Source: Phascolarctobacterium sp. (GTDB lineage Bacteria; Bacillota; Negativicutes; Acidaminococcales; Acidaminococcaceae). Taken from it: 64,000 nucleotides of DNA. The notes under the pieces are model-generated. The model saw only the letters and a program-made list of their open reading frames with translations, did no database searches and was not told the origin of the DNA. The position numbers and the translations under genes are program-made. How positions within the stretch are numbered: the stretch's first letter is position 1; each line of letters begins with the position of its first letter. Location: contig NZ_JAUNOQ010000003.1 of NCBI RefSeq assembly GCF_030531065.1, positions 1-64,000 on the forward strand, given 5' to 3'. Positions 1-64,000 of this stretch are shown one piece after another.

Positions 1-25
1 TTCTTCAGGAGCCTTGCTTTCTTTT

Positions 26-102
26 TGGTGGCGGCGCACGGATTCGAACCGCGGACACTGCGGGTATGAACCGCATGCTCTAGCCAACTGAGCTACGCCG
101 CC
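26..102 (-). tRNA. tRNA-Met(CAT), elongator
   Basis: Reading the minus strand gives a complete cloverleaf with an encoded 3' CCA. The acceptor stem pairs GGCGGCG with CGCCGCC. The anticodon loop GTTCATAC inside CGG/CCG matches elongator Met tRNA rather than initiator, because the first acceptor pair is a normal G-C. It is the last of four tRNA genes in a minus-strand cluster. Confidence 0.93.
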
Positions 103-110
103 GTAAAATA

Positions 111-186
111 TGGAGCTGATGACCAGGATTGAACTGGTGACCTTATCCTTACCAAGGATACGCTCTGCCGACTGAGCTACATCAGC
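111..186 (-). tRNA. tRNA-Thr(GGT)
   Basis: The cloverleaf has acceptor arms GCTGATG and CATCAGC, discriminator T and an encoded CCA. The anticodon GGT lies in the loop TTGGTAA. It reads the ACC codon, which is also the likely specifier of the thrS T-box at 17603-17605. Confidence 0.94.
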
Positions 187-192
187 ATGTTT

Positions 193-268
<76 letters not shown>

Positions 269-277
269 ATGAAATGT

Positions 278-362
278 TGGTGGAGAGGGTTGGATTCGAA
301 CCAACGAAGCGAAACGCGGCAGATTTACAGTCTGCTCCCTTTAACCACTCGGGAACCTCTCC
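278..362 (-). tRNA. tRNA-Tyr(GTA)
   Basis: This 85-nt tRNA has the acceptor GGAGAGG/CCTCTCC, anticodon GTA in the loop CTGTAAA and the long variable arm typical of bacterial Tyr tRNA. It is first in the cluster, directly behind a strong promoter. Confidence 0.94.
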
Positions 363-377
363 ATAGTCAACAAAGAT

Positions 378-406
378 ATTATATTACAACCTTCCAGCTT
401 TGTCAA
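378..406 (-). promoter_or_regulatory. Promoter of the tRNA cluster
   Basis: On the minus strand a perfect TTGACA (401-406) and a perfect TATAAT (378-383) are separated by 17 bp. It lies between the end of the methyltransferase gene and tRNA-Tyr and should drive all four tRNAs. Confidence 0.8.
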
Positions 407-432
407 GAATTTCCCGTATTCCGTAAAAATAT

Positions 433-1218
433 TTAGCTCATTTGCCTGCGCAACGCTTCAAACATCACAATTCCGGCGGCCATAGCCACATTCAGCGATT
501 CGGCTCGCCCCTGCATGGGAATGTACACACGCTTATCCGCCGCAGCCAAAAGCCCTGCGCTGACGCCGTTGGCCTCGTTGCCCATGACGAAAGCCAAGCG
601 ACCGCTTAAATCAGCCTTGTACAAATTATCTGCTCCATCCAGGCAGGTCACCAACAACTGATAGCCAGCCCTGCGCACGCCGCTGACCAGCTCCTCCTCG
701 CTCACGCCAGCCAGCACCGGCAAATGAAACAGTGAGCCCATGGAGGAACGCACGGCTTTCGGAGCGTAAATATCGGCGCAGCCCTTCAGCAATATTACGC
801 CGCCAATCCCTGCAGCGTCGGCTGTACGCAGCATGGTTCCCAAATTGCCTGGGTCTCCCACTCTGTCCAAAACCAGCAGCAGCTTGCCGCTGGCCACCAG
901 CTGCTCCAAGGCAGGGCTCTGCATAGCGCAGACCGCAATAATCCCCTGGGGCGTTTCCGTGTCGGCAATTTTTTTCATCACGCCGTCGCTGACGCAATAC
1001 AGCTTAATTTGCCGCGCCGCCGCGCGCTCCAGTACAGCACGTGTTCTATCGTCCTCTATAGCCGTATAAAAAACGCTCTGCGCCGTCCGCGCCGCTACCG
1101 CTTCCTCCACAGTCCGCAGGCCCTCGGCTAAAAACAAGCCCTGCTGCTGGCGGTATTTCTTCTGCTTTAATTCAGCAGCCGCTTTCACCAGCGGATTATG
1201 TATGCCCGTCAAATCCAT
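433..1218 (-). CDS. TrmH/SpoU family RNA 2'-O-methyltransferase
   Basis: The 261-residue protein transfers methyl from S-adenosylmethionine to a ribose 2'-OH, most likely in 23S rRNA as in RlmB/YsgA relatives. The SPOUT knot motifs are all visible: motif 1 DRVGDPGNLGTMLRTADAAG near residue 118, motif 2 GNEANGVS near 216 and motif 3 ESLNVAMAAGI near 240. An N-terminal substrate-binding domain of about 100 residues precedes the catalytic domain. Its ATG overlaps the trkA stop by one base (TAATG), so it is translationally coupled as the last gene of a trkH-trkA-trmH operon. The exact rRNA target cannot be read from the sequence. Confidence 0.9.
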   Translation of the reverse strand: MDLTGIHNPLVKAAAELKQKKYRQQQGLFLAEGLRTVEEAVAARTAQSVFYTAIEDDRTRAVLERAAARQIKLYCVSDGVMKKIADTETPQGIIAVCAMQSPALEQLVASGKLLLVLDRVGDPGNLGTMLRTADAAGIGGVILLKGCADIYAPKAVRSSMGSLFHLPVLAGVSEEELVSGVRRAGYQLLVTCLDGADNLYKADLSGRLAFVMGNEANGVSAGLLAAADKRVYIPMQGRAESLNVAMAAGIVMFEALRRQMS

Positions 1219-1880
1219 TAAAATTCTACTCCCATTCTTTTTACACCCTCGTGCGTGCCTAAGATAATCAGCTCGTCGCCTGCCAAAAAAGCTTCCTGCG
1301 CCGCAGGGTTGACCATGGTTTTATTACCTCGCTTAATCGCCACTACGTTGACGTTATACCGACGACGTAAATCGGCCTCGATAAGATTCTTCCCCACCAG
1401 CTCCTTCGGCAGCTGCAGGCTGATAACGCTGATTTCTTTAGAAAGCTCGATATAATCCATAACTCCGCTGGAAATAAGATTATGAGCGACACGCTTGCCC
1501 ATATCCTTTTCGGCGTAAACCACCTTATCTGCGCCTATCTTGCCCAGCATAGCGCCGTGCAGCTCGTTGATCGCCTTGGAAATTACCCGCGGCACCCCCA
1601 GTTCCTTCAGCAGCATGGTACACATCATATTGCATTCCAAATTGCCGATGCCCACTACTGCCACATCCACGTCGTTAATCGCCAATGCCTGCAAGGTTTT
1701 GCGGTCGGAAGCGTCGCCGCACACTGCATAGGTCAGCTGGCTGCTTAAATTCTGCACTAAATTTTCGTCGCTGTCCACTGCGAAAACGTCGTAGCCCATT
1801 TCCTGCAGCGTCGTCGCTACGCTGGTGCCAAAAGCGCCCAAACCGGCTACTAAAAATTGCTTATGCTTACCGTCTCTCAT
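1218..1880 (-). CDS. TrkA/KtrA family potassium channel regulatory subunit
   Basis: The 220-residue protein is a cytosolic RCK gating subunit of a Ktr-type potassium transporter. The N-terminal Rossmann domain carries GLGAFGTSVA at residues 14-23 and an acidic D-S-D/E pair after the second strand, as expected for nucleotide-binding RCK_N domains. A C-terminal RCK_C (TrkA_C) domain follows from about residue 140. It lies directly downstream of the membrane subunit gene and overlaps the methyltransferase start by one base. The size fits KtrA/KtrC rather than the double-length Trk TrkA. Confidence 0.93.
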   Translation of the reverse strand: MRDGKHKQFLVAGLGAFGTSVATTLQEMGYDVFAVDSDENLVQNLSSQLTYAVCGDASDRKTLQALAINDVDVAVVGIGNLECNMMCTMLLKELGVPRVISKAINELHGAMLGKIGADKVVYAEKDMGKRVAHNLISSGVMDYIELSKEISVISLQLPKELVGKNLIEADLRRRYNVNVVAIKRGNKTMVNPAAQEAFLAGDELIILGTHEGVKRMGVEF

Positions 1881-1892
1881 GCTTTTACCTCT

Positions 1893-3248
1893 TTAACCAA
1901 TCAGGATATTTTCTGTCGGATACCGCAGTCTGTCAGTTTTTTTATTAAAGAAAGACATACTAAAGGTCAGTATGCCGATACGGCCGATAAACATGGTCAA
2001 AATTAAGACCAGCTTGCACCAGCCGTTCCACTGAGGCGTAATACCTACGCCCATGCCAACGGTACCCATGGCCGAAAAGACCTCAAACAAAACAAACCGC
2101 AGCGGCTGTCCCTTATCGTCCAACACCAGCAGCAAAAAGGTCGCCGTTGCTACCCACAGCACCGCCAGCACAAAAACGCTGGTGCTTTTATTGATAACCG
2201 CGCTGTCCAAGCGCCGCCTGAACAGCACAACATCCTTTTTACCCCGCAGCAGGGCAAAGGTAGACGCCATCAGCACGGCAAAGGTCGTAGTTTTGATACC
2301 GCCGCCGGTAGAGGTAGACGACGCGCCGATAAACATCAGCGCCATCATAATAAACAGCGTCCCCTGTCCCACCGACGCAATATCTATAGTATTAAAGCCC
2401 GCAGTACGCAAAGAAACCGACTGAAATAAAGCAGCCAACAGCTGCTGCCCTGCACTCAACTCTCCAACAGTAGCGTTATTACCGCGTTCCAGCAGCCAAA
2501 TCAGCAGCGTGCCGCCAAGAAGCAGCAAGCCGTTAACGCTGAGTACGATTTTCGTATGCAAAGTAAATTTACGCCAGCAGCGTTTAGCCAGCACATCCTC
2601 TATAACCGTAAAGCCAATGCCGCCAACGGTAATCAAAACGATAAAGCACAAATTAACCGCTATATCGTCCCGCAGGCTGACGAAGCTGGCAAAATGCCCC
2701 ATCAGGTCAAAGCCCGCGTTGCAAAAAGCGCTGACGGCATGCCAATAACCCCAGTAAAAGGCCTTCGCCCCCATGTCCTTATAAAAATACACGGCCAGCA
2801 AAGTGCCGAAGGCAGCCTCCATCAGCAAGGTGTAGCGCACAATGTTTTTCGTAATATGCAGTACGCCGCCGGGCTCATCCTGATTCAGCGATTCCTGAAT
2901 CAGCAGCCGCTGCCTGATATTGATGCGCTTGCCCAGCCCCATGCTCAGCAGACTGGTAATGGTCATAATACCCAGGCCGCCGATTTGAATAAGCACAATC
3001 AGCACCAGCTGTCCGAACAGCGTCAAATCGCGCCCAGTATCCAGCACGGCCAGACCCGTAACACAGGAAGCGGAGGTTGCCGTAAACAGCGCGTCCAGCA
3101 CAGGCCGCCACTGGCCGTTTGTGTTGGCCCAGGGCAGCATCAAAAGCAGCGTGCCTAAGCCTATCAGCAGCGCAAAGGACAGAGCCACCAGCATACTGCG
3201 GTTGATGCCCAGAACATAGCGCAGCAAAGCCTTCATCTGTTTCACCAA
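1893..3248 (-). CDS. TrkH/KtrB family potassium uptake membrane subunit
   Basis: The ion-conducting subunit, about 450 residues, has four repeated M1-P-M2 units, with filter-like segments such as TATSASCVTGL (first pore loop), SAFCNAGF (second), SLRTAGFNTI (third) and SAMGTVGMGVGI (fourth). It forms a potassium uptake complex with the RCK protein encoded next. The start is uncertain: TTG 3248, GTG 3245 and ATG 3236 are all in frame behind AAAGGAG. The N-terminus MKALLRYVLGINRSML from the ATG looks most natural, but its spacing to the ribosome site is long. Confidence 0.93.
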   Translation of the reverse strand: MVKQMKALLRYVLGINRSMLVALSFALLIGLGTLLLMLPWANTNGQWRPVLDALFTATSASCVTGLAVLDTGRDLTLFGQLVLIVLIQIGGLGIMTITSLLSMGLGKRINIRQRLLIQESLNQDEPGGVLHITKNIVRYTLLMEAAFGTLLAVYFYKDMGAKAFYWGYWHAVSAFCNAGFDLMGHFASFVSLRDDIAVNLCFIVLITVGGIGFTVIEDVLAKRCWRKFTLHTKIVLSVNGLLLLGGTLLIWLLERGNNATVGELSAGQQLLAALFQSVSLRTAGFNTIDIASVGQGTLFIMMALMFIGASSTSTGGGIKTTTFAVLMASTFALLRGKKDVVLFRRRLDSAVINKSTSVFVLAVLWVATATFLLLVLDDKGQPLRFVLFEVFSAMGTVGMGVGITPQWNGWCKLVLILTMFIGRIGILTFSMSFFNKKTDRLRYPTENILIG

Positions 3249-3290
3249 CTCCTTTAGCGACAGCTTTCAGCTTCCCATCATATTGCTTAC

Positions 3291-3319
3291 ATTATACTAG
3301 GACGGCCTGTAAGCGTCAA
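3291..3319 (-). promoter_or_regulatory. Promoter of the trkH-trkA-trmH operon
   Basis: TTGACG (3314-3319) and TATAAT (3291-3296) on the minus strand are spaced by 17 bp and lie about 45 bp upstream of the trkH start. Confidence 0.7.
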
Positions 3320-3340
3320 ATTACATTATTTGCCTAAGTG

Positions 3341-4267
3341 TCAGGCGTGGATAAATATAAAGAAAGCCGTAAAAAGCGCTACGCTGATAACGATAGTCAA
3401 CGAATTAAACAGGCTGGCCAGCTGCACATTGCTTCCCAGTTTTTCCATAAATATGGGGCCTATAATGGTGCAGGGAGCCATAACAGCCAAAGCCAGCACA
3501 TAATTGACCTCTGCCGCAAAGGGCGCGAAATACAAGCAGGCTGCAGCCAAGGCCAGACTGACACCGTAGCGCCACACGAACAGTTCCTTAATATAGCACA
3601 GGGATTTTTTATCCAGCTTAATTTCAAACATCATGCCAATCATCAGCATGCTTAAAAACGGATTGGCGGCTCCCACCAGCTGCGTAAAGGTATACACAGG
3701 CGCAGGGAAGCGGATGCCCAACAGCGACAGCGCCAGCATAATATTATAAATCATAAAGGGCGCCGAATGCAGCAGCTTATCCGCAATACTGCGCAGGCTG
3801 AAATTATCCTTATGGCCGTCGGCATAGCCGATGCAGGAAGCGGTCAAAGCGTAGGTCAGACCAGTACACATAATAGAATTGCCCACGTCGAACATGCAAA
3901 TGGCAATAACGGCGAAGGGGCTCAAAAAGGCCTGCACAAAAGGCATGGAAAAGCAGCCGATATTATAGCCTGCCAGGCTGAAAATATAAAAAATTTTAGC
4001 CGCAGGCGTTTCTCGCCGCGTCAGCAGCAGCGCCGCCAGCATCATCGCCACATTCATTATCAAGCCTAAAAAGACAGCGATAATCAGCGAATAGTCCATT
4101 TTAAAATGGGCAAAGCTGCTGATAACGGCGCAGGGCAAAGTAATATTTAAAATAATTTTTGCCACCAGCTGATAATCCTGTAGAGCAAAAACACCTTTTT
4201 TCTTAAAGACGTAGCCTATGGCAATGATTAAAATAAAGGCCGCGGCCTTACTTAAAACCTCGAGCAT
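3341..4267 (-). CDS. AEC (auxin efflux carrier) family transporter
   Basis: The product is a 308-residue inner-membrane protein with about ten hydrophobic segments and the split architecture of the AEC/PIN-like family, which exports organic acids or amino-acid-like anions. It begins MLEVLSKAAAFILIIAIGYV. ATG 4267 is chosen because GAGGG lies nine bases upstream. An upstream in-frame extension to 4375 runs through a transcription terminator hairpin and is not plausible. Substrate is not predictable. Confidence 0.85.
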   Translation of the reverse strand: MLEVLSKAAAFILIIAIGYVFKKKGVFALQDYQLVAKIILNITLPCAVISSFAHFKMDYSLIIAVFLGLIMNVAMMLAALLLTRRETPAAKIFYIFSLAGYNIGCFSMPFVQAFLSPFAVIAICMFDVGNSIMCTGLTYALTASCIGYADGHKDNFSLRSIADKLLHSAPFMIYNIMLALSLLGIRFPAPVYTFTQLVGAANPFLSMLMIGMMFEIKLDKKSLCYIKELFVWRYGVSLALAAACLYFAPFAAEVNYVLALAVMAPCTIIGPIFMEKLGSNVQLASLFNSLTIVISVALFTAFFIFIHA

Positions 4268-4290
4268 AATTTCCCTCAAACAGAACGTAT

Positions 4291-4321
4291 AAAAGCCTGC
4301 CCCACACGGGAGCAGGCTTTT
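4291..4321 (-). terminator. Intrinsic terminator hairpin after rplT
   Basis: AAAAGCCTGC and GCAGGCTTTT form a perfect 10-bp stem around an 11-base loop, with T-rich flanks on both sides. It can end the infC-rpmI-rplT transcript. It sits just upstream of the AEC gene start. Confidence 0.7.
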
Positions 4322-4337
4322 GGTTGTTGAAACATAT

Positions 4338-4506
4338 ATATTTACTAGAAAGTATCCAGATGCGAGGCGCGGCAACGACGGCGTATATTTAATACTTCTC
4401 GTCCTTCGGACATTAGCACGACCAACACGTTTTCACTGCGCTGCGCTTGTGATAACGTGGGTCTTTGCGTCAGTAGCCGCAACAAAGCAGATGGTGCTTT
4501 ATAGAA
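4338..4506. repeat. Imperfect palindromic intergenic element
   Basis: The ends are imperfect inverted copies: the left end (4340-4370, beginning CTAGAAAGTATCCAGATG) resembles the reverse complement of the right end (4477-4506). Inside, CACGTTTTCAC (4426-4436) pairs with GTGATAACGTG (4449-4459). No protein-coding potential is visible. It looks like a small dispersed palindromic element or a long structured RNA, but no second copy was recognised in the window. Confidence 0.45.
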
Positions 4507-4512
4507 AATATA

Positions 4513-4866
4513 TTACAGAGCGGCTTTCGCAGCTTCCACTAACTTAGCGAAAGCAGCTGCGTCATTGATAGCCATATCAGCCAAAACCTTGCGGTCCATA
4601 GCGATACCGGCTTTGGTCAGACCGCAGATGAAGCGGCTGTAGCTCATGCCGTTAGCGCGGGTTGCAGCGTTGATACGAGCAATCCACAGACGACGGAATT
4701 CGCGTTTTTTAGCGCGGCGGTCGCGGCGAGCATAGGACAGAGCTTTCATTACCAGCTCGTTAGCTTTTTTGAATTGTTTGCTGCGAGAGCCATAGTAGCC
4801 TTTAGCTAATTTCAGAATGTGTTTATGACGACGATGAGCGGTAACGCCCACTTTAACTCTTGCCAT
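4513..4866 (-). CDS. rplT: Ribosomal protein L20
   Basis: The 117-residue large-subunit assembly protein starts [18 protein letters not shown] and keeps the family's basic N-terminal extension followed by the globular domain from about residue 60. GGAGG precedes the ATG at normal spacing. It is last in infC-rpmI-rplT. In Firmicutes and E. coli L20 represses its own operon by binding the leader, which fits the structured leader upstream of infC here. Confidence 0.98.
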
Positions 4867-4893
4867 GGTTAATATCCTCCTTTAATCTCTTGC

Positions 4894-5091
4894 TTATGCA
4901 TACGGCAGCATTTTTGCTACGTGTTCTTTATCAGTCTTGTGAACCAGAGCTGCTTTGCGCAGGTTTCTCTTACGTGCAGGAGATTTATGTTCGAGAATGT
5001 GGCTCTTGAAGTTTTTAAAATGTTTGAATTCACCAGAAGCGGTTTTCTTAAAGCGCTTTGCAGCAGCTCTGCGGGTTTTCATTTTCGGCAT
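4894..5091 (-). CDS. rpmI: Ribosomal protein L35
   Basis: This 65-residue, highly basic protein starts [17 protein letters not shown], the L35 signature, and ends KMLPYA. AGAGGAGG lies upstream. It sits between infC and rplT, separated from them by 17 and 27 bp. Confidence 0.98.
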
Positions 5092-5108
5092 AGTTATTTC
5101 CTCCTCTA

Positions 5109-5627
5109 TTATTTAGCAGGTTTAGGCGCAACAATCATAATCATGTTTTTGCCTTCTAATTTGGGCACTCTTTCCACAACGGCAATTTCTTTAAGCTGCT
5201 GTGCCATTTTATTCAGCAGCACTTCGCCAAGCTCCGGATGGGACAGCTCACGACCGCGGAACATGATGGTAACTTTTACTTTGTCGCCATCCTCCAGGAA
5301 ACGAACCGCATTCTTGTACTTGACGTTAAAGTCATGGTCCTCGATACCGGGACGCAGCTTTACTTCTTTAATGTCGAAGGTTTTTTGTTTTTTACGGGCT
5401 TCCTTTTCACGTTTTTGCTGCTCGTAGCGATACTTGCCGTAATCCATAATCCGGCACACGGGCGGCTTCGCCGTAGGAGCAATCTCAACCAGGTCCAAAT
5501 GTTTTTCCACTGCAAGCTGCAGCGCAGCACGGCTGGACATAATGCCAAGCTGTTCGCCGTCTCCGGCTATAACACGCACTTCACGCGCACGAATTTCTTC
5601 ATTGATACGCAAGCTTTCTTTTGCTAT
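5109..5627 (-). CDS. infC: Translation initiation factor IF-3 with probable AUA start
   Basis: The factor binds the 30S subunit and proofreads the start codon. The N-domain ([14 protein letters not shown]...), a basic linker ([11 protein letters not shown]) and the C-domain ([12 protein letters not shown]) are intact, about 172 residues. No ATG or GTG fits. TTG 5612 would remove the conserved first residues. ATA at 5625-5627 lies nine bases after GGAGG (5637-5641) and gives a start like Clostridia ([12 protein letters not shown]). ATT 5633 is only three bases from the ribosome site. Rare starts are known in infC, where IF-3 discriminates against them and so regulates itself. Confidence 0.93.
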
Positions 5628-5670
5628 GACAATTCACCTCCAGGAACACGGGGTAAGCTTACTGCTTACA

Positions 5671-5774
5671 AAAAATAAAAGCGGGCAGAAAAATCCGCCC
5701 GCAAAAATATCATATCCAACCCTGTCGAGTAGTACCGCAAGGTGAGAAGCGGGAGGCTTCTGCTTTGTTACTCG
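5671..5774 (-). promoter_or_regulatory. infC operon leader with attenuator
   Basis: The 5' UTR first contains a long hairpin closed by CGAGTAA/TTACTCG-like arms (5726-5774) around GAAGCCTCCCGCTTC. It then carries an intrinsic terminator, GCGGGC (5697-5702), a ten-base loop, GCCCGC (5681-5686) and a T-rich run to 5671. A terminator ahead of infC implies premature termination as a control point, probably responding to L20 or IF-3 levels. Confidence 0.75.
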
Positions 5775-5777
5775 AAT

Positions 5778-5806
5778 ATGATACCACAATGTAATGTTTG
5801 TGTCAA
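5778..5806 (-). promoter_or_regulatory. Promoter of infC-rpmI-rplT
   Basis: Minus strand TTGACA (5801-5806), a 17-bp spacer and TATCAT (5778-5783), directly upstream of the structured leader. Confidence 0.75.
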
Positions 5807-5816
5807 TAATTATTTA

Positions 5817-6302
5817 TTATTTTCTTGCGCCCAGCTGACCGTCAATAATCATCAGGCCGCCCATGTGGTCGCCGGCCATTTCCAATTTCGCCACGATATC
5901 GGAAGCGTTAGCTTCTTCCTCCACCTGCTCTGTAATGAACCATTGCAGTTCAACCTGAGCGGCGTAATCCTTTTCTGCCAAGACAACCTCGTACATTGCA
6001 TGGATGCGACTGGTAACGTATTTTTCATGAGCCAAAACCTTTTTGAACAGCTCCAGCGGCGTGCCGTAATCGGCTGCGGGAGCTTCTACCGGCAGCAGCG
6101 CCGGTTTAGCGCCGCGCTCCTGCATAAATTTCAGCAGCTTCAGCGCATGCTCACGTTCTTCTTCATATTGCACATACAGCCAGTGAGCCATGCCCTTAAA
6201 ATTCTTTGCTTCCATATCCATGCTCATGGCTAAATACATATAAGCGGAATAAAATTCAGCCTGAATTTGTTCATTATAAGCCTTAAAAACTTTCTCGTTC
6301 AT
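5817..6302 (-). CDS. ftnA: Bacterial non-haem ferritin
   Basis: The 161-residue protein oxidises Fe(II) at a di-iron ferroxidase site and stores ferric iron in a 24-subunit shell. Ferroxidase ligands are visible in the four-helix bundle: E in QIQAEFYSAY near 17, E in YEEEREHALK near 50 with its E-x-x-H pair, and E and Q in AEKDYAAQVELQWFITEQ (94-130). ATG 6302 is preferred because GGAGG lies nine bases upstream; the ATG at 6320 overlaps that site. The 5' UTR has a perfect hairpin AGAAGC-GTCA-GCTTCT (6324-6339). Confidence 0.95.
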   Translation of the reverse strand: MNEKVFKAYNEQIQAEFYSAYMYLAMSMDMEAKNFKGMAHWLYVQYEEEREHALKLLKFMQERGAKPALLPVEAPAADYGTPLELFKKVLAHEKYVTSRIHAMYEVVLAEKDYAAQVELQWFITEQVEEEANASDIVAKLEMAGDHMGGLMIIDGQLGARK

Positions 6303-6347
6303 AATTTTGGCCTCCTTCATTGAAGAAGCGTCAGCTTCTATGCTTAT

Positions 6348-6353
6348 ATTATA
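6348..6353 (-). promoter_or_regulatory. -10 element of ferritin gene
   Basis: A perfect TATAAT on the minus strand (6348-6353), about 45 bp upstream of the ferritin start. No good -35 box is seen at 16-18 bp. The AT-rich upstream stretch could hold a Fur or PerR site, but no clear box could be read. Confidence 0.5.
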
Positions 6354-6390
6354 GCACGGAATGTGGAGAATTATTATTAAAATTTTGTGA

Positions 6391-6421
6391 AGAAGTTTTC
6401 CTATCTGTGAAAAAAACTTCT
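6391..6421 (-). terminator. Terminator of the gtr operon
   Basis: AGAAGTTTT and AAAACTTCT form a nine-pair stem separated by 13 bases just after the glycosyltransferase stop codon, followed on the minus strand by an AT-rich tail. Confidence 0.6.
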
Positions 6422-6429
6422 GCGCTTCA

Positions 6430-7371
6430 TTATTTTTTCACAGTTGTATTATTATATTCATTAATAAAATAAAGAGGTCTGCATTTTGTTTCATTAAAAA
6501 TTCTTCCAATATACTCTCCCATTATCCCTAAAAAAAGTAATTGAATCCCGCCAATAAACAAAACTACAGATATTAACGAAGGGTATCCTGCTACTGTATC
6601 TCCCCACATTAATGTCTTAAAAATCACCAAGCACATATATAAAATAGAAACCAATGATAAAACACACCCTAATAACGATGCTATTCTCAAAGGAACAATA
6701 GTAAAGCTGGTTAACCCTTCTATAGCTAAATTCATTAGCTTAAAATAATTCCATTTAGTAACGCCTGCTACCCTGGCATCTCTATCAAATAAAATTTCTT
6801 TTTTCTCAAAACCAATCCAGCTAAAAATGCCTTTAGTATAACGCTGTGATTCCCGAATCAATTTAATAGCATTTATGCATTGAGCATCAAGCAATCTAAA
6901 ATCGCCTACATCCGGTTGAATTGGTATACTGCTTACTTGCTGCAGCACCTTATAGTACATATGGCTAGTCCATTTTTTCAGCCAAGTTTCTCCCGCTCTG
7001 CTTTTTCTTTTAGCGCAAACATCTTTATACCCTTTCTCCCACCAATAAATCATTTCTGGAATTAATTCTGGCGGATCTTGCAAATCGGCATCCATCACTA
7101 TCATAGCATCGCTATTAATATGATCAATGCCTGCAATCATCGCAATTTCTTTGCCAAAGTTACGCGATAAATCAAGATACGATACCCTAATATCTTTGGC
7201 CCGCAAAGTCTTCATTAACGCTAAAGTTCCATCCTTACTTCCATCATTAACAAACAATATTTCAAACTCATATTGATGTATATCGTTCAAAATTCCAGTA
7301 ACTCTATCATAAAATTTACCCACTACTGCCTCTTCGTTATAACATGGAACCAACAAAGTAATTTTTTTCAT
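6430..7371 (-). CDS. GtrB-like polyprenyl-phosphate glycosyltransferase (GT2)
   Basis: The 313-residue enzyme probably moves glucose (or another hexose) from a UDP sugar to undecaprenyl phosphate, as GtrB/DPM1 relatives do. The GT-A domain starts ITLLVPCYNEEAVVGKF. DXD-like DADLQDPPEL near residue 95 is the nucleotide-sugar/metal motif. Two C-terminal membrane spans (about 228-300) with GIMGEYIGRI between and after them match GtrB. ATG 7371 follows AGGAAGG at six bases; ATG 7389 overlaps the previous stop as ATGA and is a weaker alternative. AT-rich compared with its surroundings. Confidence 0.88.
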   Translation of the reverse strand: MKKITLLVPCYNEEAVVGKFYDRVTGILNDIHQYEFEILFVNDGSKDGTLALMKTLRAKDIRVSYLDLSRNFGKEIAMIAGIDHINSDAMIVMDADLQDPPELIPEMIYWWEKGYKDVCAKRKSRAGETWLKKWTSHMYYKVLQQVSSIPIQPDVGDFRLLDAQCINAIKLIRESQRYTKGIFSWIGFEKKEILFDRDARVAGVTKWNYFKLMNLAIEGLTSFTIVPLRIASLLGCVLSLVSILYMCLVIFKTLMWGDTVAGYPSLISVVLFIGGIQLLFLGIMGEYIGRIFNETKCRPLYFINEYNNTTVKK

Positions 7372-7385
7372 CAAGCACCTTCCTG

Positions 7386-8858
7386 TCATTTAAGTTCTAC
7401 CAAAATATACTTATCGTTTGCTTTTATAGTATGATAGCAAGAATCAAATATTACAGGTATATTATCAGGTTGTTCCTTGCTCCAACCTGGCAGCTGCTGT
7501 ACTCCAGGCAACGAAAAATAATGATATAGATAAAATTCGCTCCAATGCCAACCGGCACCAAGTGTCTTTGGAACCAAACGATTTAATACTTTATACTTAG
7601 CTGCCATTCTATTTACTATTGGAGATTTACCTATATTTCCTCTTAACTGCATTTTCCTTAGATGAGCATTATTTAAATCAGGCAATTTACTCAAATCGCT
7701 TAAAACAAGCTGCGTTCTAAAATCTGTGTATCTTTTTTGCTCTGCCAAAACATTGCCATATGTAAACGAAAATACTAGTAAAGCCCAGCTTAATCCCAAA
7801 CAAGAAAGCTTGGCCAAAATGTTTTTATGCCAACAATTAATAGCACTCAATCCTACCAACGCAACAAAAACGCCAAATCCATACATTCCTCTAGGAGCAA
7901 ATAACGGCTTCTGTAAAATTATATAGCCTCCATAGGAAAACATACCGCCGACCACTAAAAGTACGGAAGCCATCAATATTGTTTTATACTTTGGCCGAAC
8001 AGAATTTATCACATAAGATACTACGAAACTAAAACATATGGTAATAAATAGAATAATCCACAATCTTACACTATCTTGCTCTAATATGGAAAAATAAGTA
8101 ATTATATTTCTACTTACAATATCGAAAAAGGAATTCTTATCTGCTATATCGGTAGATACATAGGTATGTACAGGATTCATTAATATTTTTCTGAAAATAA
8201 TTATGCCAATCAAAAAATTTACCCCTGAAATTATCAGGCTTTTAATACAGTCAGTAAACTTATGACCATTCCCCCATTTAAGTGCCACAACAAACATAGT
8301 GCAAAGCAAAAAAATACCTGAAGATACTTGATATGTCATGCACATGATCAACGTACCCAAAATCACCATCGTGCTATATATTTTTATTCCCTTATCCATA
8401 AACAACAATGGAAATATACTTGCTAACACCGATAAAGCCATATAAGGAGAATCAAATTTATATGACAAACACTCCAGAAAATAAGGAGATAATCCTAACG
8501 GCAAAACCGCCGCTATACTCCAATAGCAAAACCCTCTTATTGATGAAACAATATGTATCAAGAACGTACTTGCAAGTGCCATAATAATAACAGCTAATAT
8601 TTGCGGCAGCGGAGAAATATCATTTAATTCACGAGTAGTATGTACAAATACAGAAAGGTATTCAGAAATAAATCTGCTGAATCCGGCCCATCCCCTATAA
8701 CCAAACGCTGTACGGCCCAAATCATCAATATAATTATAATTAGCACGAATTATAGAAATCATGGATAAACCATACAAGAACAATAAAACAAAAAATGTTC
8801 TTATCTCTTTGCTGTATTTTGCGCTTATCTCTGCCAAGTTTATTTTTATGCTATTCAT
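7386..8858 (-). CDS. GtrII-like membrane glucosyltransferase
   Basis: This 490-residue protein has about ten membrane spans and an N-terminal segment ANYNYIDDLGRTAFGYRGW, typical of the Glucos_trans_II family (phage and bacterial O-antigen glucosyltransferases). Such proteins take glucose from a polyprenyl carrier on the outer face of the inner membrane and attach it to a surface polysaccharide. ATG 8858 follows GGAGGTG. The next gene supplies the carrier-linked donor. No GtrA flippase gene lies beside the pair. Low GC suggests transfer. Confidence 0.8.
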   Translation of the reverse strand: MNSIKINLAEISAKYSKEIRTFFVLLFLYGLSMISIIRANYNYIDDLGRTAFGYRGWAGFSRFISEYLSVFVHTTRELNDISPLPQILAVIIMALASTFLIHIVSSIRGFCYWSIAAVLPLGLSPYFLECLSYKFDSPYMALSVLASIFPLLFMDKGIKIYSTMVILGTLIMCMTYQVSSGIFLLCTMFVVALKWGNGHKFTDCIKSLIISGVNFLIGIIIFRKILMNPVHTYVSTDIADKNSFFDIVSRNIITYFSILEQDSVRLWIILFITICFSFVVSYVINSVRPKYKTILMASVLLVVGGMFSYGGYIILQKPLFAPRGMYGFGVFVALVGLSAINCWHKNILAKLSCLGLSWALLVFSFTYGNVLAEQKRYTDFRTQLVLSDLSKLPDLNNAHLRKMQLRGNIGKSPIVNRMAAKYKVLNRLVPKTLGAGWHWSEFYLYHYFSLPGVQQLPGWSKEQPDNIPVIFDSCYHTIKANDKYILVELK

Positions 8859-8886
8859 GCACACACCTCCAAATACCTCGCTAATT

Positions 8887-8915
8887 ATTTTAGCGCAATT
8901 TGCGCTAAACATCAA
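8887..8915 (-). promoter_or_regulatory. gtr promoter with embedded operator
   Basis: Minus strand TTGATG (8910-8915), 17-bp spacer, TAAAAT (8887-8892). A perfect inverted repeat TTAGCGCA-ATT-TGCGCTAA (8890-8908) fills the spacer and overlaps the -10 box, so a protein bound there would block transcription. The divergent XRE gene is the obvious candidate regulator. Confidence 0.72.
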
Positions 8916-8935
8916 GATTATCTTTTTCTAATTTC

Positions 8936-8941
8936 TATAAT
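8936..8941 (+). promoter_or_regulatory. -10 element of XRE regulator gene
   Basis: TATAAT on the plus strand, 17 bp upstream of the ATG at 8959, leaving a very short leader. No convincing -35 box is present, so activation from the upstream operator (8890-8908) is possible. Confidence 0.45.
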
Positions 8942-8958
8942 GTATTTAGGTGATGCGA

Positions 8959-9159
8959 ATGTACCAACGGATAAGAGATTTACGCGAAGACAGTGATCTA
9001 ACTCAAAAAGAAATGGCAGACATACTGCACTGCTCCCAACGCGTTTATAGTAATTATGAAAGAGGGGATCGTGATATTCCTACATCTATCCTCATTGCGT
9101 TGGCTAAATTCCATAATACTACGACAGATTACATTCTCGGTCTTACAAACAAAAAATAA
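8959..9159 (+). CDS. Small XRE-family HTH regulator
   Basis: The 66-residue protein is a single Cro/C1-type helix-turn-helix domain: MYQRIRDLREDSDLTQKEMA, then the recognition helix CSQRVYSNYERGDRDIP and a C-terminal TTDYILGLT. It has no effector domain. ATG 8959 lies eight bases after AGG; GTG 8950 and ATG 8953 are also in frame. It is transcribed away from the gtr operon, and a perfect inverted repeat lies between them. Its stop codon runs straight into a terminator. Confidence 0.88.
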   Translation: MYQRIRDLREDSDLTQKEMADILHCSQRVYSNYERGDRDIPTSILIALAKFHNTTTDYILGLTNKK

Positions 9160-9203
9160 GACTTCATCCAACTGCCCAGCAGCCGGTGAAGTCTTATTTT
9201 TTA
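9158..9203. terminator. Terminator, duplicated copy of the thrS terminator
   Basis: AAGACTTCA and its complement TGAAGTCTT flank about 20 bases and are followed by ATTTTTTATT. The same arms are found after intact thrS at 15521-15566. Here the hairpin ends the XRE transcript on the plus strand and marks the outer end of the duplication. Confidence 0.7.
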
Positions 9204-9235
9204 TTCGTTATAAAGGCTCAAGCCTTTGCCCAGCC

Positions 9236-9685
9236 TTATTCTTTCGCCTTAGAATCCACAACCTCTTTCAAAATAGCTGCAAATCGCTCAAAAGGCATAG
9301 CGCCCAAGTCGTCCTTAGCGCAATGACGTGGGGACACGGTACCGTTTTCAATGTCGCAATCGCCGACGACTAACATGTACGGAATCTTTTCCAACTGTCC
9401 TTCGCGAATCTTCTTGCCAATCTTTTCGTTGCGGGCGTCAACGCTGACGCGGTAGCCTGCTTCCTCCAGCTTGTGCGCCAAATCGTTGCAATAATCCAAA
9501 GCGCGTTCGGTTACAGGCAGGAAGCGTACTTGCTCCGGAGCCATCCAGGTCGGCAGCGCTCCGGCGTAGGTTTCGATAAAATAAGCCAGGATGCGCTCGT
9601 AGCAGCCCAGAGAAGTACGGTGAATGATGTACGGCAGCTTCTTCTAACCGTTTTCATCGACATACTACATACCTAATTTTTCTGC
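9236..9685 (-). pseudogene. thrS': 3' fragment of threonyl-tRNA synthetase
   Basis: The translation from 9544 (MAPEQVRFLPVTERALDYCN...) to KEVVDSKAKE equals the anticodon-binding domain of the ThrRS at 15610-17403. Upstream the frame stays open in the thrS sense except for two nonsense codons, TAG for Tyr (9665-9667) and TAG for Gln in the stretch corresponding to DEDGQKKLPY. Conserved residues are also lost (GDRDIE to GDCDIE, PRHRAK to PRHCAK). It lacks the catalytic and editing domains and cannot charge tRNA. A free anticodon-binding domain from the internal ATG is possible but unlikely. Confidence 0.88.
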
Positions 9686-9802
9686 CAGCGCCGTAACAAT
9701 TTCCCTGTCATAGTACGCCATACCAAGAGACTCTGCCAGACGCTTTCCAAGTTCCCTTTCTCCGCTGCCAAATTCCCGGCTTATCGTGATAATTTTTCTC
9801 AT
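9665..9802 (-). pseudogene. Truncated cytidylate-kinase-like protein
   Basis: Only 45 residues remain: MRKIITISREFGSGERELGK has the modified P-loop start of the cytidylate-kinase-like (AAA_26) family, where GSGE(R/G)E(L/I)G binds phosphate. The sequence runs in frame into the thrS fragment at a shared AEKLGM/AEKFGM segment and stops at TAG 9665-9667. GAGGAG precedes the ATG. The remaining three quarters of the kinase is missing, so it is a junction product, not a working enzyme. Confidence 0.75.
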
Positions 9803-9882
9803 AATGAAATTCTCCTCGTATAATATATTCAGAAGCCAAAAAACAGCTCCCGTAAAATAACATATTTGTGTAATCGGCTTAG

Positions 9883-10200
9883 TCAAGCCCATGATATAAT
9901 TGACTTGTCAGATGTAATGATACCGGTCACATATGCGCTCTTTTTCAGCAGGCTTTTCAGTTCTGCATGGCTTTCCGCTCCATAATGGAATCCGACAATC
10001 GGAGCGAAGCCGATGGAATAGCCCAGAAAAACGGATGTAAAAATGAAATTGCAGTACATAAGCAGAAACACCGTCCTTCCCGGCAAACTGCATCAACTGA
10101 TAGTTAAACAGGATATTGACGACATTGGAAAAAATATTCGTCCTTAACTCTGAGGAACCATTTGTACAGGTTTTGATTAAAGCCTTCCCAGTTCCTTTCT
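9883..10200 (-). pseudogene. MATE family efflux pump remnant
   Basis: Two frames carry consecutive MATE pieces: a part around NILFNYQLMQFAGKDGVSAY (about 10040-10120) and MYCNFIFTSVFLGYSIGFAP then FHYGAESHAELKSLLKKS (about 9930-10060). A small deletion between them breaks the frame and both ends of the gene are missing. It is distinct from the intact MATE at 14167. Confidence 0.72.
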
Positions 10201-10207
10201 TCTCGCA

Positions 10208-10534
10208 TCAAAACAAAAACTGAACCAGCAGCATATAGCAGACCGTTCCTCCTGCTATGGAAAGAAGCATCTGCCGTTTCCAGCAGTGGAGTCCAATCAC
10301 CAGCGCAATAGAAATCAATTCAGGGATTCCATGACTGCCGGAAATCAGGCTTACATTTCTTAAACAATAGATCACCAGTAATCCAAACACCGCCGCTGGC
10401 AGAACCTTGCCAAGATATTGTATGTATTTCGGCGTAGGTTTTCCAGCCGGAAATAACAGGAACGGCAGAAATCTCGTCAGCATGGTTCCAAGAATCACAA
10501 GTCCGATAGTAATAAACCTCTGCGTCATCGTCAT
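10208..10534 (-). CDS. azlD: AzlD-like branched-chain amino acid exporter small subunit
   Basis: The 108-residue membrane protein with about four spans starts [21 protein letters not shown] and has the AzlD signature [10 protein letters not shown] followed by a conserved Gly-Lys-Val-Leu-Pro. With AzlC it forms an inner-membrane exporter for branched-chain amino acids or related compounds. Its ATG overlaps the azlC stop as ATGA, with GGAG five bases upstream, so it is translationally coupled. Confidence 0.88.
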
Positions 10535-11328
10535 GTTTTCTCCAACCCCTTCGTAAGCGGATTCCGAAGCAGCGTCAACACGCCAAGAATCGCGATCATG
10601 GCCGGAATAATAAAGTTTTCCGAACCGAATGCCAGCAGGCACAGAAGGGAAATTCCAAGTCCCAAGAGCGCGCTGGTATGCGTTTTTTCTTTTAACCACT
10701 GTTCCAGAAAAATCACGACAAACATCGCCGTCATTACAAATTCCAGCCCTTCTGTATTGAAATGAATCAGCGATCCGAAGATTCCGCCGAGGGTTGCCCC
10801 CGTAAACCAGTAAAGGTGGTTCAGCAGGGTAACAAAGAACATAAACCAGCCTTTGTCAACGTCTTTTGGAATTTCCGCCGTATAGTTAATGGAAAAGCTC
10901 TCATCGCACATACCAAAAATGAGATAAAAAATTTTCCATCCGCTTCCCTTGAATTTGTCCAGCATGGAAATACCATAGAACAGGTGGCGTGCGTTAATCA
11001 TCAGCGTCATGGTAAACGCCTGAATAGGATTAAAAGCGCCTAGAAGCATATTTACCGCCACAAATTCCACCGAACCGGCAAAAATAGTAAAGCTCATGAT
11101 CATAGGATACCAAAAGCTGAACCCTGCCGTATTCATATAAATTCCGTAAGTAAGCCCTAAAAACCAAAATCCGGCAAAGATTGGTATTGTTTTTGGGAAG
11201 GCGGCTCTCAGCGCCCTCCAGCGTATTCCTTTTTCTTCTTCCATATTAGGGTTATGGGCTTTTTCTTTCTCCCATATGTCATACAGACTTTTTATTTTTC
11301 CGAGTACCACTGTGATTTTCTCCATCAT
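10531..11328 (-). CDS. azlC: AzlC family exporter large subunit
   Basis: The 265-residue protein has a hydrophilic N-terminus of about 45 residues, then the AzlC core: [40 protein letters not shown] and [11 protein letters not shown]. These are the hallmark segments of the family. It is encoded between two RNHCP-domain genes and azlD, overlapping both neighbours by four bases. Control by the MarR protein at the head of the operon is likely. Confidence 0.92.
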
Positions 11329-11741
11329 CCCTGCGTTTCCATCGAAGCGGTCATGTTCCGCACATTGATCCTTGATATGGTTTCACTCCCATACGGGCGC
11401 ATGACAATCGCCATCAGCTTCATCGGGTTATCGTCAGCGGCAATCCGGTTAGAGCTTAATTTGCCGCAGATTCTGCAATGATGAATAATCGCCCATTCGC
11501 CGCTTTTGCGTACCCATACTGCAATCGGCTCCATAATCCCATGGCAGTCAGAAGCACGGTCTCCGGGCTTTTCATCTACATGGACGCTGGAAAGGCAGTT
11601 CGGGCAATGATTCCTGTGGTCGCTGCCTGCGCCGCCCGGCACCACCAGCCGTCCGCAAATTTTGCAGGTAAACGGATCAAGGCAGGGATGCTTTTTATAA
11701 TACCCCTTATCATACTTTCTTCTTTTATTCTCTCTGTTCAT
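11325..11741 (-). CDS. RNHCP domain protein, second copy
   Basis: The 138-residue protein has the RNHCP zinc-ribbon layout: FTCKICGRLV, then DHRNHCPNCLSSVHVD, GDRASDCHGIMEPI and HHCRICG. This is two CxxC pairs around the eponymous R-N-H-C-P. The function of the family is not known; a nucleic-acid-binding or metal-sensing role is a guess. ATG 11741 follows GGAGG. It overlaps the upstream RNHCP gene by 17 bp and azlC by four. Confidence 0.82.
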   Translation of the reverse strand: MNRENKRRKYDKGYYKKHPCLDPFTCKICGRLVVPGGAGSDHRNHCPNCLSSVHVDEKPGDRASDCHGIMEPIAVWVRKSGEWAIIHHCRICGKLSSNRIAADDNPMKLMAIVMRPYGSETISRINVRNMTASMETQG

Positions 11742-12123
11742 CGTAATAGCCTCCGACATCTCCCTGTCCGCCCATCATAGCAGTCATTTCTTCCATCTTT
11801 TCAATAGGGAACGGCGGAATTGATAATGGGTTCGAGGCCAGTGATAATAGCTTGATCGGGCTGTCATCTTCAGACATGGGCGTCATCGTCAACTCCCCGC
11901 ACAGACTGCACCGCTGAATAATGTTCCAACTGTCATCCGGCTTCACCCAGATACTGACAGGAAGCAGCCTTCCGCCGCACTCATAACCTTCCTCGTCCGC
12001 TTCGTGTACGCTTGCAAGGCAATTAGGGCAATGCTCCCAATCGCCGTCCGGTTCGTTTTCCGCCGGTGTCCAACCGCAGAAACGGCAGTGATATTTCTTT
12101 TCTATTTTATCGTTATCGCTCAC
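11725..12123 (-). CDS. RNHCP domain protein, first copy
   Basis: A 132-residue relative of the next gene: YHCRFCGWTP, EHCPNCLASVHEAD, YECGGRLLPVSIWV and QRCSLCGELT. The RNH part of the name motif is changed to W-E-H, while all zinc ligands remain. GTG 12123 lies five bases after AAGGAG and gives MSDNDKIEKKYHCRF. The longer ATG start at 12234 would run deep into marR and is not used here. The pair looks like a diverged tandem duplication. Confidence 0.78.
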   Translation of the reverse strand: MSDNDKIEKKYHCRFCGWTPAENEPDGDWEHCPNCLASVHEADEEGYECGGRLLPVSIWVKPDDSWNIIQRCSLCGELTMTPMSEDDSPIKLLSLASNPLSIPPFPIEKMEEMTAMMGGQGDVGGYYDEQRE

Positions 12124-12146
12124 ACTAACTCCTTCTGGACAGATAA

Positions 12147-12578
12147 TCAGAACAAAGCGTCCAGCTTCTTTTTCAGGGAATCCCGATACCGCTCTGTTAA
12201 TTCCTGATACAGCCGCGCTTCGTCCTCTGTCCACTCATCAAATATTTCATCTTCAATTTTTATAATCGGGCGTGCTTTCTGATCCGCAATCTCTTTTCCC
12301 ACATCGGTAAGGCAAACAATCGTATTGCACCCCGGCCCTTGTTCCAGATAGACGACTCCTTCCTTCTCCAGCTTGCGTATGGAGGAATTGATCGTCTTTC
12401 TGCTGATTCCTGTCTGCTTATAAATCTCGCTTTGCAGGCAGCGGTCTCCACTTTCACAAATGACATATAAAATACTCTGTGCGCTGTTTGAAATGCCCAT
12501 ACGCATAGCCGCATCGTGATAAATGGAGTTAATCTCATTCATTACGCAATTATACCTTTTCACTTTCTGGTGGTTCAT
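12147..12578 (-). CDS. MarR family transcriptional regulator
   Basis: This 143-residue winged-helix regulator has the MarR order: N-terminal dimer helix, then SAQSILYVICESGDRCLQSE, recognition helix QTGISRKTINSSIRKLEKEG, the wing (VVYLEQGPGCNTIVCLTDVG) and a C-terminal dimer helix. GGAGGGG lies six bases before the ATG. It heads the operon with two RNHCP genes and azlCD, and its own promoter carries two direct repeats that are probable operators. The ligand is unknown. Confidence 0.88.
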   Translation of the reverse strand: MNHQKVKRYNCVMNEINSIYHDAAMRMGISNSAQSILYVICESGDRCLQSEIYKQTGISRKTINSSIRKLEKEGVVYLEQGPGCNTIVCLTDVGKEIADQKARPIIKIEDEIFDEWTEDEARLYQELTERYRDSLKKKLDALF

Positions 12579-12599
12579 ACATCACCCCTCCTTGTCTGC

Positions 12600-12643
12600 T
12601 TTCGGACACATTGCATTGTATCTGATTTCGGACACATTGTCAA
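12600..12643 (-). promoter_or_regulatory. marR operon promoter with two direct-repeat operators
   Basis: Minus strand TTGACA (12638-12643), 17-bp spacer, TACAAT (12615-12620). The 14-mer CAATGTGTCCGAAA occurs at 12626-12639, overlapping the -35 box and spacer, and again at 12600-12613, just downstream of the -10 box. The spacing is 26 bp. This arrangement fits autorepression by the MarR protein. Confidence 0.75.
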
Positions 12644-12828
12644 GAGGAAGATATCATTTTTATCCAGAATGATGCAGGCAACTACATTTTAACTTCCCAC
12701 AGCAATTCCGGTTATTTGCATTTGAGAGGCAGGACGTCAATCCTGAAAACTCTTTATTTCCACACGCTCGGAACTGTGGTAGAATACAAATAACGGAATG
12801 ACATATCAGAACTTGGAGGTAATTACAT

Positions 12829-13239
12829 ATGCAGCACGAATGCAAAATCACTGTTTTAGAAACAAAAGTGTTTCTGGAACTTCAAGAAAAATATCTTGCA
12901 GATCCAAAATCTGGCCCTTGCCCCTGCTTCAAAGTCGGAGATACCTTTATATTGAAAAGGACAAGCGAACGAGATGATTTTTATCATCTGATGAATGGAA
13001 AATTCTGCGGAGAAGCTTGGGATGCCATTAGCAGATATGTTTACACTGCCTTACAGGGAGGCTCGATTATGCACAAGTGGACAAATGATGAACGCATGAT
13101 GATTGCCTGTTGCAACGACGGCACAAGACCTGTCATTTTCAAAATCGAAAGAATTGATATTCCCGAAAACGAAGAAGAAAAGCAATGGCTAGAAAAGCAG
13201 AATTTCACAAACACAGCTTTTGATGCTTATACTGGATAA
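12829..13239 (+). CDS. TIGR04076 family protein
   Basis: The 136-residue protein resembles the small TIGR04076 family: CKITVLETKVF, SGPCPCFKVGDTFIL, FCGEAWDAISRYVYTALQGG and a C-terminal CCNDGTRPVIFKIERID. Conserved cysteines (C5, two in PCPC, C in FCGEAW, CC in ACCNDG) suggest metal or redox chemistry, but no function is established. GGAGG lies before the ATG. It is followed after 34 bp by merR and may be cotranscribed. Confidence 0.78.
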   Translation: MQHECKITVLETKVFLELQEKYLADPKSGPCPCFKVGDTFILKRTSERDDFYHLMNGKFCGEAWDAISRYVYTALQGGSIMHKWTNDERMMIACCNDGTRPVIFKIERIDIPENEEEKQWLEKQNFTNTAFDAYTG

Positions 13240-13273
13240 CTTACAATTCATTGAGCAGACAAGGTTGAGGAAC

Positions 13274-14092
13274 ATGGATAATGGATATCAGATTGGCGAA
13301 GTAAGTAAAATAACCGGAATATCAAAGGACACTTTGCATTTTTATATTAAGTCCGGCCTTATAACGCCGGATTATATTGATCCGCAAAATCATTACAGCT
13401 ATTTTTCCCGTTGGAATATGTATCAGTTGGACATTATTACAACCTGCCGCCGCCTTGACATTTCGTTGGAAAAAATAAAGCAGATTCTTTCCTTTCGCGA
13501 CAACGACAAGGTCGTTGCCCTTCTTATGGAATACCAGCAGGAAGCCTTACGCCTAAGCCGATACTATCAAAAGGTCGCTGAAGATATTGACTGGTACGAG
13601 AGAGAAAACGAGTACATCAAGCTAAAATCTCAGGACAGCTCTGTTCGCTTAGAACATCGGGAAGCAGAAATTGTCATCGTTGGAAGCCATACCAGAGAAG
13701 ATGCCTCTTATCATGCTAATCTTCAGGAAGTGCTGAAAGAGGAAATGCGAAATAAGCATTTTATCCGCCGCACCTACGGATATTTTCTGGACGTTGAGCG
13801 CGCTATCCAAAATAAGCTGTTGAAACGGCGGGAGTATGTAAAATTACCGGATGCGAACTATTCCGGCATTCAGTCTAAACATCTTTATCGGCTTCCCAGC
13901 GGGGATTATGCTGTTTTAACCGCTTGTATACGAGATGAAGAAACAGATTTATCGCCGTTGCTGTCCTGGCTGAAAGCGAATGGCTTGACGACAGATTTTA
14001 TTGTCGCCGAAGAACTTGGTTTTCAGCTTTTCAAATATATTCATCAGTATTACTGCGAAATCAGAGCGCATTTAATAAAAAATCCTCGTTAA
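13274..14092 (+). CDS. MerR family regulator with effector domain
   Basis: The 272-residue activator has an N-terminal MerR helix-turn-helix (YQIGEVSKITGISKDTLHFY, residues 4-23, then the wing), a coiled dimer helix near 80-115 and a C-terminal domain of about 150 residues like the GyrI-like ligand-binding domains of BmrR/BltR. Start ATG 13274 follows GAGG. It precedes a MATE pump whose promoter has the long spacer MerR proteins act on, so it probably senses and clears a toxic compound. Confidence 0.88.
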   Translation: MDNGYQIGEVSKITGISKDTLHFYIKSGLITPDYIDPQNHYSYFSRWNMYQLDIITTCRRLDISLEKIKQILSFRDNDKVVALLMEYQQEALRLSRYYQKVAEDIDWYERENEYIKLKSQDSSVRLEHREAEIVIVGSHTREDASYHANLQEVLKEEMRNKHFIRRTYGYFLDVERAIQNKLLKRREYVKLPDANYSGIQSKHLYRLPSGDYAVLTACIRDEETDLSPLLSWLKANGLTTDFIVAEELGFQLFKYIHQYYCEIRAHLIKNPR

Positions 14093-14100
14093 AAAACGTC

Positions 14101-14131
14101 TTGACCATGTAGTTACTCCACGCATTATAAT
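14101..14131 (+). promoter_or_regulatory. MerR-type promoter of the MATE gene
   Basis: TTGACC (14101-14106) and a perfect TATAAT (14126-14131) are separated by 19 bp rather than 17. A 19-bp spacer that needs DNA distortion by the regulator is a hallmark of MerR-controlled promoters. The spacer ends ATG...CAT are symmetric. Confidence 0.72.
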
Positions 14132-14166
14132 TTGTTGCAAGCATATAGTACCAAGGAGTGACAAAC

Positions 14167-15477
14167 ATGGACATGACGCAAACCCCAATCCAACGGCTTA
14201 TTCTAAAACTGTCCCCACCCGTTATGCTAGCCCTGCTAATTCAATCCGTCTACAACATTGTAGATAGTTTTTTTATTGCCCAATACTCGAATGAAGGGCT
14301 GACCGCACTTTCTATCGTTTACCCAGTGCAGCTTCTTATGACGGCCTTGGCGACAGGAACAGGAGCCGGAGTAAATTTGTTGATCTCCAGAATGGACGGG
14401 CAGGGAGAAACAGAAAAACAGCCCGGAGTTGTAACCTGCGGTCTTGTTCTGGCGTTGACCCATTATGTGCTGTTTGCCGTTTTGGAGTTTTTTCTGGCCA
14501 CACCCTACTTTCGTCTATCTTCTACGAATGAAATCGTCAACACGCAGGGAGTAATCTACACAAACATTGTGTTCGCCGGTTCTCTTGGTATTTTTATAGA
14601 GTCAATCTGCACAAAAATCTTGCAAGCCATGGGAAACATGACGCTTCCCATGGCGGCGCAGGTTATGGGAGCGGTTATCAATATTATTCTTGACCCCATT
14701 TTAATTTTCGGCCTGTTTGGCGCGCCTTGCCTGGGTATTACCGGAGCCGCTATCGCAACCGTTATGGGACAATGGCTGGCCATGATTATAACATTTATCG
14801 CTGTCCGACGGATATACCCGCAGTATGGCCAATGGAATAAAAGTACCTGCTTGCAAATTTATCAGGATGGAAGCGGTTCCATTGTAACGCAATCTCTTTA
14901 TACGCTGTATATTGTCGGACTAAATATGATACTGGCGCTTTTTTCAGAAGATGCTGTAACAGTACTCGGTATTTACTATAAAATCCAGTCATTTTTCTTT
15001 ATCCCATTATTGGGTTTGCAACAAGTACTGCTTCCAGTAATCAGTCATAATTTTGGCGCAGGCCAAGAGCAGCGTATCCGGCAGACAGTTAAATTCGCCG
15101 CCATACTCTCCACCGGATTGATGTTAGCCGCCTCCTTGGTGTTTTTGTTATTTCCACGAGCCCTGCTCGCTATATTTTCCAGCAAAAATGAATTATTGCA
15201 GATAGGAGAATATGCGTTTCGGGTAATTTCCCTAAGCTTTATCCCGGCAGGTATTACTATCGTTGTAACCTCTCACCTGCAAGGCATTGCAAAAATAAGG
15301 CCTAGTGTTTTCCTTATTGTTTTGCGGCAAGTTATCTTACTGGTGCCGCTGGCATGGGTCCTGCATTTTGCGGGGTTGAAAGCAGTCTGGTGGACTTTTC
15401 CTCTAACAGAACTGATTGTGGCAACCCTCTGTATCATTTTTGAAAAGAGCAAAATCTGCCAAATTGAAATAAAGTAA
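14167..15477 (+). CDS. MATE family multidrug efflux transporter
   Basis: The 436-residue, 12-span antiporter exports cationic drugs or metabolites in exchange for Na+ or H+. Two homologous halves are visible, beginning near MLALLIQSVYNIVDSFFIAQ and QSLYTLYIVGLNMILALFSE. ATG 14167 lies eight bases after GGAG; GTG 14160-region starts overlap the ribosome site. It follows merR on the plus strand, and its promoter has the MerR 19-bp spacer. Confidence 0.92.
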   Translation: MDMTQTPIQRLILKLSPPVMLALLIQSVYNIVDSFFIAQYSNEGLTALSIVYPVQLLMTALATGTGAGVNLLISRMDGQGETEKQPGVVTCGLVLALTHYVLFAVLEFFLATPYFRLSSTNEIVNTQGVIYTNIVFAGSLGIFIESICTKILQAMGNMTLPMAAQVMGAVINIILDPILIFGLFGAPCLGITGAAIATVMGQWLAMIITFIAVRRIYPQYGQWNKSTCLQIYQDGSGSIVTQSLYTLYIVGLNMILALFSEDAVTVLGIYYKIQSFFFIPLLGLQQVLLPVISHNFGAGQEQRIRQTVKFAAILSTGLMLAASLVFLLFPRALLAIFSSKNELLQIGEYAFRVISLSFIPAGITIVVTSHLQGIAKIRPSVFLIVLRQVILLVPLAWVLHFAGLKAVWWTFPLTELIVATLCIIFEKSKICQIEIK

Positions 15478-15520
15478 CTATTGCTTTCCAAATTTACAAT
15501 ACATCGCCAAAGACAAAAAC

Positions 15521-15566
15521 AAGACTTCATCGCGCTAGTATATCAGCCAATGAAGTCTTATTTTTA
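15521..15566. terminator. thrS terminator
   Basis: AAGACTTCAT and its complement ATGAAGTCTT form the stem, followed by TATTTTTATT. It lies between convergent MATE and thrS and can serve both. Confidence 0.75.
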
Positions 15567-16063
15567 TTCTTTCTTATTCTTTATGAAATCTCAGAACCGT
15601 CGCGCACCCTTATTCTTTCGCCTTAGAATCCACAACCTCTTTCAAAATAGCTGCAAATTGCTCAAACGGCATAGCGCCCAAGTCGCCCTTAGCGCGATGA
15701 CGCGGGGAAACGGTACCGTTTTCGATGTCGCGATCGCCGACGACTAACATGTACGGAATCTTTTCCAACTGTCCTTCACGAATCTTCTTGCCAATCTTTT
15801 CATTGCGGGCGTCAACGCTGACGCGGTAGCCTGCTTCCTCCAATTTGCGCGCCAAATCGTTGCAATAATCCAAAGCGCGTTCGGTTACAGGCAGGAAGCG
15901 TACCTGCTCCGGAGCCATCCAGGTAGGCAGCGCTCCGGCGTAGGTTTCGATCAAATAAGCCAGTGTGCGCTCATAGCAGCCCAGAGAAGTACGGTGAATG
16001 ATGTACGGCAGCTTCTTCTGCCCGTCTTCGTCGACATAATACATACCGAACTTTTCGGCCAGC
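15521..16063. repeat. Direct repeat B: 3' end of intact thrS
   Basis: Native partner of the decayed copy at 9158-9689, same orientation, covering the terminator and the last ~150 thrS codons. Homology ends near the codons for LLAEKFGMYY. Confidence 0.85.
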
Positions 16064-17403
16064 AGCATATCGATCTGAATGGTTACGATGGTATCCTCCT
16101 TGCCGAAAACATTATGGAACTGAATATCCAGCTTCGGGCCGTAGAACGCTGCTTCGTCAAAGCCAATCTCATAATTAACGCCCAAATCGTCCAGAATCTG
16201 GCCCATTACGCGCTGCGCCTCGTTCCATTGCTCGGCGGTACCTTCATATTTATTATTCGGGTTGGCAGGGTCCCACTGGGAGAAGCGGAAGGTGCATTTG
16301 TCCAGCATACCGACAGTTTCCAGGCAGTACTTAGCCAAATCAAGGCAACCCTTAAACTCTTCCTCCAACTGGTCGGGACGCAGAATTAAATGGCCTTCGG
16401 AAATGGTGAACTGGCGCACACGGATCAGGCCGTGCATTTCGCCGCTGTCCTCGTTGCGGAACAGGGTTGAGGTTTCGCCCAAACGCATGGGCAGCTCGCG
16501 ATAGGAGCGCTGACGGTTGAGGAATACCTGATATTGGAAGGGGCAGGTCATAGGACGCAGGGCAAAGCATTCCTTGGTTTCGTCGTGCGGGTCGCCCAAG
16601 ATAAACATACCGTCCAGGTAATGATCCCAGTGGCCGGAAATGCGGTACAAATCGCGTTTAGCCATCAGCGGAGTCTTGGTCAGCAAATAACCGCGCTTTT
16701 GCTCGGTATCTTCTACCCAACGCTGTAATAATTGGATAACGCGCGCGCCCTTCGGCAGCAGGATGGGCAGCCCCTGGCCAATATAATCGACGGTGGTAAA
16801 ATATTCCAGCTCGCGGCCCAGCTTATTATGGTCGCGCTTCAAGGCTTCTGCCTGCTGCTCCAGGTAAGCGTCCAGCTCCTCCTTCTTCGGGAAAGCGACG
16901 CCGTAAATACGCTGCAGCATTTTGCGTTTGGAGTCGCCGCGCCAGTAAGCGCCGGTAGCGGAAGTCAGCTTAATAGCGTTGCCCTTAATGCGGCCGGTAG
17001 AGTCCACATGGGGGCCTGCGCACAAATCGGTAAATTCGCCTTGCTTATAGAAGCTGATAACGGCGTCCTCCGGCAAATCGTTAATCAGCTCTACCTTATA
17101 GGGCTCGCCCTTCTCCTCCATCAGCTTGACAGCTTCCTCACGGGGCAGCTCGAAGCGCTCCAGCTTCAGCTTTTCCTTGCAGATTTTGCGCATTTCCGCT
17201 TCCAAAGCCGCCAGGTCTTCGGGAGTAAACGGCGCGGGAGTATCAAAATCATAATAAAAACCGTTATCGATGCTGGGGCCGATAGCCAGCTTGACGTCGG
17301 GATGCAAGCGTTTCATAGCCTGCGCCAGCACATGGGAGCAGGTGTGCCAATAGGTTTTGCGGTAAGCTTCGTTTTCAAAGCTAAATTTGTTTTCTTCAGA
17401 CAT
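15610..17403 (-). CDS. thrS: Threonyl-tRNA synthetase without TGS domain
   Basis: The 597-residue class II synthetase charges tRNA-Thr. The editing domain is first, with HTCSH (20-24) and CAGPH for zinc-like hydrolysis of Ser-tRNA. The catalytic core has motif 2 FRNEDSGEMHGLIRVRQFT and the zinc Cys in PMTCPF; the anticodon domain follows from about 495. Most bacterial ThrRS are near 640 residues and start with a TGS domain; here that domain is absent. GGAGG precedes ATG 17403. Expression is controlled by the upstream T-box. Confidence 0.97.
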   Translation of the reverse strand: MSEENKFSFENEAYRKTYWHTCSHVLAQAMKRLHPDVKLAIGPSIDNGFYYDFDTPAPFTPEDLAALEAEMRKICKEKLKLERFELPREEAVKLMEEKGEPYKVELINDLPEDAVISFYKQGEFTDLCAGPHVDSTGRIKGNAIKLTSATGAYWRGDSKRKMLQRIYGVAFPKKEELDAYLEQQAEALKRDHNKLGRELEYFTTVDYIGQGLPILLPKGARVIQLLQRWVEDTEQKRGYLLTKTPLMAKRDLYRISGHWDHYLDGMFILGDPHDETKECFALRPMTCPFQYQVFLNRQRSYRELPMRLGETSTLFRNEDSGEMHGLIRVRQFTISEGHLILRPDQLEEEFKGCLDLAKYCLETVGMLDKCTFRFSQWDPANPNNKYEGTAEQWNEAQRVMGQILDDLGVNYEIGFDEAAFYGPKLDIQFHNVFGKEDTIVTIQIDMLLAEKFGMYYVDEDGQKKLPYIIHRTSLGCYERTLAYLIETYAGALPTWMAPEQVRFLPVTERALDYCNDLARKLEEAGYRVSVDARNEKIGKKIREGQLEKIPYMLVVGDRDIENGTVSPRHRAKGDLGAMPFEQFAAILKEVVDSKAKE

Positions 17404-17439
17404 GGTGTTTTCCTCCTAAAATGTATTTGAACAATGTGA

Positions 17440-17705
17440 GGAAGGGCAAAAAAATAAACCCCATCCCTCACTAAAGGGACGGAGTTGCTCCGCGGTTCCA
17501 CCCTCATTGACCCATGTAAGGACACAGGCCCACTCGGTACCGTTAACGCCGGTAGTACGGACTGGCATACTTGCCGCAGCTTTCCGCAGTCGGTTTGAAG
17601 GCGGTGCGCTCATCGTATTACCCTGCTGCTCTCAGCCGCGGCAGCATTTTCTGTGAGGATTAGGACGACGGCAGATCCTTCGCATTACCTTTATAATTTT
17701 TACTT
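17440..17705 (-). promoter_or_regulatory. T-box riboswitch (threonine) upstream of thrS
   Basis: The leader contains the universal T-box sequence AGGGTGGAACCGCG (17491-17505), which binds the uncharged tRNA acceptor end, then a terminator hairpin TCCCT...AGGGA near 17464-17481 and a T run. Stem I appears to be closed by GAAGG and CCTTC, and the codon just before that closing strand is ACC (17603-17605), the Thr specifier. Uncharged tRNA-Thr would promote antitermination. Confidence 0.93.
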
Positions 17706-17713
17706 ACGTGCTA

Positions 17714-17741
17714 ATTATAGCACACCCTGAACGCTTGTCAA
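17714..17741 (-). promoter_or_regulatory. thrS promoter
   Basis: TTGACA (17736-17741), 16-bp spacer and TATAAT (17714-17719) on the minus strand, just upstream of the T-box. Confidence 0.82.
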
Positions 17742-17749
17742 GGGAGCGC

Positions 17750-17778
17750 TGGCAAAAAGATTGTTTTTCGTGTATAAT
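17750..17778 (+). promoter_or_regulatory. Promoter of the DUF4127 gene
   Basis: TGGCAA (17750-17755), a 17-bp spacer and TATAAT (17773-17778), divergent from the thrS promoter. Confidence 0.5.
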
Positions 17779-17846
17779 ATATGTTACAGCTTTTTGAAGA
17801 ATGCTAAGAATTTTATTTCACTTATAAAGAAAGAAGCGTAAGTCAT

Positions 17847-19421
17847 ATGTTTCACAGGAAATCATGGTCAAGAAAAATAGCGGCAGCCCTTTGCGCGACA
17901 GCCTCCCTGCTACCGGCGTCTGTACAGGCCAGGCAGCTGACGGTGCTCTACATCCCGCTGGATAACCGCCCGGTCTGCTCCGCCTACGTACAGCAGACTA
18001 TGGAAGCGGCCGGCTGCAAAATTATTCTGCCGCCGGAAAAATACATCGCTGCCAACGACCGCAGCGGCGACCCGGAAGGCATCTGGAACTGGCTGCAAAC
18101 CAAAGCTCCCAAGGCGGACGCCGCCGTTATCAGTACGGACAGTCTGCTGTACGGAGGCTTAGTGGCCAGCCGCACCCACAGCATCAGCAAGGAACAGCTT
18201 GACCAGCGGTTGCAGCATCTTTATGCTCTGAAAAATATGCTGCCCATCAAGCTATACGCCTTTTCCACCATCATGCGCACGCCTCGCGCCAGCAAAGGCA
18301 ACGTAGAGCCGCCGTATTACAGCGTTGTCGGCCCCAGCATTTTTGCTTACAGCCAATTATGGGACAAGAGCGAGCAAAACAAGCTGACGCCGGCAGAACA
18401 GCTGCAAAAGCAGGCGCTGGAGCGCAATCTGCGCCGGGACGAATTAGGCGACTGGCTGGAACGCCGCCAGAAAAATTTGCAAATCAATACGGAGCTGACC
18501 CACATGGCCCGCAACGGCAAGTTTCATTATCTGGCCATCGGCAAGGACGATAACGCGCCGCTTTCCGCAACGCATTTAGAAGCGCGCCAGCTAAGCCTGA
18601 GTACCTTCGACATGAAGCCGGAGGATTTTCAGATTATCGACGGCGTTGACCAGCTGGGGCTTGTGCTCTTAGTCCGCGCCTATAACGAGGCCCATGCGGT
18701 ACAGCCGGCTATCTACCCGCTGTACAGCCCCGGAGCGGGGCCCGCCACCCTGCCCCAGTACAGCGACGCCCGCCTGCAGGATTCCGTGCCGCAGCAAATC
18801 ATAGCCGCCGGAGCCAGGCAAGCGCTTACTCCCCAGGCCGCCGATTTAATTTTAGCGCTCAACACGCCGCAGGACGGTATCGTAAAAGATTCTACCGCCG
18901 GAGACAATCAATTTTTCTCCTCGCCAGCCAACAGAAACTTTGCTGCGACCATTGCCAGGCAATTGGACGCAGGCAAGCAGGTTTCGCTGGCCGACGTCAG
19001 CTATTCCAACGGCGCGGACAACGGCTTTATGAGCCTTTTAGCGCAAAGCGATACGCTGGAACGATTATCGGCTTACAACGGCTGGAACACTGCGGATAAT
19101 GCCGTGGGCTACGCTATTGCTCAAGGAATAATGGCGCAGGCCATGCCGCAGCCAAAGCGCAATTTACTTTTGCGCCAGCGCATTATCGACGACTGGTTTT
19201 ATCAAAGCAACGCCCGCAGCTATATTTCCAACGAGCTTTCCCGGCACAGCCGCGAAGATTTAAAATACGATTTGGGTACGGCAGAAAAGCCGATACTTAA
19301 TTATATCAACAAGGAATGCGGCGCTTTAGCGCAAAAATATAACGTCACCAAGGGTAGCCAGTTTAAGCTGACCTTCCCCTGGCGACGTTTATTCGAGGTA
19401 AATGTGGAAATAAAGAAATAA
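17847..19421 (+). CDS. Secreted DUF4127 family protein
   Basis: The 524-residue protein has a classic signal peptide (basic MFHRKSWSRK, hydrophobic core, cleavage near SVQARQ), so it should act in the periplasm. It then begins LTVLYIPLDNRPVCSAYVQQ, the conserved opening of DUF4127, with STDSLLYGGLVASR near 90 and a conserved NDGADNG-like YSNGADNGFMSLL near 390. The family has no proven activity; the D-N-R-P opening and conserved Asp/Ser residues look enzyme-like. It ends convergently against the autotransporter gene, sharing a terminator. Confidence 0.85.
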   Translation: MFHRKSWSRKIAAALCATASLLPASVQARQLTVLYIPLDNRPVCSAYVQQTMEAAGCKIILPPEKYIAANDRSGDPEGIWNWLQTKAPKADAAVISTDSLLYGGLVASRTHSISKEQLDQRLQHLYALKNMLPIKLYAFSTIMRTPRASKGNVEPPYYSVVGPSIFAYSQLWDKSEQNKLTPAEQLQKQALERNLRRDELGDWLERRQKNLQINTELTHMARNGKFHYLAIGKDDNAPLSATHLEARQLSLSTFDMKPEDFQIIDGVDQLGLVLLVRAYNEAHAVQPAIYPLYSPGAGPATLPQYSDARLQDSVPQQIIAAGARQALTPQAADLILALNTPQDGIVKDSTAGDNQFFSSPANRNFAATIARQLDAGKQVSLADVSYSNGADNGFMSLLAQSDTLERLSAYNGWNTADNAVGYAIAQGIMAQAMPQPKRNLLLRQRIIDDWFYQSNARSYISNELSRHSREDLKYDLGTAEKPILNYINKECGALAQKYNVTKGSQFKLTFPWRRLFEVNVEIKK

Positions 19422-19491
19422 ACAGTCTCCTTGCGAATCATTCTGCAACCGCAGGAACGCGAGTTTTTTTCAAAAGACAACACCAAAATGT

Positions 19492-19530
19492 AAAAACCGT
19501 GCCGTTCGCAGTTGAACAGCACGGTTTTTT
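19492..19530. terminator. Bidirectional terminator
   Basis: AAAAACCGTGC (19492-19502) and GCACGGTTTTTT (19519-19530) form an 11-bp stem with A/T runs on both sides, ending both the DUF4127 and autotransporter transcripts. Confidence 0.85.
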
Positions 19531-19544
19531 GTACCAGTAAATTA

Positions 19545-22500
19545 TCAGAAGCTATATTCTACATTGACGAACCATTTATCGCTTTGCATATCGCTGCCCT
19601 TCTGGTAGCTGTAGCCCAGGCCGCAGGTCCAGTCGGCTTTCGTCGCTTCAAAGGCCACCGTTCCCAGCCAGCTGCCGCTGTCCATTACGGTGTAGTTCAA
19701 ATGCGAACGGCCGCCCAACAAGGATACGTCCATGTCGTTGTCCGTATCGCCGAAGGCCCAGATATACGATACGTCTACTTGCGGCGTCAACTTCCAGCCG
19801 TTATTGGTGGTCGTTTCATGACGCAGGCTTACGCCCACCGGCAGCGTCCACAGGTTTTGACGCTCGGCGTCGTAGCTGAACGCTTTTTGCCCGTTGTAAT
19901 ACGTGGTATAGCTGTCCGGGTCGACGCTGAAGAACCGCAGCCCTGCGTAAGGCACTACCTGCAGATTATCGTTGGTATAGAGTTTTTCTGCGCGCACGCC
20001 CACGCTGAAGATATCCAGATCGCGGTCGGCAGTCAAACGCTTGCCCATTACGGAGCCGGTCAAATCATTGCTGCTCTTGCTGTAGCCGATGTCGGCAATA
20101 ACATTGCTGTCGTCGTTCTTGATATTGCCGAACAGCGTAATGCCCCACATATCGAAATCGTTGCTTACGCCCGCGCCGTGCGAATCGCCGTCGCCGTAGG
20201 TAAACGCGATACCGCTCTGCGCTTTGCCAACCTTAGCGAAGTCCGCGCCAATCATTACGCCGTCGTAATCGCTGCTGGAATAAATGCTGCCGAAGCTGCT
20301 GCTCATGCCGTCCACGTCGTGTTTGTTCTTCACGTATCTGGCCCAGATATTGCCGTCCGTGTCCACCTTTTCGTCGCCGGTTACATAATCCTGCGTAAAG
20401 GACAGGCGCAGAGCCGCAGTGTCGGCCATATCCTGCGCGATGGAAACGGCGTTACTCGTTACGCCCGCAGCTTCGCCGAACATCATCATGCCGGCTGCCG
20501 CGCTTTCAGCCGCCGCCGTGCTGCCCAAGGTGGTAGCGTCGGCGAAGAAAGCTTTCGCGCCGGGAGCCTGCTCGGCTACGGCGTCGCCGTTCGTAATTAC
20601 TTCACGGCCCAGTCCGTTCATGTAGCGGGCGTATCTGCCGAAGCTGTTGGCCATAGCGTCAACTGCGTCTTCCGTTTCTTTTTCCGTCAAATCGTCCAAA
20701 TTTTTATAGGTTACGGTATATTCGCTATTAGTATTGTCACCGTAAGCGTAGTATTCCGTTCTATCGAACGCCAACGCTTCGTCGCTCCACAAAGTAGAAC
20801 TGCTGTCATTGTAATTTGCGGCAACAAGATAACGTGCATCGCCAGGAGTCAAATTGCTAACGTCCAGACGCGCGCCGTTTGCTACGGTAATCGTGCCTTG
20901 GCTGCCGTCGATAACGGCTACGGAGCCACCCGCTTGCAAATTTTTGTCCAGCGTAGTCGTGCTGTCCGCTGCGAAAGTAACGGTATCAAAACCGGTAATT
21001 TTGCTTGCGTCTTCTTTGGTCAAGCCCAAAGTGTTAGCGCCGTTGACGTTCAGCGCACTCTCAACTGTGCTTATTGTCGCGTCGCCCACGCCCGTACCGA
21101 CGAGTTGACCCGTAACTTCCGCGCCGTTCAGATTAACGACGGATTTTGCAACGTCTGCTTTCGCTTTAGTATAAGCGTCAACGCCCTTGTCTACTGCGCC
21201 GCCCGCGTATACGCTACCGTCGACAGTAGCGCCGCTGTTCAGATTTACGGTACTCTTAGTCACATAAGACCCGGATTTTGCTCCATTAGTATCATAGCCC
21301 AAAACGGCAATGCCGCCCGCTAAAATATCGCCGTTCACTTGCGCACCGCTATTAACATTGATAACGGATTCGTTGACTTCGCTCAACGCGCCGCCGCCAG
21401 CAGCAACACCGCCGCCAACGATGGCGTAATCCTGCGCCGCCGTACCGATTGCGTTTATGTAATCTTCTTTAGCCGTAGCGTCTGTAACTCCCAGCACCTC
21501 ATAATTCAACGGATTAACTTCGCCGCTCACGTTAATAGTGCTTACGCCCTTCGTTTCAACGATAGCGTTTACCGTATCGGCGTTGCTGTCGTCGATAGCG
21601 ATACCGCCGCCGTAAGCGCCGTCCACGCCATATTCGCCGTCGTTAATATTGATAGTCGTATTTACTGCCTCAACAAGAGCTTTGCCAGCAAGATTATTAC
21701 GCTCGGCAGAAGCATTCTCCTTACCGGTGAAGTAAGCTACGCCGTTGCCCCAAACGCCAATCGCTTCCGCGCCGTTGGCGTTGATAACGATACCTTGAGC
21801 CGTTTTAGAAGTAGCGTTGGCAAAATTAGTAGCTGCAGCCAAGCCGCCGCCAAAGGTTCCTACCGCGTAGCCGCTTTGCAGATTGATTTCCGCGCCGCCA
21901 AATTCTGCCTTAGCCTGCGCGCCTACATAGCCGTCCGCATTAGGATAGCGCGCGTCGCTGGTTAACGGGTTAATGGCGTTGTCCAAAGCCACGGCCGCGC
22001 CGCCGCCGATTACGCCTACGACCGCGCCGTTACCGGCAGCACCGTTACCTTCCGTATTTGTCTTGGCATCATATCCAATAATTGCTTGCAGTCCAGTAAT
22101 TAAACCATTGGAATTTGTTGTATCTACACTTTCAAATTTCTTAACAGCCCCAATTAAATTACCCTTATCTAAATTTTCAGTATCCAAAGCCACATTAATA
22201 GTGTTCTTTTTAGTTTCTACTGTAGCAATAGAATTGCCCACAGATTTATTTTCAATATCACCAGTCTTTCCAACATAGCCGTGCGTAGCCACAGCCAAAC
22301 CGCCGCCGATTACGCCCGCCGCCGTAGTCGTGCCAGTCAGGCTTATATTTGTGTTGCCGGTGTTGGCGGTAGCCGTGCCGCCTTGGTTAACATGATTAAG
22401 CTTAATTATAGAAACATCACTGTAGATATTATCAGGATCACCATCATTACCAATCCGGTTATCCCCATCAGGATATTTAATCAAATTACCGATTTCACTG

Positions 22501-23585
22501 GCGTCAATAGCAGCCGCTACGCCGCCGCCGATAACTCCGGCGCTTAAACTATTGTTAATAGTTACTGTAGCAGTTCCTCCAACCTCGCTGTTCGCAGTAC
22601 CAGCAAGCGTAGTAATAGCTGCACCGCCACCTGCCAAGCCAACAGTAACGCCCTCAATATTTTGGCCATTAACTGTGGAATCAACACTCAGCACAGTGTT
22701 ACCAGTAACAAAACTGTCAGCACTACCGCCAATAGTCGCAGCCAAACCGCCGTTAGCAAAACCAGCTACATTCGCTCTTCCATTGACATTGGTAGTAACG
22801 CCACCATTAATAGTAGTTTTGGTATTACCTTTAGTAGAAACTATATTTGATACTTCAACATTTGCAATACTAATAGCAGCACTTCCGCCAAATCCACCTA
22901 ATACATTACCGCTATTAATGTATATGTTTACTGAGTTATTTCTATCTACGCTAGTATTCTCTGCCTTTAGTGGTGGTTCTGCTGATGGAGCATCAATACC
23001 AAGATTAACTGAAAGATCTCCACCTATAAGGCCAAGAACTACCGGCTCAGTTTCTCCGCCAATAGTTACAGTTATAGGTTCTGAAGTACTATAGTTATTA
23101 GTATCTGCATCTACGGTATTAATATTTAGTATTTTACTAAATATTGAATATGTATCTACTATATTATCATTCTCTACTGCTCCTTTTAAGATTGCAACAG
23201 TATTTCCGTCAAGCTTGCCTTCGCCACCTACTAAGCCGGTAATAACAGCAGAACCATCTTTATGACCCTCTTGGTTCAAAGCATAACGCAGAGCCTCTAA
23301 TTTCTCGCCCATGCCGTTAGCACTCGTCACTGTAGCCAAATCGCTCAACAGCGTGCCTACGCTGCCGCTCGTCTGAATGCTGACGTCGCCCTGGCCGATA
23401 ACGAATTTGCTGCTGCCGGACTGCGAAATAGTTTCCAAAGTAACTGTCTTACCGTCGTCGCCAAAAACTTTATCGGTATTGCCGTTTAAACTGGCCGCCT
23501 GCGCACCCACGCACACGCCCAACACGCTCGCAGCCAAGATGGAGCACAGTATGCTCCTGCTCAAGCGTTTGTTAATTTTCTTCAT
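19545..23585 (-). CDS. Type V autotransporter adhesin-like protein
   Basis: The 1346-residue protein has a signal peptide (MKKINKRLSRSILCS... ending VGAQA), a long passenger (about 32-1060) and a C-terminal beta-barrel (about 1075-1346) ending VNVEYSF with the terminal Phe used in outer-membrane insertion. The passenger repeats Gly-rich turns such as GVIGGGVAA, GVIGGGLAV, GVIGGGAAV, GTFGGGLAA and GLAGGGAAI around 13 times, as expected for a beta-helix. ATG 23585 follows GGAGGTG; the frame open upstream to 23858 is not coding. The segment at 22060-23240 is more AT-rich than the rest. The ligand is unknown. Confidence 0.92.
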   Translation of the reverse strand: MKKINKRLSRSILCSILAASVLGVCVGAQAASLNGNTDKVFGDDGKTVTLETISQSGSSKFVIGQGDVSIQTSGSVGTLLSDLATVTSANGMGEKLEALRYALNQEGHKDGSAVITGLVGGEGKLDGNTVAILKGAVENDNIVDTYSIFSKILNINTVDADTNNYSTSEPITVTIGGETEPVVLGLIGGDLSVNLGIDAPSAEPPLKAENTSVDRNNSVNIYINSGNVLGGFGGSAAISIANVEVSNIVSTKGNTKTTINGGVTTNVNGRANVAGFANGGLAATIGGSADSFVTGNTVLSVDSTVNGQNIEGVTVGLAGGGAAITTLAGTANSEVGGTATVTINNSLSAGVIGGGVAAAIDASEIGNLIKYPDGDNRIGNDGDPDNIYSDVSIIKLNHVNQGGTATANTGNTNISLTGTTTAAGVIGGGLAVATHGYVGKTGDIENKSVGNSIATVETKKNTINVALDTENLDKGNLIGAVKKFESVDTTNSNGLITGLQAIIGYDAKTNTEGNGAAGNGAVVGVIGGGAAVALDNAINPLTSDARYPNADGYVGAQAKAEFGGAEINLQSGYAVGTFGGGLAAATNFANATSKTAQGIVINANGAEAIGVWGNGVAYFTGKENASAERNNLAGKALVEAVNTTININDGEYGVDGAYGGGIAIDDSNADTVNAIVETKGVSTINVSGEVNPLNYEVLGVTDATAKEDYINAIGTAAQDYAIVGGGVAAGGGALSEVNESVINVNSGAQVNGDILAGGIAVLGYDTNGAKSGSYVTKSTVNLNSGATVDGSVYAGGAVDKGVDAYTKAKADVAKSVVNLNGAEVTGQLVGTGVGDATISTVESALNVNGANTLGLTKEDASKITGFDTVTFAADSTTTLDKNLQAGGSVAVIDGSQGTITVANGARLDVSNLTPGDARYLVAANYNDSSSTLWSDEALAFDRTEYYAYGDNTNSEYTVTYKNLDDLTEKETEDAVDAMANSFGRYARYMNGLGREVITNGDAVAEQAPGAKAFFADATTLGSTAAAESAAAGMMMFGEAAGVTSNAVSIAQDMADTAALRLSFTQDYVTGDEKVDTDGNIWARYVKNKHDVDGMSSSFGSIYSSSDYDGVMIGADFAKVGKAQSGIAFTYGDGDSHGAGVSNDFDMWGITLFGNIKNDDSNVIADIGYSKSSNDLTGSVMGKRLTADRDLDIFSVGVRAEKLYTNDNLQVVPYAGLRFFSVDPDSYTTYYNGQKAFSYDAERQNLWTLPVGVSLRHETTTNNGWKLTPQVDVSYIWAFGDTDNDMDVSLLGGRSHLNYTVMDSGSWLGTVAFEATKADWTCGLGYSYQKGSDMQSDKWFVNVEYSF

Positions 23586-23672
23586 AAAGAGCACCTCCTG
23601 ATTTTTATAAATCATTTTCATCTGCTTAGTGTGTAAAATAATTTCACTTTTGGAAAAAATCTGCACACTTTT

Positions 23673-23700
23673 ATTATAGCACTGTCGTCCCCCCCGACAA
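23673..23700 (-). promoter_or_regulatory. Autotransporter promoter
   Basis: Minus strand TTGTCG (23695-23700), 16-bp spacer with a run of seven G, and TATAAT (23673-23678). The 5' UTR is about 80 nt. The G run in the spacer could slip and so vary expression, which is an inference. Between 23701 and 23880 nothing else coding is seen. Confidence 0.6.
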
Positions 23701-23882
23701 GCTTTTTGTGTCTGCATTGCTTTACTTTCTCTAGCTTGTCCCTGTTTCACTTTCGGGCAGTGGGCCAACAAGCAGAAAGCGACAAACGGCTTAAAACAAA
23801 AAATCCCGCTAAGAAATCTGCTCAAGCAAATTTCCGCGCAAGGATTTTTCTCCGGCAAAATTATTTTTGGCAGGCAATGCTA

Positions 23883-23915
23883 AAACCCCTGTTCCGCACA
23901 CGCGAAACAGGGGTT
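23883..23915 (-). terminator. Rubredoxin gene terminator
   Basis: AACCCCTGTT and AACAGGGGTT form a ten-pair stem, extended inward by partial pairing, followed by TTTA on the minus strand. Confidence 0.75.
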
Positions 23916-23943
23916 GCGCTAACGCAATTAAATTTTACAGCCG

Positions 23944-24102
23944 TTACTCCTGACTGAACTCATCCTTGCCTACGCCGCACAGCGGGCAAACCCAATCCTC
24001 CGGGACGTCCTCCCAAGCGGTGCCTGCCGCAACGCCGTTATCCGGATCGCCCACTTCGGGGTCGTAAACATAACCGCAAATATTGCAAACCCATTTAGCC
24101 AT
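23944..24102 (-). CDS. Rubredoxin
   Basis: The 52-residue electron-transfer protein was found by direct translation: [20 protein letters not shown], then [20 protein letters not shown]. The four iron ligands are the two CxxCG pairs (C6, C9 and C39, C42 approximately). Rubredoxins pass electrons to superoxide reductase, rubrerythrin or flavodiiron proteins in anaerobes. GAAGGAG lies before the ATG. It is monocistronic, between its own promoter and terminator. Confidence 0.96.
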
Positions 24103-24122
24103 AAAATTCACTCCTTCCAAAA

Positions 24123-24150
24123 AGTATATTGAGATATACTCATTATACCA
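24123..24150 (-). promoter_or_regulatory. Rubredoxin promoter with inverted repeat
   Basis: An extended -10 TGGTATAAT on the minus strand (TATAAT at 24142-24147) is followed at the start point by a perfect inverted repeat AGTATAT-TGAG-ATATACT (24123-24140). This may be an operator or a 5' hairpin that stabilises the mRNA. Confidence 0.6.
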
Positions 24151-24228
24151 TACTTATGACTTTAATATGCTATAAAAATGTGAAAAATGCAGCATGATTC
24201 TAAATCACATAGTTTTGCAACAAAATAA

Positions 24229-24348
24229 CTCCCCCAGTCATTTTGCAAGCAAAATGCCAGCCCCCTCTAAGAGGGGGCAATAATTGAGGATAATCTCTTA
24301 TTTGTGCCCCCTCATTGAGGGGGCTGTCACCGAAGGTGACTGGGGGAG
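24229..24348. repeat. 120-bp palindromic MITE-like element
   Basis: The left end CTCCCCCAGTCA (24229-24240) is the exact inverse of the right end TGACTGGGGGAG (24337-24348). Inner arms CAGCCCCCTC and GAGGGGGC repeat the symmetry, each half also being a small hairpin. The whole can fold as one cruciform. It sits between the rubredoxin promoter and the uvrC stop. Confidence 0.7.
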
Positions 24349-24356
24349 AAATCCTT

Positions 24357-26204
24357 TCACTTTAAAATCTCTTTTTTCTCCGGCAGCTCCAGCCGGAAAA
24401 AATCATACAAGGTCTGCGCCGCCGCGCGGTTCATGCCTTCCACCGCCGCCAACGCTTCCACGTCCGCCGCTTTCATCGCGTCCAAAGTTTTGAACGCCTT
24501 CCACAGCTCCTGCCGCCGTTTGGGGCCAATGCCCTCCACATGGTCCAGCACGGAAACCAGATTGCGCTTGCCCCGCAGCTTGCGGTGGTAGGTAATCGCA
24601 AAACGGTGCGCCTCGTCGCGGATACGCTGAATGAGATGCAGCGCCGCGCTGTCCCTGTCCAGCAAAATGCTTTCGCTTTGATGCGGCACGAAAATTTCTT
24701 CCTCGCGCTTGGCTAGGCCTACTACCGGCAGCTCGGCCAGCCCTAGACCGCGGATAACCTCTAACGCCGAGCTGAGCTGCCCCTTGCCGCCGTCGATGAC
24801 CACCAGACTGGGCAAATCCTCGTAATCCTTGTAACGCCGGTAAACAACCTCCTGCATGGATTTAAAATCGTCCGGCTTGCCCTCGGCGGACACTATCTTA
24901 TACTTACGGTAATCCTTCTTGCTGACGCTGCCGTTGCGGAAAACCACCATGGACGCCACCGTTTCGCTGCCCTGCGTATGGCTGATATCGAAGCAATCCA
25001 TCCGCTCCAGAGAATGCGGCAGCCCCAGCGCCTGCTGCAATTCTTCAGCGGCCTGCGCGTCGTTTTTCAGCGACAGGCTGCCCTTGCGCAAGCGCTCTTC
25101 CAAAAGCTTAGCGGCGTTGTCGTCGGCCAACTGCAGCAAATCCTTTTTCACGCCGCGCTGGGGCGTCAGCAGCTCTACCTTGCGCTGCGCCTTTTCCGTC
25201 AGCCACGACGTTATCAGCCGCAGCTCGTCCTCCTCCGGCAGGTACGGCAAAATTATTTCCTTCGGTATAAAAGTAGCTTCATTATAATACTGTTTAACGA
25301 AAGCAGTCAGCACCTCGCGCGGCTCGTCGCCGTCGTCGTGCAGGAAAAAATTATCGCGCCCGATAAGCTTGCCCTTACGCACGAAAAATATTTGCAGGCA
25401 AATGCCGGTCATATCCTGCCCGTAACCGATAACGTCCATATCGCCGCCGTTATTCGTCACGGCCTTTTGCGATTCGTTGAGCCGCTCCACCGCCTGCAGC
25501 TGGTCGCGCAAACGCGCCGCTTCTTCAAAAGCGTAATTTTCCGCCGCCTCCTGCATGCGCCGCTTTAAATCGCGCTCCAGCTCCGTTGTGCGCCCGTCCA
25601 GAACCATGCACACGCTTTGAATCATTTTGCGGTATTCGTCCTTGCTCACATACCCGGCGCAGGGAGCTAAGCAGCGTTTGATATGATAATTCAGGCAGGG
25701 GCGGTCGGGGTTCATCTTGCGGCAGGTGCGCAACGGGAACATACCGCGCAGCAGCTTGACCGTAGCGTGCATCGCGCCCGCGTCGGCGTAAGGGCCGTAA
25801 TATTTAGCGCCGTCGCGGCTCAGCCTGCGCGTGGCGAACAAACGCGGAAAATCCTCCTGCACCGTCACCTTTAAATAAGGATAGGTTTTATCGTCCTTCA
25901 AGCTGATATTATAACGCGGGCGGTATTTCTTAATCAGGTTGCATTCCAGAATCAGCGCCTCGACCTCGCTGGACGTGACGATGGTTTCGATTTCGGCAAT
26001 CTTCGCCACCATAGCCCGCACCTTGGGCGTATGGCTGGCCAGATTGCGGAAATAGCTGCGCACCCTGTTTTTGAGCACCACTGCCTTGCCCACATAAATA
26101 ACCTTGCCCTCGGCGTCGTGCATCAGGTACACGCCGGGCTTATCCGGCAGCACAGCCAGCGCGTTTTTAATGCTGTCGCTGAACCCCGCCGCTAATTCCG
26201 TCAT
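24357..26204 (-). CDS. uvrC: Excinuclease ABC subunit C
   Basis: The 615-residue nuclease makes both incisions in nucleotide excision repair. The N-terminal GIY-YIG domain ([20 protein letters not shown], about 20-40) cuts 3'. A UVR motif near 200-235 contacts UvrB. The RNase H-like domain with conserved [10 protein letters not shown] near 400 and [12 protein letters not shown] cuts 5'. A C-terminal helix-hairpin-helix ([15 protein letters not shown]) binds DNA. ATG 26204 overlaps the uvrA stop as ATGA, so the two are coupled. Confidence 0.97.
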
Positions 26205-29050
26205 TGGTACCACCCGTTCTTTTTCGCCTTAGCCAGCTCGCGCTTAATATATTGCCCCGTATACGATTTTTTCACCTTCGCCACTTCCTCCGGCGTACCG
26301 CAGGCCACCAGCGTGCCGCCCTTATCGCCGCCTTCGGGGCCCAAGTCTATGATATAATCGGCGACCTTAATCACGTCCAGATTATGCTCGATGACGATAA
26401 CGCTGTCGCCGCCTTCGACCAAACGCTGCAGCACGTCGAGCAGCTTATGCACGTCGGCAATATGCAGGCCCGTCGTAGGCTCGTCCAAAATATACACGGT
26501 ACGCCCCGTACTGCGGCGCGACAGCTCCGTCGCCAGCTTGACGCGCTGCGCTTCGCCGCCGGATAAAGTCGTCGCCGCCTGGCCTAAATGGATATAGCCC
26601 AGGCCCACGTCCTCCAAAACCTCCAGCTTGCGCGCAATGCGGGGCAGGTTTTTAAAGAACTCGCAGGCTTCGCTGACCGTCATGTCCAAGACCTCGGCGA
26701 TATTCTTTCCTTTATAATGCACCTCCAGCGTATCGCGGTTATAGCGCGCCCCGTGGCACACCTCGCAGGGCACGTACACGTCCGGCAGGAAATTCATCTC
26801 GATTTTATTCATGCCGTCGCCGCGGCAGGCCTCGCAGCGCCCGCCCTTGACGTTAAAGCTGAAGCGCCCGGCCTTATAGCCGCGCATTTTCGCTTCGTTC
26901 GTCTGGCTGAACAGCTCGCGGATAAAATCGAAAACGCCCGTGTACGTCGCGGGATTGGAACGCGGCGTGCGTCCGATGGGCGACTGGTCGATATTGATAA
27001 CCTTATCGGCGTATTCGATGCCCTCGATGCAGTCGTGTTCGGCGGGACGCAGACGCGCGCCGTTCAGCTTCGCGCCCAAGGTATTATATAAAATATCGTT
27101 AATCAGCGTGGATTTGCCGCTGCCGCTGACGCCGGTTACTACAGTAAAGACGCCCAACGGAATCGACACGTCGATATTTTTTAAATTATTGGCCCGCGCG
27201 CCCTTAATCGTCAAAAAGCGCCCGTCGCATGGACGGCGTCTTTTTGGCACGGGAATAAATTTGCGGCCGCTCAGATACGCGCCGGTCATAGAATTTTCTA
27301 CCGTTTTGATTTCTTCCGCCGTGCCCTGCGCCACCACCTGGCCGCCGTGCTCGCCTGCGCCGGGTCCGATATCGATAATCTGGTCGGCGGCGTACATCGT
27401 TTCCTCATCGTGCTCAACCACCAGCAGCGTATTGCCCAAATCCCGCAAATGCTGCAAGGTAGCCAAAAGTTTGCTGTTGTCGCGCTGGTGCAGGCCGATG
27501 GAAGGCTCGTCCAAAATATACAGCACGCCCGTCAGTCCGCTGCCGATTTGCGTCGCTAAACGAATGCGCTGCGCCTCGCCGCCGGACAAGCTGCCGGCGC
27601 TGCGGTCCAGCGTCAGATAGTCCAGGCCCACGTCGTTTAAAAATTGCAGCCGCGCGCCTATTTCCTTCAGCACCTGCTTGCCGATAAGCTGCTGCCGCTG
27701 CGTCAGCTGCAAGTCGGCAAAAAACTTCAGGCAGTCGCGCACCGTCAGCGCCGTCACCTGACAAATATTTTTGCCGCCCACCAAAATCGACAAAACCTCC
27801 GGCTTTAAGCGGCTGCCGTGACAGGTCGGGCAGGGCGTGCTCGTCATAAATTCCTCGTACTCCTGCCGCATCGCGTCGCTGAACGCCTCGCGGTAACGCC
27901 GCTTCAAAATATTCAGAACGCCTTCAAATTCTTTGGCGTACAGCTTAACCTCGCCCTGCAAATTTTCATACCAGAAATTATACTTGCGCTCGCCTGCGCC
28001 GTGCCACAGCAGCTCCTGCATAGCGGGCGGCAAATCGTTCCAGCTGTTGTCCAGGCTGTAACCGTTCTCCGCCAGCACAGCCGCCAGCTGCTTCATAAAA
28101 TAGGAATTCTGGTTATTGCTGAACGCCGCCAGGCAGCGGTCGGCAAAGCTTTTGCTGCCGTCGGGAATAATCAGCGCCTGGTCAAATTCCATATTCATGC
28201 CCAGACCGGTGCAGTCCGGGCAAGCGCCGTAAGGATTATTAAAGGAAAACAAACGCGGCTCAATAGCCGGCAGGCTAATTCCGCAATCATTGCAGGCAAA
28301 ATGCTCGCTGAACAGCATAATCTGCCGCTCCTCGCCCAGCACGGCAACCTCGGCAAAGCCGTCGGCCAGCTTCAGCGCCGTTTCCACAGAATCGGTCAAG
28401 CGCTGACGGATATTATCCCGCACCGCCAAACGGTCGATAACCACCGACAGGCTGTGCTTTTTCTTTTTATCTAAAATAATTTCTTCATCTAATGTACGCA
28501 CCTCGCCGTCCACGAACATACGCACATAGCCCGCGCGGCGCATATCGTCCAGCACTCTTTGATGCTCGCCCTTGCGCCCCCGCACCAGCGGCGCCATCAC
28601 CATAAAGCGCGTTCCCACAGGCAGCGCCAAAACCTGGTCGACGATTTGCTGCACGCTCTGCTGCTCTATCAGCTTGCCGCATTTAGGGCAGTGCGGCTCG
28701 CCGATACGCGCGAACAGCAAACGCAGATAATCGTAAATTTCCGTCACCGTGCCCACGGTAGAACGGTGATTGCGGCTCGTCGTCTTCTGGTCGATGGAAA
28801 TCGCCGGACTCAGGCCCTCGATATAATCCACGTCCGGCTTATCCATCTGCCCCAAAAACTGCCGCGCGTAGGCGGACAGGCTTTCCACATAACGGCGCTG
28901 CCCCTCCGCATAAATGGTATCAAAGGCTAGGCTGGATTTGCCGCTGCCGCTGAGGCCGGTAATAACAACCATTTTATTGCGCGGTATTTCTACCGTTATA
29001 TCCTTTAAATTGTGCTGGCGCGCGCCTTTAACAATCAATTTTTCCTGCAT
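26201..29050 (-). CDS. uvrA: Excinuclease ABC subunit A
   Basis: The 949-residue damage sensor has two ABC ATPase modules. Walker A boxes are [12 protein letters not shown] near 32 and [13 protein letters not shown] near 640. Signature regions [16 protein letters not shown] and [16 protein letters not shown] and both Walker B strands are intact. Zinc modules include HCPKC and the insertion with [14 protein letters not shown] and PCEVC. It loads UvrB at lesions. It lies 30 bp after uvrB. Confidence 0.98.
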
Positions 29051-29080
29051 AACTTCTCCCGCGTTAAATAAATTAACGCT

Positions 29081-31090
29081 TTACTTTTTACTCTTCTTGG
29101 GCAGCAGCTTTTGCCCCAGCTGCCCCTTCACTAAAATCAACTGGTCGCGCAGCTCGGCCGCCGCTTCAAAGTCCAAAGCCTTGGCCGCTTCCTGCATACG
29201 CCGCTCCAACTCCCGCGCCATAACCGTCAGCTCTTTCCTGGACTGTTTCTTCAAATTTTTGCTACCGTAAGTCGGCGCGTCGTCGCCGTCGGCCACCTTG
29301 GTGAGCTTAATCAGCTGGCGCTGCTCTTTATAAATCGTTTTCGGCGTAATATGATGCTCTTTATTATACGCTTCCTGCTTTTCGCGGCGGCGGTTGGTTT
29401 CGTCGATAGCCCGCTGCATACTGTCCGTAATCCTGTCGGCGTACATAATAACGCGCCCGTGAGCGTTGCGGGCGGCGCGGCCTATCGTTTGAATCATCGC
29501 CGTATCGCTGCGCAAAAAACCCTCCTTGTCCGCGTCCAGAATGGCAATCAGCGACACCTCCGGCAAATCCAAGCCTTCGCGCAGCAGGTTGATGCCCACC
29601 AGCACGTCGAACTTGCCTGCCCGCAGGCTGTCGATAATTTCCGCTCTCTCAATCGTAGCTATTTCCGAATGCAGATAACGCACGCGCACGCCGGCCTGCT
29701 TCAAATACTCCGTCAGGTCCTCGGCCATGCGTTTCGTCAGCGTCGTCACCAACACGCGCTCGTTGGCCGCCGCCACCTTATTGATTTCGCCCAGCAAATC
29801 GTCGATCTGCCCCTTGATGGGCCGTATTTCAATCTGCGGATCCAGCAAACCCGTAGGACGGATAATCTGCTCCACTACCTGGTCTGCCTGCTCCATTTCG
29901 TAAGCGGCGGGCGTAGCCGATACGTAAATCGCCTGCTTAATCTGCGACTGAAATTCGTCGAAGGTCAGCGGCCTGTTATCGAACGCGGAAGGCAGACGAA
30001 AGCCGTGCTCCACCAGCATTTCCTTGCGCGAACGGTCGCCCGCGTACATAGCGCGGATCTGCGGCAGCGTCACGTGGGACTCGTCCACCACCAGCAAAAA
30101 ATCCTTGGGAAAATAATTGACCAGCGTAAACGGCGCTTCGCCCGCCTTACGCCCCGCCAAATGCCGCGAATAATTTTCAATGCCGGAGCAGTAGCCCATT
30201 TCGTTCATCATTTCCAAATCGTAATTCGTGCGCTGCTCCAGGCGCTGGGCTTCCAATAATTTAAAATTACTGTTCAAGTACTCTAAGCGTTCCTGCAATT
30301 CCTCGCGGATGTCGTCCATCGCCCGCTCCAGATTTTCACGGCTCGTAACATAGTGGGACGCGGGAAAAATAGCCACGTGGTTGCGCTGCGCCAAAATTTC
30401 GCCCGTCAGCACGTCGAACTCCAAAATACGGTCCACCTCGTCGTCGAACATTTCGATGCGCACGGCCTTTTCGCCGTAGGCCGCCGGAATCACTTCGATA
30501 ACGTCGCCGCGCACGCGGAAGGTGCCGCGCTTAAAATCTATATCGTTGCGGTCGTACTGGATTTCCACCAGCTTGTGCAAAATTTTCTGGCGGTCGATAA
30601 TCTGCCCCAAGCGCAGCGACAGCACCATATCGTAATAATCCTGGGGCGCGCCCAAGCCGTAAATGCAGGACACGCTGGCCACGATGATAACGTCCTTGCG
30701 CTCGAACAAGGCGCTGGTCGCCGAGTGGCGCAGCTTATCGATTTCGTCGTTGATGGAAGCGTCCTTCTCGATATACGTATCCGACTGCGGAATATAAGCT
30801 TCAGGCTGGTAGTAATCGTAATAGCTGACAAAGTATTCCACGGCGTTCTCCGGGAAGAAGGCCTTCAGCTCGCTGGCCAGCTGCGCGGCCAGAGTTTTAT
30901 TGTGCGCGATGACCAGCGTCGGCTTGCGCACTTTATTTATTACCTGGGCAATAGTGTACGTCTTGCCCGTACCCGTCGCGCCCAAAAGCACCTGCGTCCG
31001 CAATCCTTTTTCCACGCCCGCCGCCAGCTTAGCGATAGCCTGCGGCTGGTCGCCCGCCGGCTCGAAAGGCGCTTGTATTTTAAAATCCAT
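29081..31090 (-). CDS. uvrB: Excinuclease ABC subunit B
   Basis: The 669-residue helicase-like protein verifies damage by inserting a beta-hairpin. Walker [16 protein letters not shown] is near 40, the hairpin carries [12 protein letters not shown] near 95, and helicase motifs include DESHVTLPQ and [14 protein letters not shown]-terminal UVR motif ([20 protein letters not shown]) binds UvrC. ATG 31090 is preferred, six bases after AGGTG; GTG 31099 and ATG 31096 are alternatives. First of uvrB-uvrA-uvrC. Confidence 0.97.
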
Positions 31091-31208
31091 GAGCATCACC
31101 TTAACAATAAAACTTCAAACTGCAAATAAAACTCCAAAAGCCAAAGCGGCGTCCCATCTGCGAATCATGATTTACAAACCGTTTTGCGATTCCCAACGCC
31201 GGCGCGTT

Positions 31209-31646
31209 TTATTTTTTATCAGCCAACAAGCCTTTTTCCATAATATAATCCGAAACCATGTCCGCAGCTTCGGCCGTGATTTTAATACACTTGGTACGAT
31301 ATTCCGGCGTACCGAAAGATAATTTATTGAGCTGGGCGCAGCAGGCCGAACCGAAATGCTGCATAAAGCGCTCGTAAAATTCGTGCGTATATTTATAAAC
31401 CTCCGTCTGATGCTTTTCCGACGGGTCGAGCCTGCCGACGATGGAGCTGATGACCATCGCCGAGCCGGACAGCGCGCCGCAAACGCAGCCGCTGCGCCCG
31501 ATGCCGCCGCCCATACCGCTGATCATCCTGATGGCCTGCGGCGGCAACTGGAGCTGCAAGCCCTCGTTGCAGGCTTTAACTACGGACTCCACGCAATTAT
31601 TGCCGTCCTGATGGTATTTTTCTGCTAACGTATATATCTCTTTCAT
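31209..31646 (-). CDS. C_GCAxxG_C_C family putative redox protein
   Basis: The 145-residue protein has the family's spaced cysteines: NNCVESVV, GRSGCVCGALSG (the C-G-C-A-like centre), ACCAQL and a later TKCIKI. Members are often found beside redox enzymes and are thought to bind a metal cluster, but no activity is established. ATG 31646 follows GGAGGAG. It lies 28 bp after the glcD-like gene and is probably cotranscribed with it. Confidence 0.85.
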   Translation of the reverse strand: MKEIYTLAEKYHQDGNNCVESVVKACNEGLQLQLPPQAIRMISGMGGGIGRSGCVCGALSGSAMVISSIVGRLDPSEKHQTEVYKYTHEFYERFMQHFGSACCAQLNKLSFGTPEYRTKCIKITAEAADMVSDYIMEKGLLADKK

Positions 31647-31674
31647 AATTTCTGCTCCTCCAAATTTAATTTGC

Positions 31675-33078
31675 TTATTCAATATCAAAAATTTTTCCCG
31701 GATTCAAAATATTATTGGGGTCCAGCGCCTTCTTAATTGCTTTCATCATCGCCAGCTCCTCCGGCTCCGTAAATTCTTCCATTAAGCGCTTGCGTTTAAA
31801 ACCGATGCCGTGCTCGCCCGAAAGACGGCCGCCGTGAGCGTAAATAAAAGCGTACAGCTCCTGCTGGTTCTGCTCCACGCGCCGCTCCCACTCGGCGTAA
31901 TCTTCTTCGGGGCGTTTTAAAATATTCAAATGGATATTGCCGTCGCCCGCGTGGCTGGCAATGCGCGTTACCAAGTCGTACTTCTCCGCCAGGCGCAAAA
32001 TCTCCGCCAACAGCAGCGGCTCCTGATCCACGGGCGCAACCACGTCCTCCTTGCAGACGATAAGGCTTTCGGCGCGCACCGCTTCGGCGAACGCTTTGCG
32101 CGCCTGCCAGATTTTATCATGGTCGGCCACCAGCACATCGGAAGCGCCGTTCGCCGTGCAAATTTCATCCAGCGCGATGGATTTCTCATCCAAATCGTCC
32201 TCGCTGACGCCTTCGACTTCTATAATAAGATAATTTCCCTTATCGCTGCCCTGCAGCTTGCAGCCCAGATATTTTTCTACGGATTTAATAGTGATATTAT
32301 CCATATACTCCACGCAGGTAGGCGTTATCCCCGCGCCGATAATTTTTTGCACCGTGCCGATAGCCTCCTCCGCTCCGGGGAAGACAACCAGCAGGTCGAC
32401 GCTGTATTGCGGCAGCGGCATCAGCTTCAAAGTTGCCTGCGTAATAACGCCCAGCGTTCCCTCGCTGCCAATGACGAGCTGCTCCAGGCAATAGCCCGTG
32501 GACTGCTTTTGCAAACGCGCGCCCAAGCGCACGATTTTGCCCTGCGGGTTGACCGCTTCCACAGCGTACACCTGATGCCTGGTCGTGCCGTATTTTACGG
32601 CGCGGTTGCCGCCCGCGTTCGTCGCGATGTTCCCGCCGATGAAGCAGGAATCGCCGCTGCAGGGGTCGCCCGCGTAAAACACGCCCTTAGCTTCCGCCGC
32701 CGCCTGCAAATCCGAAGTGCGCACGCCCGGCTCCACGACGGCGTACATAGCGTCCGCGTTAATTTCGATAATGCGGTTCATTTTTTCCAAGGACAAGACC
32801 AGGCCGCCGTAAACAGGCACCGCGCCGCAGGCCAAACCTGTTCCCGCTCCGCGCGGCGTTACCGGAAAACGATATTCGTTCGCCAGAGCGATAATCGCCG
32901 CAACCTGTTCGGCGTTTTCCGCCAAAGCGACAGCCTCCGGCAACTTATGATAGGCCGGGTCCGTCACCTCGTCGTGTCCATAAGGTTCTAACAAAGCCGC
33001 GTCCGTCAGCACATTTTCCTCCCCCACTATCTCGCGCAGCTTTTGTAATATGTCAGGCGTTAATTTTGTATACTCCAT
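31675..33078 (-). CDS. FAD-binding GlcD-type 2-hydroxyacid oxidase/dehydrogenase
   Basis: The 467-residue flavoprotein belongs to the VAO/PCMH family with glycolate oxidase GlcD and D-lactate dehydrogenases. The FAD-binding domain shows PRGAGTGLACGA near 80 and FIGGNIATNAGG near 137. The C-terminal FAD-linked oxidase domain has GDGNIHLN near 375 and LSGEHGIGFKRKRL near 418. ATG 33078 follows GGAGGGG by six bases. No GlcE/GlcF partner is adjacent. The substrate is probably D-lactate or glycolate, which is inference. Confidence 0.9.
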   Translation of the reverse strand: MEYTKLTPDILQKLREIVGEENVLTDAALLEPYGHDEVTDPAYHKLPEAVALAENAEQVAAIIALANEYRFPVTPRGAGTGLACGAVPVYGGLVLSLEKMNRIIEINADAMYAVVEPGVRTSDLQAAAEAKGVFYAGDPCSGDSCFIGGNIATNAGGNRAVKYGTTRHQVYAVEAVNPQGKIVRLGARLQKQSTGYCLEQLVIGSEGTLGVITQATLKLMPLPQYSVDLLVVFPGAEEAIGTVQKIIGAGITPTCVEYMDNITIKSVEKYLGCKLQGSDKGNYLIIEVEGVSEDDLDEKSIALDEICTANGASDVLVADHDKIWQARKAFAEAVRAESLIVCKEDVVAPVDQEPLLLAEILRLAEKYDLVTRIASHAGDGNIHLNILKRPEEDYAEWERRVEQNQQELYAFIYAHGGRLSGEHGIGFKRKRLMEEFTEPEELAMMKAIKKALDPNNILNPGKIFDIE

Positions 33079-33212
33079 TAGTATCCCCTCCAATAAAAAA
33101 ATATTGCAGCCTCTACACCGCGGCTCGCCAAGCGCTGCGCGATAAATAGCTTCGCACAAGCTTTTTGCGAACCGCTGTGTTTTACATAATATTTTACCAC
33201 ACTCTGCGGCGT

Positions 33213-33241
33213 TTGACATCATCGACATTTTTCTGTTAATA
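33213..33241 (+). promoter_or_regulatory. Promoter of the YeiH family gene
   Basis: TTGACA (33213-33218), a 17-bp spacer and TTAATA (33236-33241), divergent from the glcD-like gene. Confidence 0.55.
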
Positions 33242-33274
33242 TATTACTATCGTTTTATGAAAGAAGGTTGGTTC

Positions 33275-34303
33275 ATGCAATTTTTCCAAAAGAATTTTAA
33301 AGGCATTCTGCTTTGCTTACTTATTTCTATACCCTGCTGGTTCCTGGGCAAAATTTTCCCGCTGGTGGGCGGCCCGGTCTTCGCCATCCTCGCGGGAATG
33401 CTCATCACGCTGTTTATTAAAAATAAAACGCCTCTGCAAAGCGGCGTAAATTTCGTTTCCAAAAAAATTCTGCAATATGCGGTTATTTTATTGGGCTTCG
33501 GTTTGAATTTATCCGTCGTCCTGCAAACAGGCAAGCAATCGCTGCCCATCATTATTACGACCATCGCCACCTCGCTCGTTATCGCCTGGGCGCTGCACAA
33601 GCTGCTGCGCATCCCCGGCAAAATTTCCACGCTCGTTGGCGTGGGTTCCTCCATTTGCGGCGGTTCGGCAGTAGCGGCTACGGCTCCCGTTATCAAAGCC
33701 AACGACGAAGAAGTAGCGCAGGCCATCTCCGTCATTTTCTTTTTCAATATGGTGGCCGCGCTCTGCTTCCCGACTTTGGGAATGCTGGTGGGTTTTTCTA
33801 CCGGCAGCGGCGAAGCCTTCGGCATTTTTGCCGGCACGGCGGTCAACGACACTTCGTCCGTCACGGCGGCAGCTGCGACCTGGGATTCCATGCACCACCT
33901 CGGCTCGGCGACGCTGGATAAAGCCGTCACCGTAAAATTGACGCGCACGCTGGCGATTATCCCCATCACCATGGCGCTGGCCTGTCTGGCGGCGAAGGGC
34001 GGGCAAAGCGACGGGCAAAAATTCAGCGTCAAAAGCGTCTTTCCGTTTTTCATAATTTATTTCGTACTGGCTTCTTTAATTACTACCGTAGCTTTAAATA
34101 TGGGCGTCGCCAACGAAGCCTTCACCCCGCTAAAGAACCTGAGCAAATTTTTTATAATTATGTCCATGAGCGCCATCGGGCTGAATACAAACATCATTAA
34201 GCTGATTAAAACGGGCGGCAAGCCCATCCTCATGGGTTTCTGTTGCTGGGTCGGCATCACGTTCGTCAGCCTTGTCATGCAGCATTGCCTGGGACTGTGG
34301 TAA
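33275..34303 (+). CDS. YeiH/UPF0324 family putative sulfate exporter
   Basis: The 342-residue membrane protein has about ten spans and the family landmarks [19 protein letters not shown] near 125, [20 protein letters not shown] near 190 and a conserved [11 protein letters not shown] near 300. YeiH-type proteins are annotated as sulfate or taurine-derived anion exporters on limited evidence. ATG 33275 is preferred since GAAGGTTGG precedes it; ATG 33257 has no ribosome site. Confidence 0.88.
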
Positions 34304-34317
34304 AAGGCGTAGGAAAT

Positions 34318-34438
34318 TTGACTTTTTGCTTTCGCCTTGCTATAATATAAATACAAAGAGACGCTACCGATAAGCGGTTGTCCCTTAAACTTTAGTTAAA
34401 AATAACCGCAAGTTTCCGAGGCTCGGCGGTTATTTTTT
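34318..34438 (+). ncRNA. Small RNA 1, antitoxin-like, with its promoter
   Basis: A strong promoter TTGACT (34318-34323), 17 bp, TATAAT (34341-34346) leads within about 90 nt to a terminator, AAATAACCGC (34400-34409) with GCGGTTATTT (34426-34435) and a T run. No ORF lies between. The design (5' hairpin, small AT-rich hairpin, GC terminator) copies small RNA 2 nearby. The opposite strand could encode the tail KNNRR seen in holin-like toxins, so this may be an antitoxin whose toxin has decayed. Confidence 0.6.
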
Positions 34439-34478
34439 TGCGTTTTTGCCAAAAGCATATTATGCTTTATTGAACACA

Positions 34479-34603
34479 TTGACTATTTTTTAATTAAGCC
34501 TTATAATAAAGGAAGAGATAGCCGACCGTGGGAAGTCAGCTCTCCCCTTCTAACTTAAAAAGTTGACGGAAGACCGCTTAACCGCACGTTAGGCGGTTTT
34601 TCT
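34479..34603 (+). ncRNA. Small RNA 2, type I antitoxin, with its promoter
   Basis: TTGACT (34479-34484), 17-bp spacer, TATAAT (34502-34507), then about 90 nt ending in a terminator AACCGC/GCGGTT (34580-34598) and T run. The transcript converges on the toxin gene and shares its terminator, so the two RNAs overlap at their 3' ends. AAGTCAGCT (34533-34541) is also exactly complementary to AGCTGACTT in the toxin mRNA 5' region (34730-34738). This matches antisense RNAs of RatA/SR4 type. Confidence 0.72.
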
Positions 34604-34607
34604 CATT

Positions 34608-34691
34608 TTATCGCGGACGATTAAACGAGAGAATGAGGACTACTAACGTGGCAAAACTTATCATCAACGACAAGGCTTCTGCAACCGTCAT
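34608..34691 (-). CDS. Holin-like type I toxin, 27 residues
   Basis: MTVAEALSLMISFATLVVLI plus LSFNRPR is a single hydrophobic span with a short basic tail. It closely follows the pattern of Firmicute putative holin-like toxins (MTVxEALxLMIxFxxLV). GGGGGTG lies five bases upstream, next to a hairpin CTACC-TACG-GGTAG that could hide the ribosome site. The gene has a strong own promoter and a convergent antisense RNA. Expected to insert in the inner membrane when unrepressed. Toxicity is inferred from the family. Confidence 0.8.
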   Translation of the reverse strand: MTVAEALSLMISFATLVVLILSFNRPR

Positions 34692-34751
34692 GCCATCACC
34701 CCCTACCCGTAGGTAGTAGGAAAACCGACAAGTCAGCTATCTCTGAAAACC

Positions 34752-34780
34752 ATTATATCATATACTATTCTTTCTGTAAA
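34752..34780 (-). promoter_or_regulatory. Toxin promoter
   Basis: Minus strand TTTACA (34775-34780), 17-bp spacer and TATAAT (34752-34757). The start point near 34745 gives a ~54-nt leader containing AGAGATAGCTGAC, which resembles the 5' end of small RNA 2 (AGAGATAGCCGAC). Confidence 0.75.
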
Positions 34781-34811
34781 CGCGCCGTCGCATTTTGCGG
34801 CGGCGCGTTCG
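34779..34811. terminator. GC-rich hairpin between toxin promoter and next gene
   Basis: CGCGCCGTCGC and GCGGCGGCGCG pair with one mismatch around TTTT-containing loop bases. It separates the toxin locus from the next minus-strand gene and may be a back-up terminator. Confidence 0.5.
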
Positions 34812-34818
34812 CTTTTAA

Positions 34819-34880
34819 TAAAGAAATAGCGCTTTGGCGCAGCAACCTGTACTTCGCCAAAGCGTTAAACATTCTATTTC
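34819..34880 (-). terminator. Terminator of the cysteine-motif small protein gene
   Basis: AACGCTTTGGCG and CGCCAAAGCGCT form a long stem, extended by GAAATAG-type pairing at its base (GAAATAG / CTATTTC), then a T-rich tail on the minus strand. Confidence 0.7.
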
Positions 34881-34881
34881 C

Positions 34882-35238
34882 TTACAGCATTTCTTCCTTA
34901 TGTTCTAAAATTGCTTTGCAGGCAGCGCAAGCCGGGCAGTCGCAGTAAGTCGCGCCAGCGCCTTTAATTTCTTCCGCATGAGCCAAAATATTTTTTGCCA
35001 GCTCCGCGCCGAAAACTTTTACGCCGGCTTCCGACCCGGCGAAAGCGATTAAGCCGTCGATGGGCATAATATCCGCCTCCAGCTCGGCGATATATTTTTC
35101 CGTCGCCGCTTTTTCGCCGTCAGTGCCAACGGCGGCAATCCAGGCTTCGGCTGCGGCCTTTATTTCCTTGCAGGCGCTTGGAGCGGCCAGCAAAGCTTTA
35201 GTTTGTTCTGCAACAAAGGTTTCTATTTCTTTTTTCAT
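34882..35238 (-). CDS. Conserved small protein with C-terminal Cys cluster
   Basis: I do not recognise a functional family. The 118-residue protein is acidic and helical and ends with YCDCPACAACKAILEHKEEM, giving a C-x-C-x-x-C-x-x-C cluster suited to a metal or redox centre. The middle part DIMPIDGLIAFAGSEAG is hydrophobic. GGAGG lies before the ATG and the gene has its own promoter and terminator. Similar proteins in anaerobes have been labelled as chaperones, which the sequence does not support. Confidence 0.7.
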   Translation of the reverse strand: MKKEIETFVAEQTKALLAAPSACKEIKAAAEAWIAAVGTDGEKAATEKYIAELEADIMPIDGLIAFAGSEAGVKVFGAELAKNILAHAEEIKGAGATYCDCPACAACKAILEHKEEML

Positions 35239-35274
35239 AATCGAATACCTCCTCGGAATTTTTAGGATAGCTTC

Positions 35275-35302
35275 ATTATACGCCGCGCGCTTCTTAGTGT
35301 AA
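35275..35302 (-). promoter_or_regulatory. Promoter of the small Cys-cluster gene
   Basis: Minus strand TTACAC (35297-35302), 16-bp spacer and TATAAT (35275-35280). Confidence 0.6.
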
Positions 35303-35347
35303 AGTAAGCACTTTTTAGTGCCCTAGTCACCCGCAAGTAACCAAACG

Positions 35348-36964
35348 CTACCAAGCCGCTACTGTGCCGTCGGCGCGCGGTTCCGTCGCCCCGGCCAGCA
35401 CGCCCGCGTCGTCGCGCCAGATAATCTCGCCGCGCCCGAAGCTCGTATAATCGCCCGTCACTGCTACCTCGTGTCCGCGGCGGCGCAATTCGTCTACAAT
35501 ATCCTGTGGGACCCTGTCCTCCAGCAAAATTTTTTTGCCTTCAAGCCACTGCCAGCGCGGCGCGTCCAACGCGGCCTGTGGATTCAGCAAAAAGTCCACC
35601 GTGTTCATAATCACCTGCACGTGGCCCTGCGGCTGCATATAAGCGCCCATCACGCCGAACGGTCCGACTGCACGTCCGTCCTTCGTCAAAAAGCCGGGAA
35701 TTATCGTGTGATACGGTTTTTTGCGCGGCTGCAAATAATCGTCCGACTGTGGGTCCAGGCTGAACCCCGCAGCGCGGCAATTAAAATTAAACCCATACCC
35801 CGGCAGCACGACGCCGCTGCCGAAATCCTTGTAATTGCTTTGGATAAAGGAAACCATATTGCCCTCGCCGTCCGCCGTACACAAGTACACCGTCCCCCCG
35901 CAGAACGGTTTGCCGGCCTTAGGCAGCAGCGCCTGCTCGCCTATCAAAGCGCGCCGCTGCGCCGTGTACTCCTCCGACAGCAGCTCCTCGGTTTTTACTT
36001 TCATATAGCGCGGGTCGGCGATATATTTCATGCCGTCGGCAAAAGCCAGCTTCATCGCTTCGATTTGCTTATGGAAAGTTGCGCCGCAGTCCCTGTCGGC
36101 AAACTCAAAGCCCTTTAAAATATTCAGCGCCATCAACGCTGTGACGCCGTGCCCGTTAGGCGGCATTTCCCATACCTCGTAGCCGCGGTAATTTATATGC
36201 AGCGGCTCCTGCCACTCCGCATGGTAATCCGCCAAATCCGCCGCCGTCAAAAAGCCGCCGGTACGCTCGCTGAACGCGGCTATCTCCCGCGCCAGCTCGC
36301 CGCGGTACAAGCTTTCACAATAGCTTTCCGCCAACAGGCGCAAAGTTTTAGCGTGCCCCGGCAAGCGAACAATTTCGCCTGTTTTGGGCGCGCGTCCCTG
36401 CGGAGCGAAGGCTGCGAACCACGGCGCGATAGCCGCGTCGCCTTTATAAGGAGTGAACTTTTCTACGCCCGCCTGCCAAAAACGCGCCACGATGGGCGAA
36501 ACCGGATAGCCGTCTTCCGCGTAGCTGATCGCAGGTTCAAACAACTGCGCGAAGGGCAGCCTGCCAAAGCGCTTGTGCAGCTCGGCCCATGCCGCGGCCG
36601 CGCCCGGCACCGTTACGGCGCACCAGCCGAAAAACGGCATCTTCTCCGTATATCCATGAGCCGCTACCGCTGCCGCCGTCAAATTCTGCGGCGCATAGCC
36701 GCTGCCGTTCAAACCGTATAGCTTATCCTTGACCCAAACCAACGCAAAGCAATCGCTGCCCAAGCCGTTATTCGTCGGCTCCGTCACCGTCTGGCAGATA
36801 GCCGTGGCAATAGCAGCGTCGATGGCGTTGCCGCCCCGCTGCAAAATTTGCAGGCCGGCCTGCGCCGCCAACGGCTGCGAGGTGCAGACCATGCCGCGTT
36901 TTGCGTATACGACGCGACGGCGCGAACCGTAAGAATAATTCTGTCCGTTAAATTGAAATTCCAT
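35348..36964 (-). CDS. Gamma-glutamyltransferase family protein
   Basis: The 538-residue Ntn-hydrolase resembles YwrD-type gamma-glutamyltransferases. The large subunit part holds GGNAIDAAIATAICQTVTEP near 45 and GLGSDCFALVW. Autocleavage should fall before the Thr of GGTVYLCTADGEGNMVSFIQ near 360, the catalytic nucleophile. A later GPFGVMGAYMQPQGHVQVI is conserved in the small subunit. No signal peptide is seen, so unlike classical periplasmic Ggt it should be cytoplasmic. The substrate could be glutathione or another gamma-glutamyl compound. Confidence 0.9.
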   Translation of the reverse strand: MEFQFNGQNYSYGSRRRVVYAKRGMVCTSQPLAAQAGLQILQRGGNAIDAAIATAICQTVTEPTNNGLGSDCFALVWVKDKLYGLNGSGYAPQNLTAAAVAAHGYTEKMPFFGWCAVTVPGAAAAWAELHKRFGRLPFAQLFEPAISYAEDGYPVSPIVARFWQAGVEKFTPYKGDAAIAPWFAAFAPQGRAPKTGEIVRLPGHAKTLRLLAESYCESLYRGELAREIAAFSERTGGFLTAADLADYHAEWQEPLHINYRGYEVWEMPPNGHGVTALMALNILKGFEFADRDCGATFHKQIEAMKLAFADGMKYIADPRYMKVKTEELLSEEYTAQRRALIGEQALLPKAGKPFCGGTVYLCTADGEGNMVSFIQSNYKDFGSGVVLPGYGFNFNCRAAGFSLDPQSDDYLQPRKKPYHTIIPGFLTKDGRAVGPFGVMGAYMQPQGHVQVIMNTVDFLLNPQAALDAPRWQWLEGKKILLEDRVPQDIVDELRRRGHEVAVTGDYTSFGRGEIIWRDDAGVLAGATEPRADGTVAAW

Positions 36965-37012
36965 TGCGAACCTCCTTCGCGAAAAATTTTTTAATCGCTC
37001 TTTTCTAATTTA

Positions 37013-37041
37013 ATTATAAGCCGACAGTCTGCGCCTGTAAA
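37013..37041 (-). promoter_or_regulatory. Gamma-glutamyltransferase gene promoter
   Basis: Minus strand TTTACA (37036-37041), 17-bp spacer and TATAAT (37013-37018). An inverted repeat GCCGAC...GTCGGC (37020-37052) spans the -35 box and may be an operator. Confidence 0.65.
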
Positions 37042-37173
37042 GAATAGTCGGCAGGGCGATTACTTTTTTGCATTTTTATAAACATTTTTACAAAATCATT
37101 AAGGCTTAACGACTCCTAACGCAGAGTATTTTTTATTTTCCGTAAAAAACTATCGTAACGCATAGCGATATGA

Positions 37174-37207
37174 TATAATTGAATTAAGGAATTGTAGCTT
37201 TACAATT
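37174..37207 (+). promoter_or_regulatory. TAXI-TRAP operon -10 box and inverted repeat
   Basis: TATAAT (37174-37179) without a strong -35 box, followed at the start point by a perfect inverted repeat AATTGTA-GCTT-TACAATT (37190-37207). This is placed like a repressor site. Confidence 0.55.
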
Positions 37208-37234
37208 GTGAAAAGTCAAGAGGAAAGAGGCGAA

Positions 37235-38245
37235 ATGTTTATGAAAAAAATTATTGCTCTCATGATGATGATCGTTATGGCTTTAACCGTGGCAGCCTGC
37301 GGCGGCGACAAGAAAGCGGACGGCAAAAGCGCCGGTAAGCTCGATCGTTCCAAGGAGTTTATCACGGTGCTGACGGGTCCCACCAGCGGCATTTACTTCC
37401 CCATCGGCGGCGCTTTCTCTAAAGTTGTCGGCGAAATGGGCTACAAAACATCCGCTACGGCAACCGGCGCTACGGCTGAAAACATCAACGCTATCCTGAC
37501 CGGCAAGGGCGAAATGGCCATCGCTATGAGCGACTCCGTTATCCAGGCAGTAGAAGCCTTCGGCGCTTACCAGGGCAAACCCAAAGCCGAGGATCTGCGC
37601 GCTATGATGGGCTTGTGGCCGAATGTCTGCCAGATTGTAACCACCAAGGACAGCGGCATTACTAAATTTGAAGACCTGAAAGGCAAGCGCGTAGGCGTTG
37701 GCGCGCCTAACTCCGGCGTAGAGCTGAACGCGCGCATGATGTTTGAAGCTCACGGCATGACCTATAAGGACGCTAAGGTCGACTACCTCTCCTACGGCGA
37801 AGCTATCGACCAAATTAAAAACGGCCAGTGCGACGTAGCTTTCGTAACCTCCGGCTTAGGCAACGCTACGATTAAAGAACTGGGTACCGCCAAAGAAATC
37901 GTATTCGTTCCCGTTGAAGGCGAAGCTTTGAAAAAATTAATCGCTAAATATCCCTTCTATGTAGAATGGACTATTCCTAAAGACGTATACGGCACTCAAA
38001 AGGATACCACTACCGCAGCCGTTATGAATATCATGCTGGTCAGCAAGAACCTGTCCGACGATGTGGTTTACGACCTGTTGTCCGGTATCTACGATCCTAA
38101 GGGCTTAGAGGTTATCGGCGCTTCCCATGCAACCGCAAAACGCGAAATCAAACTGGACACTGCTCTGCGCGGTATTCAAGGCACCTCCGTTCAGCTGCAC
38201 CCCGGCGCCATCAAGTATTATAAGGAAAAGGGCTTGCTGAAATAA
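37235..38245 (+). CDS. TAXI family TRAP transporter substrate-binding lipoprotein
   Basis: The 336-residue protein has a lipoprotein signal (MKKIIALMMMIVMALTVAAC, lipobox ending at Cys) and a TAXI fold: VLTGPTSGIYFPIGGAFSKV near 48, where TAXI proteins bind substrate, and GKRVGVGAPNSGVELNARMM near 150. It captures a small carboxylate or glutamate-like compound outside the inner membrane for the TRAP permease. ATG 37235 lies four bases after GAGG; ATG 37241 is equally possible. First gene of a three-gene operon. Confidence 0.93.
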   Translation: MFMKKIIALMMMIVMALTVAACGGDKKADGKSAGKLDRSKEFITVLTGPTSGIYFPIGGAFSKVVGEMGYKTSATATGATAENINAILTGKGEMAIAMSDSVIQAVEAFGAYQGKPKAEDLRAMMGLWPNVCQIVTTKDSGITKFEDLKGKRVGVGAPNSGVELNARMMFEAHGMTYKDAKVDYLSYGEAIDQIKNGQCDVAFVTSGLGNATIKELGTAKEIVFVPVEGEALKKLIAKYPFYVEWTIPKDVYGTQKDTTTAAVMNIMLVSKNLSDDVVYDLLSGIYDPKGLEVIGASHATAKREIKLDTALRGIQGTSVQLHPGAIKYYKEKGLLK

Positions 38246-38286
38246 GAAGCTGTCATCAGTTTCTCAAGCAAACGAATTTCATTCCA

Positions 38287-38796
38287 GTGAAAAACATGTC
38301 AAAGAAGACATTAATAACAGTAATTTTACTGCTCAGTACTATTGCTGCCAGCCTTTTGGGCTGGCAGCAACTATATTCCAACAAAAAAGTCCTGCGTATT
38401 TATGATTATCAAACGGGCAAAGAGTATGTGCGCTATCCTGTAAAAACAGGCGACAAGCTGTTCTTCGGCTGGATTCATTCCTTAGAGCGCATCTCCTGGC
38501 ACGAATATTATCATATCAACGCCGACAATACGCTGGAATTAGACGCTATTTCCTTTCCTGCCTTCGGCGCAGGCATTCCCGAAAACAAGGGCAAACGAAC
38601 CCGTATAGAAAAAGGACGCATTTATATGGAGGAAATAGGTCAGCTTTTCCCTCAGTTTGTTTGGATTAATTCCAACATGTTCACGCGCGAAATCAAAATT
38701 AATGATGTTCTGGTAACCAGCGGACGTATCCTTCCTGAACATACCAGATTAGTTTTAGTTATTGAGAGAAGGGGTGTTTTCGATGACGGATATTAA
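38287..38796 (+). CDS. DUF1850 protein of the TRAP operon
   Basis: The 169-residue protein has one N-terminal membrane span and a periplasmic domain containing GDKLFFGWIHSLERISWHEY, the conserved core of DUF1850. This family is repeatedly encoded with TAXI-type TRAP transporters but its role is not known; a periplasmic accessory role is inferred. GTG 38287 or ATG 38296 is the start; neither has a strong ribosome site, so translation may depend on the upstream gene. It overlaps the permease gene by 14 bp. Confidence 0.82.
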   Translation: MKNMSKKTLITVILLLSTIAASLLGWQQLYSNKKVLRIYDYQTGKEYVRYPVKTGDKLFFGWIHSLERISWHEYYHINADNTLELDAISFPAFGAGIPENKGKRTRIEKGRIYMEEIGQLFPQFVWINSNMFTREIKINDVLVTSGRILPEHTRLVLVIERRGVFDDGY

Positions 38797-40759
38797 AAAG
38801 AAGCCGGCGGACGAGCAGTTAAACTTTGAAGCCAGCGCCGAAATGCAAAAAAAATCCGACGAAATTATCAAAAAGCTGGACAAGGAATCTACGACCAGAA
38901 GCTTTTCCGGCGTCATGAAAAAGATTTTCTTCGTGCTTTGCCTGCTCGTTTCCCTGTACCATTTATACACCGCGACCTTTGGTCCGCCCTTAACGCTGAT
39001 TCACCGTTCCATTCACGTATCCATGATGCTGGCGCTTACCTTCCTGATGTATCCCATGTGTAAAAAATCCAGCTTTACCACGCCGTCCATTATAGACTGG
39101 CTGTTAGTCGCGCTGTCCTTAGCGGCGCCCATCTATATTTCTACTAACTATTTAGGCGTAGTCGAAAGAGCCGGCAACGCCAATACGATGGACATGATCA
39201 TGGCCACGCTGCTGGTAGTTCTCGTTTTGGAAGCCTCCAGACGTGTAAGCGGCAATGTATTATCTATTTTGAGCCTTATTTTTATTGGTTACGGTCTGTT
39301 CGGGCGCGAAATGCCGGGTATGTTCATGCACCGCGGCTACGACTGGCTCAGTCTTTCCAACCATTTCTTCGCCAACACCGAAGGCATTTACGGCACGTCC
39401 GTCAACGTAGCGGCCAGCTATATTTATCTGTTTATTCTGTTCGGCGCTGTCATGAGCAAATCCGGTATGGGACAGCTGTTCAACGACCTCGCGTTATCCC
39501 TGGCCGGTCATACTAAAGGCGGCCCGGCGAAGGTTTCCGTACTGGCTTCCGGTCTTTTAGGCTCCATCAACGGCTCCGCAGTAGCCAACGTCGTTACTAC
39601 CGGCGCGTTCACCATCCCGCTGATGAAAAAAACCGGCTATTCCAAAGAATTTGCCGGCGCAGTAGAATCCGCAGCTTCTGTAGGCGGTCAGCTGCTTCCT
39701 CCCATCATGGGCGCGGCCGCTTTTATCATGGCGGAAATGCTGGGCGTAAAATATTCCAGCATTATTATTTGGGCGGCAATCCCAGCCTTACTTTATTATC
39801 TCGGCATTATCATTCAGGTACAGCTGCGCGCCTCCAAGGACGGCTTGGTCGGTCTCCCCAAAGAACAGCTGCCTTCCTTTAAAGCCGTTATCAATTCCCG
39901 CGGCCATCTTTTAATTCCCGTATTTTTCTTGCTCTACATGCTCTTCTTTTCCGGCACTACCGTCGTTTATTCGGCAGTACTGACCATCGTGCTGACGATT
40001 ATCGTAGCGCAGCTGAAAAAAGAAACCCGCATGAGCTTTAACGATATGGTAACCGCTCTGGCCGACGGCGCTAAGCAAACCGTATCCGTAGCCGTAGCCT
40101 GCGCCTGCGTAGGCATTATCATCGGCGTCTGCTCCAAAACCGGCTTTGGCCTGACCATGGCCAACACCATCATTGCTTTGGGCGGCACCAGCATCCTCTT
40201 CACGCTGGTATTCACCATGATAACCTGCATGATCCTCGGCATGGGCCTGCCCTCCATTCCGGCTTACATCATCACCGCAGCTATCGCCGCTCCGGCACTG
40301 GCTAAGCTTGGTATCGCTCCGGCAGCAGCTCATATGTTCTCGTTCTATTACGCCATGTTTGCAAACCTGACTCCGCCTGTAGCGCTGGCTTCCTTTGCCG
40401 CAGCCGGCCTTTCCGGCGGCGATCCCATGAAGACCGGCTTCGCTTCCGTCAAGCTGGCCATCGCAGGCTTTATCGTTCCCTTTATGTTCGTCTTCTCGCC
40501 CCAGCTGATGCTTATCGACACCACTGTATTTGAAGGCGTCTGGACGGCAGCCTCCGCCTGCCTTGGCGTATTCCTGCTGGCCGTTGCAACGGAAGGCTAT
40601 TTTCTGGCTCCGTTGGCATTGTGGCTGCGCGTTATCGTCCTAGCCGGCTCCCTGGGCCTGATGTATCCCGGTATCGTAACCGACGCCGTGGGCGTAACCG
40701 TTTGCGCAGTTCTCTACATGATCCAAAAGAAAAAGGAAAAATCCTTAAAGACAGCTTAA
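38783..40759 (+). CDS. TRAP transporter fused small/large permease
   Basis: The 658-residue membrane protein combines the 4-span small and 12-span large TRAP subunits (TIGR02123 type). A cytoplasmic N-terminus of about 45 residues precedes the spans. Landmarks are GSINGSAVANVVTTGAFTIP, SAASVGGQLLPPIMGAAAFI and MGLPSIPAYIITAAIAAPAL, typical of the large subunit's ion/substrate core. It imports the TAXI ligand with a sodium or proton gradient. ATG 38783 follows AAGGGG. Confidence 0.95.
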   Translation: MTDIKKKPADEQLNFEASAEMQKKSDEIIKKLDKESTTRSFSGVMKKIFFVLCLLVSLYHLYTATFGPPLTLIHRSIHVSMMLALTFLMYPMCKKSSFTTPSIIDWLLVALSLAAPIYISTNYLGVVERAGNANTMDMIMATLLVVLVLEASRRVSGNVLSILSLIFIGYGLFGREMPGMFMHRGYDWLSLSNHFFANTEGIYGTSVNVAASYIYLFILFGAVMSKSGMGQLFNDLALSLAGHTKGGPAKVSVLASGLLGSINGSAVANVVTTGAFTIPLMKKTGYSKEFAGAVESAASVGGQLLPPIMGAAAFIMAEMLGVKYSSIIIWAAIPALLYYLGIIIQVQLRASKDGLVGLPKEQLPSFKAVINSRGHLLIPVFFLLYMLFFSGTTVVYSAVLTIVLTIIVAQLKKETRMSFNDMVTALADGAKQTVSVAVACACVGIIIGVCSKTGFGLTMANTIIALGGTSILFTLVFTMITCMILGMGLPSIPAYIITAAIAAPALAKLGIAPAAAHMFSFYYAMFANLTPPVALASFAAAGLSGGDPMKTGFASVKLAIAGFIVPFMFVFSPQLMLIDTTVFEGVWTAASACLGVFLLAVATEGYFLAPLALWLRVIVLAGSLGLMYPGIVTDAVGVTVCAVLYMIQKKKEKSLKTA

Positions 40760-40799
40760 CGCCGCCAGCTATTCAGCTACACGGCATAGTGCAAGCAAT

Positions 40800-40851
40800 A
40801 AACCCCTTACCATTCTGATAAAAGTCAGAAGAGTAAGGGGTTTGCTTTTTT
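40800..40851 (+). terminator. TRAP operon terminator
   Basis: AAACCCCTTAC and GTAAGGGGTTT close a stem with an inner hairpin TTCTGA...TCAGAA, followed by GCTTTTTT. Confidence 0.85.
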
Positions 40852-41021
40852 GCTAGTCTGGCGCTATACTATGCCATAGCATTCTTTTTAAAAGAATCAA
40901 TGATATCAAAAATTTCTATTATCTGCGGCGTCTCAAACATCTCATACATCGAGGTACTGTCAAGAGTCTCCTTAGATTATAATTATATTGCATTATCAGC
41001 ATAATAGCAAATACAAAAAGA
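40852..41021. other. Intergenic stretch without recognised gene
   Basis: About 170 bp of AT-rich DNA between convergent operons. Only a 26-codon minus-strand frame (40869-40949) without a ribosome site is present. No RNA structure or promoter could be supported. Confidence 0.4.
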
Positions 41022-41048
41022 AAAAGCAGGAACCGAAGTTCCTGCTTA
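41022..41048 (-). terminator. Terminator after rplQ
   Basis: AAGCAGGAAC and its inverse GTTCCTGCTT with a TTCG-type tetraloop, followed by TTTTCTTTTT on the minus strand. It ends the ribosomal supercluster. Confidence 0.9.
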
Positions 41049-41060
41049 AAACGCTCTGAA

Positions 41061-41399
41061 TTAGATGAGCTCGATAATAGCCATTTCTGCAGCATCACCG
41101 CGACGGGGACCTACTCTGTAAATACGAGTAAAGCCGCCTTGTCTGCCTTCATATTTCGGAGCAATTTCTTCAAACAGTTTTTTGGTAACGGCTTCGTCAA
41201 CCAGTACTGCCAAAACCTGACGGCGAGCATGCAGGTCGCCGCGTTTAGCCAAGGTGATCAGCTGAGCGGATTGCTTAGCTACTTCTTTAGCCTTGGTAAT
41301 GGTGGTTTCGATTCTGCCATATTTGAAGAAGGAAGTTAAAATGCTGCGAAACAGAGCTTTACGGTTGCTGGAATTACGACCCAGTTTTCTGTATGCCAT
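41061..41399 (-). CDS. rplQ: Ribosomal protein L17
   Basis: The 112-residue protein starts [20 protein letters not shown], the L17 signature, and lines the exit tunnel surface. Last gene of the alpha part, 19 bp after rpoA. GGGGG precedes the ATG. Confidence 0.98.
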
Positions 41400-41418
41400 G
41401 TACTTCTGACCCCCTTAA

Positions 41419-42381
41419 TTAGTCTTCATCACTTTTGCGTAAGGACAATCCCAGATCGCTAAGTTTCTTCTTAACTTCATCCAGGGACTTACGGCCCAAG
41501 TTACGAACTTTCATCATATCTTCTTCGGATTTCATGGTTAACTCTTCTACGGTATTGATACCGGCACGGCGCAGGCAGTTGTTGCTGCGCACGGACAGGT
41601 CAAGATCGTCGATAGACATTGCACCAGGACCCTCTTTTTTAGGTTCAGCACCTTCCGGTTCAGAACCGCCGGCTACGCTGATAGTAGGAGTATCGGTATC
41701 GCCGGTATGGAACAACTTGAGATAATCAATTAAGATGCCGGAAGCCATGTTTACAGCTTCATCAGGCATAACGCTGCCGTCAGTCCAAACTTCCAAAGTA
41801 AGCTTGTCATAGTTGGTAACATTGCCTACGCGGGTATCGTTAACAGCAAATTTTACTCTGGTAATGGGAGAGTAAATGGAGTCTACCGGAATAATTCCGA
41901 TGGGCTGATCCGGCTGTTTATTCTTATCCGCAGGAACATAACCGAGGCCCTTATCAACATGGATTTCCATATTGAAAACTGCGTCCTTATCTAAAGTCGC
42001 AATATGCAGCTCAGGGTTCAAAATCTCTACATCGCTGTCAGCAATAATATTTGCCGCAGTAACTTCCTGCTCACCAGAGCATTCAATTCGCAGGACTTTT
42101 TCCTCTTCGCCTTCCATTTTCAGGCACAAAGCCTTAATGTTCAGAATGATGTCTGCGACATCCTCACGAACGCCAGGAATAGTAGCAAACTCGTGCAGAA
42201 CTCCGTCAATTTTAACGTAAGTTACTGCGGCACCCGGCAGGGAGGACAGCAAAACGCGACGCAGGCTGTTGCCCAGCGTAATGCCATAGCCTCTCTCCAG
42301 CGGCTCCCAAACAAATTTGCCATAGCGACCATCTTCGCTGATCTCAGCTGTAACCATCTTAGGTTTTTCAATTTCAATCAT
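41419..42381 (-). CDS. rpoA: RNA polymerase alpha subunit
   Basis: The 320-residue protein has the N-terminal dimerisation domain ([20 protein letters not shown] near 27-46) that scaffolds the polymerase and a C-terminal domain ([20 protein letters not shown], then [14 protein letters not shown]) that contacts activators and UP elements. Length is typical. GAAGGAGG precedes ATG. Confidence 0.98.
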
Positions 42382-42451
42382 TCGGAAAGCCTCCTTCTTT
42401 CGCGTATTACCACAATACGTCTCTCAGTGGGTGGCACAAGATGTTCACTAA

Positions 42452-43045
42452 TTATTTAGAGTACAACTCAACGATGAGATGCTCTTCGATAGGAACATCA
42501 ATTTCCTCACGAGTCGGGAAACGATCTACTTTACCGCTCAGATTAGCAGCGTCCAGAACCAGCCAAGCCGGAACTGCTTTAGTAGCCAGAGTCTCGTCCA
42601 TGCCTTTGAAGTATTCTTTTGCACGGCTGTTTTCCATTACGCTTACAACATCGCCAGCTTTTACCAAAGCGGAAGGAATGTCCAGACGCTTGCCGTTAAC
42701 GGCAATGTGGCCATGTCTTACGATTTGGCGAGCCTGACGGCGGGTGTTAGCCAAGCCCAGGCGGAAAACGATATTATCAATTCTTCTTTCCAAAAGGATC
42801 AGCAGGTTTTCACCGGTGATACCTTCCATCTTCTTAGCTTTATCATAGTAGCCGCGGAATTGTTTTTCCAGGACACCATAAATAAATTTAGCTTTTTGTT
42901 TTTCAGTTAACTGAATGCCATACTCGCTCTTTTTTCTGTTTTGGCGTTTAGCTTGGCGTTTAGATTCCTTGCTAATGCCCAGAAATGCGGGAGCTAAGCC
43001 CAAAGATCTGCATCTTTTCAGGACAGGCGTTCTATCAATTGCCAT
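42452..43045 (-). CDS. rpsD: Ribosomal protein S4
   Basis: The 197-residue primary 16S-binding protein carries an S4 RNA-binding domain ([20 protein letters not shown] near 90). The N-terminal region has a single Cys (RCRSLGL) and so lacks the four-Cys zinc site, making it a C-minus form. GGAGGTG precedes the ATG. Confidence 0.98.
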
Positions 43046-43061
43046 CTAGGTACACCTCCAA

Positions 43062-43454
43062 TTATACTCTTCTGCGTTTCGGCGGACGGCAGCCATTATG
43101 CGGAATCGGAGTAACGTCTTTAATGGAGTTAACTTCGAGACCTGCAGCCTGAAGCGCACGGATAGCAGCTTCACGGCCAGCGCCAGGGCCTTTTACATAT
43201 ACTTCAACTTGTTTTAAGCCATGATCCATTGCAGCTTTAGTTGCTTCTTCAGCAGCCATTTGCGCAGCAAACGGAGTGCTCTTGCGGCTGCCGCGGAAAC
43301 CGAGGCCACCTGCGGATGCCCAGCTCAAAACGTTACCTTCGGTATCAGAGATGGTAACAATAGTATTATTGAAAGTGGAGCGAATGTGTGCTACACCGTT
43401 AATTACGTTTTTGCTAACTTTCTTTTTGTTGCGAACAACTTTCTTGCCAGCCAC
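43062..43454 (-). CDS. rpsK: Ribosomal protein S11
   Basis: The 130-residue platform protein contains [18 protein letters not shown] and ends [18 protein letters not shown], both diagnostic. The start is GTG at 43454 behind GAGGGAGG. Confidence 0.98.
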
Positions 43455-43476
43455 TGGTTTATCCCTCCCTCGCTAA

Positions 43477-43845
43477 TTATTTCTTCTTGCCTGCAATAGT
43501 ACGTTTCGGACCTTTACGGGTGCGGGCATTGTTTTTAGTGTTTTGGCCGCGAACGGGCAGACCTGCACGATGTCTTCTGCCACGATAGGAACCAATTTCG
43601 ATTAAGCGTTTGATGTTGAGGGATTCCTCACGGCGGAGGTCACCTTCTACTTTATAACCCTGATCCAGAGTTTCACGGATCTTGGCTACTTCATCCTCGG
43701 TCAGATCGCGAACGCGAGTGTCCGGGTTAATACCAGTTTTAGCTAAGATTTCACGAGAGAGAGTCAGGCCGATACCGTAAATATACGGCAGTGCATACTC
43801 AATGCGTTTATCTCTCGGCAAATCGACACCAGAAATACGTGCCAT
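43477..43845 (-). CDS. rpsM: Ribosomal protein S13
   Basis: The 122-residue head protein starts [20 protein letters not shown] and has the basic tail [20 protein letters not shown] that reaches the P-site tRNA. GGAGGTG precedes ATG. Confidence 0.98.
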
Positions 43846-43862
43846 TAATGTGCACCTCCTTC

Positions 43863-43979
<117 letters not shown>

Positions 43980-44005
43980 TTAAACCTCCTCTTTGCCTGT
44001 CTTGG

Positions 44006-44224
44006 TTATTTATACCGATAAGTAATTCTTCCACGATTGAGGTCGTACGGAGTAAGCTCCACGGTAACCTTATCACCAGGCAAAATCTTGATGAAGTTCA
44101 TACGAATCTTACCGGATATATGTGCGAGAATGGTGTGACCGTTGACCAGTTGTACCTGGAACATAGCATTGGGAAGCGCTTCAAGAATTGTGCCTTCAAC
44201 CTCAATTACATCCTGTTTGGACAC
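44006..44224 (-). CDS. infA: Translation initiation factor IF-1
   Basis: The 72-residue OB-fold protein ([20 protein letters not shown]...) covers the ribosomal A site during initiation. The start is GTG 44224 seven bases after GGAGG. It follows adk directly; the map gene usual at this point is missing. Confidence 0.98.
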
Positions 44225-44236
44225 AGCTTTACCTCC

Positions 44237-44887
44237 TTATTTGCTACATCCGAGACTAGCCTTAACGTCGGCATATACTTTGTCGATAGGCTGCAAGCCG
44301 TCGATATCCTTGAATAAGCCTTGTTTTTTGTAGTACTCGATTAACGGTTCAGTTTGTGCATGATATGCCTGTAAACGATTCTTAACGGTTGCTTCCTTAT
44401 CGTCGTCACGCTGATAAAGATTACCGCCGCACTTATCGCATACATCGTCAACCTTGCTGGGATTAAAGCTTACGTGATAGGTAGCGCCGCAGGCTTTGCA
44501 GATGCGGCGGCCGGTAACGCGGCCAACCAGCTCGGAATCAGGAACAGCGATATTTACAACACCGGTCAATTTAATGCCCAGGTCTTTCAGGATCCCGTCC
44601 AGAGCAACTGCCTGCTCTTCAGTTCTCGGGAAGCCATCCAAAATAAAGCCATTTGCACATTCGGGTTTGGACAAGCCTTCGCGAACAATGCCAATGGTTA
44701 CGACGTCGGGGACAAGGCCGCCGGCATCCATGTATCTTTTTGCCTCTTTACCAAGCTCAGTGCCTTGCTTTACAGCTGCACGGAACATGTCTCCAGTGGA
44801 GATATGAGGGATTTTAAATTCATCAATGAGTTTTTCTGCTTGAGTGCCTTTGCCGGCACCCGGAGGTCCCATTAAAAGAATATACAT
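44237..44887 (-). CDS. adk: Adenylate kinase, zinc-binding LID type
   Basis: The 216-residue enzyme interconverts ATP + AMP and 2 ADP. P-loop [14 protein letters not shown] is at 7-20, [13 protein letters not shown] near 80 and the LID (about 126-163) has CKACGATYH and CDKCGG, four Cys that bind structural zinc as in Gram-positives. AGGAGG precedes the ATG, 12 bp after secY. Confidence 0.98.
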
Positions 44888-44899
44888 TCTGAATTCCTC

Positions 44900-46156
44900 C
44901 TATTTCATAAAGCCATGATAATGACGCATCAGTACCAGAGACTCTATTTGCTTCATAGTATCCAATGCAACGCCGACTACGATCAAAAGAGCAGTACCGC
45001 CGAAGTAAATACCATCAATGCGGGTTATCCAGCCGATAACGTGAGGCATCAGCGCAATTAATGAGAGGAAGATGGCGCCTGCCAGAGTTATTCTGGACAT
45101 TACTCTGTCAAGATAATCTGTTGTAGGCTTACCGGGACGAAGTCCGGGAATAAAACCGCCGTTCTTTTTAATATTGTCCGACAAATCACCGATGTTCAGG
45201 CTGACAGCCGTATAGAAATAGGTGAAGAACAAAATCATCAGAACATAGAGAGTAGTTTGCAGCGGGCTGCCCCACTCAAACCACTTGCCCATGGTTTTAA
45301 CCCAGGGAACGTCTACAAACTGGGCGATAGTTACCGGGAACATCAACACAGAAGAAGCGAAGATGATGGGAATTACGCCAGCCTGATTGACCTTTAAAGG
45401 TATATAGCTTGTATGACCGCCATATGCTTTTTTGCCTACAACACGCTTTGCATATTGAACGGGAATTTTGCGAATACCCTGGGAGATGATAATTACAAAA
45501 ACTATCATAGCCAGAGCAATAGCCGCGAACAAAATTACGTTCAAGATGTTGACCGTGCCTGCTTGTAAATATTGGAAAATTATTTTTAAGCCGTCGGGCA
45601 GACGGGATACGATACCGGCAAAAATTATCAGAGAAATACCGTTGCCGACGCCGCGGGCAGTAATCTGCTCGCCGATCCACATAAGAAAGACAGTGCCTGC
45701 CGTAAGAGTTAAAGCGATCAGCAGAATCGACATGATTCCGGGGTTATTGATCGCCATCTTCAGGCCATAGGCCATACCGCAGGCCTGGATAAACGCCAAA
45801 GCCACCGTCAGCATACGGGTCAGCTTTGTCGTTTTCTTATAGCCTTCTTCGCCTTCCTTGGACCATTGCTCCAAGGTTGGTACAACCACCTTCAACAGCT
45901 GCAAAATAATTGAAGCATTGATGTATGGGGTAATACTCATAGCAAAAATTGAGAATTTGCTCAAGGCGCCGCCGCTGAACATATCCAAGAGGCCAAACAA
46001 ATTGCCGCTGCGGAAAAGCTGTTCAATTACTGTAGCGTTAACGCCAGGAACAGGGATATGTGTTCCAGCCCTGAATACGATGAACATGGCGAGAGTAAAT
46101 ATAACTTTTTGCCTGAGTTCTGTAATTCTAAATATGTTTGCGAGGGCTGCTAACAC
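44900..46156 (-). CDS. secY: Preprotein translocase subunit SecY
   Basis: The 418-residue channel protein has ten spans, starting LANIFRITELRQKVIFTLAM. Conserved plug and pore segments (SGGALSKFSIFAMSITPYIN, then the cytoplasmic loop KKNGGFIPGLRPGKPT) are intact. The GTG start (46156) uses the GAGGTG inside the last codons of rplO, one base after its stop. Confidence 0.98.
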   Translation of the reverse strand: MLAALANIFRITELRQKVIFTLAMFIVFRAGTHIPVPGVNATVIEQLFRSGNLFGLLDMFSGGALSKFSIFAMSITPYINASIILQLLKVVVPTLEQWSKEGEEGYKKTTKLTRMLTVALAFIQACGMAYGLKMAINNPGIMSILLIALTLTAGTVFLMWIGEQITARGVGNGISLIIFAGIVSRLPDGLKIIFQYLQAGTVNILNVILFAAIALAMIVFVIIISQGIRKIPVQYAKRVVGKKAYGGHTSYIPLKVNQAGVIPIIFASSVLMFPVTIAQFVDVPWVKTMGKWFEWGSPLQTTLYVLMILFFTYFYTAVSLNIGDLSDNIKKNGGFIPGLRPGKPTTDYLDRVMSRITLAGAIFLSLIALMPHVIGWITRIDGIYFGGTALLIVVGVALDTMKQIESLVLMRHYHGFMK

Positions 46157-46157
46157 T

Positions 46158-46598
46158 TTAGATCACCTCAATCTTACCGCCTGCTGCGATAATTTTCTCT
46201 TCAGCGGATTTGCTGAAGCCCATAGCTTGAACGGTAAGCTTTTTGGTTAATTCACCATTGCCGAGAATACGGATACCGTCGCGAATGTTTTTAACGATAC
46301 CTTCTTCGATGAGCATTACAGGTTCAACAACGGTGCCGTCCTCAAAGCGATTGAGTACGGAAACGTTGATTTCAACATATTCCTTGCCAAATTTATTGTA
46401 GAAGCCGCGTTTCGGAAGACGCAGGTACAAAGGTCTTTGACCGCCTTCAAAACCAGGGCGCTTTACGCCGCCGGAACGGGATTTCTGACCCTTCTGGCCT
46501 TTACCGGAAGTTTTGCCCAGGCCGGAACCCAGGCCACGGCCTACGCGAACTGCTGCACGTTTAGAGCCAGGAGCGGGAGACAATTCATGTAATTTCAT
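46158..46598 (-). CDS. rplO: Ribosomal protein L15
   Basis: The 146-residue protein has the Gly/Arg-rich N-terminus ([20 protein letters not shown]) and the C-terminal globular part. It precedes secY by one base. Confidence 0.98.
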
Positions 46599-46618
46599 CT
46601 TCAGTACACCTCCTTGCC

Positions 46619-46798
46619 TTACGCTTCTTCAACTTTCACGAGATGTTCTACTTTATGAATCATGCCGCGAATAGTCGGAGTATCTTCTTTAACAACATTA
46701 GTATTGATTTTGCCTAAGCCCAGAGCTTTAACGGTTGCACGCTGATCTTTCGGGTAACCGATCAAGCTGCGGGTCAGAGTAATTTTAATTTGTGCCAT
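46619..46798 (-). CDS. rpmD: Ribosomal protein L30
   Basis: Found by direct translation, 59 residues: [35 protein letters not shown], ending [11 protein letters not shown]. Bacterial short form. A GAGG site precedes the ATG. Between rpsE and rplO. Confidence 0.97.
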
Positions 46799-46811
46799 GA
46801 CAAAGTCCTCC

Positions 46812-47312
46812 TTAGCCCAACAATTCTTCTACGGTTTTACCACGCAGAGCTGCAACAGATTCAGCGCTCTTCAAAGCCTTCAGACCTTCAATGGTTGCAC
46901 GAACCATATTGTTCGGGTTGGAAGAGCCCTGAGATTTAGTCAGAATATCACGAACGCCAGCCAGCTCCAGAACGGCACGAACAGGGCCGCCAGCGATAAC
47001 GCCGGTACCTTCTCTAGCCGGTTTCAGGAATACGCGGCCTGCGCCGAATACGCCGATGATTTCATGAGGAATGGTAGTACCAACCAGCGGTACGCTAACC
47101 AGGCTTTTCTTAGCGTCTTCAACGCCCTTACGGATAGCTTCAGGAACCTCTGCAGCTTTACCCAGGCCCATGCCTACATGACCATTTTCATCACCTACAA
47201 CAACAAGTGCAGCGAAGGAGAAACGACGTCCGCCTTTAACAACCTTAGCAACACGGTTGATGAAAACGACTCTTTCTTGTAATTCGTTTTCTTTATTTTC
47301 GAAGTTCGCCAC
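46812..47312 (-). CDS. rpsE: Ribosomal protein S5
   Basis: The 166-residue protein has the N-terminal dsRBD-like domain ([20 protein letters not shown]) and the C-domain [18 protein letters not shown]. Start is GTG 47312 behind GGAGG. Confidence 0.98.
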
Positions 47313-47329
47313 TTTATTTCCTCCTTCTC

Positions 47330-47701
47330 TTAGAATACAAGGCCAGCTTCGCGGGCAGCTTCTGCCAGAGCAGCAACGCGGCCGTGGTACAGGTAACCGC
47401 CACGATCGAATACTACCTCTTTAACGCCTTTAGCCAGTGCCTTTTCAGCGATTGCTTTGCCTACGGCCTTAGCAGCTTCAATATTGCCGCCGTAGTTTTC
47501 TTTCAGATCTTTTTGAACGGTGTTAGCAGCAACGATGGTTTCGCCGGTTTCATCGTTAATAACCTGTGCGTAAATGTTGGACAGGGAACGATATACGTTC
47601 AGACGAGGTCTTTCTGCTGTACCGATAATATATCTACGAGAACGGAGATGACGTTTTTGACGTTTCTCGTTTTTATCAACTCTGTTAAGCAAGAGTTTCA
47701 C
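47330..47701 (-). CDS. rplR: Ribosomal protein L18
   Basis: The 5S rRNA-binding protein ends [20 protein letters not shown], the family signature. GTG 47701 overlaps the GGGAG ribosome site, so TTG 47692 ([15 protein letters not shown], 120 residues) is the better start. Confidence 0.97.
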
Positions 47702-47717
47702 TCCCTTCTTTTAGAAA

Positions 47718-48266
47718 TTATTTCTTGCCTTTAGCGCCAGCTTTACCGATCTTACGACGAACATGTTCGCCTTCATAACGGATACCTTTACCTTTATAAG
47801 GCTCAGGCGGACGCAAAGTACGGATTTCAGCAGCAACTGCGCCTACGACTTCTTTGTCGGCACCGCTTACAACGATTTTGTTCGGAGCGGGAACCTCAAA
47901 AGTAATACCAGCAGGCGGCTCTTTAACAACCGGGTGAGAGAAACCCAGAGTGAAGTTGATGTTGTTGCCTTGTTTAGCAGCACGGTAACCTACGCCGTTG
48001 ATTTCCAGGGTTTTGCTGAAGCCCTGGGTTACGCCTACGATCATGTTGTTGATCAGAGTGCGGGACAGGCCATGCAGAGAACGGTTCTCTTTTTCGTCGT
48101 TAGGACGCTCAACGGTGATAACACCATTGTCCATGGTCAGCTTCATGTTTTTATTGATTTGACGAGCCAGCTCGCCTTTAGGACCTTTAACGGTCACATG
48201 ATTGTTTTCAATAGTAACTGTTACACCAGCGGGAACAGTAATTGGCATCTTACCAATTCTAGACAC
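47718..48266 (-). CDS. rplF: Ribosomal protein L6
   Basis: The 182-residue protein has two similar domains and the signature [19 protein letters not shown] near its end. GTG start behind GGAGGTG. Confidence 0.98.
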
Positions 48267-48293
48267 GTACGAGCACCTCCTATCTTTTTAGTA

Positions 48294-48692
48294 TTACCAT
48301 ACGTATGCAAGAACTTCACCGCCCAAGCCTGCTTTGCGAGCAGCTTTGTCGGTCATCAAGCCTTGGGAAGTAGAAATCAATGCAATACCCAGACCTCCGA
48401 GGACTCTAGGCAGTTGGTCTTTTTGAGAATAAACTCTCAGACCGGGTTTGGAAATACGTTTAATACCGGAGATAACCTTCTCTTTATTGGCACCGTATTT
48501 CAGGCTGACTTTAATAACGTTTTGCTTATTGTCAGCGATAACTTCAAAATCTTTAATGAAACCTTCAGCCTTCAAAATTTCGGCAATAGCAACCTTAATT
48601 TTGCTGCCGGGGATTTCAACTCTATCGTGATGAACTGAATTTGCATTACGAATACGGGTAAGCATATCAGCAATCGGGTCAGTCATTACCAT
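48294..48692 (-). CDS. rpsH: Ribosomal protein S8
   Basis: The 132-residue protein starts [20 protein letters not shown] and ends [20 protein letters not shown]... as usual. GGAGGG suits ATG 48692; ATG 48686 is the conventional family start. S8 represses the spc cluster in E. coli; the matching mRNA site was not identified here. Confidence 0.98.
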
Positions 48693-48723
48693 ACTTAAAT
48701 ACCCTCCTTCCTTGTTGTCTATC

Positions 48724-48909
48724 TTACCAGCTTGCTTTAGTTACGCCCGGAATAGCGCCTTTGTAAGCATATTCACGGAAGCAGATACGGCAGAGGCCAA
48801 ATTTACGCATATAGCCATGAGGTCTGCCGCATACTTTGCAGCGATTATATTGGCGAACTTCGTACTTAGGCTCGCCTTTCCATTTTTCAATCAGGGCTTT
48901 TTTAGCCAC
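48724..48909 (-). CDS. rpsZ: Ribosomal protein S14, zinc type
   Basis: The 61-residue short form contains [20 protein letters not shown], a CxxC...CxxC zinc finger, marking the C+ paralogue found in Firmicutes. GTG start. Confidence 0.97.
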
Positions 48910-48925
48910 GGTATTCCCTCCTCAC

Positions 48926-49471
48926 TTATGCGCCGAACGGCATTCCGAGGAGTTTGAGCAATTCTCTAGCTTCCTCGTCAGTCTTAGCGGTAGTTACAAT
49001 GATGATATCCATGCCACGAACTTTATCGATCTTATCGTATTCGATTTCCGGGAAAATCAATTGTTCTTTCAGGCCCAGTGCGTAGTTACCACGGCCGTCG
49101 AAAGCAGTAGCGCTAACACCGCGGAAGTCACGTACGCGCGGAAGAGCGAGATTCATCAGTTTATCAAGGAAATAGTACATACGGTCGCCGCGCAGAGTAA
49201 CCTTAGCGCCCAAAGGCATACCTTGACGTACTTTGAAAGCTGCGATGGACTTTTTAGCTTTGGTGATAACAGGTTTTTGACCTGCGATCTGAGTCATATC
49301 AGCAACTGCGGACTCCAGAGCTTTGCTGTTGCCAACTGCTTCGCCAACGCCCATATTGATGACAACTTTCTCAATTTTAGGGATTTCCATTACGTTTTTA
49401 TATTGGAATTTGTCTTGCAGCCCTTTAACGACTTCGGACAAATATTTTTCTTGCAATCTGGTCTTTGCCAT
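48926..49471 (-). CDS. rplE: Ribosomal protein L5
   Basis: The 181-residue 5S-binding protein has [20 protein letters not shown] and a C-terminal [25 protein letters not shown] precedes ATG. Confidence 0.98.
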
Positions 49472-49498
49472 TCAGTTATTTCCTCCTTTCCCGGAAAA

Positions 49499-49828
49499 TT
49501 ATTTATCGATTACTTCACCGCATTTTTTGCAGGCTCTTACAAAAGCGCCGGCAACTTCGGTCTTTTTAATACGGGTAGCTTTTTTGCAAGCCGGACATAC
49601 AACCATTACCTTGGAAGAAGCGATGGGAGCCTCTTTAGTAATGATACCGCCTTGAGGATTTGCCTGAGACGGTTTGGTATGACGTTTTACTTTATTTACG
49701 CCTTCAACAACCACTTTGGCTTTCTTAGGCAGAGCTTCAACGATCTTACCTTGCTTGCCTTTATCCTTACCGGACAGTACAAGAACGGTATCGCCTTTTT
49801 TAACATGCAGCTTTACAGCATTTGCCAT
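49499..49828 (-). CDS. rplX: Ribosomal protein L24
   Basis: The 109-residue protein has the KOW motif [20 protein letters not shown]. Its C-terminus adds VCPACKK and ACKKCGEV, a zinc-ribbon-like four-Cys module absent from E. coli L24 but common in Gram-positives. Confidence 0.98.
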
Positions 49829-49865
49829 GTCAAGAACACCTCCTTATAGTGCGTTATCTAATTTC

Positions 49866-50234
49866 TTACAGCACTTCCGGTGCCAGAGAAATGATTTTCA
49901 TGAAGTCTTTTTCGCGGAGTTCGCGGGCAACAGGCCCAAAAATACGGGTGCCGCGCGGGCTCTTGTCTTCTTTGATTACAACTGCTGCGTTCTCGTCGAA
50001 GCGGATGTAGGAACCGTCTGCACGACGAACACCCTTTACGGAACGAACAACAACTGCTTTAACTACGTCGCCTTTTTTTACAACGCCACCGGGTGATGCA
50101 TCTTTAACAGCACATACGATAACGTCACCGATATTAGCATATTTACGGTAAGAACCGCCTAATACACGGATACACATAACCTTCTTAGCGCCGGTGTTGT
50201 CACCAACATTAAGGATAGTTTGTTGTTGTATCAT
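49866..50234 (-). CDS. rplN: Ribosomal protein L14
   Basis: The 122-residue subunit-interface protein starts [20 protein letters not shown] and ends EVL. Fully typical. Confidence 0.98.
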
Positions 50235-50273
50235 GGATTTCCCTCCCTTGCCGGTCTAAAGCATCGGCAAAAA

Positions 50274-50534
50274 TTATTTTGCACGCTCTAAGATCTCAAT
50301 AACGCGCCAGCATTTATCCTTGGACAGCGGACGGGTTTGCATAATTTGCACTACGTCGCCGATATGCGCTTCGTTATTTTCGTCATGAGCTTTAAATTTA
50401 ATAGTATGTTGTACGCCTTTTTTGTACAGCGGATGCTGAACGAAACGTTCTACTGCAACTACTACAGTTTTCTGCATTTTATCGCTGACAACTTTACCAA
50501 TACGGGTAACACGTGCGTTTCTTTCTTCGGTCAC
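50274..50534 (-). CDS. rpsQ: Ribosomal protein S17
   Basis: The 86-residue OB-fold protein contains [23 protein letters not shown] 50534 lies eight bases after GGAGG and gives [14 protein letters not shown]; the longer frame to 50561 runs through the ribosome site. Confidence 0.95.
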
Positions 50535-50566
50535 GACTGTTTCCTCCTTGTTATACTTCAAAACAG

Positions 50567-50761
50567 TTAAGCCTTGAGCTCGCGTTCACGCTGAATTGTT
50601 TTGATACGGGCAATGGATTTCTTTACGTCACGAATTTTCATCGGGTTTTCACATTGACCGGTTGCCATTTGAAAACGCAGATTGAAAAGTTCTTCTTTCA
50701 AATCTGCCAATTTGGTGTCTAACTCAGCAGCAGACAATTCACGAATTTCTGTTGTTTTCAT
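50567..50761 (-). CDS. rpmC: Ribosomal protein L29
   Basis: The 64-residue two-helix protein starts [20 protein letters not shown] and has the [12 protein letters not shown] signature. Its ATG overlaps the rplP stop by one base (TAATG). Confidence 0.98.
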
Positions 50762-51213
50762 TAAGCTTCACCACCCTTTTCTTGTGCGGCAGCTTCAGCT
50801 TCCTGTTGAGCCTTGGTCACAAATTTGCATTTGATCGGCAATTTGTGGCTAGCAAGACGCATTGCCTCTTTAGCAACCTCTTCGCTAACACCGTTCATTT
50901 CGAACAGTACACGGCCAGGTTTAACTACTGCTACCCAGTATTCCGGAGAACCTTTACCAGAACCCATACGAGTTTCAGCAGGTTTTGCCGTAATCGGTTT
51001 ATCCGGGAAAATTTGAATCCAAACTTGACCGCCACGTTTGATGTAACGAGTCATGGCGATACGGGCGGCTTCAATCTGACGGTTAGTAACCCAAGCGGGC
51101 TCCAAAGCTACCAGACCATAATCGCCATGAGCGATCTTGTTACCGCGCATAGCGCGACCGGTCATACGACCTCTATGTTGTTTACGATGTTTAACTCTCT
51201 TCGGTAATAACAT
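50761..51213 (-). CDS. rplP: Ribosomal protein L16
   Basis: The 150-residue protein starts [20 protein letters not shown] and contains [20 protein letters not shown]. It places tRNA at the A site. Translationally coupled to rpmC. Confidence 0.98.
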
Positions 51214-51219
51214 GTCTGA

Positions 51220-51888
51220 TTATGCCTCCTTTGCCGGAGCAGTTTTAGCTGCTTCTTTGCTTTCAGGAAGAACTTCGCCTTTATAAATCCATACCTTTAC
51301 GCCGATGCGGCCATAGGTGGTATGAGCTTCTGCAGTGCCGTAATCAATGTCAGCGCGCAGAGTATGCAGAGGAATGCTGCCTTCGCGATAGGATTCGCTG
51401 CGAGCGATTTCAGCGCCGCCCAGACGACCGCCGCAGGTAATTTTGATACCCTTAGCGCCCATACGCATAGTACGGCCAACGCATTGCTTCATTGCACGAC
51501 GGAAAGCGATACGGCGTTCCAGCTGTGCTGCAATGTTCTCTGCAACCAAGGTTGCGTCCATATCCGGGGTTTTAACTTCTACGATATTGATGTCGATAGC
51601 GCTCTCAGTCATTTTTTTCAGGTCGGATTTCAGCAGTTCAATGTTGCTGCCTTGACGACCGATTACCATACCAGGTTTTGCAGTATGGATGGAAATGCGG
51701 GCTTTGTTGGAGGCGCGTTCGATTTCTACTTTAGAGATACCGGACAGGAATAATTTTTCTTTAATGAATTCACGGATTTTAATATCTTCTAACAGGTATT
51801 TCTCATAGTCTTTATCAGCGTACCATTTGGAATCCCAGCCTTTGATAACGCCAACGCGAAGACCATGCGGATTAACTTTTTGACCCAC
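51220..51888 (-). CDS. rpsC: Ribosomal protein S3
   Basis: The 222-residue mRNA-entry protein has a KH domain ([19 protein letters not shown]) and the C-domain ending in an acidic/basic tail. GTG start. Confidence 0.98.
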
Positions 51889-51915
51889 TATCTATTCCCT
51901 CCTTCTGACGGGATA

Positions 51916-52248
51916 TTATTTTTCTTTAACAGCTACGGTAACGTGGCTAGAGCGTTTCAAAATTTTGAAAGCCTGTCCACGAGAACGAGGATGAATGCGT
52001 TTCATGGTCGGACCTTGATCTACAAAGCAGGAAGATACGATCAGGTTATCCACGTTCATGTCAAAGTTATGCTCTGCGTTTGCTACTGCGCTGCGCAGAA
52101 CCTTTTCGATTACCTCAGAACCAACCTTCGGGGTGTATTTGAGGATAGCGAATGCTTCACCAACGGATTTGCCGCGGATCAGATTGATAACGATGCGCAG
52201 TTTGCGCGGAGCAATGCGAATATATTTAGCAACTGCTTGTGCTTCCAT
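51916..52248 (-). CDS. rplV: Ribosomal protein L22
   Basis: The 110-residue exit-tunnel protein has the extended hairpin with [20 protein letters not shown]. No resistance-type duplication in the hairpin is seen. Confidence 0.98.
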
Positions 52249-52269
52249 TCTTTAGTTCCTCCCTTCCCC

Positions 52270-52545
52270 TTATTTTAAACCGGTGGTCTTGTCTGCGTGA
52301 CCCTTGTAAGTACGAGTAGGAGCAAATTCTCCTAATTTGTGGCCTACCATATCCTCGGTAATGAATACCGGAACATGTTTGCGTCCGTCATGAACCGCAA
52401 TGGTGTGACCAACGAAAGACGGAATAATAGTAGAGCTGCGAGACCAGGTCTTTACAACTTTTTTATCATTAGCGGCATTAAGCGCGTCAATCTTTTTCAA
52501 AAGACTTGCATGGACAAAAGGTCCTTTTTTAACTGATCTGGACAC
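52270..52545 (-). CDS. rpsS: Ribosomal protein S19
   Basis: The 91-residue protein starts [20 protein letters not shown] and contains [23 protein letters not shown] start. Confidence 0.98.
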
Positions 52546-52576
52546 TAGGTTAGCCTCCTTTCTTTATCCTGTTCTA

Positions 52577-53407
52577 TTATTTGGTTCTACGTTTCAAAAT
52601 TAACTTAGTAGAAGCTTTTTTCTCTTTGCGAGTACGGGTACCAAATGCACATTTACCCCAAGGAGTAACAGGACGCTTACGACCAACAGGGGAGTGGCCT
52701 TCGCCGCCGCCGTGCGGATGGTCGTTAGGATTCATTACAACGCCGCGGTTAGCAGGACGGATACCCAGCCAACGGCTGCGACCAGCTTTACCGATGCAGA
52801 TGTTTTCAGCATCAATGTTACCAACCTGGCCGATGGTTGCACGGCAGTTGATATGTACTTTACGGATTTCGCCGGAGGGCAGACGCAGCAGAGCGTAGTC
52901 GCCTTCCTTAGCCATCAGTTGAGCGCTGGTACCAGCACTGCGAGCCATTTGGCCGCCTTTGCCGATCTTCATTTCCACATTGTGTACCATAGTACCCAGG
53001 GGAATGTTTTTCAGCGGCAGGCAGTTGCCGGTCTTGATGTCGGCGTCAGCGCCGCTTACTACAACGTCGCCAACCTTCAAATCCAGCGGAGCAATGATGT
53101 AGCGTTTTTCGCCGTCAACATAGTTGACCAGAGCGATGCGAGCGTTACGGTTAGGATCGTACTCAATGGTAGCAACCTTAGCGGGAATACCGTCTTTGTT
53201 GCGTTTGAAGTCAATGATACGATATTGTCTCTTATGGCCGCCGCCTTGGTGACGGACGGTCATCTTACCGGTATTGTTACGGCCAGCATGTTTAGCAAGT
53301 TTCTCAACAAGCGGGCGGTAAGGCTTGTCAGTCGTAATCTCTTCGAAGGCAGACACAGTAATAAAGCGTCTGGAAGGAGAATACGGATTAAAGCTTTTAA
53401 TAGCCAT
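52577..53407 (-). CDS. rplB: Ribosomal protein L2
   Basis: The 276-residue protein, needed for peptidyl transfer and subunit association, has [20 protein letters not shown] and [20 protein letters not shown] containing the conserved His. Confidence 0.98.
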
Positions 53408-53434
53408 TTAACTTGACCTCCTGTTATACGTTAA

Positions 53435-53725
53435 TTACATTCCTTCGAAAAGGGGAATCGTATTGCCTTCAGCAAGCTTCACGATTGCTTTCTTATAATC
53501 GGAACGTTTGCCAACATATTTACCCACGCGTTTGGTTTTGCCCATAACGCGGATAGTGTTAACATTCACTACTTTTACGCCAAAAACTGCTTCAACAGCT
53601 TGACGAATTTCTACTTTGTTAGCTTCCAGCGGAACCTGGAAAGTGTATTTGTTCTCCTGCATCATTTGAGAAGTTTTTTCAGTGATGATGGGGCGAAGCA
53701 GTAAATCGCGAGGATTAGCAGCCAT
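53435..53725 (-). CDS. rplW: Ribosomal protein L23
   Basis: The 96-residue protein at the tunnel exit docks trigger factor and SRP. Starts [20 protein letters not shown]. Its ATG overlaps the rplD stop (TAATG). Confidence 0.98.
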
Positions 53726-54351
53726 TATGCGAGCACCTCCTCAATTTTTTCTACAACATCTTTAGCAAGGAATACCTTGTTGCTGTTCAGGATATCAAAG
53801 CAGTTCAGACCCATGTTAGTGATGGTGGTTACTTTCGGCATATTGCGAGCAGAAAGAGCAACATTTTCGTTGGAACCATCGGTAATCAGCAGAGCCTTCT
53901 TGTCAGCAGCTTCAAAAGCTTTCAGCAGGGAAGCTACTTGTTTAGTTTTGGGAGCGTCGAAAGCCAAGCCTTCAACTACTACCAGTTCGCCAGCTGCAAC
54001 TTTTGCAGACAGTGCGCAGCACAGAGCCAGACGACGGGCTTTGCGGGGCATTTTCTTTGCATAGCTGCGGGGTTGGGGACCAAAAGTGGTACCGCCACCT
54101 ACCCATACAGGAGAACGGTTGGAGCCGCAACGAGCACGACCAGTGCCTTTTTGTTTCCAAGGCTTACGGCCGCCGCCACGAACAAGACCGCGGGTCTTGG
54201 TTGCGGAAGTACCTTGACGTTGATTTGCCAGCTGCATTACAACTGCTTGATGCACTACAGCTTCATTGAACTCAGCGCCAAATACGGAATCATTTAATTC
54301 TATTTCACCGGCAACTTCACCGGCCAGATTATATACTGATAACTTCGGCAT
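53725..54351 (-). CDS. rplD: Ribosomal protein L4
   Basis: The 208-residue protein has the tunnel loop [20 protein letters not shown], with no macrolide-resistance change obvious. ATG 54351 follows GGAGG; the frame extends to 54360 in the ribosome site. In E. coli L4 represses the S10 operon. Confidence 0.97.
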
Positions 54352-54380
54352 TAGAAGCATCCTCCTTTCTTTCGCTTATC

Positions 54381-55025
54381 TTATTTTTTGTTGGGTTTTA
54401 CAGTTTCTTTCAAAACTACGTAAGAACCAGCAGCGCCCGGAATAGCGCCTTTAACCAGAATAAGATTGCGTTCTACGTCGACCTTAACGATAGTCAGGCG
54501 TTGAACGGTTACATTTTGGTTGCCCATACGGCCAGGCAGCTTTTTGCCTTTAATTACGCGACCGCCAGGACCAGAATGCATGGGGCCCATAGAACCGGGT
54601 TCACGGTGAGATTTAGAACCATGTTTCATAGGTCCGCGAGAGAAATTGTGGCGCTTAATAGTGCCTGCAAAGCCTTTGCCGCGGGAAACGCCGCTTGCAT
54701 CGATCAATTCGCCGTCAGCGAAAATGTCAGCGGTAACTTTTTGACCGATTGTATATTCAGAAGGAGCAGACAAACGCAATTCTCTGACAAACTTAACAGG
54801 CGCAACGCCAGCTTTGTCAAAATGGCCTTTCATCGGTTTGGTGGTATGTTTTTCTTTAATTTCACCAAAACCAAGTTGAACAGCATTATAACCGTCTGTT
54901 TCTTCGGTTTTGTTTTGAAGTACAACGCAGGGACCTGCTTCTACAACAGTCACAGGAATCAGTCGTCCGTCAGCTTCAAAAATTTGGGTCATGCCCAGTT
55001 TTTTGCCTAAGATACCTTTAGCCAT
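54381..55025 (-). CDS. rplC: Ribosomal protein L3
   Basis: The 214-residue protein starts [20 protein letters not shown] and carries the central extension [20 protein letters not shown] reaching the peptidyl transferase centre. Confidence 0.98.
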
Positions 55026-55040
55026 TATTGCACCTCCTCC

Positions 55041-55352
55041 TTACAGTTTAATTTCGATATCTACGCCAGCGGGAAGATCCAAACGCATCAAAGCGTCAAC
55101 GGTCTTAGCGGTGGGTTCCAGAATGTCTACAAGTCTTTTGTGAGTACGCATTTCAAATTGCTCACGGGAATCTTTGTTTACATGCGGGGAACGCAGAATA
55201 GTGTAAATATTTTTTTCAGTAGGAAGGGGAATCGGACCGGAAACCTGAGCACCGGTACGTTTTGCAGTTTCTACAATCTTGGTAGCACTTTGATCCAGTG
55301 CTTTGTGGTCATACGCTTTCAGGCGTATTCTAATCTTTTGAGACTTAGCCAT
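55041..55352 (-). CDS. rpsJ: Ribosomal protein S10
   Basis: The 103-residue protein starts [20 protein letters not shown]. It also joins NusB in antitermination. First gene of the S10 cluster, behind GGAGG. Confidence 0.98.
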
Positions 55353-55474
55353 TAAAAAATATCCTCCTAAATCGCCCAGTTTCTATGAACGGACATACTC
55401 CGTGAAAATCTCCCTGTCTAACAGGCAAGCAACCTTTCACATCATCGCAGGGCCATACCAACAAACATAAGAAT
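55353..55474 (-). promoter_or_regulatory. Structured leader of the S10 cluster
   Basis: Two small perfect hairpins lie in the leader: ACGGA-CATAC-TCCGT (55389-55403) and CCTGT-CTA-ACAGG (55413-55425). They lie after the tuf terminator and before rpsJ. No strong sigma-70 promoter could be read. The position fits an L4-type regulatory leader, but this is inference. Confidence 0.4.
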
Positions 55475-55505
55475 ATGAGGGGGTCCTTTTAGCCCCCCTC
55501 ATACC
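55475..55505 (-). terminator. Terminator after tuf
   Basis: TATGAGGGGG and CCCCCTCATA on the minus strand form a strong stem around AAAAGG, between tuf and rpsJ, followed by TTCTT. Confidence 0.8.
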
Positions 55506-55537
55506 AGGGATCTAACTAAAATAAATTACTTGGTAAA

Positions 55538-56728
55538 TTATACTTCTTCTACTTCGGAAACAACGCCGGCGCCAACGGTACGACCGCCTTCACGGATAGC
55601 GAAACGCAGGCCTTTTTCGATGGCGATCGGAGTGATCAGCTCTACTTCCATGGTTACGTTATCGCCAGGCATTACCATCTCTACGCCTTCCGGCAGCTCG
55701 GTTACGCCGGTTACGTCGGTAGTACGGAAATAGAATTGCGGACGGTAGCCGTTGAAGAACGGAGTATGACGGCCGCCTTCTTCTTTGGTCAGTACATATA
55801 CTTCGCCTTTGAATTTGGTGTGCGGATGGATGCTGCCCGGTTTTGCCAGTACCTGGCCGCGCTCGATTTCCTTACGGTCCACGCCGCGCAGCAGGCAGCC
55901 GATGTTATCGCCGGCTACTGCTTCGTCCAACAGTTTGCGGAACATTTCTACGCCGGTTACTACGGTGGACTTCTTCTCGTCCTTCATGCCGACGATTTCT
56001 ACGGTGTCGCCTACTTTTACGGTACCGCGCTCTACACGACCGGTTGCTACGGTGCCGCGACCGGTGATGGTGAATACGTCCTCGACGGGCATCAGGAACG
56101 GTTTGTCGGTTGCGCGCTCAGGCAGCGGAATGTAGCTGTCTACTGCGTCCATCAGTTCCATAATCTTTGCTTCGTATTTCGGGTCGCCTTCCAAAGCTTT
56201 CAGTGCGGAACCTGCTACTACAGGAATGTCGTCGCCGGGGAAGTCATAGGAGCTCAGCAGTTCGCGAACTTCCATTTCTACCAGTTCCAGCAGCTCTTCG
56301 TCGTCTACCATATCTACTTTGTTCAGGAATACTACCATTGCAGGTACGCCTACCTGGCGGGCCAGCAGGATGTGCTCACGGGTCTGGGGCATCGGGCCGT
56401 CGGCAGCGGATACTACCAGGATAGCGCCGTCCATCTGAGCTGCGCCGGTGATCATGTTCTTTACATAGTCGGCATGGCCCGGGCAGTCAACGTGTGCATA
56501 GTGGCGGGTTGCGGTTTCATATTCAACGTGTGCGGTGTTGATGGTGATGCCGCGCTCGCGCTCTTCCGGAGCCTTATCGATCATGGAATAGTCCATGAAT
56601 TCTGCGCCGCCGCGTGCTGCCAGTACTTTGGTGATGGCTGCGGTCAGGGTGGTCTTGCCATGGTCAACGTGACCGATGGTGCCGATATTCAGATGCGGTT
56701 TAGTTCTTTCATATTTAGCTTTTGCCAT
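55538..56728 (-). CDS. tuf: Elongation factor Tu
   Basis: The 396-residue GTPase delivers aminoacyl-tRNA. G1 [11 protein letters not shown]3 [13 protein letters not shown]4 NKVD and G5 SAL are intact; domains 2 and 3 follow. GGAGG precedes ATG. Last gene of the str part. Confidence 0.99.
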
Positions 56729-56764
56729 TGTGAATTTCCTCCTTAGGTTTTGTTAAAACTAGGC

Positions 56765-58867
56765 TTAGTTAGTGCCTTTGTTTTTAGCAATGATTGCTTC
56801 AGCAATGTTTCTAGGTACGTCTTCGTAATGGTCTACTTCCATAGAGTAGTTGCCGCGGCCCTGGGTCTTGCTGCGCAGGTCGGTTGCATAGCCGAACATT
56901 TCAGCCAGCGGAACAAATGCGCTGATAACCTGAGCGCCGTTACGAGCTTCCATACCGTCGATACGACCACGGCGAGAGTTGATGTCGCCGATTACGTCGC
57001 CCATGTATTCTTCAGGAACGGTAACTTCGACTTTCATGTAAGGTTCGAGGATAACCGGATTTGCTTTTTCAGCGCCGGCTCTGAAGCCCATGGAACCAGC
57101 AATCTTGAAGGCCATTTCAGAAGAGTCGACTTCATGGTAAGAACCATCATATACAGCAACGGCGATGTCAACCATCGGATAACCGGCAACTACGCCGTTT
57201 TCCATAGCTTCCTTAACGCCTGCTTCGATAGGAGCGATATATTCCTTAGGAATAGCGCCGCCGACAACCTTGTTTTCGAACAGGAAGCCTTCGCCAGGTT
57301 CGCGCGGAGTAATCTCCAGCCAGCAGTGACCGTATTGGCCTTTACCGCCGGACTGACGAACGAACTTGCCTTCGGATTTAACGGCTTTGCGAATGGTTTC
57401 ACGATAAGCAACCTGCGGATTACCAACAGTACAGCCTACTTTGAATTCGCGCAGCAGACGGTCAACAATGATGTCCAGGTGCAGCTCGCCCATACCGGAA
57501 ATAATGGTCTGGGAGGTTTCCGGATCAGTGTGAACGCGGAAGGTCGGATCTTCTTCTGCCAGTTTTTGCAGGGCAATGCCCATCTTTTCCTGGTCAGCTT
57601 TAGTTTTAGGTTCAACTGCAACAGAGATTACAGGATCGGGGAATACCATGGATTCCAGAATGATCTCGTTTTTCTCATCGCAGAGGGTATCACCAGTGGT
57701 GGTGTCTTTTAAGCCTACAGCAGCTGCGATATCACCGGAATAAACCTGTTCGATTTCTTCACGGTGGTTAGCGTGCATTTGCAGGATACGGCCGATACGC
57801 TCGCGTTTGCCCTTAGTGGAGTTGTATACATAAGAGCCAGCGGTCAGGGTACCGGAATATACACGGAAGAATGCCAGCTTACCAACGAAGGGGTCGGTAG
57901 CAATCTTGAAGGCCAGTGCGGAGAACGGAGCCTCGTCGCTGGACGGGCGCTCGTCTTCTTCGCCGGTGTCAGGATTTACGCCTTTGATATTCGGAATATC
58001 GGTAGGAGCGGGCATGAATTGAACTACTGCATCCAGCAGAGGCTGTACGCCTTTGTTCTTATAGGAAGAACCACAGCATACGGGGGTCATGTTGCAAGCG
58101 ATGGTTTGCTTACGGATACCGGCGATCAGTTCCTCCTCCGTCAGCTCTTCGCCTTCCAGATATTTCATCATCAGTTCGTCGTCGCCCTCGGCAACCGCCT
58201 CAACTAAAGCTGCACGGTACTCTTCGGCTTTTTCCTTCATGTCTTCCGGAATATCAACGAACTCTTCTTCCTTGCCCAGCGCATCGTCATAAACGATAGC
58301 TCTCATTTTAATCAGGTCTACCATGCCCTGGAAGGTATCTTCAAAGCCGATAGGCAGCTGAATGGGAACTGCGTTGGCGTTCAGGCGGGTTTTCATCATA
58401 TCGATTACGCGATAGAAGTCAGCGCCGGTAATATCCATTTTGTTTACATACGCCATACGGGGTACATGATACTTGTCAGCCTGACGCCATACGGTTTCAG
58501 ACTGAGGCTCAACGCCGCCCTTAGCGCAGAAAACTGCAACGGAACCATCGAGTACACGCAGGGAACGCTCAACCTCTACAGTGAAGTCAACGTGGCCCGG
58601 AGTGTCGATGATGTTAATGCGGTGCTTGTCGAATTGATGCTCAGAACCTTGCCAGTAGCAGGTGGTAGCAGCAGAAGTAATGGTTATACCACGTTCTTGC
58701 TCCTGAACCATCCAGTCCATAGTAGCGGCGCCTTCATGAACTTCGCCGATTTTATGGGTTTTGCCGGTATAGAACAGGATACGTTCGGTGGTAGTCGTTT
58801 TACCGGCGTCGATGTGAGCCATGATGCCGATATTTCTAGTTCTCTCAAGCGGTATTAATCTGCCCAC
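56765..58867 (-). CDS. fusA: Elongation factor G
   Basis: The 700-residue translocase has G1 [14 protein letters not shown]3 DTPGHVDF and G4 NKMD, then domains II-V ([16 protein letters not shown] and [20 protein letters not shown]). GTG start behind GGAGG. Confidence 0.99.
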
Positions 58868-58902
58868 TTCTAAATCCTCCTCAAAACAAATGAGTCAGGC
58901 CA

Positions 58903-59385
<483 letters not shown>

Positions 59386-59419
59386 TTAGGATTAAATCAT
59401 TCTTAATGTTTTCTTGAAA

Positions 59420-59800
59420 TTATTTCTTTGCTTTAGCACGTTTTGCACCGTACTTAGAGCGAGATTGGTTGCGGTTAGCAACGCCTGCAGTATCAAGAGC
59501 ACCGCGAATGATATGGTAACGCACACCAGGAAGGTCCTTAACTCTTCCGCCTCTGATCAGAACAACACTGTGTTCCTGAAGATTATGGCCGATACCCGGA
59601 ATATAAGCAGTAACCTCGATGCCGTTGGTCAAACGTACACGAGCTACTTTACGAAGTGCAGAGTTAGGTTTCTTCGGGGTAGTGGTGTAAACACGGGTGC
59701 ATACGCCACGTTTTTGCGGGCATTCTTTCAATGCCGGAGCAGTAGATTTGCTTTTCAGAACTTCTCTGCCTTTGCGTACCAGTTGGTTAATTGTAGGCAT
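59420..59800 (-). CDS. rpsL: Ribosomal protein S12
   Basis: The 126-residue decoding-site protein has [13 protein letters not shown] and [13 protein letters not shown], where both lysines linked to streptomycin resistance are wild type. GGAGG precedes ATG. Confidence 0.98.
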
Positions 59801-59868
59801 ATCGGCACCTCCTTTCCAAACAATTAGATTTTAATGATTATAAAAACTCGGCTTGCGCCAAGCCCTTA

Positions 59869-60120
59869 TCAAGCTTTGAGTATTGCAGCAGCCGCAGCCT
59901 TGACGTTAATGCCGCACGCCCGTCCGATATCCACCATGCTTTCCGTCGTAACGGCAGGCACGTTGTTTTCCCGGCACAGCGCGAGCAATTTCCCGGTAAC
60001 GCGCTCGTCCGCATCAACAGCAATGTAGACCAGCTCCGCCGCTTGTCTTGCCACAGCCTTTTCCGTCTGCTTTACGCCGACAGTCCGCTGCTCAGCTTGC
60101 TTTAAAGCCTCAAGCGTCAT
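59869..60120 (-). CDS. L7Ae/YbxF-like ribosome-associated protein
   Basis: The 83-residue protein belongs to the L7Ae/L30e/S12e family, which binds kink-turn RNA. It shows VYIAVDADERVTGKLLALCR and a C-terminal VDIGRACGINVKAAAAA. In Firmicutes the gene lies between rpoC and rpsL; here it is first in the str cluster. ATG 60120 follows GGAGG; the frame to 60153 lacks a ribosome site. Confidence 0.88.
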   Translation of the reverse strand: MTLEALKQAEQRTVGVKQTEKAVARQAAELVYIAVDADERVTGKLLALCRENNVPAVTTESMVDIGRACGINVKAAAAAILKA

Positions 60121-60168
60121 CAGGTTACCTCCTTCATAGAGCGCATAGCTCACCCGCGATACTGATAT

Positions 60169-60197
60169 ATTGTAACATCTTAAACAAAGCGTGTCAA
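60169..60197 (-). promoter_or_regulatory. Main promoter of the str ribosomal cluster
   Basis: Minus strand TTGACA (60192-60197), 17-bp spacer and TACAAT (60169-60174), 49 bp before the L7Ae-like gene. Confidence 0.8.
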
Positions 60198-60337
60198 CAC
60201 TTTTTGCTAAAAAACTTAGGATTTTTAAGTGCGTTTTTTGCCCTGTTAATGGGCGTCTTTCTTTCCACGTTTCCTAGTGTTTCATTATGCGTGCCACGAA
60301 CATTTGCGAAAACTAAAAGACATGTTCCCGTATCAAA

Positions 60338-60366
60338 ATTATAACGCTGCTTCACTGTATTTCACA
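60338..60366 (-). promoter_or_regulatory. Possible upstream promoter of the str cluster
   Basis: TATAAT (60338-60343) with a weak TGTGAA (60361-60366) at 17 bp. It would give a ~210-nt leader. The stretch between the two promoters holds no ORF. Confidence 0.4.
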
Positions 60367-60374
60367 GTTTTTTT

Positions 60375-60428
60375 ACAAAAAAAAGAGCTGTCACATTAGA
60401 CGCTTTATTTTCGTCAATGCTACAGCTC
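60375..60428 (-). terminator. Terminator of the symporter gene
   Basis: GAGCTGT and ACAGCTC close a long imperfect stem with inner GACG/CGTC pairing, followed by a run of eight T on the minus strand. Confidence 0.85.
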
Positions 60429-60450
60429 CTTAGCTTTACAAAATATTTTA

Positions 60451-61839
60451 TTAAGCCTGCTTTTTAGCCGGGCTGATAAGAGCAACCAGAACGTAAGCGG
60501 CAATGCACACCAACCACTCCATATAAATGACGTTCGGGAAAACGCGTACTGCCGGAGTAAGCTGCCACAAAACTAGCAGCACCAAGCCTGCCAGCAGCGT
60601 CCAAAAGCCTGCGGCTTTAGAAGTGTATTTGGGCATAAACAGCGCCACGATAACAATAACGCTGAAGGCCGCAGTCAAAGATAGGCCAATCATAATCGTG
60701 CCCAAAATACTGGAAACGCTCATAGCCAGCCCCAGCGTCAAAATACCGCTAATCATAACGCACAGGCGAGTCATAAGCAACTGCCGGGAATCGTCGCAGG
60801 ACGGATTGATAAAACGCTTGTAAATGTCACTGGAAAACAGTGTGCCTGCGCTCAGCAGTAAATTGCAGGCCGTCGACACATCTGCCGCCCACAAAGCCGC
60901 CAGCGTAATACCGGCCAACACCGGCTGCAAGCCTACGATAACCTGCGGTAAAGCCAACGCAGCCTGCGCGTCAGGATACATAGCTTTAGCTACAATTCCC
61001 AGAAAAGCGGCCAGCACACCTACCGGCAGCATCAAAATGCCGCCCCAGACAAAGCCCTTTTTAGCCGTTGCCGCATCCTTAGCACCCAAAGAAATTTGCA
61101 GAATGCTCTGCAGGGAAAGATTTACCGTAATCAGCGTAACCACCCAGCTGGTAATCGTCACAGGGCCTACGCCGTCGATAAAGCTGAACCAGGGCACATT
61201 GGTCGGCAGCGCCGCAGCCAAATGCTCCATAGTGCCGATTTTGTTAAACTGAATTACCGTAGCGGCCAAAATACCAGCGTAAATCAGAATGATGTTCAGC
61301 ACATTGGAAAGAGAAGCTGACCACATGCCGCCGATAAAGGTAATACCGATAAAAGTAATAGCGCTGACAATCATGCCTGTTTTGAAATCAAAAATATCGG
61401 GCAGAATAGCGTGCAGGATACTGCCGCCGGCAATATACTGCAAGGAAATAATAACCAGCTGAATAACAATCTGGCAGAACACGCCTAAGATTACCGCGCC
61501 GGTACTGTGATGGCGTTCGATAAGCTCGGTAATCGTCGTGATATTCTGCTCGCGGTATTTTTTTGCCATAAACAAGCCCATAACAATAGCGCCCAAGGCC
61601 CAGGCAATAGTATACCAGCCCGCGCTCAGGCCTACGCGGAAGGCATGCTCCGAAACGCCTATGGTAGAAGCGCCGCCCACGGCCAAGCCGATAATGGTTA
61701 CGCAAATCAGCGGCGCTGACAGCTTACGTCCGGCCAGAGCAAAATTCTCATTGTTGCCCTCGCTGCGTTTCTTAGCGAACCAGGAAATGCCGAACAGAGC
61801 AGCAATATACAATATTAAAATAACTAGGGAAACGGGCAC
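60451..61839 (-). CDS. Sodium:solute symporter family protein
   Basis: The 462-residue protein has about 13 spans of the SSS fold. The N-terminal part NENFALAGRKLSAPLICVTI and GGASTIGVSEHAFRVGLSAG carries the unwound first core helix, and AALWAADVSTACNLLLSAGT the sodium-site region. GTG 61839 is preferred because GAAGGAGG lies six bases upstream. The substrate is not recognisable. The leader contains a stable hairpin. Confidence 0.9.
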   Translation of the reverse strand: MPVSLVILILYIAALFGISWFAKKRSEGNNENFALAGRKLSAPLICVTIIGLAVGGASTIGVSEHAFRVGLSAGWYTIAWALGAIVMGLFMAKKYREQNITTITELIERHHSTGAVILGVFCQIVIQLVIISLQYIAGGSILHAILPDIFDFKTGMIVSAITFIGITFIGGMWSASLSNVLNIILIYAGILAATVIQFNKIGTMEHLAAALPTNVPWFSFIDGVGPVTITSWVVTLITVNLSLQSILQISLGAKDAATAKKGFVWGGILMLPVGVLAAFLGIVAKAMYPDAQAALALPQVIVGLQPVLAGITLAALWAADVSTACNLLLSAGTLFSSDIYKRFINPSCDDSRQLLMTRLCVMISGILTLGLAMSVSSILGTIMIGLSLTAAFSVIVIVALFMPKYTSKAAGFWTLLAGLVLLVLWQLTPAVRVFPNVIYMEWLVCIAAYVLVALISPAKKQA

Positions 61840-61884
61840 AAAAAATCCTCCTTCAAAATATATACGACTGTCAAAAAATACAAC

Positions 61885-61924
61885 GCCCATACTGACGGGC
61901 ACCTCTGTGCCGTCCTATATGGGC
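61885..61924 (-). promoter_or_regulatory. Structured leader hairpin before the symporter
   Basis: GCCCATA (outer), GACGG/CCGTC (middle) and GGCAC/GTGCC (inner) arms stack into one 40-nt hairpin, with TTTTTT six bases beyond. It resembles an attenuator or the folded part of a riboswitch. I could not match it to a known class. Confidence 0.5.
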
Positions 61925-62167
61925 CTGATCGTGCAGCCTTTAACAGCATATATGCAACAGACATTTGTATTCATTATTATGCGCCCGCATCGTTTATACT
62001 AACAATCATCCCCATGAAAGCCCCATATAAACCTCTTGATGCTCACTGCATAGCAATAATACAGACATTAGCTAAATTATAGGCTATCGCTAAAAATTCG
62101 TCAATAAATTTTCACAAGAAAGCATTGACAAAATAAAAATAGCCTCATACTTTTCCTGCAAGCTGCA
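61925..62167. other. Intergenic stretch without recognised gene
   Basis: About 240 AT-rich bases between the ABC transporter stop codon and the symporter leader hairpin. No ORF, repeat or clear promoter could be supported. Confidence 0.4.
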
Positions 62168-64000
62168 TTAAACCAATTGCCGTTTAACCAAAGAGGCGAA
62201 TACCCCTCCCATATTTATAAGTTCATAATAACTGCCGCTTTCCACTATGCGCCCCTTGTCCATAACTAAAATACGGTCGACGTTTTGCACGGTACTCAAG
62301 CGATGTGCAACGATAATTCTTGTCACACGCATAGCGTCTATACTATCGGACACCTTTTTCTGCGTCACATTGTCCAAAGCGCTGGTGGCCTCGTCCATAA
62401 TGATAATCCTAGGATTATTTACCAAAGCACGCGCTAATAAAATCCTTTGCTTCTGCCCGCCGGAAATATTACCGGCGCCCTCGCTGATAATAGTTTCCAT
62501 GCCCATGGGCATATTCATAATATCCTTATCCAGCCCTACCTTTTCTGCCGCCTTCCACGCGTCTTCCCTCGTCAAAGGCAGTGTGCCGACTATATTATCA
62601 AAAATTCGCCCCGTTAAAAGCCGACCGTTTTGCAAAACCACGCCCATCTGCGAGCGCACCGACGTTATGTCGATGTCCTCTAAATTATATCTGTCATAAT
62701 AAATCGCCCCATATGCAGGTTTTTCAAAGCCCAATAACAACCTTATAAGAGTGGACTTGCCGCAGCCGCTTGTCCCGACAATAGCCACCGCCTCTCCCTC
62801 TTTAATATGCAGCGTTAAATTATCCAACACCATAGGTGCATTCTCGTCATACCTGAAAGATACTTTTTCTAAATCAATATCTCCGCGTAAAACGCCAACC
62901 TCTATATTATCAGAAGCAACCTCCGGAACGGTCTCCAAGACGGGAACCAGTCGCTCAAGATTAGGTTTAATGTTTAACAAATCACTAATCGTTGGCACTA
63001 CAGAAATAATAACGGCATTAAAACCGCTAAAGGCGGCCTGGAAAGCTAAAAAGGTTGCATAATCCATATCCGGATTAGCGCCCTGGGCCGCCGCTTCTTT
63101 AATCCAATGCATGGTCATCGCATAAATTATCAGTGGCAATAAAAATCCCAAAACAGTATTTACCGCTTCAAGATAATTGCGCTGCCTGCGTTTTTTTACG
63201 TTCCAACGCCATTGTTCGCCGAATAATTTGGCCCATAAAGAATACGCTTGCTTTTCCGCGCCAGCTATCCTGAATTTATTCAAGCCGTTAAATATTTGTA
63301 AAACCAAAGCGGTTACCTTGCCGGATGCAATTACTATCTGCCTGTTTATACGCACAATATTATAATATATTACGCCTACAATCAGCAGATAGACAAACCA
63401 CAAGGCCAAAGCGACAACAGTAAGCTTAGCGCTGTAATACAGCATCAATGCCAAACTCCAGAAAGAAAACGCCATATTAAACACAGCGCCGATACTGCTT
63501 CCCATTAACGAGTCGCATATACCGTGAATACTTTCTATACGAGTAAAAAGCTCGCCCACTTGATATTTACGGAAAAAACTCATCGGCAAAGACAGCACCC
63601 GCAGCATAATACCGCTGCTTAATTTTATATCGACGCTATTCTTTATGCGCATGATGGCAATATTGCGCGCATAGCCAATCCCCGCCATAGTAAAAGCGGA
63701 AACCAACAGCACCTGCGTAACCGTGCTCAGCGCCCGCCGATCGTTAATCGGTATTATATCGCTAAAAATAGTTCCTGTAATCAACGGCGTAAGCAGCGGC
63801 ACCATGCCCGCAATAACGCTTATGAGCATAATCGCCGCAAGATCGTGCTTCCAGATATTCCGCAATACAAAGTTCAGCAAATCGCGCAGATTCAATTTAG
63901 GCTGCGTCAAAGCGGCGTAGCATACGAAAAAATTCTCCTGCAGTAATGCCGCTACGCTTTCGTCAACGCTAACCCCCAAAGGCTGGCTGGCGCTATAAGC
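62168..64000 (-). CDS. NHLM-type bacteriocin ABC transporter, partial
   Basis: The gene runs off the window; the visible 610 residues include AYSASQPLGVSVDESVAALL at the edge, a six-span exporter domain (about 40-330 of the visible part) and an ATPase with Walker A VGTSGCGKSTL, signature NISGGQKQRILLARAL and Walker B RIIIMDEATSAL. The architecture fits the NHLM bacteriocin-system transporter that has an extra N-terminal domain and no peptidase. Such exporters secrete modified peptides with nitrile-hydratase-like or Nif11 leaders. The N-terminal domain and partner genes should lie beyond 64000. Confidence 0.82.
   Translation of the reverse strand, partial: AYSASQPLGVSVDESVAALLQENFFVCYAALTQPKLNLRDLLNFVLRNIWKHDLAAIMLISVIAGMVPLLTPLITGTIFSDIIPINDRRALSTVTQVLLVSAFTMAGIGYARNIAIMRIKNSVDIKLSSGIMLRVLSLPMSFFRKYQVGELFTRIESIHGICDSLMGSSIGAVFNMAFSFWSLALMLYYSAKLTVVALALWFVYLLIVGVIYYNIVRINRQIVIASGKVTALVLQIFNGLNKFRIAGAEKQAYSLWAKLFGEQWRWNVKKRRQRNYLEAVNTVLGFLLPLIIYAMTMHWIKEAAAQGANPDMDYATFLAFQAAFSGFNAVIISVVPTISDLLNIKPNLERLVPVLETVPEVASDNIEVGVLRGDIDLEKVSFRYDENAPMVLDNLTLHIKEGEAVAIVGTSGCGKSTLIRLLLGFEKPAYGAIYYDRYNLEDIDITSVRSQMGVVLQNGRLLTGRIFDNIVGTLPLTREDAWKAAEKVGLDKDIMNMPMGMETIISEGAGNISGGQKQRILLARALVNNPRIIIMDEATSALDNVTQKKVSDSIDAMRVTRIIVAHRLSTVQNVDRILVMDKGRIVESGSYYELINMGGVFASLVKRQLV

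Follow-up and report, generated by a model that had tools for sequence, protein, structure and literature searches.

Loci at which a type I antitoxin RNA outlives its toxin have been described before: at zor/orz of Escherichia coli, about 30% of the genomes have orz alone and keep a fragment of the zor toxin transcript, and the orphan orz RNA is expressed in MG1655 (PMC11264685). The RNA that we describe here, which we refer to as "RNA1", is located in a stretch of 64,000 nucleotides ("the window") from a Phascolarctobacterium sp. genome, and is a new case of this known phenomenon: as in the orz-only loci, the promoter and the antitoxin RNA gene are retained, the toxin ORF is lost, and part of the toxin transcript is still encoded. 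The two cases differ in the leftover, which consists of 27-29 nt of the toxin 5' UTR at the orz-only loci (PMC11264685) and of toxin 3' codons at the RNA1 locus; their RNAs and toxins are unrelated, and the bacterial phyla are different.

The arrangement of the RNA1 family is also found in other systems. With par/Fst of the Enterococcus plasmid pAD1 (Fst/Ldr family; PMC7472228), the RNA1 loci share convergent promoters, a bidirectional terminator between the convergent genes, a small membrane peptide and leader structures able to hide the Shine-Dalgarno sequence; however, par/Fst has direct repeats and RNAs that are complementary near their 5' ends (PMC7472228), whereas the 5' copies of the RNA1 loci are same-sense, i.e. 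inverted repeats, in 33 of 33 loci, and the RNA1-family toxins have no match to Fst/Ldr toxins in Pfam or NCBIfam. In Hol_Tox (PF16935), TxpA/RatA and BsrG/SR4, as in the RNA1 family, a short hydrophobic toxin is convergent with a 3'-overlapping antisense RNA, and some distant Clostridia members of the RNA1 family face weakly Hol_Tox-like peptides (20-22 bits, against a cut-off of 23.3); the Phascolarctobacterium toxins that face the family differ in having no Hol_Tox match (0 of 5 with PF16935 in the own genome), and the antitoxin 5' element is distinct. The type I modules of Clostridioides difficile (CD2517.1-RCd8 and others; PMC6563280) are, by their description, similar to the RNA1 family in the convergent, overlapping toxin and antisense RNA, the Lys-rich C-terminus, the many copies and the phage-borne copies.

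RNA1 very probably belongs to a type I toxin-antitoxin locus of which the antitoxin has survived and the toxin has been cut down to its tail (Table 1). The initial annotation had pointed to a strong promoter-terminator unit of about 90 nt, located about 70 bp upstream of a second one, and both the unit and the spacing are borne out: the promoter matches the consensus at 11 of 12 positions, with a TG preceding the -10 box, and is followed on the plus strand by an RNA gene of about 85 nt with a terminator; the end of RNA1 lies 40 bp from the promoter of the downstream RNA, which we refer to as "RNA2". A stretch of 700 bp contains three promoter-like sites, where 0.9 are expected. The predicted fold of RNA1 has a 5' hairpin and a terminator stem of 13 bp (z = -2.5); one terminator arm ends in an A-tract and the other in a T-tract, which makes termination possible from both sides. 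The product of the upstream membrane-protein gene is presumably a relative of the YeiH/UPF0324 family.

Table 1. Features at and around the RNA1 locus (positions in the window).
Feature	Position	Strand	Remark
Upstream membrane-protein gene	33257-34303	+	RNA1 unit starts 15 bp past its stop
RNA1 promoter, TTGACT-17-TATAAT	34318-34346	+	Promoters of L001-L005 can be aligned
RNA1, orphan antitoxin RNA	34352-34439	+	Matched by covariance models R1 and R2
RNA1 5' hairpin element, GACGCTACCGATAAGCGGTTGTCC	34360-34383	+	Conserved in aligned copies
Bidirectional terminator, AAAAATAACCGC..GGCGGTTATTTTTTT	34396-34439	+	Opposite strand gives the KK-stop codons of the toxin
Toxin 3' remnant, VFNKA*YAFGKNAKK*	34430-34477	-	Frame common to relatives
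RNA2 promoter	34479-34507	+	Junction with toxin remnant; Hol_Tox cassette homology begins here
RNA2, putative antitoxin of the intact Hol_Tox neighbour	34512-34604	+	RNA family different from RNA1
Hol_Tox toxin ORF, MTVAEALSLMISFATLVVLILSFNRPR	34608-34691	-	Pfam PF16935, 33.6 bits, E 3.6e-8

A BLAST search with the unit, which preceded the covariance models, has revealed seven paralogs of RNA1 in the own genome (identity 75-83%); the resulting eight copies are dispersed in unrelated contexts, and most of them face toxins. Opposite five copies (L002, L004, L005, L006 and L008) are located genes of hydrophobic peptides of 29-33 aa that end at the same place, with the TAA stop codon sitting within the shared terminator; the ORFs facing L002, L005, L006 and L008 are intact (MDIHAVLELLLVVIASISLGLSIRDKHKK, MNILEILALLSLVIACISLGYMIGRNAKK, MSVLDVIALLSFGLACFKLGYTIGRNAKK and MDIDTMIRLLNLAIKIIEIILSVVQNAKK), and the ORF at L004 has ATA where the ATG start is expected. 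No toxin ORF has been found opposite the RNA at L003, L007 and the window copy. A profile search of the genome detects four toxins, each of them opposite an RNA1-family RNA, but three of the eight RNAs have no facing toxin, an asymmetry that is expected if the loss of the toxin is tolerated and the loss of the antitoxin is not.

Two of the paralogous sites have features of their own. L007 and L008 (G000:C19:1585-2161) form a true tandem pair, with the toxin-less copy located 484 bp past the intact toxin locus; their upstream DNA is near-identical, which points to a duplication after which one toxin was lost. At L002 (G000:C19:114822-114990), the toxin ORF is intact, and no leader element, clear Shine-Dalgarno sequence or promoter is located upstream; this toxin is probably silent, a decay intermediate.

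At the window copy, the remnant listed in Table 1 is all that is left of the toxin gene, and it is interrupted by an internal stop codon at 34460-34462; the start, the promoter, the leader and the first half of the toxin are missing, and a search for the toxin leader element at this copy has found none. The toxin tails of relatives read FKAGYLVG[RK]NAKK* at the matching position; the congeneric toxins MSVLDVVAILSFGLGRFKAGYLVGKNAKK (locus L106) and MSVLEVIALLSFGLACFKAGYLVGRNAKK (locus L107) have the C-terminal ends FKAGYLVGRNAKK and FKAGYLVGKNAKK. In a fixed register with the intact toxin of L106, 17 of the 26 bases past the terminator are identical (P = 0.00025, relative to random segments of the window); a protein profile search of the window for the remnant, which is a short fragment, was not significant (E 1.5). 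A toxin tail, although shorter, has also been kept at the orphans L003 and L007.

The earlier proposal that a toxin was lost here, with its tail left behind, agrees with these comparisons, as the paralogs and relatives bear intact toxins at exactly that place; the intact toxin opposite relatives of RNA1 that the initial annotation had suggested looking for is present in the paralogs and in the congeneric loci L106 and L107. As for the proposed tail, LLAKTQKNNRR, a minus-strand ORF (MCSIKHNMLLAKTQKNNRR...) is present at 34396-34479, but that frame is the wrong one, and we have dropped it for the frame common to the relatives, which ends in FNKA*YAFGKNAKK*. The description of the lost toxin as holin-like is not supported, as the paralogous toxins, like the other Phascolarctobacterium peptides that face the RNA, have no match in Pfam or NCBIfam and no convincing one in PHROGs. 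The persistence of the RNA, on the other hand, fits, with the bit score, the promoter, the hairpin and the terminator being equal to those of loci with a toxin.

The Hol_Tox antitoxin cassettes of the genome are homologous to one another from the -35 box of RNA2 (34479) onwards, i.e. a Hol_Tox/antitoxin cassette abuts the toxin remnant. A clean insertion of this cassette into the toxin gene has been ruled out: the far side of the cassette has no toxin leader element, which argues for deletion or replacement. From the paralogs and the congeners, we infer that the toxin of the window locus was deleted.

At the intact copies, the toxin and antitoxin transcripts would be convergent and would end at one bidirectional terminator that is common to both; the toxin mRNA would encode a putatively toxic membrane peptide of 20-40 aa with Lys residues at its end and its stop codon within the terminator, and the antitoxin RNA of about 90 nt, being complementary to the 3' end of the toxin mRNA, would block the expression of the toxin. 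The two RNAs may pair through kissing terminator loops, as in par/Fst (PMC7472228). The window locus has lost the toxin promoter, the leader and the first half of the toxin; about 14 codons, interrupted by an in-frame stop, remain next to the Hol_Tox cassette, while the RNA gene has kept its promoter, hairpin and terminator.

A first covariance model, built from ten RNA1 copies, has given about 100 matches, in 27 of 59 Acidaminococcaceae genomes; the second, built from 75 copies with the window copy among them, has matches in 176 of the 380 Negativicutes genomes searched, which represent 57 of 102 genera (E up to 1e-4), and gives strong matches in several Clostridia genomes. One genome can hold as many as about a dozen copies. 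A Clostridia MAG (G399, the genome of locus L088) has 18 matches in 1.9 Mb. Changes on both sides occur in 18 of the 24 base pairs, with 93% of the cells paired, in an alignment that was itself fitted to the structure. Rfam has no match to the family at gathering or relaxed thresholds, with STnc240 reaching 27.9 bits on the minus strand, far under its cut-off of 55, and a search of open-access papers has given no report of it; the RNA/toxin family appears to be uncatalogued in the libraries and open-access papers searched.

In spot checks across Negativicutes and Clostridia, short hydrophobic ORFs are located opposite most of the RNAs, and the peptides are diverse, of membrane type and 20-40 aa long. 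At 69 of 89 Acidaminococcaceae loci, a hydrophobic ORF of 24-46 codons, opposite and overlapping the RNA, ends at the terminator, as happens in 2.7% of trials after shuffling of the downstream DNA; the antisense complementarity is provided by the overlap across the terminator, including the toxin stop codon, which is formed by the terminator itself and has a near-constant offset. The toxin leader is conserved in most intact copies and comprises a -10 box, GGTGCTACCATAACGGTAGGC, GGTTAGCCCTCC, a GGAGGG/CCCTCC hairpin and a Shine-Dalgarno sequence. The remaining loci of the 89, about one fifth of the antitoxins, look orphaned, their toxins apparently lost; toxin 3' tails of varied length persist at the orphans L109, L116, L154, L171, L181 and L201.

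The cassette also occurs on IMG/VR contigs that are classed as viral (L218, L219, L222-L225, L229-L232, L234 and L235), where several peptides are intact, e.g. MSIVDFIAVVSFGLTCFGLGYTFGKDNNKPQK; phages or prophages thus carry the family. In L266-L276 (Clostridia, Faecalibacillus), the antitoxin RNA scaffold faces very different peptides, some of them Hol_Tox-like, which suggests that toxins may be replaced on a conserved RNA chassis.

At all 33 loci compared, the toxin and antitoxin RNAs begin near-identically in the same sense (similarity 13.7, versus 7.2 for antisense), and partners from one locus match more closely than RNAs from different loci in a genome (permutation test, 0 of 20000); the predicted pairing of the matched regions shows no gain over shuffled sequence. 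Candidate explanations are an exchange of arms between hairpins, a common binding partner or gene conversion. In the window (34510-34740), RNA2 and the Hol_Tox toxin mRNA likewise both start with GAGATAGC[CT]GAC in the same sense, as in the RNA1 family. A much broader reading, to which we give a rather low probability, is that these loci represent a Firmicutes-wide type I chassis that is unlisted in the libraries searched, with a conserved RNA, interchangeable membrane peptides and co-varying, near-identical 5' ends, whose orphans would police paralogous toxins in trans.

Two alternatives dispute the identity of RNA1. In line with the tandem locus suggested by the initial annotation, RNA1 and RNA2 could have arisen by duplication of a single Hol_Tox locus, but this is quite improbable. 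The hairpin order of the two RNAs was said to be the same, and their broad layout is indeed alike, with a 5' structure, a spacer and a terminator, but RNA2 has a small additional middle hairpin; with the RNA1-family model, RNA2 reaches 16.5 bits (E 0.038 over the window), a weak similarity, against 75.5 bits for RNA1 with model R2 (the window copy being among its training sequences), i.e. these are different RNA families. The genome holds two distinct sets of paralogs, 8 of RNA1 type and about 10 of RNA2 type, whose conserved 5' elements are unlike, and the toxins facing the RNA1 paralogs are not Hol_Tox by Pfam. A recent duplication is contradicted by these separate families; a distant common origin is possible. 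The same genome (2.4 Mb) has 11 Hol_Tox genes above the Pfam cut-off, an unusual load of type I toxins; 2 of the 11 have an internal stop, and two are located 356 bp apart on contig C25. The short distance between the YeiH-like gene and the RNA1 unit could instead suggest that RNA1 is a small RNA of another kind, or that it is the attenuated 3' end of that gene, with a chance match of the antisense ORF; this we consider the least credible reading of all, given the strong promoter of RNA1 itself and the eight dispersed, mostly toxin-facing copies. In other Phascolarctobacterium, the orthologs of the YeiH-like gene are not directly followed by RNA1, and the RNA is wholly absent from the orthologous sites in three of them.

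If RNA1 is the antitoxin half of a truncated locus, it may still be inert or active, and by default we take it for a relic or a spare antitoxin. We lean towards a non-functional relic, of which the toxin loss is recent and the erosion has not yet begun: this is a known fate of antitoxins once the toxin is lost, and the six orphans with tails of varied length resemble a decay series. The orphan RNAs score as high as the toxin-bearing copies (88.9, 94.6 and 93.5 bits, against 78.6-96.6 bits with a toxin ORF), which speaks against a relic, although with so few sequences recent loss and selection are inseparable. Retention of RNA1 for the silencing of paralogous toxin mRNAs in trans, as an anti-addiction or spare antitoxin, is rather doubtful, even though its promoter, hairpin and terminator have no decay and about one fifth of the family's loci are orphaned. 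The terminator loops vary between paralogs and have their strongest predicted pairing with the cognate partner, which suggests kissing loops; the likeliest target in trans would be the L006 toxin (G000:C9:116885-116971), whose loop is predicted to pair with that of RNA1 at -16.8 kcal/mol, versus -6.9 when shuffled (P = 0.002, seven targets tried), the pairing with the other toxin loops of the genome being at background. However, the L006 toxin loop is predicted to pair much more strongly with its own antitoxin (-31.7 kcal/mol), and the likeness of the RNA1 and L006 loops may reflect recent common descent alone. Between the antitoxin 5' domain and the toxin leader or its Shine-Dalgarno sequence, the predicted pairing sites are inconsistent among loci and at the level of dinucleotide-shuffled leaders (mean z -0.6).

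Taken alone, the window locus adds a modest example to the known cases of antitoxins that outlive their toxins. The larger yield is an RNA family that Rfam lacks and that occurs in some Clostridia and in about half of the Negativicutes genomes searched; the short membrane peptides opposite its members are not covered by Pfam or NCBIfam, and the family thus marks many unannotated putative toxin genes. The matching 5' ends of the toxin and antitoxin RNAs are a concrete puzzle: if the chassis reading were true, recognition would go beyond simple antisense pairing, through hairpins that swap arms or through competition of the two RNAs for one target, and would let retained orphan antitoxins police paralogous toxins in trans. 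With its intact, start-less, truncated and orphan copies, the RNA1 family offers a natural series for studying the persistence of antitoxin RNAs.

Follow-up and report, generated by a model that had tools for sequence, protein, structure and literature searches.

The region between a transporter-like gene (33257-34303, PF03601) and a 118-aa ORF of Phascolarctobacterium sp. raises two questions: whether a 27-codon ORF and an RNA convergent to it form a type I toxin-antitoxin (TA) locus, and, if they do, how the toxin message is held in check by its own structure and by the antitoxin. The window, here the whole stretch of 64,000 nucleotides that was analysed, contains one such cassette, and its parts are listed in Table 1. 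Both promoters read in a preliminary description of the locus (TTTACA-17-TATAAT and TTGACT-17-TATAAT) were found again, at 34780-34752 on the minus strand and 34479-34507 on the plus strand, each with 17-base spacing and 11 of 12 bases matching the consensus. Promoter-like sites within 34200-35100 numbered 3, compared with 1.2 (sd 1.1) in shuffled sequence. The 5' sequence common to both RNAs, AGAGATAGC(C/T)GAC, and the predicted hairpin beside the ribosome site are likewise present as described, and so is the 9-base complement of the toxin leader, AAGTCAGCT, which is part of antitoxin arm A2.

Table 1. Parts of the cassette and the adjoining relic, in positions of the window
Feature	Positions	Strand	Basis
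Toxin promoter, -35 TTTACA	34775..34780	-	promoter scan
Toxin promoter, -10 TATAAT	34752..34757	-	promoter scan
Antitoxin promoter, -35 TTGACT	34479..34484	+	promoter scan
Antitoxin promoter, -10 TATAAT	34502..34507	+	promoter scan
Predicted toxin mRNA, ~240 nt	34506..34745	-	start from promoter, end from predicted terminator; bsrG analogy
Toxin leader arm T1, AGAGATAGCTGAC, same sense as antitoxin arm A1	34732..34744	-	
Toxin leader arm T2, GTCGGTTTTCC, similar to antitoxin arm A2	34719..34729	-	
Predicted hairpin adjoining the ribosome-binding site	34703..34716	-	fold prediction
Shine-Dalgarno sequence, AGGGGGTG	34697..34704	-	by eye
Toxin ORF, 27 aa, Pfam PF16935 Hol_Tox	34608..34691	-	
Predicted antitoxin RNA, ~95 nt, within the predicted toxin 3' UTR, abutting the toxin stop codon	34514..34608	+	
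Antitoxin arm A1, AGAGATAGCCGAC	34514..34526	+	
Antitoxin arm A2, AAGTCAGCTCTCCC, predicted cis pairing with A1	34533..34546	+	fold prediction
Middle hairpin, predicted antitoxin terminator	34568..34602	+	
Predicted toxin-strand terminator: complement of the antitoxin 5' hairpin with U-rich tail CTTTATTA, -18.3 kcal/mol	34504..34550	-	
Relic: antitoxin-like RNA gene of a second, different TA-like family, toxin half missing here	34318..34450	+	

The toxin ORF translates to MTVAEALSLMISFATLVVLILSFNRPR, a peptide with one hydrophobic span (best 19-residue mean 2.36). The peptide is a member of the Pfam family Hol_Tox (33.6 bits, E 3.6e-8, curated cut-off 23.3), which bears out the holin-like character ascribed to it earlier. 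Hol_Tox was its sole Pfam match up to E 1, and the Fst-family model gave no match. The ComI model (NCBIfam NF052249) aligned residues 1-22 at 22.1 bits, well below its cut-off of 55, and the peptide is therefore not a member of that family. A search with Rfam at gathering thresholds gave no match at the locus.

The peptide sequence is conserved to a much greater extent than the DNA that encodes it. Two of the own-genome copies, L001 and L002, differ in codons 2-22 by 11 synonymous changes and 1 non-synonymous change, and ORF changes among the own-genome copies of the window's type are nearly all synonymous. Pairwise comparison of 39 intact main-type ORFs gave a pN lower than pS for 740 of 741 pairs, although the pairs are not mutually independent. 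These two patterns indicate strong purifying selection on the peptide, the opposite of conserved DNA with an unconserved peptide, which had been named beforehand as one outcome that would count against a TA locus. The small hydrophobic peptide gene of a type I system, kept by selection, is thus present.

The host genome (G000; 2.37 Mb in 27 contigs) carries the cassette at 8 places according to tblastn and at 11 according to the Hol_Tox model, and matches to the model at E <= 0.01 were found in 17 of the 61 genomes searched. In a base-by-base reading of eight own-genome cassettes, every one had the -10 boxes of both promoters, an AGAGAT-like start for each RNA and, for the antitoxin, the -35 TTGAC. 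The toxin -35 is more variable, and seven of the eight have an open toxin ORF. Because the set of parts recurs across these cassettes, it exceeds what chance would give. The antisense RNA gene, with its own promoter and a predicted terminator, is conserved together with the toxin, as is characteristic of type I systems. The proposal of a type I TA locus, with a holin-like peptide and a convergent antisense RNA, therefore finds support in family membership, multicopy conservation, selection and the match to bsrG/SR4 described below. From its sequence it looks like a real TA cassette, ordinary in its class, multicopy and compact.

The eighth cassette with a broken ORF is L006 (G000:C16:15369-15443), which has an early stop codon and an antitoxin gene that looks intact; it was retained for the RNA structure analyses. 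The seven tblastn copies other than that of the window occupy gaps between other protein genes. Inspection by eye of the approximately 520 bases behind the same transporter gene showed no cassette in any of the five relatives that have this gene, and the window copy is therefore either recent or the other copies have been lost. Three copies (L004, L007 and L008) lie near paralogous genes that by eye resemble S-layer-type porins or outer-membrane proteins. An extra antitoxin half apparently lies in tandem downstream of the complete cassette L007 (G000:C19 around 70865), and a further start-like site, AGAGATAGTCTG, at G000:C8:2426-2437 and outside all cassettes read, is possibly an orphan antitoxin gene. 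Two tandem cassettes with a more distant Hol_Tox peptide, MKNFSFQDLMAFGMFIIALLTFIRLMCQ (25.5 bits), are found at L039 (G000:C25:1180 and 1536), with matching leaders in the copy tested.

The comparison of RNA leaders was based on two sets of loci. The 69 Hol_Tox matches gave 53 that could be read as cassettes (11 of 11 in the own genome and 42 of 58 in others), and removal of L038 and four near-duplicates left 48; five of these were dropped for the fold and direction tests (43) and 11 for the spacer and arm-duplex tests (37). The 80 named loci, from many genera, were reduced to 68 by dropping L149, which has a short leader, and then 11 near-duplicates. MAFFT alignments of the antitoxin and toxin 5' ends gave no consensus structure, probably because bulges of differing length were misaligned, and single-locus permutation tests were used instead.

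The leaders of the toxin and antitoxin RNAs are alike in the same sense. In the 48 cassettes the mean local score was 28.9 for cognate and 17.0 for non-cognate pairs, a likeness reached by none of 20,000 permutations and by none of 20,000 within genomes. The 68 named loci gave 23.6 and 16.1, respectively (0 of 5,000 permutations). Here 38 loci scored above the 95th percentile for pairs from other genera, while the percentile of their own group was exceeded by 22 of 32 Negativicutes and 12 of 36 others. The toxin leader compared with the upstream stretch as a control also scored above permutations in these loci (16.6 vs 14.6, 10 of 5,000), so that part of the 68-locus signal is local composition. 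The block shared in Veillonella is unlike the Phascolarctobacterium block in sequence, yet is again the same on both RNAs. Since cognate leaders are closer to each other than non-cognate ones, the two leaders change together and have not drifted independently from a common origin.

The direction of the remaining differences is informative. Among 155 leader differences in the 43 cassettes, 82 were transitions that keep pairing (toxin U for antitoxin C, or toxin G for antitoxin A), 8 were the reverse and 65 were transversions, for which a pairing explanation gives no preference. The 82-to-8 direction holds in all 11 genomes, against a non-cognate baseline of 1651 to 863, and in other genera the counts were 101 to 35, with 18 of 27 genera for the direction and 5 against. 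Pairing of the toxin leader with the complement of the antitoxin leader, in which G-U pairs are possible, would be expected to give a bias in this direction. Because that complement lies on the toxin strand, such pairing requires a toxin mRNA that continues through the antitoxin region. The shared 5' ends are accordingly proposed to exist because the toxin leader would pair with the 3' end of its own mRNA.

The position of the transcript ends was predicted with a criterion that allows bulges, namely a hairpin of at least 6 pairs and -7 kcal/mol followed by at least 5 T in the next 8 bases; position limits were slightly different in the 68-locus and 48-cassette scans (80-140 and 75-145). In the window copy the middle hairpin (-17.4 kcal/mol) precedes a run of T on the antitoxin strand. 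No toxin-strand terminator passes at this hairpin, and the far one, at the antitoxin start, is the only one that does; it depends on the laxer, bulge-tolerant criterion, as a simple stricter scan of 34200-35100 found no minus-strand terminator anywhere. The bidirectional terminator that both RNAs had been thought to share was thus not recovered.

The far toxin-strand terminator was predicted in 39 of the 48 cassettes and, among the named loci, in 25 of 32 Negativicutes and 33 of 36 others, compared with 10 of 136 shuffles and 10 of 64 real distant regions used as controls for the 68 loci. By the same criterion it was not found in 9 of 48 and 10 of 68 loci, including L005 and L006 of the own genome. 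On the toxin strand, U makes up 64% of the ten bases behind the complement of the antitoxin arm, compared with 33% at the equivalent site by the toxin promoter. The antitoxin strand has a predicted terminator at the middle hairpin in 43 of 48 cassettes and 26 of 32 named Negativicutes, and in none of the 36 named loci outside Negativicutes. The middle hairpin qualifies as a toxin-strand terminator in 17 of the 48 cassettes and in 15 of 32 named Negativicutes and 16 of 36 others, so that a short toxin mRNA may accompany or replace the long one. The toxin mRNA probably runs past the middle hairpin to the terminator at the antitoxin start, where the antitoxin 5' hairpin is predicted to double, in its complement, as the toxin terminator, giving the locus its compact form. 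The wiring proposed in the preliminary description calls for revision in this respect; the complementarity would not be confined to one 9-base site, since a long mRNA would span the whole antitoxin.

A different arrangement is that of par of pAD1, in which both RNAs would end at the shared middle hairpin and interact through complementary terminator loops and a short pairing of A2 with the toxin 5' end. The convergent promoters and the ribosome-site hairpin are as in par according to the part of PMC7472228 consulted, and the 17 cassettes with a middle toxin-strand terminator would suit such an arrangement. The complementarity of the A2 arm is also greater with the toxin leader of its own locus than with those of other loci (-10.2 vs -8.9 kcal/mol; 3 of 20,000 permutations, and 10 of 5,000 within genomes). 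Direct-repeat likeness slightly exceeds permutations, of which 25 of 5,000 reach the value, but it is small (15.8 vs 15.0) beside the same-sense likeness of the same loci, and in the window copy the only passing toxin-strand terminator lies at the antitoxin start. The leaders are, moreover, identical at 434 of 500 antitoxin positions that are unpaired in the predicted fold and at 520 of 593 paired ones (74 loci), and because unpaired positions are equally identical, pairing with the antitoxin's own arm fails to explain the likeness. With a Hol_Tox peptide that does not match the Fst model, the par-like arrangement is considered unlikely.

The likeness could also have been produced by gene conversion or template switching between inverted repeats, and not by selection on pairing. 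Inverted repeats about 200 bp apart could become alike by replication errors, and the leader identity does span bulges and part of the loop. The spacer between the -10 box and the arm is, however, not alike (0.18 in cognate and 0.21 in non-cognate pairs of 37 cassettes, a measure biased downwards at its edge, where the local alignment ends), which places the beginning of the likeness near the transcription start. Conversion predicts no direction, yet the transitions are strongly directed toward pairing, and this origin of the likeness is regarded as improbable. A decayed or silent repeat without toxin activity, suggested by the early stop codon in one of eight own-genome cassettes, the neighbouring second-family locus without a toxin half and the cassette-free sites in the five relatives, which make the copy not old at its site, is less probable still, as the window copy retains an intact ORF, two intact promoters and an intact ribosome site, and its nearest paralogs differ almost purely at synonymous sites.

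The reading that is probably correct is a chromosomal type I TA cassette of the bsrG/SR4 kind with a Hol_Tox membrane peptide. The toxin mRNA would start at about 34745 and end at about 34506, just before the antitoxin promoter, and its 5' leader would pair with the 3' end of the same molecule, a sequence complementary to the 5' end of the antitoxin. This 5'-3' helix and the hairpin at the ribosome site would allow little translation of the full-length message. The antitoxin RNA, encoded opposite the toxin 3' UTR and ending at the middle hairpin, would pair over its whole length with the toxin message, most likely leading to RNase III cleavage and decay of the message. A shortage of antitoxin would allow the peptide to be made and the cell membrane to be damaged; this toxicity is presumed by analogy with BsrG, and with it any biological role of the pair.

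Fold predictions are consistent with a message closed in this manner. The 5'-3' helix was predicted in the long toxin mRNAs of all 43 loci, where on average 13.9 of the 16 nt at the 5' end were paired to the final 48 nt. Chimeras with the 3' end from another genome had a mean of 7.6 nt paired, and 104 of 172 still formed a helix of at least 6 nt. The presence of the helix in every locus is largely due to the likeness of the leaders. At least two of the five Shine-Dalgarno bases were paired in 42 of 43 leaders, a fold prediction made without a shuffled control.

The predicted duplexes with the own antitoxin averaged -181 kcal/mol in nine own-genome cassettes, compared with -80 kcal/mol for paralogs, the best of which averaged -117. 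The strength of the own duplex follows from full complementarity, if the long mRNA exists, and in that case each copy would be mostly insulated; cross-talk might occur between close paralogs, with antitoxin identity up to 0.88. The duplexes of whole toxin and antitoxin 5' ends are weakly cognate-specific (-22.3 vs -20.5; 11 of 20,000 permutations, and 153 of 20,000 within genomes). The A1:A2 hairpin of the antitoxin is cognate-specific (-12.2 vs -10.0; 0 of 20,000 permutations). Arm exchange between identical hairpins was also considered as the main mechanism and was dropped, because in 37 cassettes the toxin T1:T2 hairpin had no specificity and A1:T2 little.

The Hol_Tox cassette of the window abuts a copy of a second multicopy family whose toxin half is gone. 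The antitoxin-like RNA gene of this family has eight long matches in the host genome, the one in the window (34318-34450, plus strand) and seven others with 75-85% identity (L079-L085). In L079, L082, L083 and L085 the opposite strand encodes a different hydrophobic peptide of about 29 aa, for example MNILEILALLSLVIACISLGYMIGRNAKK. These four peptides gave no Pfam match up to E 1, and that of L082 matches 5 of the 61 genomes at E <= 0.01. The start codon of L081 is apparently lost. The toxin-side and antitoxin-side leaders look alike in L081, L082, L083 and L085, and the cognate pair is best or tied in three of four rows. The middle hairpin of this family has a T run on both strands and the leaders are nonetheless alike, which means that a long toxin mRNA may not be the sole cause of the likeness.

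Among the papers listed in literature searches, none was seen to describe a type I system of the Hol_Tox family in Negativicutes. What is added here is the Negativicutes branch, the high copy number, the compact form and the co-evolution signature. It is proposed tentatively, as an idea only slightly less credible than its negation, that leader likeness, kept up by wobble co-evolution in one direction, generally marks a toxin mRNA that closes on itself and has the antitoxin gene in its 3' UTR, as a signature spanning Hol_Tox in Negativicutes, Bacilli and Clostridia and the second, Pfam-less family. If this is true, the signature could be used to find type I TA loci without knowledge of the peptide. 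The cassettes offer a test, from sequence only, of the way in which their toxin message folds shut. More loci of this type could be found, as the second peptide family suggests, through matching leaders on convergent RNAs. The cassettes would also place the bsrG/SR4 kind in gut Negativicutes, at high copy number.

Among known systems, par (Fst/RNA II) has the convergent promoters, small membrane peptide and ribosome-site hairpin of the window locus, together with direct repeats that cover the initiation site and a terminator common to both RNAs, as far as the consulted portion of PMC7472228 describes it. The window locus differs from par in the peptide family and in that the main likeness is in the same sense at the 5' ends. 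The peptides of aapA/IsoA and hok/Sok belong to families other than Hol_Tox. In aapA/IsoA of Helicobacter pylori and in hok/Sok the toxin message is closed by a 5'-3' interaction, with hairpins at the ribosome site, and several module-specific copies occur per genome, as here (PMC6733600, in part). The H. pylori IsoA pairs with the processed mRNA over about 80 bp in the same partial source (PMC6733600); unlike IsoA, the window antitoxin lies in the predicted toxin 3' UTR.

The txpA/RatA and bsrE/SR5 systems of B. subtilis, likened here by description alone, have a masked ribosome site (PMC6562991, in part). The closest counterpart is bsrG/SR4. An unannotated 38-aa ORF between yokL and yolA in the SPbeta record NC_001884 was taken for BsrG; it scores 34.5 bits with Hol_Tox, against 33.6 for the window peptide, and is of the same Pfam family. 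The bsrG leader matches the SR4 strand in the same sense over about 38 bases (score 34, reached by 2 of 500 shuffles), and all three leader substitutions are of the kind that keeps pairing. From the bsrG promoter to the toxin-strand terminator there are 291-297 nt, according to where the transcript is taken to begin, and the published mRNA of 294 nt, beside 180 nt for SR4 (from the sections of PMC6562991 consulted), fits a terminator at the antitoxin start. The same sections of PMC6562991 describe a helix P1, a terminator loop and RNase III cleavage in the bsrG RNA, with the ribosome site masked in GC pairs. The two loci thus have in common a predicted toxin-strand terminator at the antitoxin start, alike leaders and a predicted main helix between the 5' and 3' ends. 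The window locus is the more compact, with a peptide of 27 aa compared with 38 aa, a predicted toxin mRNA of about 240 nt compared with 294 nt and a predicted antitoxin of about 95 nt compared with 180 nt (published lengths again from part of PMC6562991). Its toxin terminator is predicted to be formed by the complement of the antitoxin 5' hairpin, whereas that of bsrG is a separate hairpin, and the cassette is multicopy, with this copy beside ordinary genes, whereas bsrG/SR4 is located in the B. subtilis prophage SPbeta.
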